This document shows, in pieces, positions 1 through 29,518 of a stretch of DNA of 29,518 nucleotides. A program made the position numbers and the translations under genes. Origin of the DNA: a virus; the IMG/VR virus record IMGVR_UViG_3300036823_000040, positions 1-29,518 of that record; one strand, given 5' to 3'. Under the pieces are notes generated by a model. It did not search any database. It was not told the origin of the DNA and saw only the letters and a list, made by a program, of their open reading frames with translations. How positions within the stretch are numbered: position 1 is the first letter of the stretch; each line of letters opens with the position of its first letter.

Positions 1-284
1 CGCGCGGCGGTGACCGGGGCGGTAGCCATGCGCCGCGCGATCTCGGCGGCCATCGCCGCGCGCAGCTTCGCCTGGGGCTCCCAGGGCAGCGACGCGGCCA
101 ACTGGACTTGCGTCGGCCAGGTACTGGCGAAGGTGACCCCACCCGCCGGCTTCGTTGGGTGGGGCGTCGCGGTCACGTCTTGCATCGCCGCGACGTCTGC
201 CAGGTCGAACTCCCCGGACACCGGGATCAGCACCAGGCTGGCCGGGTCGGCGGTCAGCTCCGCGACAATCGAGCGGGTGGTCAT
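1..284 (-). CDS. Hypothetical protein, 3' end beyond window
   Basis: Leftward gene starting at the ATG at 284-282, one base after the TAG stop of the ParB-like gene, so the two are almost certainly co-translated. About 94 residues are visible (MTTRSIVAELTADPASLVLI...) before the window edge, with no stop. The visible part is a mixed, Ala-rich soluble sequence with no signal peptide, membrane segment or motif I recognise. GC returns to the high level typical of the window, unlike the gene just before it. An AAGG 9 bases upstream of the start, inside the end of the ParB-like gene, may serve as ribosome binding site. Function unknown. Confidence 0.65.
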   Translation of the reverse strand, partial: MTTRSIVAELTADPASLVLIPVSGEFDLADVAAMQDVTATPHPTKPAGGVTFASTWPTQVQLAASLPWEPQAKLRAAMAAEIARRMATAPVTAA

Positions 285-285
285 A

Positions 286-1098
286 CTACTTGGCCTTAAC
301 GACGTCGGGTACCTGTGTAACGCCGTACTGGTTACGGGCTGGTCGAATAACCTGGGCTGCCTTGTCAGTAGCGTACATGTTCCAGGCAGTAACGATACAG
401 GCGATAGCATCCCGGATGCTGCGATAGGAGCTGGTACCACGCCATTCCGAATTCAGTGCCCGCTTATTCAGTGCAAGAATCGGCGACCCCGACGGAAGGT
501 CATTCATGTTGTTCCAGCGTTCGAAAAATTCGGGCCCACCCTGGGGATTAACCCTCGCTATGAGCCAATAGGCATACCCTAGTGTGGCAGGCGGGGCGAG
601 TTTTTTAAGGTCCATACCACCCACCACCCGAGTGATCTCAACTACTTCGGGGTATGACTCTAGCAGTTCCAGAGCCTGGGCATTCGTCAACGTAGATTGC
701 GTACTGTCTCCTTTTGAGTTGATCAACTTAAGTACCGCTGCCACCTTGGTTGCCTGGGTTACACCCGACAGGTGTAGTGCGTCTGCTGTTGATCGGGGGG
801 TAACTTGGTCCAGTACCAGCATTGACTCCGGCTTCAGTCCGGTAACAACTAGCGTTGTTATCGTTACCCCCGACTCCATGATCGCTAGCAATCGGTGCTG
901 CCCGTCCATCAGCTTTCCGGCGGTGTCAAACTTGATACTCTCGCCGGTGTATTCCCAGTCGCCATTTAGCATGTCTGACGCCAACCTGAGTACTTTACCT
1001 CGCCGTATATTCCGGTTGAATGTGTTCCTACCGAGCCATTCTTCGGCCATCTTGGGCGACACATTCATTTTTTGAGCATTTTCATTCGGATGATCCAT
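286..1098 (-). CDS. ParB-like nuclease-domain protein
   Basis: A 270-residue protein if started at the ATG at 1098, which has GAGAGGA about 8 bases upstream; a GTG at 1116 is in frame but overlaps that site. The N-terminal third (about residues 35-95) has a ParB/Srx-like fold signature: a GDWEYTGESIKFD strand region followed by the hallmark LMDGQHRLLAI. Phages carry such single-domain ParB-like proteins outside any partition system, and roles as nucleases or DNA modulators are proposed for the family. The remaining 175 residues are probably helical and not recognised. Base composition is clearly lower in GC (about 50-55%, with ATA, AGT and TTA-type codons) than all neighbours, suggesting recent transfer. 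It is the second-last visible gene of the leftward operon. Confidence 0.75.
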   Translation of the reverse strand: MDHPNENAQKMNVSPKMAEEWLGRNTFNRNIRRGKVLRLASDMLNGDWEYTGESIKFDTAGKLMDGQHRLLAIMESGVTITTLVVTGLKPESMLVLDQVTPRSTADALHLSGVTQATKVAAVLKLINSKGDSTQSTLTNAQALELLESYPEVVEITRVVGGMDLKKLAPPATLGYAYWLIARVNPQGGPEFFERWNNMNDLPSGSPILALNKRALNSEWRGTSSYRSIRDAIACIVTAWNMYATDKAAQVIRPARNQYGVTQVPDVVKAK

Positions 1099-1280
1099 AG
1101 TTCCGCGTCCTCTCACAGGTTCGGGTATCGGGTGGCGGGGCTGGCCACGTGTCGCGGATCAGGACTAGCCTGTCCGGCCGATGAAATCCAGCCCCGCCGA
1201 TTACGAAACGGCGCATACGGAGCGCCCTGCCAGACATAGCCACCTTGGCCTCGCCGAAGCGGGTTGCGTGACCGTTGTCG

Positions 1281-1348
1281 TGCATTGGCCCGACTCGAAC
1301 GGGCTGTCATCCACCGGCGGCCGTAGCTGCCTTTCTGAGAGCAACGCT
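1281..1348 (-). other. tRNA-like element, probably degenerate
   Basis: Read on the minus strand, 1304-1288 forms a perfect T-arm: stem GCCCG/CGGGC around the canonical loop TTCGAGT. The 7 bases right after it (1287-1281, CAATGCA) pair at 6 positions, one of them G-U, with AGCGTTG at 1348-1342, as the two strands of a tRNA acceptor stem should. Only 36 bases separate the 5' acceptor strand from the T-arm, and no 5-bp anticodon stem with a U33-containing loop can be drawn. No CCA is encoded. This is best seen as a tRNA remnant or mimic, not a working tRNA. Confidence 0.3.
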
Positions 1349-1403
1349 CCCCGCTGTGACCGTAGCGGCGCGGACCGAACATCGGGGCCGTCGGCAAGCC
1401 CAT

Positions 1404-1418
1404 CCCCTCCCGAAGGGG
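1404..1418 (-). terminator. Weak hairpin after the Pro/Ala-rich protein gene
   Basis: CCCCT (1404-1408) pairs with AGGGG (1414-1418) around a 5-base loop, directly downstream of the TGA stop at 1427-1425 on the minus strand. There is no T-run after it, so termination would be weak. It could also protect the mRNA 3' end. Confidence 0.3.
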
Positions 1419-1424
1419 TGCCTA

Positions 1425-2267
1425 TCAGCCGCCAGTCATCTGCTGGAGCAGCGCGGCCATGTCCGGGCTCAACCCGGTCGGGGGCTGCGGTGCGGGCGCA
1501 GCCGGGGCGGCCACGTCAGCCAGCGGAGGCGCCTGGGTGGGCGCGGCGGCGGGCTGGGTGAAATCCGCGATCTCCCGCGACACCTCCGGCGGCAGCGGGC
1601 TCGTGGGCTCCGGAGCGTCGGTCAGGCCCTCCGATGCCGCGGTCTGCTGACCGGTGTAGAGGTTCGCCTTGTTGCCCTCCGCGATCTGGTAGAGAACCTC
1701 CCAGCGGTTGGACATGGTGCGGTTGCGGTTCTGGAACTCGCCGGTCTTCTTGACCGCGATCGTGTCGCCACCGCGCGGCGCCGAATTGGCCGGGTAGCCC
1801 GCCGTGTGCATGGCGTCATTGAGCTTCGTCCACAGCGGGCCGGAAACATACAGGCCCTTCTCCTCGCCGGTGGCCGCGTCGATCACCGGCACCACCATCA
1901 GGAACTGCGGCGAGCCGTCGTTGCGCCACAACAGCGTGCCTTCCGGCGACGTGTTCTGGCGGACGTCGGCGTCCGAGACATCCCGGGCCACCGTCATGAC
2001 CACCGTCGTGCCCACCGGGGACTTCGAGGTCGGGTTGATCGACGGACCTGCGCCGGCGTTGGGCTGCTCGAACATGGCGGCCAGCGAACCGGCCACCGCG
2101 GCCTGCTTCGGCGGAGCAGGCGGGGCGGACGCGGTGTGCTGGGTGAAATTGCCGGGCATCTGCTGGTAGCCGGTGGGTGGCGCGATCGGCGCCTGCTGGC
2201 CGTAGTTCTGCGCCTGCAACGATGCGAGCAGCGCCGTAAGCTGCTGCTCGGCATTGGGCTGTGTCAT
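1425..2267 (-). CDS. Pro/Ala-rich phage protein, possible ssDNA-binding protein
   Basis: 280 residues, with GGAGAG 4 bases before the ATG. A Gln/Pro/Ala-rich N-terminus (about 1-75) and a long Pro/Ala-rich C-terminal tail (about 215-280) flank a compact central region (about 85-205). That region has alternating beta-type strands (TTVVMTVARDVSD, LLWRNDGSPQFLMVVPV, DTIAVKKTGEFQN, WEVLYQI). The GGDTIAVKKTGE... segment resembles the ending of actinophage replication-cluster proteins that often sit beside Cas4-like exonucleases. An OB-fold ssDNA-binding role is my inference from this architecture and from the neighbouring exonuclease; no diagnostic motif proves it. It has its own promoter (2358-2386), so it can be made at a higher level than the rest of the operon. 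Confidence 0.75.
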   Translation of the reverse strand: MTQPNAEQQLTALLASLQAQNYGQQAPIAPPTGYQQMPGNFTQHTASAPPAPPKQAAVAGSLAAMFEQPNAGAGPSINPTSKSPVGTTVVMTVARDVSDADVRQNTSPEGTLLWRNDGSPQFLMVVPVIDAATGEEKGLYVSGPLWTKLNDAMHTAGYPANSAPRGGDTIAVKKTGEFQNRNRTMSNRWEVLYQIAEGNKANLYTGQQTAASEGLTDAPEPTSPLPPEVSREIADFTQPAAAPTQAPPLADVAAPAAPAPQPPTGLSPDMAALLQQMTGG

Positions 2268-2302
2268 GTAGCTCTCCAGTGTCAGTAAGGGGTCGGTGGA
2301 TA

Positions 2303-2336
2303 GTCCTGGTCAGCGCGTCGGCTATACGGCCAGGAC
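2303..2336 (-). promoter_or_regulatory. Leader hairpin upstream of the Pro/Ala-rich protein gene
   Basis: GTCCTGG at 2303-2309 pairs perfectly with CCAGGAC at 2330-2336, enclosing a 20-base loop. It lies in the roughly 84-base leader between the predicted start of transcription (near 2350) and the ATG at 2267. It may control stability or translation of this mRNA. Confidence 0.4.
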
Positions 2337-2357
2337 TTCCGCCGATAATGCCCGTTC

Positions 2358-2386
2358 AGACTAGCGCACCCGGCAAGTTGTGGCAA
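2358..2386 (-). promoter_or_regulatory. Promoter P2 (TTGCCA-N17-TAGTCT)
   Basis: On the minus strand a -35 box TTGCCA (2386-2381) is followed by exactly 17 bases and a TANNNT-type -10 box TAGTCT (2363-2358). Transcription would start near 2350 and give a leader of about 84 bases for the gene at 2267. The -35 region overlaps a direct repeat, TTGCCA-CAAC-TTGCC, also present in promoter P1. Confidence 0.6.
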
Positions 2387-2389
2387 GCG

Positions 2390-2533
2390 CTATTCGTCGT
2401 CTTCTCTGCGCTTCCGCTCGCGCTCCAGCGCCCGGGCGTTGCGGTCCTTCAGCGCCTGGACGTCGCGCTCGTCCTGCGCGTCCTTATCATGCTGGCGTTG
2501 CTGCTTTTCTTCCTTGCGGTCCTTTTTGGACAT
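2390..2533 (-). CDS. 47-residue highly charged peptide
   Basis: This small gene (MSKKDRKEEKQQRQHDKD...RREDDE) starts at the ATG at 2533-2531 and stops with TAG at 2392-2390. AGGAGA lies 8 bases upstream, overlapping the stop of the exonuclease gene, so translation is coupled. Almost every residue is Lys, Arg, Glu, Asp or Gln, predicting one long charged helix or a disordered chain with no hydrophobic core. Promoter P2 overlaps its last codons. Function unknown; it may bind nucleic acid or the exonuclease. Confidence 0.7.
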   Translation of the reverse strand: MSKKDRKEEKQQRQHDKDAQDERDVQALKDRNARALERERKRREDDE

Positions 2534-2545
2534 GATCAGTTTCTC

Positions 2546-3355
2546 CTATTTCGTGACGGTGCCGGGGCATCCGATGCCGGAACCATCGTGCGCGGAACCG
2601 GGCCGGTAGAACGGACAAAAGTAACATTCGTCGTGCGAGGGCTCCCGGGGGACGTCGGTGAGCTGACGTTCGCCGCTGCGCACCTGCTGGGCTTGCAGCT
2701 TGCGCCGGGCGGTCTCGGTAAACGTGTCCACCAGCTCCGCCACCGCCGTGTCGTCGAACGCGTGCTCCCACACGTACAACTCGTCCAGGGTGGACCGGGT
2801 GCGCGGGTAGGCGAGGATCGCCACCCGGGTCACCGGCAGGCCCTGGCGCAGGAAGCCCAGCCCGTAGAGATAGAGCTGGCGCCGGTACCTACGGGACGGC
2901 CCTTCCGGGCGGCGCACTTTCGCCAGGCTCGACTCACCCAGCACCTTGTGGTCCAGCACCGTGGCGGTGGACCGGTCGTAGAGGTCTCCGGTGCCGGCGT
3001 GCTCGGGGTGCGGGGTGACCCGGTGCTCGGTCATCCATCGCCGCGGGTCATCCGCGGTGAACGCATCCGCCAGCCAGGCGTGCACCGCGGTGCCCACCAC
3101 CGAGGGCCACGGATCGGTGACGTGGTTGGTGCGGGCCTCGCCGAGCAGCTTGCCCACCACCTGCCGGTCGCACGCCACGCCCAGCTCCGACGGGCCGATG
3201 TGCACCTGCTGACTGCGTGGCGCCCGGTCCGCCTGCCGGCGGACCAGCTCCCGCACTTCCCCCGCCAGCGCGTGCGCCCAGGGCGTGTTCCCCGACATCG
3301 CGGGAGCATCCGGGGTCGCACCGCTGGCGAGAAACTGGGCGAGACGCGTAGTCAT
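2546..3355 (-). CDS. Cas4/RecB-like PD-(D/E)XK exonuclease with Fe-S cluster
   Basis: 269 residues from the ATG at 3355, which overlaps the previous stop as ATGA; this fits better than the upstream GTG at 3397, which would run deep into the preceding gene. The catalytic core reads GTAVHAW (His92), GTGDLYD (Asp124), VLDHK (Asp135, Lys137) and QLYLY (Gln160, Tyr164), matching the RecB/Cas4 nuclease motifs. Cys62, then Cys244, Cys247 and Cys263, gives the split four-cysteine set that holds a 4Fe-4S cluster in Cas4 and AddB. Family members resect DNA ends. In phages they usually work in recombination or replication, which fits the neighbouring possible ssDNA-binding protein. No cas1, cas2 or repeat array is nearby, so a CRISPR role is not supported. 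Confidence 0.85.
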   Translation of the reverse strand: MTTRLAQFLASGATPDAPAMSGNTPWAHALAGEVRELVRRQADRAPRSQQVHIGPSELGVACDRQVVGKLLGEARTNHVTDPWPSVVGTAVHAWLADAFTADDPRRWMTEHRVTPHPEHAGTGDLYDRSTATVLDHKVLGESSLAKVRRPEGPSRRYRRQLYLYGLGFLRQGLPVTRVAILAYPRTRSTLDELYVWEHAFDDTAVAELVDTFTETARRKLQAQQVRSGERQLTDVPREPSHDECYFCPFYRPGSAHDGSGIGCPGTVTK

Positions 3356-3843
3356 GCTGTTACCGAAGCGTGGTCGGAGATCCAGCCTCGCGCCCACGCG
3401 GCCGCGCGCACCTTCTCGTACTCGGCGTACGCGGCCGCGCGCACCTTCTTGTACTCGGCGGACGCGGCCGCGTCCGCCCTGTCGTACTCGGCGTACGCGG
3501 CCGCGCGCACCTTCTTGTACTCGGCGAACGCGGGCGCGTCCGCCCTGTCGTACTCGGCGTACGCGGCCGCGCGCACCTTCTTGTACTCGGCGAACGCGGG
3601 CGCGGCCACCTTCTCGTACTCGGCGGACGCGGCCGCGTCCGCCCTGTCGTACTCGGCGTACGCGGCCGCGCTCAGCAGGTTCTCCGCTGCCCAGTCCCAG
3701 TCGAACTGGTCAGCGAAACGCACCGCCATCGGCACCGACACCTCAACACCATCCGGGAACAAGTCCCGGAAGACGTTCCGGTAGTCGGAGCAGGCTCGCT
3801 CCCCGCGCGTTCCGTCTAGGTCCGCGATCGTGATCCTGGCCAT
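3352..3843 (-). CDS. Hendecad-repeat helical protein
   Basis: 163 residues from the ATG at 3843, four bases before the stop of the upstream gene. Residues 1-61 form a small domain (MARITIADLDGTRGERACSD...). Residues 62-149 are eight consecutive 11-residue repeats of the type (Y/S/F)AEY(D/E/K)(R/K)xxAxA, followed by WARGWISDHASVTA. An 11-residue period with Ala and Tyr at fixed sites and alternating charge predicts a long continuous helix or right-handed coiled coil. It ends in an ATGA overlap with the exonuclease gene, so the two are translationally coupled. I recall similar Ala/Glu/Tyr repeat proteins in other phages, but none with a function I can name. The repeat number may vary between relatives. 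Confidence 0.8.
   Translation of the reverse strand: MARITIADLDGTRGERACSDYRNVFRDLFPDGVEVSVPMAVRFADQFDWDWAAENLLSAAAYAEYDRADAAASAEYEKVAAPAFAEYKKVRAAAYAEYDRADAPAFAEYKKVRAAAYAEYDRADAAASAEYKKVRAAAYAEYEKVRAAAWARGWISDHASVTA
3397..3660 (-). repeat. Eight tandem 33-bp coding repeats
   Basis: Eight direct repeats of 33 bp encode residues 62-149 of the hendecad protein. Several units are almost identical at DNA level, for example the recurrent gtactcggcg-acgcggccgcg blocks, so recent expansion by slippage or recombination is likely. There are no unique spacers, so this is not a CRISPR array. Confidence 0.9.
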
Positions 3844-3846
3844 GGT

Positions 3847-4203
3847 TCAGTTCTTCTTTCCGCGCGTCAGGTACCACGCGCCGCTGGTCCTGGTGTACTG
3901 CTCAGCGAGGACGGGGTGCGCCTCGCGCAGCGCCTTCGTGTCGATCTTGTCGGTGGTGCGGTAGTCCAGCACCCAGGGAGCGCGCAGCGCCGGGCTGGCG
4001 TACTCGGCGTGCACGACGCCCGTGTCGGTGTTCTCGGCGATGCCGAGCTGGTAGAGCTCCGCCTTGACCGCGGCCTTGAGCGCGTCCAGGCGTTCGGCCG
4101 CGGCCTTCGCGTCCGCCTCCGCCGTGTCGTAGACCGCGGCGAGCTGCGCGAGGCGTTCCAGCGGTCCGATCGGAGTGGGGCGATCCAGTGAGTTCGTCGT
4201 CAT
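3847..4203 (-). CDS. Small conserved phage protein, first gene of the leftward operon
   Basis: 118 residues from the ATG at 4203 (MTTNSLDRPTPIGPLERLAQ...). The upstream frame-extending start at 4239 would fall on the -35 box of promoter P1 and is unlikely. The -10 box lies exactly 7 bases upstream of the ATG, so the mRNA is probably leaderless, although the same bases (AGGGTGG) could act as a ribosome site. The N-terminal half is an Ala/Lys/Glu helix, probably coiled coil (about 25-60). The C-terminal half ends DKIDTKALREAHPVLAEQYT, then TSGAWYLTRGKKN. This D-x-K-x-L-(K/R)-E-x-x-P-x-L pattern resembles small phage proteins found beside recombination exonucleases, but I assign no function. Confidence 0.75.
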   Translation of the reverse strand: MTTNSLDRPTPIGPLERLAQLAAVYDTAEADAKAAAERLDALKAAVKAELYQLGIAENTDTGVVHAEYASPALRAPWVLDYRTTDKIDTKALREAHPVLAEQYTRTSGAWYLTRGKKN

Positions 4204-4210
4204 GGACACC

Positions 4211-4239
4211 ACCCTACGCGCCTTGCCACGAGTTGCCAA
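4211..4239 (-). promoter_or_regulatory. Promoter P1 of the leftward operon (TTGGCA-N17-TAGGGT)
   Basis: On the minus strand the -35 box TTGGCA (4239-4234), a spacer of exactly 17 bases and the -10 box TAGGGT (4216-4211) form the best promoter in the window. Seven bases separate the -10 box from the ATG at 4203, so transcription probably starts at or next to the start codon. A direct repeat, TTGCCA-CGAG-TTGCCA (plus strand 4223-4238), covers the -35 box and spacer and could be an operator. Confidence 0.7.
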
Positions 4240-4297
4240 TGGTGAGGCGGTGCCGATCTTTTCGGGTTCCCCGGGTGTAGGGTGGCGCTGATGCGAA

Positions 4298-4328
4298 CGC
4301 CCCTCAGACTCCGAGAGACTGAGGGGCG
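4298..4328 (+). promoter_or_regulatory. Leader hairpin of the helicase-polymerase gene
   Basis: CGCCCCTCAG (4298-4307) pairs perfectly over 10 bp with CTGAGGGGCG (4319-4328) around an 11-base loop. It lies in the 5' leader, 37 bases before the GTG start. No T-run follows, so it is more likely an mRNA-stability element, operator or attenuator than a simple terminator. Confidence 0.55.
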
Positions 4329-4364
4329 GCGCGCAGCCTGTGAGCTACCAGAGGAGTGTACCTC

Positions 4365-7300
4365 GTGACAGACCCCGTTGACCCGTACCTCTGGCTGGCG
4401 GAGCGTGGAATCCCCCGGGGGATCGCAGAGCTGGCTAACCCGCAGATCGTGGACATCGGTCTCCAGTTCACCCTGCCCACCCTGGACGGTGAGCCGTTCG
4501 TTCAGACGCTCGTGCGGGAAGAACTGCGGGAGACCGCCGGCGGCACCCTCCCGAAGTACCAGTCGCCCATCGGGCGCGTCGCTGTGTTCCGCCCGGTGCC
4601 ACGCCCGGACGCCACCCGGATCGCGATCGTGGAAGGCACGAAAGGCCACCTGGCCGCTGCTGCCTACGCGCCTGAGGACACCGAGGTCTGGGGTCTGGCT
4701 GGATGCCAGAACTGGGGCCGGGCCGGGGTGCCACTGCCCGAGCTGGCCGCGGTGGCCGGACGAGACGTGGTGATCTGTTTCGACGGGGACCTGACCCGCA
4801 ACGCCGACGTCTGGCACGCCGCGCACGGTCTCGGCGACACCCTCGCGTCGATGGGCGCGCTCTCGGTCCGGTGGGTGTACGGGATCCTGCGCGGCACCGC
4901 GTCCCTCGATGACTATCTCGCCACCGTGGCCGAACCCGCCCGTGCCGGCGTGCTCACCGGCTACCTGGCCAGCGGCAAAGGGACGCTGGGGCGGGCGCCG
5001 GCGCGCCGGGAGAAAGAACCCGAGCCCACCGAGCGGGACATCGACGCGGACGAGTTGACGGTGGCGAAGGCGTTCGCCAAACAGTTCGGCGACCAGGTGC
5101 GTTTCGACGCCACCACGGAACGGTGGCTGGTCTACGCCAGTGCGTGGCATACCGACGGGGCGGGCGCCGCGGTCAAACGCATGTACCACCTGCTGGTGGA
5201 CGGGATCGTGCGGCCGATGGGCACCGTGACCGCACCGGGAGGGATCACGATCAAGCGGGAGGAACGGCGCTGGTCGCGATCGCGGTCGGTGCGGGACGCC
5301 GTGCTCTCGATGGCCGGTGCCGAAGACCCGGTCACCCACTTCGGGGACTGGGATACCGACCCCTACCTGTTCGCCTGCCACAACGGCACGCTGGACCTGC
5401 GTACCGGCACCATCCGGGACAGCCGACCCGACGATCACATCACCCGCCTGGCGGGCACCGGCTGGGACGATGACGCCACCTGCCCCGAGTTCGAGCGGTT
5501 CCTGTCCGAAGCCCTGCCGGACGCCGACGTGCGGGGCTACCTACAACGCGTGCTCGGCATGGCGCTGCTGGGCAAGGTCACCGACCACGTCTTGCCCGTG
5601 CTGATCGGTGAGGGCCGCAACGGCAAGGGCACGCTGCTGCGCGTCATGCTCGCCGCGTTCGGCAGCTACGGGACCGGGGTGAACCGCAACCTGCTGATCG
5701 AGCAGCGCAACCCCGGGCACCTGACGGAGTTGATGACCTTGAAAGGCAAGCGGCTGGCGGTCACCCAGGAGACCAACCAGCGCTCGGTCTGGGATGTCAC
5801 CCGGATCAACACACTGACCGGTGGGGACGCGATCACGGCGCGGGGGATGCACGAAGACGAACAGACCTTCGAGCCCAGCCACACGCTGGTGCTGGCCACC
5901 AACCACCGGCCGTCCGTCGCCCCCAACGAGTCCGCGTTCTGGTCCCGGTACCGGGAGATCCCGTTCACCGTGTCGTTCGAGGGGCGGGAAGACACCGGCC
6001 TGGCCGACCGGATCGTCACGGGCGAGTTGCCTGGTGTGCTGCGGTGGCTGGCCGCCGGTTACACCGAGTACACGCATCGCGGTCTCGATGCGCCGCTGGC
6101 CGTCCAGCTCGCCGATGTGGCGGCCAAGGCGGAGGCCAACGCGTTCTCGATGTTCCTCACGACGCACTACATCGTGACCGGTCTGGAATCGGACATTATG
6201 CCGACGAAATCGGTCTGGGCGAAGTGGTCCGCGTACCGGATGACGGACCGGGACGCAGCCCAATGCCCCCCGAATCAGATCCAGCAACTCAAGCGTGCCC
6301 TCGTCAGCCATGACCGCCGCCTCGTCAGCGGACCCAGGAGGGAGGCGGGTGCGACGGTGGTGGGCCTGCGGGAGGCCGGTCCGGCTGACGAGGTGCCTGA
6401 CGAGGATGCCCCGGTTCCTGACGAGGAAATGACGAGGACTGGTCGGTCACCAATACCCTTGGTGACCTGCGAAAACACTACTAATCCTGACGAGGATGAC
6501 GAGGCTGACGAGAATAAAGAGCTAGCAGTTAAGGCAGTAGACACAAAGACCCAAAAGCAAGATCAACAAGAGTGTTCTATATCCGTAGGAGCAGCCCAAT
6601 GCGAATCCTCGTCAGCCTCGTCAGCTCGTCAGGCGGTAGTGATCGACATCGAGGGCCCGGACGTCGCCGCCCGGTGGGATGACCGGGCGGAGGGATACAC
6701 CCACCTGGTCGGCCTGCGCACCGCCACCGGGGCCACCGACACCGCCGGGTCACCGGGCGGGGTACGCGCCGGGAACGCCGCGGCCGCGGCGATCGTCGGA
6801 GCGTCACCGATGGTGATCGGGCACAACCTGATCTCGTTCGACCTTCCGGTGCTCGCCCGCCAGTTCCCGGATGCCGGTATCGACGTGCTCGCCATGACCC
6901 GGGACCGGCGCGTCCTGGACACCATGGTCATCGACGCCACCCTCAACCCCCCGGTGCACGACGGACGGCCCGGGTTCGTGGAACGCGCAGCCCAGGCGTA
7001 TTCGCTCAACGCGTCCTGCGAGCGGCACGGCATGCCCGGCAAGACCGACCACCTGCCCGCGCTGGCGGCCTATCACGGCGGGTTCGACCGGATCCCCGTC
7101 CAGGACCCCGCCTACCGGGCTTACCTGGCCGGTGACCTGGACGCCACCGCCCGGCTCGCCCAGGCCCTGCTGTCCGGCATGACGGACTACGCCTGGCGGG
7201 AACAGCGGGTGGCCGCGATCGCGTCCGTCATCACCGACATCGGGATCATGGTCAACAAGGCGCTGGCCACACAGCGCCACGCCGAGATCGCGGCCCGGCG

Positions 7301-8426
7301 GGTGGCGCTCACCGAGCACCTGGTCACCCAGTACGGCATCCCCACCACGAAGGCGGACGGCACCGAGTCCAGCAACCCGGCGGCCACCCGGGACGGCAAG
7401 GCTGCGATCGAAGCCGCCTTCCGCGACGCCGGCGTTGCGCCCGCCCAGCTGCCCCGTACGCCAAAGGGGGCCTTCGCCACGGGCCGCGAGGGCATGGAAG
7501 AGCTTGCCGCCGCGTACGCGGGCAACGAGCGGGTCACCGACCTGTGCCAGGTGGTAGCGGACATGTCCGGCCTGCGCACCGTCTACGGCACCGCGCTGGA
7601 CACGCTGCGCGGGGACGGCGCCTGCCACCCCGGTGTGGCGTTCTTCCAGGCATCCGGACGCTGGAGCCTCACCAAGCCCGGCATGACCGTCTACGGCAAG
7701 CGCAACGGGCGCGTGGTGGAACGCGAGATCTTCGTCCCGCGTCCCGGGCACGTACTGCTCACCGCCGACCTGTCCCAGATCGACGCCCGGGCCATCGCCG
7801 TGCACAGCCAGGACCCGGCATACATGGCCCTGTTCGAGCCCGGCACCGACTCGCACGACGAGGTGGCCGCGCTGGTCTGGGGCGAATGGGACCGCGCCAG
7901 TGGCCACCACCCCCGGCGGCACGACGCGAAGGCGATCGGCCACGGTTACAACTACGGGATGGGCATCCCGAAGCTGGCCGCCACCGCCGGGGTACCGGAG
8001 CGCACGGCCACCGAGTTCGACGCCACCATGAAGACCAGCTTCCCGGTGCTGACCACCTGGAAGGACTGGATCCGGGAGCAGGCCAAGACCGGCGAGCCGC
8101 TGGACAACGGGTTCGGCCGGAAGCTCTACGTCGACCCGGACCGCACCTACACCCAGGCGCCCGCGCTGATGGGCCAGGGCACCGCCCGGGACCTGATGGC
8201 GGAGACCATGTTGCGCCTGCCGGACTGGGTGGCCCGGATGCTGCGCATTCAGGTGCACGACGAAGCCGTCTACGAAGTGCCGACCGGGCAGGTGGACGAG
8301 GTGACCGCGATCGTGCACGCCGCGATGAACTTTGAGTGGGCGCCGCTGTCGGGCATGCGGCCGATCCAGGTCACCGCGGAAGTCAACAAGCCGGGTGTGA
8401 ATTGGATGGACTGCTACACCGATTGA
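4365..8426 (+). CDS. Toprim - SF3 helicase (D5) - 3'-5' exonuclease - family A DNA polymerase fusion
   Basis: 1353 residues from the GTG at 4365 (GAGGAG 8 bases upstream; the in-frame GTG at 4356 overlaps that site). Four parts can be read. Toprim-like domain, about 84-190: VEG with Glu90, FDGD with Asp140 and Asp142, LDDYL with Asp182-183. D5-type SF3 helicase, about 225-660: Walker A GEGRNGKGT with Lys421, Walker B Glu469, sensor TN with Asn513. An acidic, AT-rich linker, about 660-755. Proofreading exonuclease plus family A polymerase: DIE (Asp761, Glu763), NLISFD (Asn821, Asp826), YLAGD (Tyr920, Asp924), motif A DLSQIDARAIA (Asp1135), motif B with Lys1189, motif C HDE (1298-1300). All key catalytic residues are present. 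Primase-helicase and polymerase are normally separate phage genes. The Toprim part could be a primase remnant or active; that is not decided by sequence. Confidence 0.93.
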   Translation: MTDPVDPYLWLAERGIPRGIAELANPQIVDIGLQFTLPTLDGEPFVQTLVREELRETAGGTLPKYQSPIGRVAVFRPVPRPDATRIAIVEGTKGHLAAAAYAPEDTEVWGLAGCQNWGRAGVPLPELAAVAGRDVVICFDGDLTRNADVWHAAHGLGDTLASMGALSVRWVYGILRGTASLDDYLATVAEPARAGVLTGYLASGKGTLGRAPARREKEPEPTERDIDADELTVAKAFAKQFGDQVRFDATTERWLVYASAWHTDGAGAAVKRMYHLLVDGIVRPMGTVTAPGGITIKREERRWSRSRSVRDAVLSMAGAEDPVTHFGDWDTDPYLFACHNGTLDLRTGTIRDSRPDDHITRLAGTGWDDDATCPEFERFLSEALPDADVRGYLQRVLGMALLGKVTDHVLPVLIGEGRNGKGTLLRVMLAAFGSYGTGVNRNLLIEQRNPGHLTELMTLKGKRLAVTQETNQRSVWDVTRINTLTGGDAITARGMHEDEQTFEPSHTLVLATNHRPSVAPNESAFWSRYREIPFTVSFEGREDTGLADRIVTGELPGVLRWLAAGYTEYTHRGLDAPLAVQLADVAAKAEANAFSMFLTTHYIVTGLESDIMPTKSVWAKWSAYRMTDRDAAQCPPNQIQQLKRALVSHDRRLVSGPRREAGATVVGLREAGPADEVPDEDAPVPDEEMTRTGRSPIPLVTCENTTNPDEDDEADENKELAVKAVDTKTQKQDQQECSISVGAAQCESSSASSARQAVVIDIEGPDVAARWDDRAEGYTHLVGLRTATGATDTAGSPGGVRAGNAAAAAIVGASPMVIGHNLISFDLPVLARQFPDAGIDVLAMTRDRRVLDTMVIDATLNPPVHDGRPGFVERAAQAYSLNASCERHGMPGKTDHLPALAAYHGGFDRIPVQDPAYRAYLAGDLDATARLAQALLSGMTDYAWREQRVAAIASVITDIGIMVNKALATQRHAEIAARRVALTEHLVTQYGIPTTKADGTESSNPAATRDGKAAIEAAFRDAGVAPAQLPRTPKGAFATGREGMEELAAAYAGNERVTDLCQVVADMSGLRTVYGTALDTLRGDGACHPGVAFFQASGRWSLTKPGMTVYGKRNGRVVEREIFVPRPGHVLLTADLSQIDARAIAVHSQDPAYMALFEPGTDSHDEVAALVWGEWDRASGHHPRRHDAKAIGHGYNYGMGIPKLAATAGVPERTATEFDATMKTSFPVLTTWKDWIREQAKTGEPLDNGFGRKLYVDPDRTYTQAPALMGQGTARDLMAETMLRLPDWVARMLRIQVHDEAVYEVPTGQVDEVTAIVHAAMNFEWAPLSGMRPIQVTAEVNKPGVNWMDCYTD
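6299..6632. repeat. Iteron-like array of TGACGAG, candidate replication origin
   Basis: Twelve copies of TGACGAG or its complement CTCGTCA lie in 334 bp inside the interdomain linker of the fusion gene. The 9-bp sites begin at 6299 and 6320 (inverted), 6385, 6397, 6418, 6429, 6487, 6496 and 6505 (direct), then 6607, 6616 and 6624 (inverted). Spacings are 21, 12, 21, 11 and runs of 9 bp. The triplets at 6487-6512 and 6607-6632 form a large inverted repeat around an AT-rich core (6513-6606, about 45% GC). The copies occupy all three codon phases, so the DNA word itself appears conserved. This matches the look of an iteron origin with an unwinding element. Confidence 0.6.
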
Positions 8427-8452
8427 TCGGAGCGCGAACATGTGGCATCACC

Positions 8453-8461
8453 TGGTAAGAT
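8453..8461 (+). promoter_or_regulatory. Extended -10 promoter for the HTH gene
   Basis: TGG-TAAGAT (8453-8461) matches an extended -10 box (TGn plus TANNNT). The GTG at 8469 follows after 7 bases, the same spacing as at P1, suggesting a leaderless mRNA. No good -35 box is visible. Confidence 0.5.
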
Positions 8462-8468
8462 CGAGCCC

Positions 8469-8792
8469 GTGAACCAGGGACACAAGCCCGTGCCGGACGG
8501 CCTGCTGACTCGCGAGCAAGCCGCCGAGCGGCTCGGCGTGTCGGTGCGCACCCTGTTCAACCTGCGCGCCACCGGGCACATCCCGGACGAGGCGGAGCGG
8601 CACCTGCCTGCCGACCGGCAGCGGATCTTCTTCGACCCGGCGGTACTCGACCGGCTCGGCGACGTGCGGGCGATCCGCACCATCGAGGCCGCGGCCCGCC
8701 GGGAACGGCGCCAGCGGGCCGGCATGGAGGATGATGAGCAGGTGCCCACCATGACGCGGCACCCAGTGAGCGGGAGGCCGATATGGCAGTGA
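8469..8792 (+). CDS. HTH DNA-binding protein (MerR/excisionase-like)
   Basis: 107 residues from the GTG at 8469. A start at 8442 is in frame but has no ribosome site and would lie upstream of the extended -10 box. Residues 12-38 (LLTREQAAERLGVSVRTLFN, then LRATGHIP) are a typical helix-turn-helix of the excisionase or MerR type, in which a wing follows the recognition helix. The C-terminal part is a basic helix (AARRERRQRAG). Standing between the replication gene and the terminase genes, with its own promoter, it could be a late-gene regulator or an origin- or packaging-site binder. An excisionase role is less likely since no integrase is seen. Confidence 0.75.
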   Translation: MNQGHKPVPDGLLTREQAAERLGVSVRTLFNLRATGHIPDEAERHLPADRQRIFFDPAVLDRLGDVRAIRTIEAAARRERRQRAGMEDDEQVPTMTRHPVSGRPIWQ

Positions 8793-9085
8793 GCAGGTTG
8801 CAAGCGGGCAAGGGCCGCAAGCTCTGGGACTACTGGCTGCACGGCGCCGGCGCGGCGAAGATCGGCTGGGGCACGCCGGGCGACTACAACCGCGCGGTGG
8901 CGCTGCTGAGCAAGTACACGCCGACCGGCGCGCACGGCCTGGCCGCCGAGCTGCACCAGGCGGCCACCGGCATGTCCACCGCCGAGCACGCCAAGTTGTT
9001 GAAAGGCAAGGCGGGTGGCTCGGCGCATAGTGGCGGCGCGGCCCGCACGGCGGCCGTCATCCGCACCCATCTGGGAGGTAGTTGA
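8783..9085 (+). CDS. Small conserved phage protein upstream of terminase
   Basis: 100 residues; the ATG lies 6 bases after GGGAGG and overlaps the previous gene by 10 bases. The N-terminal segment KLWDYWLHGAGAAKIGWGTPGDYNRA is strongly reminiscent of a family of about 100 residues that sits just before the terminase genes in many actinophages, where the pattern LWxYWxxGxGaxKIxWGxPGDFxRC recurs. Here the family's usual Cys at the end of the motif is Ala. No enzymatic motif or membrane segment is seen. Role unknown; packaging or head assembly is suggested only by position. Confidence 0.75.
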   Translation: MAVSRLQAGKGRKLWDYWLHGAGAAKIGWGTPGDYNRAVALLSKYTPTGAHGLAAELHQAATGMSTAEHAKLLKGKAGGSAHSGGAARTAAVIRTHLGGS

Positions 9086-9087
9086 TC

Positions 9088-9630
9088 ATGCCTTCGCAGC
9101 GGTCACGGGCGTTGAGACAAGGACCGTTGACGATCAGTGAACGTGCCGCCCGAGCTGCGGATATCATCGTTCGGCACGAGCACGGCGAGACGTTTTCGGC
9201 CATCGGCAAGCGGTACTTGATCAGCTCGCAGAAGTGCCACGAGATCTATTGGACCAACATCAAGGCGCAGCCCGCCAAGGCGGTCGACGAGCACCGGGTC
9301 ACGATGGTGCGCCAGTTCGACGAGCAGGAAACGATGATCCGCGAACTGCTCACCAAGAAGCACTACGCGATCAGCGAAGGCCACCTGGTCTACCTGCGCG
9401 AAGGTGAACCGCCGCTGGAAGACGACGCGTTTGCCCTACAGGCGTTCAAGTCTCTGCGCGACGTGTGGGCGCAGAAGGCGAAGCTGCTCGGTCTCAACGC
9501 ACCGGACAAGGTCCAGCAGACGGTAGAGATCGCCACGGTCACGCAGCAGGACCTGGCGATCCGGGAACTGTTGCAGCAGCAGAAGGCGCTCAACAAGCAG
9601 TCGCGAGAGGACATCCGCAGTGACCAGTGA
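9088..9630 (+). CDS. Probable terminase small subunit
   Basis: 180 residues from the ATG at 9088, 8-10 bases after GGGAGGT; a TTG at 9082 is less likely. The N-terminal third contains a helix-turn-helix-like segment (ERAARAADIIVRHEHGETFS, then AIGKRYLISSQKCHEIY), as expected for DNA recognition by a terminase small subunit. It is followed by a long helical region with Gln/Glu-rich stretches that could form the oligomerisation helices. Position two genes before the large subunit supports the call. The sequence is not diagnostic, because small subunits diverge fast. Confidence 0.65.
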   Translation: MPSQRSRALRQGPLTISERAARAADIIVRHEHGETFSAIGKRYLISSQKCHEIYWTNIKAQPAKAVDEHRVTMVRQFDEQETMIRELLTKKHYAISEGHLVYLREGEPPLEDDAFALQAFKSLRDVWAQKAKLLGLNAPDKVQQTVEIATVTQQDLAIRELLQQQKALNKQSREDIRSDQ

Positions 9631-9838
9631 TCGGGCCATCAAGCCACTGCCCGCGACGCAGGTGCCGCACGCGTCCGAGACGATCGCGGCCGTAGTGGCC
9701 GCGCTGCTGGAGCGCCACTACCCGGACAGCGTGGCCACGTTCACCGAAGCGGAACTGGTCGCCACCCGTCGGGTCACGTTCACCGAGCACGCCAACGGCA
9801 GTGTCACAGCAGGGATCACTGCCAATGCCAGCGGCTGA
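9620..9838 (+). CDS. Small hypothetical protein between terminase genes
   Basis: 72 residues from the GTG at 9620, which overlaps the small terminase stop by 11 bases, with GAGAGGA 8 bases upstream. The middle segment (SETIAAVVAALLERHYPDSV) is an amphipathic helix, followed by a beta-hairpin-like ending (RRVTFTEHANGSVTAGITAN). It overlaps the large terminase start. No known family recognised; an accessory packaging role is only inferred from place. Confidence 0.6.
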   Translation: MTSDRAIKPLPATQVPHASETIAAVVAALLERHYPDSVATFTEAELVATRRVTFTEHANGSVTAGITANASG

Positions 9839-11390
9839 TACCCTCGATGCCGAGCCGGTCGCTGACGTCGGGACCGTCGGCGACCGGCTCGCTCGCGCGC
9901 TGGATCACATGCTGGAATTCGAGCCGCTGCTCGACGATCCGCGCGGCCGCCGCGCACTGTCCGAAATGGACCCGCTGATCTTCGCGTTGATCTACCTGCC
10001 ACATCACCTGCGCTCACCCGACACCGACCACCACATCACGCTGTCGGAGTTCCATGAGGACATCATCGACAAGGCTCTCCAGTGGACGGTGCCGGGCACC
10101 GAGCCCGCGCAGCATCGTGACGTCTACGTCGCGCCGCGCGGGTGCGGTAAGACGACGTGGTTCTTTTTGATCTTACCGATGTGGGCCGCCGCGCACCGGC
10201 ACCTTCGGTTCATCGTCGCATTCTCCGACGCGGCTACCCAGGCGGAGACACATCTCGCCACGTTCAAGCATGAGCTGGAGACCAACGCCGCGCTGCGCGT
10301 GGATTTCCCCGACCTGTGCAAGCCCGCACGTCGGCAGTCCGGCGCGCCGGAGGCGGACAACCAGGCCATGTTCATCTCGGCGAGCCGGTTCGTGTTCGCC
10401 GCGCGCGGCATCGACACCAAGTCGCTGGGCCTCAAGGTGGACGACCGGCGTCCAGATATGATCATCATGGATGACATCGAGCCGCCGGAAGAGAACTACT
10501 CGCCGACGTTGAAAGACAAGCGCCTGGGTGCGATCGTCGACTCGGTGCTGCCCCTGTCCGTCTACGCCCGGGTGGTGATCGTGGGCACGGTTACCATGGC
10601 GGGCTCGGTGATCCACGACGCGGTCAAGGTGATCACCCAGCCGAACGACGAGGACCCCGCGCAGTGGGTGCGCGATGAAAACTTCCGCGTGCACTATTAC
10701 CCGGCGATCCTGGTGGACGAGGAGACCGGCACCGAGCGCTCGATCTGGCCCGCCAAGTGGTCGCTGGCATGGCTGCTCTCGATCAGCCACACGCGTTCGT
10801 TCTTGAAGAACTACCAGAACGACCCGATGGGCGCGGACGGCGCGTACTGGGCGCCGGAGGACTTCCGCTACGGCGACGTGCCGGACCTGACCGCGATGGT
10901 GCTCACCATCGACCCCGCGGTCACCACCACGTCCAAATCGGACTACACCGCGCTGGCGGTGATCGGCTACTCGCGCGTGCACGGGCTGGCGGTGGTGCTC
11001 GGCGTGTGGAACCGGCGCGTCCCGCCGGGCGCCCAGCTGCGCGCGCTGGTGTTGCAGATCCTCGAACAGTTCCCGCTCATCCGGGGCGTGATCATCGAGT
11101 CGAACCAGGGTGGCGACACCTGGAAGTCGATCCTGCACGATCTACCGGTCAAGATCAAAGCCATCCACCAGTCCGAGCCGAAGGAAGTGCGGGCCGCGCG
11201 CGCGCTGGCGCACTACCAGCGCGGCAAGGTGACGCACGCCCAGCGGTTCCGCCACGCCGAAGCGCAGATGGTGGGCTTCCCGAAAGCGCCGCACGACGAC
11301 ATCGTCGACGCGATCGGCGCCGGTCTCGATCTATTCTTGACCGCGAAGCGACGGCCCGCGGCGTCCGCCCGGTCGGCCAGCTATGTCTAG
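9825..11390 (+). CDS. terL: Terminase large subunit
   Basis: 521 residues from the ATG at 9825 (AGGGA upstream); a GTG at 9801 would add 8 residues. This is the ATP-driven motor and nuclease that packages DNA into the prohead. The ATPase part has the Walker A variant APRGCGKTTW (Lys109) and Walker B MIIMDDIE (Asp216-217, Glu219). The nuclease part has LTIDPAV (Asp363), VIIESNQGG (Glu425) and HDDIVDA (Asp491-492), the acidic triad of the RNase H-like domain. Both domains are whole and length is normal. It overlaps the preceding small gene by 14 bases and is followed 9 bases later by the portal gene. Confidence 0.93.
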   Translation: MPAADTLDAEPVADVGTVGDRLARALDHMLEFEPLLDDPRGRRALSEMDPLIFALIYLPHHLRSPDTDHHITLSEFHEDIIDKALQWTVPGTEPAQHRDVYVAPRGCGKTTWFFLILPMWAAAHRHLRFIVAFSDAATQAETHLATFKHELETNAALRVDFPDLCKPARRQSGAPEADNQAMFISASRFVFAARGIDTKSLGLKVDDRRPDMIIMDDIEPPEENYSPTLKDKRLGAIVDSVLPLSVYARVVIVGTVTMAGSVIHDAVKVITQPNDEDPAQWVRDENFRVHYYPAILVDEETGTERSIWPAKWSLAWLLSISHTRSFLKNYQNDPMGADGAYWAPEDFRYGDVPDLTAMVLTIDPAVTTTSKSDYTALAVIGYSRVHGLAVVLGVWNRRVPPGAQLRALVLQILEQFPLIRGVIIESNQGGDTWKSILHDLPVKIKAIHQSEPKEVRAARALAHYQRGKVTHAQRFRHAEAQMVGFPKAPHDDIVDAIGAGLDLFLTAKRRPAASARSASYV

Positions 11391-11399
11391 GAGACCACG

Positions 11400-13175
11400 A
11401 TGACCATTCCGGGCGCAGCCGGTGGCAGCACCGACCCGAACGCGATCAGCCGGGAGAACCTCGCCGTGGGCGCGGCGAGCGTCGCGAACTTCCCGCGTGG
11501 TCCCGGCAACGATCAGGACGGCACCGACGTCGGGATCGCGGTGGACGCGATCCGCAAGGGCAACGTCGCCTACAAGCAGGCGGGCAACTACTACGACGCG
11601 CGCACCATGGAAGCGTTCTCCTCGATCCGCATGCGCCGGGCGATCGCGCGTACCGGCATCGGCTTCCGCTTCAACTTCGCCAAGATCCCCGTCGATGCGG
11701 TCGCCAACCGCCTGGAACTGTCGGGTGTCTCGTCCATCGACCCGGACGAGCAGGAGACGCTGGATGATCTGTGGCAGCACAACGAACTGGAGTTCGAGCT
11801 GCCCAACCTGCTGCTGCGCGCCGGCGAGTTCGGGGACGCCTACCTGATCTGCTGGCCGTCGACAGACGCGGACGGAACGGGCGATGGCCCGTACTCGATG
11901 ATGGACGTGCACTACAACTCACCGCTGACCACCCGCGTCTTCTACGATGAGGAGAACCCGCGCGTCAAGCGCTTCGCCGCGAAGATGTGGAAGATCGGCG
12001 AGCGGTTCCGGCTGGATCTCTACTACACCGACCGGATCGAGTGCTACGTCTCGCGTGCGTCGCAGAGCACCATCACCGGTACCAGCGCACCGCAGAAGGC
12101 CACCCGGGACAACTGGCAGCGCTACATCGACCCGAACGCGCCGGAGGATGACCAGGAGTGGCCGATCCCGAACCCGTTCGGCGAGATCCCGGTCTTCCAC
12201 TTCCGCAACCAGCGCCCCTACGGCATGCCGGAACACCACGGGTTCTTCGGCCCACAGGACGCGATCAACAAGCTGATCATGTCGCACATGGCCAGCGTCG
12301 ACTACCAGGCATTCCCCCAGCGCTACGCCCTGGAAGCCGCGGCCGATGCCACGTCCGAGCCCGCCGAGTCGGACGAGGACGAGTTCTCTTTCTCCATGCA
12401 GACCGGCAAGACTGGCGTCTCGGGTGCCGATCCGCGCTCCCAGCTCAACGCGGACGCGGGCAACGTGTGGTTCCTGAAGGGCATCACCGAGGTCGGCCAG
12501 TTCGACCAGGCTGACCCGAGCGTGTTCACCGCACCGATGATGACCTACCTGGAGTTCGGCGCGCAGATCTCCACGACACCCAGCCGCATGTTCACCGTCA
12601 CCGGCATCACCCCGGCCGAAGGCACGCAACGGATGCTGGAGGGCCCGTTCGTCAAGAAGGTGCGGGACCGGCAGCGCGCCTACGGCGCCGAGCTGGCCAA
12701 GATGCTGACCTTCTGCTTGTCCGCGATGGGCCACACCGACCCGGACATCACCGCGCTGTGGGCGCCGGCGGAGGTCATCAACGACACGTCCGGGCTGGCG
12801 GTGCTGGCCGCGAAGGAAGCGCTCGGCGTGCCGCGCCACCAACTGTTGCAGGAGGCGGGCTACACCGCGACACAGGTCAACGCCTGGCTGCGCTTCGGTG
12901 ACGCCGATCTGGAGCAGCGGATCAACATGCTCTCCACGCTCTCGCTCGCCATGGCGCAGTTCGGGACGGCCGTCGTCAGCGGTTCGCTATCAGACGAACA
13001 GGTCCAGGCGCTGGTGTCGGGCGTGCTGTCGGTCGACCCCACCCAGGACGAAGGCATCCCGGGCATGCCGCCGGAAGACCAGGGCCACGCCGAGCCGGAC
13101 GAAGACGACCAGGGTGGCGTGCCGGACGACGACGCCGACGACACAGCAGCCATCGAGGGTGGCAACAATGGCTGA
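11400..13175 (+). CDS. Portal protein (SPP1 gp6-like)
   Basis: 591 residues; AGGAGA stands 4 bases before the ATG. Portal proteins form the dodecameric ring at the head vertex through which DNA passes and which binds terminase. The MRRAIARTGIGFRFNFAKIP region, the HFRNQRPYGMPEHHGFFGPQ region and the ISTTPSRMFTVTGITPAEGT region fit the SPP1 gp6-like portals of actinophages. The C-terminal tail (about 545-591) is acidic and disordered (DEDDQGGVPDDDADD). It overlaps the following MuF-like gene by 8 bases, as is usual for this gene pair. Confidence 0.88.
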   Translation: MTIPGAAGGSTDPNAISRENLAVGAASVANFPRGPGNDQDGTDVGIAVDAIRKGNVAYKQAGNYYDARTMEAFSSIRMRRAIARTGIGFRFNFAKIPVDAVANRLELSGVSSIDPDEQETLDDLWQHNELEFELPNLLLRAGEFGDAYLICWPSTDADGTGDGPYSMMDVHYNSPLTTRVFYDEENPRVKRFAAKMWKIGERFRLDLYYTDRIECYVSRASQSTITGTSAPQKATRDNWQRYIDPNAPEDDQEWPIPNPFGEIPVFHFRNQRPYGMPEHHGFFGPQDAINKLIMSHMASVDYQAFPQRYALEAAADATSEPAESDEDEFSFSMQTGKTGVSGADPRSQLNADAGNVWFLKGITEVGQFDQADPSVFTAPMMTYLEFGAQISTTPSRMFTVTGITPAEGTQRMLEGPFVKKVRDRQRAYGAELAKMLTFCLSAMGHTDPDITALWAPAEVINDTSGLAVLAAKEALGVPRHQLLQEAGYTATQVNAWLRFGDADLEQRINMLSTLSLAMAQFGTAVVSGSLSDEQVQALVSGVLSVDPTQDEGIPGMPPEDQGHAEPDEDDQGGVPDDDADDTAAIEGGNNG

Positions 13176-14145
13176 CCTGTCGTCGGCCCGCCGAGACGGT
13201 GACGCGATCATCGCGTTGGAACATCAGGTGGTGCACGACGTCGGGGCGGCGATCCGGCACACGGTGACCGGCCTGCTGAAAGCGATCATCGACGCGTGGC
13301 ATGCGCTGATCGGCCCCGCGTCCGCCGTGCCGGTCACCCGTGCCGAGCATGCCGCGCTGGTCCACATTCAACACCAGGTGGTCACCGGCCTGGCCAATGT
13401 CAGCACCACGGCCGCGGTGACGCAGCTACGCCGGGATGTCGAACGCGCAGCCACGCTCGGCGCGCACCTGGGCGCGAACCAGGCAGGCATCGCCCCGGTA
13501 CCGGTGACCGTGCCGCGCGACGTCATCGAGGCAATCGGCAAGTTGGACGAGGTGATCAGCGCGCGACTCGAGGTTGGCCAGAAGCTGGCCACCACGGCGG
13601 GCACCCTGCCGAAGCTCACGCACGCGATCGCGGCCGCCAACTCGGCGGCGCATCACGCTGAACGAGTCGGTACGTTCAGCGTGATGCGCGCGGCCAACAT
13701 GGCGGTCCACGCGCAAGCCCGTGCCGCTGGCCAGCGGGTGCTATGGGTGGCGGAGCGCAATGCCTGCCTGTACTGCCTCGCCCAGTCCGGCCAGCTCGCC
13801 GATGAGAATGGCGAGTTCGATGCCCGGCGCGCGTTCGGCGAGACGAAGCAGCTCCCGGTGTGGCCCTCGCCTCCGCTGGAAGCGCCGCCCCGGCATCCGA
13901 ACTGCCGGTGCCACCTGGTCGTCTACCTTGGTCACGAAGGGCCGGGCCTGTCCCTGCCGGAGGCGCTGCGCCGGGAAGCGCAACGCTCGGTGGTGATCGG
14001 CCTGGCGCTGCCCAGTGAGCCTGTGTCGCAGCGCACGCGCGCGGCCCGGCGCCTGGTGGATGCCGGTACCGGTGCACCGAAGACCGTTCTGGCTCGAACC
14101 CGGAAGCAATTGCTGTCCGGGGTGTTCACAACCCGGTCCAGGTGA
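13168..14145 (+). CDS. MuF-like head morphogenesis protein
   Basis: 325 residues from the ATG at 13168, inside the end of the portal gene. The N-terminal 180 residues are helical. The C-terminal half carries the MuF/SPP1 gp7 signature: ACLYC (Cys200, Cys203) followed by HPNCRC (His243, Cys246, Cys248), a probable metal-binding set. Such proteins enter the head with the portal and help DNA ejection or head assembly. In some phages the C-terminus is replaced by a toxin, but here it ends in an unremarkable basic tail (TVLARTRKQLLSGVFTTRSR). The portal-MuF-scaffold-capsid order supports the call. Confidence 0.85.
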   Translation: MADLSSARRDGDAIIALEHQVVHDVGAAIRHTVTGLLKAIIDAWHALIGPASAVPVTRAEHAALVHIQHQVVTGLANVSTTAAVTQLRRDVERAATLGAHLGANQAGIAPVPVTVPRDVIEAIGKLDEVISARLEVGQKLATTAGTLPKLTHAIAAANSAAHHAERVGTFSVMRAANMAVHAQARAAGQRVLWVAERNACLYCLAQSGQLADENGEFDARRAFGETKQLPVWPSPPLEAPPRHPNCRCHLVVYLGHEGPGLSLPEALRREAQRSVVIGLALPSEPVSQRTRAARRLVDAGTGAPKTVLARTRKQLLSGVFTTRSR

Positions 14146-14169
14146 CCGGCCCAACGAAAGGTGCTCGCG

Positions 14170-14832
14170 ATGAGCAGCCCCAACCCGCCCGTTCCCGCTC
14201 CGCCGAACACTGCCCCCCCTGCGACGGGTGCGCCCGCTGGCACTCCGCCCACTGCGAGCGGTGACGGCTGGACCGCACCGACGCGTGAGGAACACGACGC
14301 GCTGCTGGCGCGGTTGACCAAGGTGAACGGCGAAGCCGCGAAGTGGCGCCTGCGCGCGAAGGCCGCGGCAGGCGAGGGTGACGGCACCGGCAACGGCACG
14401 CCCACCCCGAGCGCGGCCCCGGCGGCGAGCGGCAGCGCCACCGACAGCAAGACCGCGAAAGCGCTGGAACACCTCAAGACCACCGCGGTCAACGCTCAGG
14501 TGCGCGCGGAGCTGTCCGCGGCCGGGTTCCAGAACCCGTCGAAAGACCGGATCGCGCGGGCGCTGCGCATGATCGACCGCTCGGCGATCGAGCTGGACGA
14601 CGACGGGGAGATCGACGGCCTGACCGAGCAGATTGAGACGCTCAAGGCGGACTTCCCCGAGTTCTTTACTCCGGCAGACGGTGACGGGGGCAGCGGCGGA
14701 AAGCCGCGCGCGGGCCGCGTCACCACGGCAGGCCGGACGGGTGGCCCGAACACGGGCGCGCCGGGGGATGATGACTTCGCCCGGACGAAGTCCAGTGCCA
14801 GCCGCTGGGCGCAGATCGTGAACGGAGCGTGA
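14170..14832 (+). CDS. Scaffolding protein
   Basis: 220 residues from the ATG at 14170, with AAAGG 9 bases upstream. The N-terminus is Pro/Ala-rich and disordered. Residues around 40-70 (TREEHDALLARLTKVNGEAA) are a coiled-coil helix typical of Gp20/DUF4355-type scaffolds. A second helix region near 100-165 includes AELSAAGFQNPSKDRIARAL, a pattern common in this family. The C-terminus is basic, as needed to bind the capsid protein. It directly precedes the capsid cluster. No protease motif is seen, so how the scaffold leaves the prohead is unknown. Confidence 0.8.
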   Translation: MSSPNPPVPAPPNTAPPATGAPAGTPPTASGDGWTAPTREEHDALLARLTKVNGEAAKWRLRAKAAAGEGDGTGNGTPTPSAAPAASGSATDSKTAKALEHLKTTAVNAQVRAELSAAGFQNPSKDRIARALRMIDRSAIELDDDGEIDGLTEQIETLKADFPEFFTPADGDGGSGGKPRAGRVTTAGRTGGPNTGAPGDDDFARTKSSASRWAQIVNGA

Positions 14833-14836
14833 CAGT

Positions 14837-14926
14837 ATGGACACCCTACTGGTGACGAACATCCTGCTGCTGATCATCGCGGTGCTGCTGTTCATCGGGA
14901 TGGTTCCCGCCTGGCGCAGGCCGTAG
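14837..14926 (+). CDS. 29-residue single-pass membrane peptide
   Basis: This gene (MDTLLVTNILLLIIAVLLFI, then GMVPAWRRP) starts 4 bases after the scaffold stop, with GGAGCG about 9 bases upstream. Residues 4-22 form one strongly hydrophobic helix, and the basic end WRRP predicts that the C-terminus stays inside the cell. It sits between scaffold and capsid, where a membrane protein is unexpected. It could be a lysis or membrane-stress peptide, or a head-associated peptide. Its length and good ribosome site argue against chance, but no homologue can be named. Confidence 0.6.
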   Translation: MDTLLVTNILLLIIAVLLFIGMVPAWRRP

Positions 14927-14938
14927 CGGCAACACTCG

Positions 14939-14972
14939 GCACGCGTGTACCAGTGGCTTGGTACACGCGTGC
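14939..14972 (+). terminator. Perfect 14-bp hairpin upstream of the capsid gene
   Basis: GCACGCGTGTACCA (14939-14952) pairs without mismatch with 14959-14972 around the 6-base loop GTGGCT. It stands 12 bases after the stop of the membrane peptide gene. No T-run follows (TACCCTGCG), so it may be an actinobacterial-type terminator or an RNA-processing or stability element that sets a separate level for capsid mRNA. TACCCT at 14973 fits a TANNNT -10 box but lacks a -35. Confidence 0.6.
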
Positions 14973-15102
14973 TACCCTGCGAATGATCACCGCGCCCGGG
15001 TGGTGCAATGGTCAAGGCCCGTGATGGGCGATCACGACGCGGCACACCGCGATGGTTACCGGTCGGTAGCAATACCAACCCTCAACCACACAGGAGTGCG
15101 CT

Positions 15103-16233
15103 GTGCCCACCAATTACGACGCGTTCAACGAGCTGCCGGAGCACATGCAGCGCGAAGCGCTCATGCACGTTCCCACCCACGACGCGGGCGACATCCTCGA
15201 TTACTTGCCCAGCGGCAAGCCGATCTATGCCCAGGCCGGTGGCGCGCCTCAGGATTTCACCGACTGGCTGCCGGAGGAATTCGGTTCCTCGGTGATCCAG
15301 AAGGTTACCCAGAACAGCGCCTGGGAAGCCTATGGCCAGCGGGTGCCGATGACCACCTACCTACGCAGCACCCCGCGTGACGGCGGAGCGAGCGCGCAGG
15401 CGATCTCCAAGGGTGGCACCTACCCCGAGGACAGCGGCGCCAACGATGACGTGCTGCTCACCGTGCAGAAGTTCGGTGACGCGTTCCGCATCGACGAGGA
15501 AGACATCGCCGACACCCTGGCCGACGTGCTGTCTTCGAAGATGAACGCCTGGGGCACCAGCGTCGCGAAGCTCTACGACAACGCATCCATGGCGGTCTCG
15601 GCGGCCAAGTCGAGCTACACCGTCCCGGACGGTGGCCACCTGGCGTTCGACTCGGTGTACTACCAGCTCACCCAGAACGGCACCGGCACCGATTCCGGCT
15701 ACACCGGCGGCACCAACATCAACAAGGTGCTTCCGGCCAGCGCCAGCGGCACGCTGAGCTACTTCTACAACCTGATGTCCAAGGCCCTCGGTCAGATCGA
15801 GCAGAGCGATTTCTACGACGAGGAATCGTTGATCTGCGTCTGCCACCCGTTCTTCAAGGAAGCGCTGCGCGAGACCGTCGACGGCCAAGGCCACCCGATC
15901 TTCCAGGAGTCCAGCTCTGGGTTCCCGGGCGGCGGTCAGGGCGGCACCAACTACCTGCTGTTCGGCCACCCGCTCAAGCTCAGCCACGGCATGCGCCTGT
16001 CGGCGGGCGCGACCAGTGCTCCGACCGGCAACCCGCTGATGATGTTCGCATCGAGCAAGTACATGCTCAACGGCATCCGGTCGGGCCCCGAATCGGTCTA
16101 CATCGACGGACGCAACGGCCTGGCGGCCCTGCAAGATCAGTCGATCCTGAAGGCCAGGATGCGCCGCGCGGCAGCCCCGGGCACCGTTCAGGCGTTCTCC
16201 ATGGTCGAATGGCAGAGCGTCCACGTCGGCTGA
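15103..16233 (+). CDS. Major capsid protein (HK97 fold)
   Basis: 376 residues from the GTG at 15103, with AGGAG 6 bases upstream. The layout fits an HK97-type capsid subunit: an N-terminal arm, then VIQKVTQNSAWEAYGQRVPM, then the E-loop and spine region, then FGDAFRIDEEDIADTLADVL, a pattern typical of actinophage capsids. It ends with a beta strand (FSMVEWQSVHVG). There is no fused protease, and no separate one is visible nearby. The gene is bracketed by hairpins at 14939-14972 and 16238-16271, which may isolate and stabilise its mRNA for high expression. Confidence 0.88.
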   Translation: MPTNYDAFNELPEHMQREALMHVPTHDAGDILDYLPSGKPIYAQAGGAPQDFTDWLPEEFGSSVIQKVTQNSAWEAYGQRVPMTTYLRSTPRDGGASAQAISKGGTYPEDSGANDDVLLTVQKFGDAFRIDEEDIADTLADVLSSKMNAWGTSVAKLYDNASMAVSAAKSSYTVPDGGHLAFDSVYYQLTQNGTGTDSGYTGGTNINKVLPASASGTLSYFYNLMSKALGQIEQSDFYDEESLICVCHPFFKEALRETVDGQGHPIFQESSSGFPGGGQGGTNYLLFGHPLKLSHGMRLSAGATSAPTGNPLMMFASSKYMLNGIRSGPESVYIDGRNGLAALQDQSILKARMRRAAAPGTVQAFSMVEWQSVHVG

Positions 16234-16237
16234 GCCA

Positions 16238-16271
16238 GTGGCCGCCCGATATCCAAGGGTCGGGCGGCCAC
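16238..16271 (+). terminator. Perfect 12-bp hairpin downstream of the capsid gene
   Basis: GTGGCCGCCCGA (16238-16249) pairs fully with TCGGGCGGCCAC (16260-16271) around a 10-base loop, starting 5 bases after the capsid stop. No T-run follows. It is likely a partial terminator or mRNA 3'-end stabiliser that favours capsid over downstream genes. Confidence 0.65.
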
Positions 16272-16292
16272 ACCCCGGGAAGGACTTGAGAC

Positions 16293-16751
16293 ATGCCAGA
16301 AATCATCCGCCACCAGCAGACCTACCGGGTTGGCCTCAACGCCACCGCCGAGAACCTGGTCACCGATACGCGCATCGAGAACCTGGTCCAAGACGCGGTT
16401 CAGCGTGGCCTGCGCCCGGTGGGCTCACCGGCCCTGGACGAACTGTCCGATCCCGTGGGACACCACACCGCGCAGCGGCACGCCGATGGCCGCCACGCCG
16501 ACCGGCGCCCCCCGACCGGCTATCGAAGCGCCACCTTCGGTGTGGATTGCGTCCGGGCCGGTGAGTACGACTACGACGCCGCGGCGGAAGCGCACACGGC
16601 GGCGCTCACCGGCGAGACCGGCGAGCAGGACGGGACCGCGCGCGGCTACGACGCCGAGATCGGCGAGAGCGAGACGCCGACCTACGACGCCACCGCGCAC
16701 GACCACCTTGAGGGCCTGATCGCGGACAGTTCCGTCGGCGAGCAGGGCTGA
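16293..16751 (+). CDS. Hypothetical head protein after the capsid gene
   Basis: 152 residues; GGAAGGA stands before the ATG. The N-terminal third (MPEIIRHQQTYRVGLNATAE, then NLVTDTRIENLVQDA) looks folded. A His/Arg-rich middle (HHTAQRHADGRHADRRPPTG) is followed by an Asp/Glu/Ala-rich, low-complexity tail with repeated TGE, YDA and GE motifs. It has no Cys apart from one at about residue 87 and no membrane segment. Its place directly behind the capsid gene is the usual one for decoration or head-fibre proteins, but the sequence is not like any decoration protein I know. Confidence 0.6.
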   Translation: MPEIIRHQQTYRVGLNATAENLVTDTRIENLVQDAVQRGLRPVGSPALDELSDPVGHHTAQRHADGRHADRRPPTGYRSATFGVDCVRAGEYDYDAAAEAHTAALTGETGEQDGTARGYDAEIGESETPTYDATAHDHLEGLIADSSVGEQG

Positions 16752-16752
16752 C

Positions 16753-17262
16753 ATGGCGGTTCCGGGCCCCGGCAACTGGCCAGGCACGGCGAACACGTCG
16801 GGAACGTGGGCCGCGCCCGCCGACGTGACCGCCGTGACCGGCGCCACCGGGGCCACGGACGCCCAGCTCGGCATCGTCGGGTTCATCATCGACCTATACC
16901 AGAACCACGACTACAGCAACTTCGCCAACGTCGGCTGGCGGGACGCGAAGTACCTGTGTCAGGCCGTGTGCTACGAGTACGTCTGGCTCCAGCAGCAGTT
17001 CGACATGTTCGTCCGCTCGGACATCACCGCCGAGATGGAAGGCCGCCGGATGGTGCTGCTCGGACCGGAGGCGCTGAAGCTCGGTCCGCTGGCCAAGCTT
17101 GCCCTGGACCGGGTGTCCTGGCGCCGGTCGCGGTCACTGCACGTCAAGAGCCCGTTTCAGGACGGTCTCTCGCCGATCAGCCCGAACCCGGACAGCGCGG
17201 CCAACGATGAGTACGAAGCCTGGACCAACTGGTCCACCGGCGCGATCAGCTTCGGGGAGTGA
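16753..17262 (+). CDS. Head-tail connector (adaptor)
   Basis: 169 residues, starting 1 base after the previous stop. The core (about 30-130) is a helical bundle, including the region ending YLCQAVCYEYVWL, followed by a beta-rich tail. This length, helical content and position after the capsid match adaptor proteins (SPP1 gp15 or HK97 gp6 type), which bind the portal ring and prepare the head for tail joining. The tail end (NDEYEAWTNWSTGAISFGE) may reach toward the next ring. Sequence evidence is modest; gene order carries the call. Confidence 0.65.
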   Translation: MAVPGPGNWPGTANTSGTWAAPADVTAVTGATGATDAQLGIVGFIIDLYQNHDYSNFANVGWRDAKYLCQAVCYEYVWLQQQFDMFVRSDITAEMEGRRMVLLGPEALKLGPLAKLALDRVSWRRSRSLHVKSPFQDGLSPISPNPDSAANDEYEAWTNWSTGAISFGE

Positions 17263-17265
17263 GCC

Positions 17266-17619
17266 ATGACCGCCTACGTCGCGACGTGCCTGGCCAGCAT
17301 CCTGCGCGGCACCACCGAGAATGCCTACGGCGACCAGGTGGATTCGGACACGCCCATCGCGCAGCACATTCCCATGTCGATCATCGAGGACACCCACCGG
17401 ACCTTCGACCCGGTGACCGGCACCCCGCGCATCGTCCGCACGGTGGGCGGCTTCGCCCCCTCCAACACCGACGTCACCGAGGACGATCGGGTGCTGGACG
17501 AGACGCACGGCATCACCTACGTGGTCCAAGCGGTCACCCAGCAGCGCAGCTGGAGTTTCACGCCGGACATCGAGATGGATCTCCGGCAGATCAACAACCT
17601 GCCGGGCCCGACCACCTGA
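17266..17619 (+). CDS. Head-tail stopper
   Basis: 117 residues. The ATG lies 3 bases after the previous stop. It is beta-rich (IPMSIIEDTHRTFDP, RIVRTVGGFAP, HGITYVVQAVTQQRSWSFTP), as expected for the head-completion or stopper ring that plugs the DNA channel (SPP1 gp16 type). In actinophages such proteins occupy this place between adaptor and HK97 gp10-like protein. The call rests on length, predicted folding and order. Confidence 0.65.
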   Translation: MTAYVATCLASILRGTTENAYGDQVDSDTPIAQHIPMSIIEDTHRTFDPVTGTPRIVRTVGGFAPSNTDVTEDDRVLDETHGITYVVQAVTQQRSWSFTPDIEMDLRQINNLPGPTT

Positions 17620-17697
17620 ACATCAACTGAATAGGCCGCGTTGCCCCGTAAACGGGCAGGCCCGCACTACATCGACCGGTAGACGGAGGTGAGCAGC

Positions 17698-18021
17698 ATG
17701 GCGACGGTCCGCGTCGTCTCGGAGTCAGGCGCGCTGGAGAGCATCCGCCAGAACGCGGACTCGTTCCTGAGCAACCAGCTCGGTCCCGACATCGCCAACG
17801 ATGCCCGCATGCTCGCCCCGGTCGACACCGGGCGCCTTGCCAGCTCGATCGGCCACCACCTGGACGGCCACACGCTCATCGTGGAAGCCACCGCCTCCTA
17901 CGCCGCGTTCGTGGAGCTGGGTCACCTGAACTTCGCCTGGGGCCACTTCGTGGAAAGCAACCCCTGGGTGGAAGCGCAGCCATACCTGCAACCCGCGCTC
18001 TACACCGCGCGGAGGTACTGA
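17698..18021 (+). CDS. HK97 gp10-like tail completion protein
   Basis: 107 residues from the ATG at 17698, with GGAGGTGA upstream; a GTG at 17689 lies inside that site. The segment DARMLAPVDTGRLASSIGHH and the following ASYAAFVELGHLNFAWGHFV are the signature of HK97 gp10-like proteins: a helix, the APVDTGRLxxSI motif, then a strand ending in the YAxFVExGT-type motif. These proteins act at the head-tail junction or tail end. The gene ends in a TGATG overlap with the tail terminator gene. The 78-bp gap before it holds only a weak 5-bp hairpin near 17644-17660. Confidence 0.8.
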   Translation: MATVRVVSESGALESIRQNADSFLSNQLGPDIANDARMLAPVDTGRLASSIGHHLDGHTLIVEATASYAAFVELGHLNFAWGHFVESNPWVEAQPYLQPALYTARRY

Positions 18022-18479
18022 TGAGCGCGCCAATTCTCTACGCGAACAGTGAGCTGGCCGCCGGCGCGTGGCTGGCCACCGTGCCGAACCTCTCGGCGGC
18101 CAACGTCGGCACCACGATGCCCAAGGACGTCACCACCTGGCAGGACACCGGGTTCGTGCAGTACACCGTGGTGGGTGGCTCGCCGAACGTCGACACCGGT
18201 CTGCGCATGCCGGTGATCATGTGCATGTGCTGGGGCCGCTACGCCAACTCGAACAAGCCTGCCTGGGGACTGGCCAACAACCTCGCCGAGTCGATCTACG
18301 CGGCCACCCGGTCGGAGGCGCTCTCCCACACTCTGCTCGCCGCGCCCAGCAACCGCGCCTATCCCGCGATCGCGATCAAGGAAGCGGTGTGCGTGGTGGA
18401 ACCGCAGCGGGTGACCGGCGATCCCGGCGACGCGGCCCGCTACCGCGTGAACGTGCAACTGTTCTGGACGGAGGCATGA
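18021..18479 (+). CDS. Tail terminator protein
   Basis: 152 residues, starting within the stop of the previous gene (TGATG). Members of this group form a hexameric ring that stops tail-tube growth and joins the tail to the head. The sequence has alternating strand and helix segments (VPVIMCMCWGRYANSNKPAW, NNLAESIYAATRSEALSHTL, AICVVEP-like beta end YRVNVQLFWTEA). The layout, length and place before the tail tube gene fit. Three Cys in CMCWG plus VCVVE are unusual for this kind of protein but no metal site is clear. Confidence 0.7.
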   Translation: MSAPILYANSELAAGAWLATVPNLSAANVGTTMPKDVTTWQDTGFVQYTVVGGSPNVDTGLRMPVIMCMCWGRYANSNKPAWGLANNLAESIYAATRSEALSHTLLAAPSNRAYPAIAIKEAVCVVEPQRVTGDPGDAARYRVNVQLFWTEA

Positions 18480-18721
18480 TGGCCACCCCTGCCAAAAAGC
18501 GCAAGAAGCCCGCACCCAACACCAAGGCGCCCAAGGGCAGCTACGCGCTACCCGGCGGCGGCCCGGGCGGTGCGGACGCATACCCGATCAACACCAAGGC
18601 ACGGGCGCGCAACGCGCTGGCTCGTGCGGCCCAGCACGCGACACCGGCCCAGCAGGCGACGATTCGCCGGAAGGTGTCGCAGCAGTTCCCCACCATCAAG
18701 GTCACCAAAAAAGGGAAGTGA
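18479..18721 (+). CDS. Small basic protein with YPI-x-ARNALARA motif
   Basis: 80 residues from the ATG at 18479 (a second ATG, 3 bases earlier, forms an ATGA overlap); GGAGG precedes it. The N-terminus is very basic (MATPAKKRKKPAPNTKAPKG). The middle and end, SYALPGG...YPINTKARARNALARA, then TPAQQATIRRKVSQQFPTIKV, match a short motif module seen as a small stand-alone protein and at the end of other phage and prophage proteins (DUF6582-like). It has no enzymatic motif. Its place between tail terminator and tail tube suggests a structural or chaperone role. Confidence 0.7.
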   Translation: MATPAKKRKKPAPNTKAPKGSYALPGGGPGGADAYPINTKARARNALARAAQHATPAQQATIRRKVSQQFPTIKVTKKGK

Positions 18722-18727
18722 GCCACC

Positions 18728-19315
18728 ATGGCTTTCGGTATCGGGTCCCCCCAGCTGCTGGTCATGGGACCGTGCTCGCTCTACACCGGAGCGGTGGGTG
18801 TCGGTGAACCTGCCGACACGGCCGTCAACGTCGCGCCTGCCGCGTCTGCCTGGACCTACGCGGGCGACACGTCCGGCGGTCTCACCATCGAGATTGACCA
18901 GACCTACACCGAGCTGGACTCCGACCAGATCGTCGACTCGGCGGGACGGCGCCTCACCAAGCGCGAAGCCACCATCACCACCCAGTTGGCGGACGTGACG
19001 CTCGCCAACCTGTCACTGGCGCTCAACGGCGGCACCATCGCCTCCGGCGGTACCCCGCCCGGCAGTGGCTACCAGTCCTACGAGCCGAATTTCGCGGCGT
19101 CGGCCACCCAGCCCGGCTACATCGCGCTGCTGGTGGACGGCTGGTCCCCGAACGGGAACGGCTACAACCGCCGGTTCCTGGGCCGCAAGGCGCTGTCCAC
19201 CGCGAAAGTCACCTACGCAATGAAGAAAGACGGCCAGTCGTTCTGGACGGTCGCGTTCAATCTCCACTACGTGTCCAGCACGGTTTCCCCGTTCCACTGG
19301 GTTGACCAGCAGTAA
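18728..19315 (+). CDS. Major tail (tube) protein
   Basis: 195 residues, starting 6 bases after the previous stop. It is Thr/Gly/Ala-rich and beta-rich throughout (GLTIEIDQTYTELDSDQIVD, then KREATITTQLADVTLANLSL). This matches siphovirus tail-tube subunits, in which the pattern TExxxDQ...T.R...TxxAxLAExTLxNL recurs. Subunits stack as hexamer rings around the tape measure. It lies directly before the tail chaperone pair, as usual. Confidence 0.85.
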   Translation: MAFGIGSPQLLVMGPCSLYTGAVGVGEPADTAVNVAPAASAWTYAGDTSGGLTIEIDQTYTELDSDQIVDSAGRRLTKREATITTQLADVTLANLSLALNGGTIASGGTPPGSGYQSYEPNFAASATQPGYIALLVDGWSPNGNGYNRRFLGRKALSTAKVTYAMKKDGQSFWTVAFNLHYVSSTVSPFHWVDQQ

Positions 19316-19351
19316 TCACCGTTCGCCGCACCATCCACCTTGGGAGTAGAA

Positions 19352-19672
19352 ATGCTGGAGTTCACGTCGACGCCGTCCATCGAGATCCTGCGCGATGACC
19401 CGCTGTTCTCGGTGGACGGCACGGAATGGTGCATCCCCACCACGGCACCCGCCTGGGTAGGGCTGGAAATGTCCACCCGGTTCGCGGACGAGGGTCTCGG
19501 TGCGGCGCAGGTGTTCGCCCTGCGCACTTGCCTGGGCGAGGACGGGTTCGCCGCGCTGCGCGGCGCCAAGAGCATGACGTCGGCCGAACTGGTCACCATC
19601 ATCAACGCCTGCGTCGGGCGGTGTGTCGGCCCAAAATCGCTCACGGAGCCGACAACCGCCTCCGCGAACTGA
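19352..19672 (+). CDS. Tail assembly chaperone, short form (gpG-like)
   Basis: 106 residues from the ATG at 19352, 5 bases after GGGAG. The protein is mainly helical (LGAAQVFALRTCLGEDGFAA, SAELVTIINACVG), as for chaperones that coat the tape measure before the tube forms. A -1 slippery site near its end (19630-19636) allows some ribosomes to continue into the second frame. The short product ends at the TGA at 19670-19672. Confidence 0.85.
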   Translation: MLEFTSTPSIEILRDDPLFSVDGTEWCIPTTAPAWVGLEMSTRFADEGLGAAQVFALRTCLGEDGFAALRGAKSMTSAELVTIINACVGRCVGPKSLTEPTTASAN

Positions 19673-20013
19673 CCTGGATCGTCCGCAACTGGGAGGAGGT
19701 GGAATCGGACATGTCGATGTTTCACCGGGTGGACGATTCTCCCGCCTACCCCCACGGTCCCCGGTGGTTCGCGCGTGCCGAGCGCCTCGCGCTCTACCCG
19801 GGCGCGGTCCGCGCGGCCGCGCAGCGCCAAGCCCAGGAGCGGCAACCCGAGTTCGGCGAGGACCTGCCTGCGGTGCCCGCCGGCGCGGTGTTCAGCGATG
19901 AACTGGGCGTGGCGGGCTACGGCACCGTGATCGCGCGTGACGGCACACCGGTAGACCCGCAACCGCTGGTGATCAACGGGTCGCCCCGATCGAGGATGGT
20001 GAGCGGTGGCTGA
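19352..20013 (+). CDS. Tail assembly chaperone, -1 frameshift product (gpGT-like)
   Basis: Ribosomes read 95 codons from 19352 up to AAA at 19634-19636, slip back one base, and continue as IAHGADNRLRELTWIVRNWE to the TGA at 20011-20013, giving about 220 residues. The second frame has no start of its own at the junction, carries a plausible helical protein, and overlaps the tape measure start by 8 bases. The G/GT arrangement between tail tube and tape measure is conserved in long-tailed phages, which supports this reading strongly. Confidence 0.85.
19630..19636 (+). other. -1 ribosomal frameshift site (CCCAAAA)
   Basis: In the zero frame this reads C-CCA-AAA, a canonical X-XXY-YYZ slippery heptamer, 36 bases before the zero-frame stop. 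After the slip, translation continues with ATC-GCT-CAC. The downstream sequence is GC-rich and could form a stimulating structure. Confidence 0.88.
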
Positions 20014-22954
20014 CGAATCCGGCAAGGTCAAGATCGCGGCGGCGTATGTCTCCGTCGACGTCGAAGCAGATCAGGCAGCAGTCGACGCCACTACAGCGGA
20101 GATCGCGGAGAAGCTGCGCGCGGGGCTCGCCGACGCCGGCAAGGTCATGATCACTGCGGACGTGGACGAAGAGTCCGCGATCGCGGCAGGTGAGCTGCTC
20201 GGCGAGGCAGCACAGAGCGCAGCTCACGAGGTCCTGCTCAAAGCCAACCTGGACGAAGAGTCCGCCACCGCGGCAGGCGAGCTGATCGGTGAGGTAGCGC
20301 AGCGGGCCGCGGGCGAGGTCACGATCAAGGCCAGCCCGGACGATGTGTCCGGTGCGGAGGCGGGCGCGGAGGTAGGCGAGGCAGCGACCGCGGCCGCACA
20401 GAAGAACGCTAAATCCGGTGGCATCGGCATGGGCACGCTGATCGCCACCGGGATCGCGTTCGCCGCGCCGCTGGCAGGTGCCGCGATCATCGCCGGGGTG
20501 GGTGCCGGGTTCATCGGCCTGGCCGCGCTGGCGGACAAGAGCAACGCCCAGATCAAATCGAGCTGGAAGAACCTCACCGACGATCTCACGTCGGAAACCA
20601 AGAGCGCCGCGAATGACTTGTCCGGGTCACTCGCGCAGGGCCTGGACACGCTCAGCGGCGCCGCGGTCGCGGCGAAGCCCGCGCTGGACCAGATCTTCGA
20701 GAGCGTCAAGCCCGATATCCCGATCGTGGCCACCGGGCTCGCCGAGCTGGGCACCAACCTGCTCCCTGGCCTGACCGCGGCGGCGAGCAACAGCCAGCCG
20801 GTCATACAGGGCACTACGTCGCTGCTCTCGCAGCTCGGCACCACCGGCTCGGACATGCTCACCACACTGTCCGGCAACGCGCGGAACTTCGGCGCGGTGA
20901 TGACGTCCACCGGCTCGATCGTGCACACCGCCGGGAACATCGTCGCCAACGTCGCCTCTGACCTCGGGACGGTCTGGGGCCAGAACATGTCCTCGATGGA
21001 CAGCGCGGTCAGCGGGGTCGGTCGCGCGGTCAGCGGGCTGGCATCCGGCGCGGTGCCGGTGCTGTCGGCAGGATTGAACGTGGTCACCACCGATATCTCC
21101 GCCGTGACGTCCGCGATCGGTCCACTGACTCCGGCGCTGGGCGGTATCGCCACGTCCGCGCTGCTGGCCTGGGGTGCGTTCAAAGGTGCGGATCTCGTCA
21201 CGTCCGGCATCAAAAATCTTGGCAGCAACGTGGTCGACTTTGGCGCCAAGGTAGAGAATGTGTCGCCGAAGCTCGGTGGCCTGATCGGCAAGACCGGCAT
21301 CGCCGCATCGAGCATCGCCGGGCCGCTCGGTCAGGCGGTCGCGCTCGGCGCGGTCGGACTGGGCATCTACGCGGACTACGCGAACCGGGGTGCGATCAGC
21401 TCTACCGACATGGCCAGCGCGTCCAGCGCCCTGACCGCAGCTCTCAACCAGACCGGCGGCGCGGTCACCACCGCCACTACCGCGGCACTGAAAAACACCG
21501 ACGCGTGGAAAGCCCTCGTTCCCGAGTTGCAGCAGGCGGGGATCTCGCAGGACGATGCGATCCGGGCCATCGAGGGTGGTGGCCCGGCGCTGGACGCGCT
21601 GAACACGAAGCTGGGTGATACCGGCACCGGGCAACACAACCTGTCGGTAGAGACCAAAGGTGCGAACACCGACCTGAACAACCAGTCCCACAACACCTCC
21701 GAGCTGAAGTCCAATCTGGACAGTCTGCACACCACGTTCGCGCAGGCGGTTGCGGATGCCAAGGCGCAGGCGGACGCGACGAAGCAGGCGGCGGATGCGC
21801 AGCAGCTGCTGAATATCCAGGCGGTCGCCACCGGGGGCATCAACTTCGCTGGTCCGCTCGGCACCATGCAGAGCGCGCTGGCGGGCCTAGGTAACGCGGC
21901 ATCGAACGACACCACCAAGGTCACCGATCTGTCCAACGCGCTCCAGGCGCTGATCAACCCGGGCGGCGCGGCGATCACCACCCTGGCGGGGATTTCCACC
22001 ACCGAGCAGGGCCTCGCCGACCAGCTGAAAAACCTTAAGGGCCCGCTCACCGACGCGAACGGGCAACTGGACCTGAACAGCACCCGGGGCGCGGCAGCGG
22101 CCACCGCGATCGAAGGGCTGTCCACCAACTACACCCAGTACATCGCGCAGGCCAAGGAAGCGGGCACCCCGACCGCGACAATCAACGCCAACCTGCAAAC
22201 CCAGTACGACAACCTGGTCAAGACCACCTCCGGGTTCACCGGCTCCACCGCGTCCGCCAAGGCATACCTGCAACAACTCGGCATCCTGCCGCCCACCGCC
22301 GAGACGACGGCCGCGTTCAACGACACGAAGGCGCTCGCCGAGCTGGCCAACCTGGGTATCCAGACGAAGGCGCTCCCGGATGGGAGTATCACGGTCCAGG
22401 CGCTCACGGCCGACGCACTCGCCAAGATCACAGCGGCGGGCTACATCGCTCAGCACCAGCCGGACGGCACGATCCGCATCGTCGCGGACGACAGCTCGGC
22501 GCTGGGCACGTTCAACACGTTGGTCAACGGCATCAACAACCGGGTCGCCACGTTGCAGATTCACGGCGTCGTCACCGGCGTCACCGGCGGTGGATCGATC
22601 ACCAACATCCTGCACGCCACGGGTGGGATCAAGCACGCCACCGGTGGACTGACCCCAGTGGCGCCCATCGCCCAGATCGCGCCGCCCAGTTCGTTCCTCA
22701 CCCCCAACGGCGGCCAGGACGTCTTCGGCGACCGCCCGGACGTCAACGAGGCGTACATCCCGATGGACGGCTCCGCGCGCTCGGGTGCCCTGCTCGATCA
22801 GGTCAACGCGGCGATGCCGGGGCACGGTGGCGGGCACACGGTCAGCAACACCTACGCCCCCACCGTCAACATCGGCGGCACCGACCCCGCGCGGGTTGTC
22901 GCAGAGCTGCAATCCGAGTTCTCCTGGTACAACATGATCGGGAGGGCAGCATGA
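20006..22954 (+). CDS. Tape measure protein
   Basis: 982 residues from the GTG at 20006, overlapping the chaperone stop. It sets tail length; at about 1.5 angstroms per residue the tail would be roughly 150 nm. The N-terminal part has three tandem 29-residue repeats (residues 47-75, 76-104, 105-133). It is followed by a hydrophobic stretch (about 140-175, GTLIATGIAFAAPLAGAAII) that may insert into the host membrane during ejection. The middle is Ala/Thr/Asn-rich helix. The last 150 residues are Gly-rich and include the HATGGIKHATGGLTP segment common near tape-measure ends. No peptidase or lysozyme motif is seen. Confidence 0.92.
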   Translation: MADESGKVKIAAAYVSVDVEADQAAVDATTAEIAEKLRAGLADAGKVMITADVDEESAIAAGELLGEAAQSAAHEVLLKANLDEESATAAGELIGEVAQRAAGEVTIKASPDDVSGAEAGAEVGEAATAAAQKNAKSGGIGMGTLIATGIAFAAPLAGAAIIAGVGAGFIGLAALADKSNAQIKSSWKNLTDDLTSETKSAANDLSGSLAQGLDTLSGAAVAAKPALDQIFESVKPDIPIVATGLAELGTNLLPGLTAAASNSQPVIQGTTSLLSQLGTTGSDMLTTLSGNARNFGAVMTSTGSIVHTAGNIVANVASDLGTVWGQNMSSMDSAVSGVGRAVSGLASGAVPVLSAGLNVVTTDISAVTSAIGPLTPALGGIATSALLAWGAFKGADLVTSGIKNLGSNVVDFGAKVENVSPKLGGLIGKTGIAASSIAGPLGQAVALGAVGLGIYADYANRGAISSTDMASASSALTAALNQTGGAVTTATTAALKNTDAWKALVPELQQAGISQDDAIRAIEGGGPALDALNTKLGDTGTGQHNLSVETKGANTDLNNQSHNTSELKSNLDSLHTTFAQAVADAKAQADATKQAADAQQLLNIQAVATGGINFAGPLGTMQSALAGLGNAASNDTTKVTDLSNALQALINPGGAAITTLAGISTTEQGLADQLKNLKGPLTDANGQLDLNSTRGAAAATAIEGLSTNYTQYIAQAKEAGTPTATINANLQTQYDNLVKTTSGFTGSTASAKAYLQQLGILPPTAETTAAFNDTKALAELANLGIQTKALPDGSITVQALTADALAKITAAGYIAQHQPDGTIRIVADDSSALGTFNTLVNGINNRVATLQIHGVVTGVTGGGSITNILHATGGIKHATGGLTPVAPIAQIAPPSSFLTPNGGQDVFGDRPDVNEAYIPMDGSARSGALLDQVNAAMPGHGGGHTVSNTYAPTVNIGGTDPARVVAELQSEFSWYNMIGRAA
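20144..20404 (+). repeat. Three 87-bp coding repeats in the tape measure gene
   Basis: Three consecutive 29-residue units have the pattern V-x-I/L-x-A-x-x-D-E-E-S-A-x-A-A-G-E-L-x-G-E. Units 1 and 2 are close to each other; unit 3 is degenerate. They probably arose by duplication and may change tail length in steps. Confidence 0.8.
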
Positions 22955-23841
22955 CCACGATATTCGCGGCCGAAGCTCCGATGTGGACTATCGGCGGCCT
23001 GTCGTTCAACGCGGTGGACGACCAGGGCGCCACCTGGCGGGCCGGGTCAAGCCAAGGCTGGTACGACGACCCCGACCTCACCCTGAACGACCAGCTTGCC
23101 CCGCACAACCACGGTTCCTACTGGGCGAAGTCCTACAACCAGCCGCGCACGATCGTGCTGCCCGGCAGCTATGACGGCAGCAGCGTCGCCAGTGCCCTGG
23201 CCGCGCGTGACGCCCTGTCCGGGCTGTTCGCCGATGGGGGGCAGAAGACGCTCACCGTGGCCGACAACGGCATCACGCGCACCGCACTGGTCGGCAAGGG
23301 GGCCCGGTCGAAGATCACGCCCGTGGTCGCGAACCACTTCCTGTTCCAGCTCACCTGGCGCGCCAACGATCCCCGCAAGTACGGCACCCCGTCGGTGAAC
23401 ACGACCGGCATGGCGTCTGGTAGCGGCGGCCTCGACTGGATTACCGGCGGAGGGTTGAACTGGATCACCGGCGGCGGCCTGAACTGGGGCGCCACCATCT
23501 CGACTGGCCAGGTCTCCGCCACCAACACCGGCACCGCGGACACCTGGCCGACGTTCACCATCGCGGCCAACGGTGGCACGATCGTCAACCCTGCGATCAC
23601 CGACGTGTCCGGCAGCGTGATGAGCTTCGCGTTCACCATGTCCGGTACGGACGTACTGGTGATCTCGATGAACCCGCTGTCCCGCTACGCGCAGCTCAAC
23701 GGCACCGACCGGATGGGCCTGGCCACCAGCGCCCAGTGGTGGGATGTCGCCCCTGGCGCCACCGACGTGGCCAGCTTCGGCGCCCAGTCTTTCAGCGGCA
23801 CACCGTCGCTGACCATGTCCCTCGCACCCGCCTACTGGTAG
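22951..23841 (+). CDS. Distal tail protein (Dit-like)
   Basis: 296 residues, starting in an ATGA overlap with the tape measure gene. The N-terminal domain (WTIGGLSFNAVDDQGATWRA through RTIVLPGSYDG) and the following FQLTWRANDPRKYG fit Siphovirus Dit proteins, which form a hexamer ring at the tail tip and hold the adhesion parts. Residues 158-180 hold three tandem units GLDWITGG, GLNWITGG, GLNWG. They lie at the hinge where actinophage relatives have a similar aromatic Gly-rich linker. The C-terminal part is a beta-sandwich (FTIAANGGTIVNPAITDVSG). Length and place agree with the family. Confidence 0.82.
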   Translation: MTTIFAAEAPMWTIGGLSFNAVDDQGATWRAGSSQGWYDDPDLTLNDQLAPHNHGSYWAKSYNQPRTIVLPGSYDGSSVASALAARDALSGLFADGGQKTLTVADNGITRTALVGKGARSKITPVVANHFLFQLTWRANDPRKYGTPSVNTTGMASGSGGLDWITGGGLNWITGGGLNWGATISTGQVSATNTGTADTWPTFTIAANGGTIVNPAITDVSGSVMSFAFTMSGTDVLVISMNPLSRYAQLNGTDRMGLATSAQWWDVAPGATDVASFGAQSFSGTPSLTMSLAPAYW

Positions 23842-23850
23842 GAGACCACG

Positions 23851-24978
23851 ATGGCCGTCACCCCGGTCGCGACACTGCCCGCCTGGTCACTCCAGTCCCT
23901 GGACACCCAGCAGGTGGGCCGCTTCCACGACAACGCGTTCCTCACCCAGTTCGCCACCACCCCCAACTCGCTCACCCGCGCGGGCGTGATCCCGTCGGTG
24001 ATGACTGGCGGGCAGGCGGTCCCGGTCGACCTGTTCGTGTCCGCCACCGGATCGGGCCTGGGGATCCAGACCAACCCGGGCAACGCGGTGATCGCGGGCA
24101 GTGGATCCCCGACCAGCCTGCGCGGTCCGTACGTCGCGTCCAGCACGTCCGTGGTCACTCAGGTTCTGGATCCCGCGAACGCCACCAACCCGCGTATCGA
24201 CGTCGTCTACTACCAGACGATCGACGGCACCCCGGGCGCGGGCGACGCGGGCACCACCGGCTCGTACATCGGCGTGGTGACCGGCACCCCGGCGGCCTCG
24301 CCTACCGTGCCCGCGCTCCCGTCGATCGGCGTGGTGATCCCGCTCGCCCAGATCCGGGTGGCCGCCAACGCCACCACCAGCGCCGGGCTCACGTTCACCG
24401 ACGTCCGCAAGAGTGCGGGTCCGTCACCGCGGTTCCTGCTGCCCGGGGACGCGCTGTCGGATCCGGGGTTTCGATATGGGGAGCAGCGGCAGCGGCGCCT
24501 AGGCACGTACGCGATCGGCGGCTCCGACCAGATCGTCACCGACTACTGGGGATTCGACAACGCCTGGCACGGCTGCAAACCGCTCCCGTTGCCGATCGGG
24601 CAAATCGCAACGAACTCCAGCACGTGGGTACAGAACAGTGATACCAAGTTTTTCACACTGACCATTCCCGATCCCGGGTGGGCCTATTACATACTGTTGG
24701 CAGCGCGGGTGAATAGGCAAAACATATCGGGTGGCGGTTACGCGACACTCAACTGCCATTCCACTAGTTCGGTAGCGGGACCGGTGATGCTCACGAACAC
24801 CGAGGGCACCAACGGCGCTTTCGGATTCGATACTGCGGTGAACGGCGACGTGTGGAACGGTGCTGTTGATACCCCATTCAGCGGGGCGTCTACGATCTGC
24901 GTGTCCGGTTTTACGGGGCAGACGGGGTTGCTGCCTACCGGTAGCCAGCAGTGCACGGCGATCGTAATGCCGCTCTAA
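23851..24978 (+). CDS. Minor tail protein with probable adhesin C-terminus
   Basis: 375 residues; AGGAG stands before the ATG. Residues 1-190 (LPAWSLQSLDTQQVGRFHDN, VYYQTIDGTPGAGDAGTTGS, IPLAQIRVAANATT) look like the baseplate-attached portion found in several actinophage tail proteins. From about residue 245 the sequence changes to an Asn/Ser/Thr/Gly-rich beta structure (NGDVWNGAVDTPFSGASTIC), and GC falls from about 68% to roughly 50-55% between 24600 and 24960. A swapped receptor-binding domain is the simplest reading. Target sugar or protein unknown. Confidence 0.7.
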   Translation: MAVTPVATLPAWSLQSLDTQQVGRFHDNAFLTQFATTPNSLTRAGVIPSVMTGGQAVPVDLFVSATGSGLGIQTNPGNAVIAGSGSPTSLRGPYVASSTSVVTQVLDPANATNPRIDVVYYQTIDGTPGAGDAGTTGSYIGVVTGTPAASPTVPALPSIGVVIPLAQIRVAANATTSAGLTFTDVRKSAGPSPRFLLPGDALSDPGFRYGEQRQRRLGTYAIGGSDQIVTDYWGFDNAWHGCKPLPLPIGQIATNSSTWVQNSDTKFFTLTIPDPGWAYYILLAARVNRQNISGGGYATLNCHSTSSVAGPVMLTNTEGTNGAFGFDTAVNGDVWNGAVDTPFSGASTICVSGFTGQTGLLPTGSQQCTAIVMPL

Positions 24979-24996
24979 CCCAAGGAGATTGTCAAC

Positions 24997-25293
24997 ATGA
25001 CGTATACCGCTACTCCCCCCAAGTTCGAGGCGCTTCAGCTTGGTACCGGGCCGACCGCACAGGATGACTTCCTGGGCACGCTGAACCTCCCGCCGGTCTA
25101 CACGGTCACCAAAAACGGGGGTGGCTCAATCAGCTTTTCTCAGCCTGCCTATGGCAGCTGGGTGACAAGCCCCGGTGACTGGGCGGTCAGTACGCCCTAC
25201 TTCGGCACCTGGGGAGGGTGGGGCGTCGACAACAGCGCACCTGGCAACTTCCTCAGTGACGCCGACTTCACTGAACAGTTCACCTCTGTCTGA
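24997..25293 (+). CDS. Small minor tail protein
   Basis: 98 residues, with AAGGAG well placed before the ATG. It is rich in Gly, Ser, Thr, Pro, Tyr and Trp (PAYGSWVTSPGDWAVSTPYF, GTWGGWGVDNSAPG), probably a small all-beta structural protein. It ends in a TGATG overlap with the next tail gene, so both are made together. No family recognised; a tail-tip or baseplate part is inferred from place and composition. Confidence 0.65.
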   Translation: MTYTATPPKFEALQLGTGPTAQDDFLGTLNLPPVYTVTKNGGGSISFSQPAYGSWVTSPGDWAVSTPYFGTWGGWGVDNSAPGNFLSDADFTEQFTSV

Positions 25294-26489
25294 TGGCCGA
25301 CCCCGGGTACTACGCGCTGATCTACCAGACCACCACGGGCAAGGTGATCAGCGCGCCCCTGCCGGACGCGAACCAGACCGAGCCCACCTGGTTGCAGCAG
25401 ATCAACAACCCGGGAATGATCACCTGGCGCACCATTGTGGACGGCACGGTACTGACGAAAGAGCAGCTGATCACCTACCGGCAGGGGGAATGGCGATTCG
25501 GGCTGGCGCTGTGCTACGGCACCGGCGGCCCGAACGACTTCATCTGCCAAGCTGGGCCGATCACCGCCAGTCTCGACATGTCGGAATCCCCGCCGGTCGT
25601 CCAGTTTGGCGCGGTTGGCTTCTGGGGCCTGCTCAGCGCGTGCTACCAGGTGAACCCGGCCTGGAACGGATCCAGCATTGCCTCCGCCACCGGCGGCGCG
25701 GACACCACGTACAACTCCAGCCTGCAAGGCATCGCGTCGCTGATGGCCACCGACGCGATCACACCCTGCGCGGCGATCGGGCGCGGCACCCTTCCGCTCG
25801 ATGTGCCCGCCCCGGTCGCGGGGGCGAACACGCGCACCTACTTCGGCTACGAGTTCGCGTCCACGGGACAGCGGCTGTCCGAACTGACCCAGGTCCAAAA
25901 TGGACCGGACGTGTTGTTCGTCCCGTACTTCTCCGCTCCCAACACGATCCGGCACGCCATGCTGATCGGCAACCCGACGCTGACACAGCCGGGCGCGCCA
26001 CTGGTGTTCAACTACCCAGGCTCGGTGCGCACCATCCTCACCTCCCGGGACGCCAGCCGTCAGACCTCGTATCAGGTGGCGATCGGTAACGGGATGCAAG
26101 ATCAGGCGCTGTGGGGTTCGGCACTGGACACCACGCTTACCGGACTGGGCTGGCCGTCCCTGTTCGCGGATGACACCTCCCACACCGACGTCATCGACCA
26201 GGCCACGATCAACACCTGGGCGGCCAGTGACCTGGCCGCCTACAACCGTCCGATCGAGACCTGGGCGAGCGTGGTGCGGATGGACGCGGACCCCCGGTTC
26301 GGAACGTACACACCGGGAGTGACAGCCAACTACAATGTGCAAGACCACCCGTTGAAGCGGGACGGCCTGTATGCCCAACGGCTGGTCGGGTTCGGCAGTG
26401 GTGCGGTGTCTTCCGGCGGCGCGGCGTCGGTGACACCCGGTGTCGGGGAAATCATCCACATCCTGCAAACCACCGCGGGACTGATCTAA
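25293..26489 (+). CDS. Minor tail protein (ReqiPepy6 Gp37-like)
   Basis: 398 residues, starting within the previous stop. The segments ITWRTIVDGTVLTKEQLITY, YFGYEFASTGQRLSELTQVQ and the following NGPDVLFVPYF fit the Gp37-like tail proteins named after Rhodococcus phage ReqiPepy6, which take the place of the tail-hub protein in many actinophages. The protein is beta-rich and has no lytic domain. It is the last large virion gene in the rightward unit. Contact between the Dit ring and the adhesins is a reasonable role. Confidence 0.75.
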   Translation: MADPGYYALIYQTTTGKVISAPLPDANQTEPTWLQQINNPGMITWRTIVDGTVLTKEQLITYRQGEWRFGLALCYGTGGPNDFICQAGPITASLDMSESPPVVQFGAVGFWGLLSACYQVNPAWNGSSIASATGGADTTYNSSLQGIASLMATDAITPCAAIGRGTLPLDVPAPVAGANTRTYFGYEFASTGQRLSELTQVQNGPDVLFVPYFSAPNTIRHAMLIGNPTLTQPGAPLVFNYPGSVRTILTSRDASRQTSYQVAIGNGMQDQALWGSALDTTLTGLGWPSLFADDTSHTDVIDQATINTWAASDLAAYNRPIETWASVVRMDADPRFGTYTPGVTANYNVQDHPLKRDGLYAQRLVGFGSGAVSSGGAASVTPGVGEIIHILQTTAGLI

Positions 26490-26502
26490 GGGGCCACCGG
26501 CA

Positions 26503-26727
26503 ATGATTGACACACTGCTGAGCGGGGCAATCTCCGTGATGATTGCCGCGCTCGGCTACGCTTTCAAAACGAGAGCGGACGCTCAGGGCTGGAAGACCAG
26601 CTACGAGCGTGAGAAGGACAGATCGGACGCGTACGCCAAGGCGGAAGACATGACCAAGCTCGGCACCATCATCGGTGCGGAGTTCGCCAAGGCGGTCGGC
26701 AAACTACCACCACCCCCGGGGGTGTGA
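26503..26727 (+). CDS. Small membrane-anchored protein
   Basis: 74 residues. Residues 2-21 (IDTLLSGAISVMIAALGYAF) form one membrane helix, followed by a charged helix (KTSYEREKDRSDAYAKAEDM) and a short Pro tail (PPPPGV). This layout, a single helix plus cytoplasmic coiled segment after the tail genes, is common for actinophage lysis-region proteins of holin or spanin-helper type. No endolysin is present beside it, so a lysis role stays unproven. Confidence 0.7.
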   Translation: MIDTLLSGAISVMIAALGYAFKTRADAQGWKTSYEREKDRSDAYAKAEDMTKLGTIIGAEFAKAVGKLPPPPGV

Positions 26728-26730
26728 GGC

Positions 26731-26931
26731 ATGGCGCTACCGAAGTGGATCCGCCGGCACGTGGTGTCCCCGGACGTGCGGGAAGCCCTTGAGGGCAGCA
26801 AGGAGCGCGCCGCGCACGCCGAAGAGTTCCGTGCCGAGATCGAGCAGCGGTCGGAACCCCTGCGCGAAGCGCTGCGCCGCAACGGGTTTGAGAAGGCCGT
26901 CCTGGCCACGTTCCAACGGAGGCACGCATGA
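26731..26931 (+). CDS. Small charged helical protein (DUF7620-like)
   Basis: 66 residues; the ATG lies 3 bases after the previous stop. Composition is mostly Arg, Glu and Ala in one long helix (REALEGSKERAAHAEEFRAE). The ending REALRRNGFEKAVLATFQRR recalls small proteins common after tail genes in mycobacteriophages, in which a REN...E.I pattern ends the chain. Soluble, no Cys, function unknown. It overlaps the following membrane protein gene by 4 bases (ATGA). Confidence 0.7.
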   Translation: MALPKWIRRHVVSPDVREALEGSKERAAHAEEFRAEIEQRSEPLREALRRNGFEKAVLATFQRRHA

Positions 26932-27254
26932 GCAGCGGGGCGGTCACCTACCTGGCCGAAGGGCTGTGCCTGGTGCTGGCGCTGCTGTTGCAGTGGGCCT
27001 ACACCTGGGGCAACGCCTGGTATGAATCCCGGGTGGGCCGCGCGCTGGTCACCCTGGCCGGGTCGATCGAGGTCATCGTCGGCGTGGCGATCCTGCGCCG
27101 CGTGTTCTCCTGGGGGCCCTGGGCGGGCGTCGTGCAGCTCGGGCTGGTCGTCGTGGCCCTCGCCGCGCTGGATATCGCGTTCCTCCGGGAGCGCCGGTTG
27201 CAACGGCGGTTGCAGACCGCCACCAAGAATCACCGAATCGAAAGGTCCGAATGA
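26928..27254 (+). CDS. Three-helix membrane protein, holin candidate
   Basis: 108 residues starting in an ATGA overlap. Three hydrophobic segments are visible at about residues 8-27 (YLAEGLCLVLALLLQWAYTW), 38-58 (ALVTLAGSIEVIVGVAILRR) and 62-85 (WGPWAGVVQLGLVVVALAAL). A basic cytoplasmic tail follows (RERRLQRRLQTATKNHRIER). The YESRVGRALVTLAGS segment is like the SxVGRxLL motif of small actinophage membrane proteins annotated as holins. Size and topology suit a holin, but with no endolysin nearby this remains a candidate. Confidence 0.75.
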   Translation: MSSGAVTYLAEGLCLVLALLLQWAYTWGNAWYESRVGRALVTLAGSIEVIVGVAILRRVFSWGPWAGVVQLGLVVVALAALDIAFLRERRLQRRLQTATKNHRIERSE

Positions 27255-27523
27255 TGAATATTGTCCAGGAAGTCGAGAAGTGGGCGGAAGACCTGTGGGC
27301 CGCGATTCGGGAACACGTCGCCCCGGACGCCGAGAAGGCCGCCAAGGCCGTGCTAGACGACGGCAAGGCCCAGGTTGCCCAGCTGGCCCAGCAGGCTGCT
27401 GACGACGCCAAGGCGGACGCGGCGAAGGCCGCCGCCGGTGCGGCCCAGGTGCTCGGTGACGCGAGCCAGGCCACCGGCGGCATCGGTGTCCCGGACCAGG
27501 GCGCCAACCCGGTCGCGGGCTAA
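27251..27523 (+). CDS. Ala-rich amphipathic helical protein
   Basis: 90 residues; the ATG overlaps the previous stop and a second ATG follows directly, with AAGG upstream. Almost half of the chain is Ala (EKAAKAVLDDGKAQVAQLAQ and QAADDAKADAAKAAAGAAQV), giving one long amphipathic helix. A flexible Gly/Pro end follows (GGIGVPDQGANPVAG). It has no membrane segment, Cys or motif. It is the last rightward gene before the terminator. Function unknown; apolipophorin-like helices of this sort bind membranes or other helices. Confidence 0.75.
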   Translation: MMNIVQEVEKWAEDLWAAIREHVAPDAEKAAKAVLDDGKAQVAQLAQQAADDAKADAAKAAAGAAQVLGDASQATGGIGVPDQGANPVAG

Positions 27524-27538
27524 GCCGGACAGGAGGAC

Positions 27539-27569
27539 GAAGGCCCGGCCGGGATACGGTCGGGCCTTC
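27539..27569 (+). terminator. Strong intrinsic terminator of the rightward unit
   Basis: GAAGGCCCGGCCG (27539-27551) pairs over 13 positions, one of them G-U, with CGGTCGGGCCTTC (27557-27569) around the 5-base loop GGATA. A short pyrimidine run (TCTCTGTGCT) follows. It stands 16 bases after the last rightward stop and faces the convergent minus genes, so it may act in both directions. Confidence 0.85.
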
Positions 27570-27639
27570 TCTGTGCTGGTTGCTCGGTCAGCCTTCGCGC
27601 GAGCCTCTCCACGAGGTATCACCTGGCATTGCCGTCACC

Positions 27640-27840
27640 TCACTTCTTTTTCTTTTTGGGCTGGTCCGCTTCCTTGCGGCGCCGGGCTTCGTCGTACGTC
27701 CTGCGTTGCCGGTCGTTGCTGGCGCACGTCCGGGCGAGCTGCTGGGCGATGCTGTCCGCGCGAGCCTGGGTGGCCTGCGTGCTGGTGTGGGTGTTCCCGC
27801 ATTCTCTGCACGACGCGCTCCCGGTGTAACTGTCACCCAC
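27640..27840 (-). CDS. Small Cys-containing basic protein
   Basis: 66 residues from the GTG at 27840, overlapping the stop of the lipoprotein gene by 8 bases, with GGAGG about 10 bases upstream. The N-terminal CRECGN (Cys11, Cys14) looks like half of a zinc ribbon, and one more Cys follows near residue 39. The rest is a charged helix, and the chain ends in KKKKK. Another minus-strand frame (27836-27588) overlaps, but its Pro/Arg-rich composition is that of a shadow frame. Nucleic-acid binding is possible. Confidence 0.65.
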   Translation of the reverse strand: MGDSYTGSASCRECGNTHTSTQATQARADSIAQQLARTCASNDRQRRTYDEARRRKEADQPKKKKK

Positions 27841-28309
27841 CGTCCAATACCTCCGTCACCGTCGCGGTCAGCGTCGCTTTGGACGACGCGGTTTGAGCCA
27901 TGTCTTGAGCGTCCTCATGGGCCTCAGACCCGGTGATGGTGAGGTTGCCGATCTGGACACCGTCTGAGCCACCAGTGAGCTGGTACACCACGGTGTAGGT
28001 ACTCGGATCGGCGGCATCGCACGCGGTGCATGTCGGCTGGATCCGGTACGCCACGTCGCAGCCTGCCGACCCGAAGCACTGTTTGGACAGCACTACTACG
28101 GCGAGGGTGATGCTGCTGGCATCCGGCGGGGTGTAGGTCGGAGGGGCGACGGTAGCCGCTGGCTCGGCGGGTGCCGGTGCGACCGTCGTCGTAGGGCTCG
28201 ACAACTGCGCGGGGCTCGTGTCGACCGGCAGGCCACCACACGCGCTCAGCCCCGCCACGATCGTCGCCGTGGCCACGCCAGCCAGTGCCAGCCTTGTGAA
28301 AAGTTTCAC
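27833..28309 (-). CDS. Secreted lipoprotein of unknown function
   Basis: 158 residues from the GTG at 28309, with GAGGAGA upstream; the stop of the glycosyltransferase gene overlaps its start. Residues 1-23 are a lipoprotein signal peptide (MKLFTRLALAGVATATIVAG) ending in the lipobox LSAC, so Cys24 is lipid-modified. A Pro/Thr/Ala linker (25-65) leads to a folded domain with the pattern CFGSAGCDVAYRIQPTCTAC. This is like the small domain of actinobacterial lipoproteins in which a CFGSAGCNV motif precedes strands and ends in TVTEV. It would sit on the outer face of the membrane. Lysogen surface change or exclusion of other phages is an inference from place. Confidence 0.8.
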   Translation of the reverse strand: MKLFTRLALAGVATATIVAGLSACGGLPVDTSPAQLSSPTTTVAPAPAEPAATVAPPTYTPPDASSITLAVVVLSKQCFGSAGCDVAYRIQPTCTACDAADPSTYTVVYQLTGGSDGVQIGNLTITGSEAHEDAQDMAQTASSKATLTATVTEVLDGG

Positions 28310-28920
28310 CAGCGGTCTCCTCGTCCACTCGTGTTGCCCGGTTTGCCGGGCCGTCCAGGGCCTACGTGATTCCAGATGAACGTCTGACGGGGCACATGCA
28401 CGAACCGCGCGCCGGCGTCCAGCATCCGCAGCCAGCAGCCCCAGTCGTCGTAGTCACAGCCTGCCGGGGCACCGAAGCCGCCCGCCTTCGTGAGCAGCGC
28501 CGTGCGCGCCAGGCTGGTAGTCTGGATGTAGCTGCGTGCCCGCAGCGTGGCCGCGTCGAACGGCCGGAAGTACATCGGCTCCAGCGACACGAACCGGGGG
28601 TTCTGCGGGATCAGTGGCACCGAGTACGCCACGTCCGCGTCGTGGTCCCGCACCGCTTCGCGCAGCTCTTGCAGGTGATAGGGCAGCATCGCGTCGTCGT
28701 CGTCCAGCATGGCGACCCACTCGGTCTCCGCTAGGCCGATACCGGCGTTCTTGGTGACCGCGGCGCCGGCGTGTTCCTTGTCGGTCACCACGATGATCTC
28801 GCGCGGCTGGTAGGTCTGCTGGTCCACTGAGCGCAGCGCCCGCTTCAACTGCTTCTCCCGGGTGGAAATGTGCGCGATCACCACCGTGATGTCGCTGGCC
28901 GGGTTCAGGTGGTAGCGCAT
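28306..28920 (-). CDS. Family 2 glycosyltransferase (GT-A)
   Basis: 204 residues from the ATG at 28920, with GGGGGT upstream; a further upstream start at 28953 would run deeper into the preceding gene. The GT-A fold is clear: DITVVIAHISTREKQLKRAL, then REIIVVTDKEHAGAAVTKNA, then the metal and sugar-nucleotide site MLDDDDAMLP (Asp73-76). The acceptor half (GCDYDDWGCWLRMLDAGARF) is typical of GT2 enzymes. It would transfer a sugar from a nucleotide donor; donor and acceptor cannot be read. It overlaps the next glycosyltransferase by 16 bases and the lipoprotein start by 4. Confidence 0.88.
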   Translation of the reverse strand: MRYHLNPASDITVVIAHISTREKQLKRALRSVDQQTYQPREIIVVTDKEHAGAAVTKNAGIGLAETEWVAMLDDDDAMLPYHLQELREAVRDHDADVAYSVPLIPQNPRFVSLEPMYFRPFDAATLRARSYIQTTSLARTALLTKAGGFGAPAGCDYDDWGCWLRMLDAGARFVHVPRQTFIWNHVGPGRPGKPGNTSGRGDRW

Positions 28921-29518
28921 GACGGCACCCCCAGCCCGAGCGCTGCTTGCCACAGCCCGATGTTGCCTTCGATCGTGTTGCGCCGCGCGGTCTGGATCCC
29001 GTTGGTGACCACATTGAGCCGGATCTCCGGGTCACGCAGGCGGCGCAGCACAGTCGGTAGGTGCACCGGGTCGTCCAGTAGGATGCCGTCCACGCCATGC
29101 CGGACGAAGCTGGCGTAAGGCCCGACGTTAGCGGCCACCGGGACGATGCCCAGCGCCATGCACTCCAGCGCCTTGATCCAGCTCTTGGACTCGTTGAACG
29201 TGGTGCGCGCCAGCGGGATCACCGACACGTCGAAATCCAGGGCGCGCAGGTAGTCCTCGGTGTCGTCGATCCAGTCGGTGACGGTCGCGCTCTCCAGCCC
29301 GTAGGCTTTCCCGCCGAACACGCTGAGCGTGTCCTGGTGCCCGGCGTTGACCGGTGCGGTCATCCACCGGTTGAGCGCCCGCACCCAGCCGTCGTTCCAA
29401 TCGTCGACGTGGTGCCGCGATCCGCCCCAGCCCAGGTGCAGGTTCGTGGTGTCACCCTGGCGCAGGTAGCTGTCCGAGCGCAGCGTCCACGCGGGGATGA
29501 AATTGGGAACCACGGTGA
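28905..29518 (-). CDS. GT-B glycosyltransferase, C-terminal part (N-terminus beyond window)
   Basis: At least 202 residues; the frame stays open to the window edge and the first visible GTG (29513) falls in the middle of a domain, so the gene probably begins outside. The visible part is the donor-binding half of a GT4-type GT-B enzyme: it opens with VPNFIPAWTL, then LDFDVSVIPLARTTFNESKS, then IKALECMALGIVPVAANVGP. The last part includes the E-x7-E-like region and a closing helix. It works with the adjacent GT2 enzyme in one operon, probably building a short glycan. Confidence 0.85.
   Translation of the reverse strand, partial: TVVPNFIPAWTLRSDSYLRQGDTTNLHLGWGGSRHHVDDWNDGWVRALNRWMTAPVNAGHQDTLSVFGGKAYGLESATVTDWIDDTEDYLRALDFDVSVIPLARTTFNESKSWIKALECMALGIVPVAANVGPYASFVRHGVDGILLDDPVHLPTVLRRLRDPEIRLNVVTNGIQTARRNTIEGNIGLWQAALGLGVPSCATT

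Follow-up and report, generated by a model that had tools for sequence, protein, structure and literature searches.

The question raised by this locus is whether a dense cluster of one short word, lying within the coding sequence of a long replication gene, serves the DNA rather than the protein. The window analysed here is the whole of IMG/VR virus record IMGVR_UViG_3300036823_000040 (29,518 nucleotides), and a preliminary description of its sequence had proposed the cluster as a candidate origin. We consider it highly probable that the array serves as an iteron-type origin for a phage whose D5/SF3 helicase loads itself, and that this origin is also translated as an interdomain linker; no binding or replication data are available. 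What was computed is the array, how it is arranged and where it lies in relatives, its independence of reading frame, its AT-rich core, its conservation with respect to one relative, the covariation of its word with the helicase C-terminal domain and the fold of the helicase.

When exact matches on both strands were counted, 13 copies of TGACGAG were found in the window, of which 12 are located at 6300-6631 and one at 21194. This agrees with the twelve TGACGAG/CTCGTCA copies originally described in 334 bp. Shuffling of the whole record (n = 100) gave a mean count of 5.4 and a largest count of 12. The clustering within 400 bp has a Poisson p-value of approximately 4e-23, or approximately 3e-19 once corrected for 8192 words, and chance does not come close to explaining it, even when the selection of this particular word is taken into account. 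An equal density of the motif elsewhere would, according to the preliminary description, have refuted the proposal; as the rest of the record has one copy in 29 kb, this is not the case. The GC-skew analysis that it also suggested revealed no evident switch at the array.

The start-to-start spacings of the 12 copies are 21, 65, 12, 21, 11, 58, 9, 9, 102, 9 and 8 bp. The three spacings given previously (9, 12 and 21 bp) are thus all present, but that list was incomplete in that 8 and 11 bp occur as well. Counted from the start of the ORF, the copies fall in codon phases 0, 0, 2, 2, 2, 1, 2, 2, 2, 2, 2 and 1, so the reported use of three phases was correct, as was the arrangement of two opposed triplets around an AT-rich core (Table 1): within the linker, AT content peaks in a 60-bp stretch that starts at 6523 and is 38% GC, in a record of approximately 67% GC. 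Placement of the array in the linker holds only in part. The ORF continues without interruption across the array, but copies 1 and 2 are inside the DNA encoding the predicted C-terminal domain of the helicase, ahead of the linker proper.

Table 1. Features of the array and of the ORF in which it lies (window positions)
Feature	Position	Strand	Basis or remark
TGACGAG copy 1	6300..6306	-	exact match
TGACGAG copy 2	6321..6327	-	exact match
TGACGAG copy 3	6386..6392	+	exact match
TGACGAG copy 4	6398..6404	+	exact match
TGACGAG copy 5	6419..6425	+	exact match
TGACGAG copy 6	6430..6436	+	exact match
Left triplet (starts 6488, 6497, 6506; 9 bp apart)	6488..6512	+	
AT-rich core separating the facing triplets, candidate unwinding element	6513..6607	no strand	
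Right triplet (starts 6608, 6617, 6625; 9 and 8 bp apart)	6608..6631	-	
Single ORF, 1356 aa: primase-like, D5/SF3 helicase, linker, exonuclease-like, PolA	4356..8426	+	
Primase-like N-terminal part	4356..5009	+	PHROG DNA primase; Pfam DUF3854 only below cut-off
D5/SF3 helicase with C-terminal domain	5010..6398	+	Pfam; structural alignment of the model with SaPI5 primase-helicase 7ola/7om0
Predicted beta-helix-helix-helix-beta-beta C-terminal domain, candidate iteron-binding	6195..6374	+	moderate model confidence
Exonuclease-like region and PolA polymerase domain	6642..8423	+	PHROG exonuclease match; Pfam DNA_pol_A

The ORF has Pfam matches to D5_N (2e-21), DUF5906 (1e-10) and DNA_pol_A, and PHROG matches to a primase at its N-terminus and to an exonuclease ahead of the polymerase. 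The primase-like part also contains what we take to be TOPRIM-like motifs. Downstream of the ORF, terminase, portal and major head matches were obtained (Pfam and PHROGs). The helicase was matched by profile to C962R and 7ola, and the best solved structural matches to an AlphaFold2 model of this part (463 aa, mean pLDDT 83) were the D5-type helicases ASFV C962R, SaPI5 primase-helicase 7ola and poxvirus D5. The alignment with 7ola (Z 27.9, rmsd 7.8, 381 residues) extends to model residue 457, based on the range of first and last aligned residues. At residues 396-455, the model predicts a C-terminal beta-H-H-H-beta-beta domain (pLDDT 63-88 by block), for which DNA binding is only a candidate function. 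The gene had been called an SF3 replication protein, and Pfam, PHROG and fold matches identify it as a fusion of a D5-type SF3 helicase with a PolA polymerase.

The closest relative, L004, is 97% identical to the window and carries the same 12 TGACGAG copies, retaining both the linker peptide and the repeats. Only 2 of 334 positions of array DNA differ between the two, and none of the 84 motif positions, whereas the flanking coding DNA differs at 131 of 3734 positions (Fisher p 0.002 versus the array); there are 44 differences in the 1943 nucleotides of the N-terminal and helicase part and 87 in the 1791 nucleotides of the exonuclease and polymerase part. An unconstrained linker should be the most variable segment, but the linker DNA here is the least variable, as far as a single sequence pair can indicate.

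Repeats were also sought by a motif-blind geometry, in which a 6-mer occurs at i and i+d and its reverse complement at j and j+d. A discovery set of 80 viral loci was obtained by polymerase-profile scan, and many of their helicase-polymerase junctions hold a two-stranded repeat array with a word differing from TGACGAG. The layout that kept returning was copies spaced 9 bp apart and inverted on the two sides of a core. In a test that scored repeats regardless of geometry, 26 of the 75 junctions (window included) were in the top 5% of their own locus, with 14 topmost, while the remaining junctions of the 75 were unremarkable; five loci were skipped as their upstream DNA was too short. The geometry search (d 7-14) covered 79 of the loci (L047, a copy of L004, was omitted), the window and ten phage regions. 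It produced 28 matches at junctions, 22 of them at 9 bp and some from the same locus, and 8 matches elsewhere (6 at 9 bp), including one in L008, where no polymerase was placed. Five shuffled passes gave 2 matches.

As the 9-bp hypothesis came from this first set, a second set counts as its test. Three helicase-profile scans yielded 165 loci, of which 128 had an overlap of at most 30% in sampled 40-mers, both with the first set and with one another; 126 of these had a helicase match. With d from 6 to 30, there were 52 matches (44 of which have d=9) on the 3' side of the helicase and 7 elsewhere, compared to 1 in one shuffled pass, and a d=9 array was located 3' of the helicase in 41 of the 126 loci. 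The loci are related both across and within sets, so these counts are not independent events.

The two sets were pooled into 215 loci (87 from the first and 128 from the second). After exclusion of 47 without a helicase match and 7 with fewer than 700 bases beyond the helicase, 161 remained. A strict d=9 array is present in 56 of these (16/42 discovery loci and 40/119 second-set loci) and absent in 105; the L092 array, found in the discovery search, was missed by the pooled region limits. The d=9 matches number 59 in 110,445 target bases versus 8 in 1,567,410 other bases. Where helicase and polymerase are fused in one ORF, the array lies in frame in 30 of 49 loci, while it was found in 11 of 38 where the polymerase has its own gene and in 15 of 74 with no polymerase inside 2.5 kb. 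Among the 112 unfused loci, it is wholly past the helicase stop codon in 18, across the stop in 2 and within the 3'-terminal part of the helicase ORF in 6. Nine of the 20 arrays past or across the stop are under no ORF of at least 80 aa on either strand, indicating that the 9-bp spacing need not stem from codons, and the 30 fused arrays together occupy all three codon phases. The distance between the arms is 61-74 in 40 of the 56 loci; at 119, the window is one of a smaller group with long cores. In 54 of the 56, the core has a lower GC content than its locus; the mean gap is 16 points. The expectation that relatives would conserve the repeats while varying the linker peptide was therefore met for the arrangement, which is kept across loci, but not for the word, which is not.

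Many loci still lack a convincing array. When mismatches were allowed in those without a strict one and nine spacings were compared, d=9 came out best in 10.6 of the 19 loci with a fused ORF, in 9.1 of the 27 split ones and in 14.4 of the 59 that have no polymerase; one ninth would be expected if spacings were equal, and there was no shuffled baseline. L048, the second-closest relative (62% helicase identity), has no strict array and keeps neither TGACGAG nor, by eye, the linker peptide. Of L004 and L048, neither retains the peptide without the repeats, the second refuting condition of the preliminary description. Around the C-terminal domain, the identity of L048 is only 36% (last 68 columns), and its array is different and degenerate, with 4 mismatches needed for the best d=9 array. 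Scored without geometry, its repeat count is unremarkable (39 of 66 other windows score as well). No array was found in the linker of phiAsp2 Pas55, an isolated fused protein, or in that of its viral-contig copy L099.

The exact word was also sought elsewhere. A search of viral contigs for the TGACGAG triplet pattern gave 32 stretches. Only one of these, L038 (the contig of L004), contains the array, and two more show weak polymerase similarity and nothing further. In the other 31 stretches, the geometry control gave 7 matches, 4 of which are in L026 and L034; this is a harsh control, as the set was picked for the tandem word. A scan of genome contigs with the window helicase gave 20 stretches fitting a pattern, with no relative among them. 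In L026 (1740-1830), four TGACGAG copies at 9 bp end a gene for a helicase-like ATPase (identified by reading the translation, without a domain search) and an inverted copy lies just past the stop codon; the copy layout at L034 1991-2080 is the same. These are possibly an independent, unrelated origin of similar geometry.

In Woodruffvirus-like phages, clear arrays are located upstream of the primase in 4 of 11 testable loci. Two-stranded arrays (TGCATGCTC, TTCGCGGGA) are found upstream of the primase gene in the Woodruffvirus phages Mischief19 (L007, 1134-1450) and phiSAJS1 (L008, 1151-1453), and L216 and L223 have upstream arrays too. Of the ten phage regions examined first, phiSAJS1 alone had a geometry match, upstream of the primase. 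In a further comparison of 14 isolates (the first 8 of which were covered by the geometry scan), clear two-stranded arrays that top their region lie just 3' of the helicase gene in Ruthiejr, Megsy and R18.1, and weaker ones 3' of the helicase in FuzzBuster, SM23 and RootBeer. Wyvern has a high repeat score there without a geometry match, and nothing notable was found 3' of the helicase in the other 7 (OscarSo, LuckyBarnes, Ascela, GMA4, Sooty, Javan255 and Pleakley). The clear arrays are not strict 9-bp cases: the spacing is d=10 in Ruthiejr, d=9 in Megsy only with 5-mers and 12 by positions in R18.1. RootBeer has d=9, 371 bases past the stop. In the dairy phages Sfi21 and A2, origin repeats occupy a gap after the primase-helicase gene and are non-coding and unfused. 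The array of Lacticaseibacillus phage R18.1 (L302, 3536-3800) resembles this type, with GGGAGGATGA-like repeats in both orientations in an AT-rich gap after the helicase gene.

Over the 56 loci (1485 pairs, after 55 of 1540 were dropped for too few shared columns), word distance correlates with distance in the helicase C-terminal part, defined as the last 90 well-filled columns ahead of the array (r 0.58), and with distance in the helicase core (r 0.49). The partial correlation with the C-terminal part given the core is 0.356 (p 0.001, 999 permutations), while that with the core given the C-terminal part is -0.004. On this sequence comparison, the array words track the helicase C-terminal domain and not the core; covariation bears on binding only indirectly. 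The history of the fusion was assessed with a quick polymerase tree of 86 rows, from which one of the 49 fused loci is absent. Fused and split states require 10 changes, at least 7 of them forced by well-supported branches, and thus on that tree fusion at this place was gained or lost several times. The four rows nearest to the window by path are fused and the fifth, L056, is split.

The proposal of a candidate origin is supported by this comparison with relatives, while origin function itself is inferred, as are binding, ring assembly, melting, bidirectional replication and use in vivo. We propose that the C-terminal domain of the helicase would bind two groups of short sites in opposing orientation on either side of the AT-rich core, and that one helicase ring would assemble on each side. 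The core would then melt and two forks depart, with primase and polymerase arriving on the same polypeptide as the helicase. In related phages, the putative element is found immediately 3' of the helicase gene, frequently in DNA that no long ORF covers; in the window, the polymerase gene is fused in frame across it, so that the putative origin is also translated as an interdomain linker. The two-armed 9-bp geometry is kept while the word drifts along with the C-terminal domain. More broadly, it is likely, with less assurance than for the window itself, that phage origins defined by geometry (9-bp pairs facing across an AT-rich core of near-constant length, with a word co-evolving with the C-terminal domain) are widespread and were swallowed in many lineages by helicase-polymerase fusion, resulting in a one-gene replisome with the origin inside.

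Could the array instead be an operator, bound by the helicase or a separate repressor to regulate transcription without origin function? Inverted tandem sites can serve as operators, the C-terminal binding suggested by covariation is alone no proof of initiation, and in unfused loci the array is often ahead of the next gene. It is, however, deep within one ORF in 30 fused loci, the window among them, and the lower GC of the core in 54 of 56 loci is also unfavourable, as is the binding of comparable downstream repeats by SaPI and SCC helicases as origins or putative origins, according to PMC7581432. We therefore regard an operator as unlikely.

The remaining two explanations concern the transcript and its product. 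Pairing of the arms in RNA could affect translation, termination or message processing, and perfect inverted repeats of at least 12 bp with loops of 25-150 bases do occur in 60 of 161 loci. Yet 51 of these 60 also have tandem 6-mers by the arm, a feature that is superfluous for a hairpin, and in 44 of the 51 their commonest spacing is 9 bp; the window holds copies beyond the facing triplets; and the words covary with a protein domain. An RNA element is accordingly very unlikely. That the repeats merely follow from a linker peptide of repetitive acidic or low-complexity sequence is scarcely tenable. Tandem TGACGAG at 9 bp does arise outside the contig of L004, in 31 of the 32 viral-contig stretches, and certain fused linkers read the repeats in frame (e.g. 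VTPVT). Against this, the copies occur on both strands and in three phases, all three phases are used among the 30 fused arrays, 9 of the 20 arrays past or across the helicase stop are in no ORF of 80 aa, and the array DNA is better conserved than the flanking domains with respect to L004.

The inferred origin has partial counterparts among known systems. SaPI5 Rep/PriRep1, SaPIbov1 Rep and the putative origin of SCCmec Cch2 are like the window in having short repeats directly downstream of the helicase; SaPI5 and Cch2 have D5-type helicases, as the window does, and the window model aligns to 7ola/7om0. According to PMC7581432, SaPI origins immediately follow the gene for the Rep helicase, whose C-terminal domain recognises them, and Cch2, the D5-type helicase of SCC, uses its C-terminal domain to bind repeats located downstream of its own gene. 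The SaPI and SCC repeats are described as intergenic and without a fused polymerase, whereas the window array is translated and its polymerase fused; a further difference is the two-armed 9-bp geometry with drifting words that is common to many phages. By fold, place, repeats and covariation, the window element fits the SaPI/SCC kind, with binding, melting and replication being inferred.

SV40 T-antigen and papillomavirus E1 are SF3 helicases whose origins are facing pairs of tandem sites beside AT-rich DNA. The candidate binding domain in the window is C-terminal, in contrast to the N-terminal origin-binding domain used by these proteins (PMC7581432). Lambda gene O is like the window in that iterons lie inside the coding sequence of an initiator. 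These iterons are at the linker position of O, a non-helicase that recruits the host helicase through P. The initiator candidate of the window is, in contrast, itself a D5/SF3 helicase with primase-like and polymerase parts. The location of the lambda origin within the initiator coding sequence is noted in PMC7157519.

In literature titles and abstracts, we found no translated origin in a helicase-polymerase linker and no such 9-bp geometry. The sole study that surfaced in which actinobacterial phage origins were mapped deals with extrachromosomal prophages (PMC7157519). A geometry independent of the word would provide testable origins in many phages, and the series of naturally matched pairs, each a helicase domain with its DNA word, could be used to determine how an SF3 helicase recognises its origin. 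The window would also be a case of DNA under two codes at once, with inferred binding sites and an in-frame linker.

Strong two-stranded 7-mer arrays were also observed away from the helicase-polymerase junction in L052 (10446-10746, AATTAGT x11), L116 (13457-13767, CCGTGCA x10) and L118 (4321-4589, AGGGGCC x11). Elsewhere in the window, eight copies of a 33-bp unit at 3419-3660 correspond by eye to an 11-aa repeat (EKVRAAAYAEY-like) on the minus strand in ORF 3352-3843, which adjoins a RecE-like exonuclease match at 3847-4239. Just past the polymerase region is a PHROG match named RNase E (9082-9630, plus strand), and a glycosyltransferase family 2 gene of the PHROG class moron/auxiliary is located at 28306-28953 on the minus strand.
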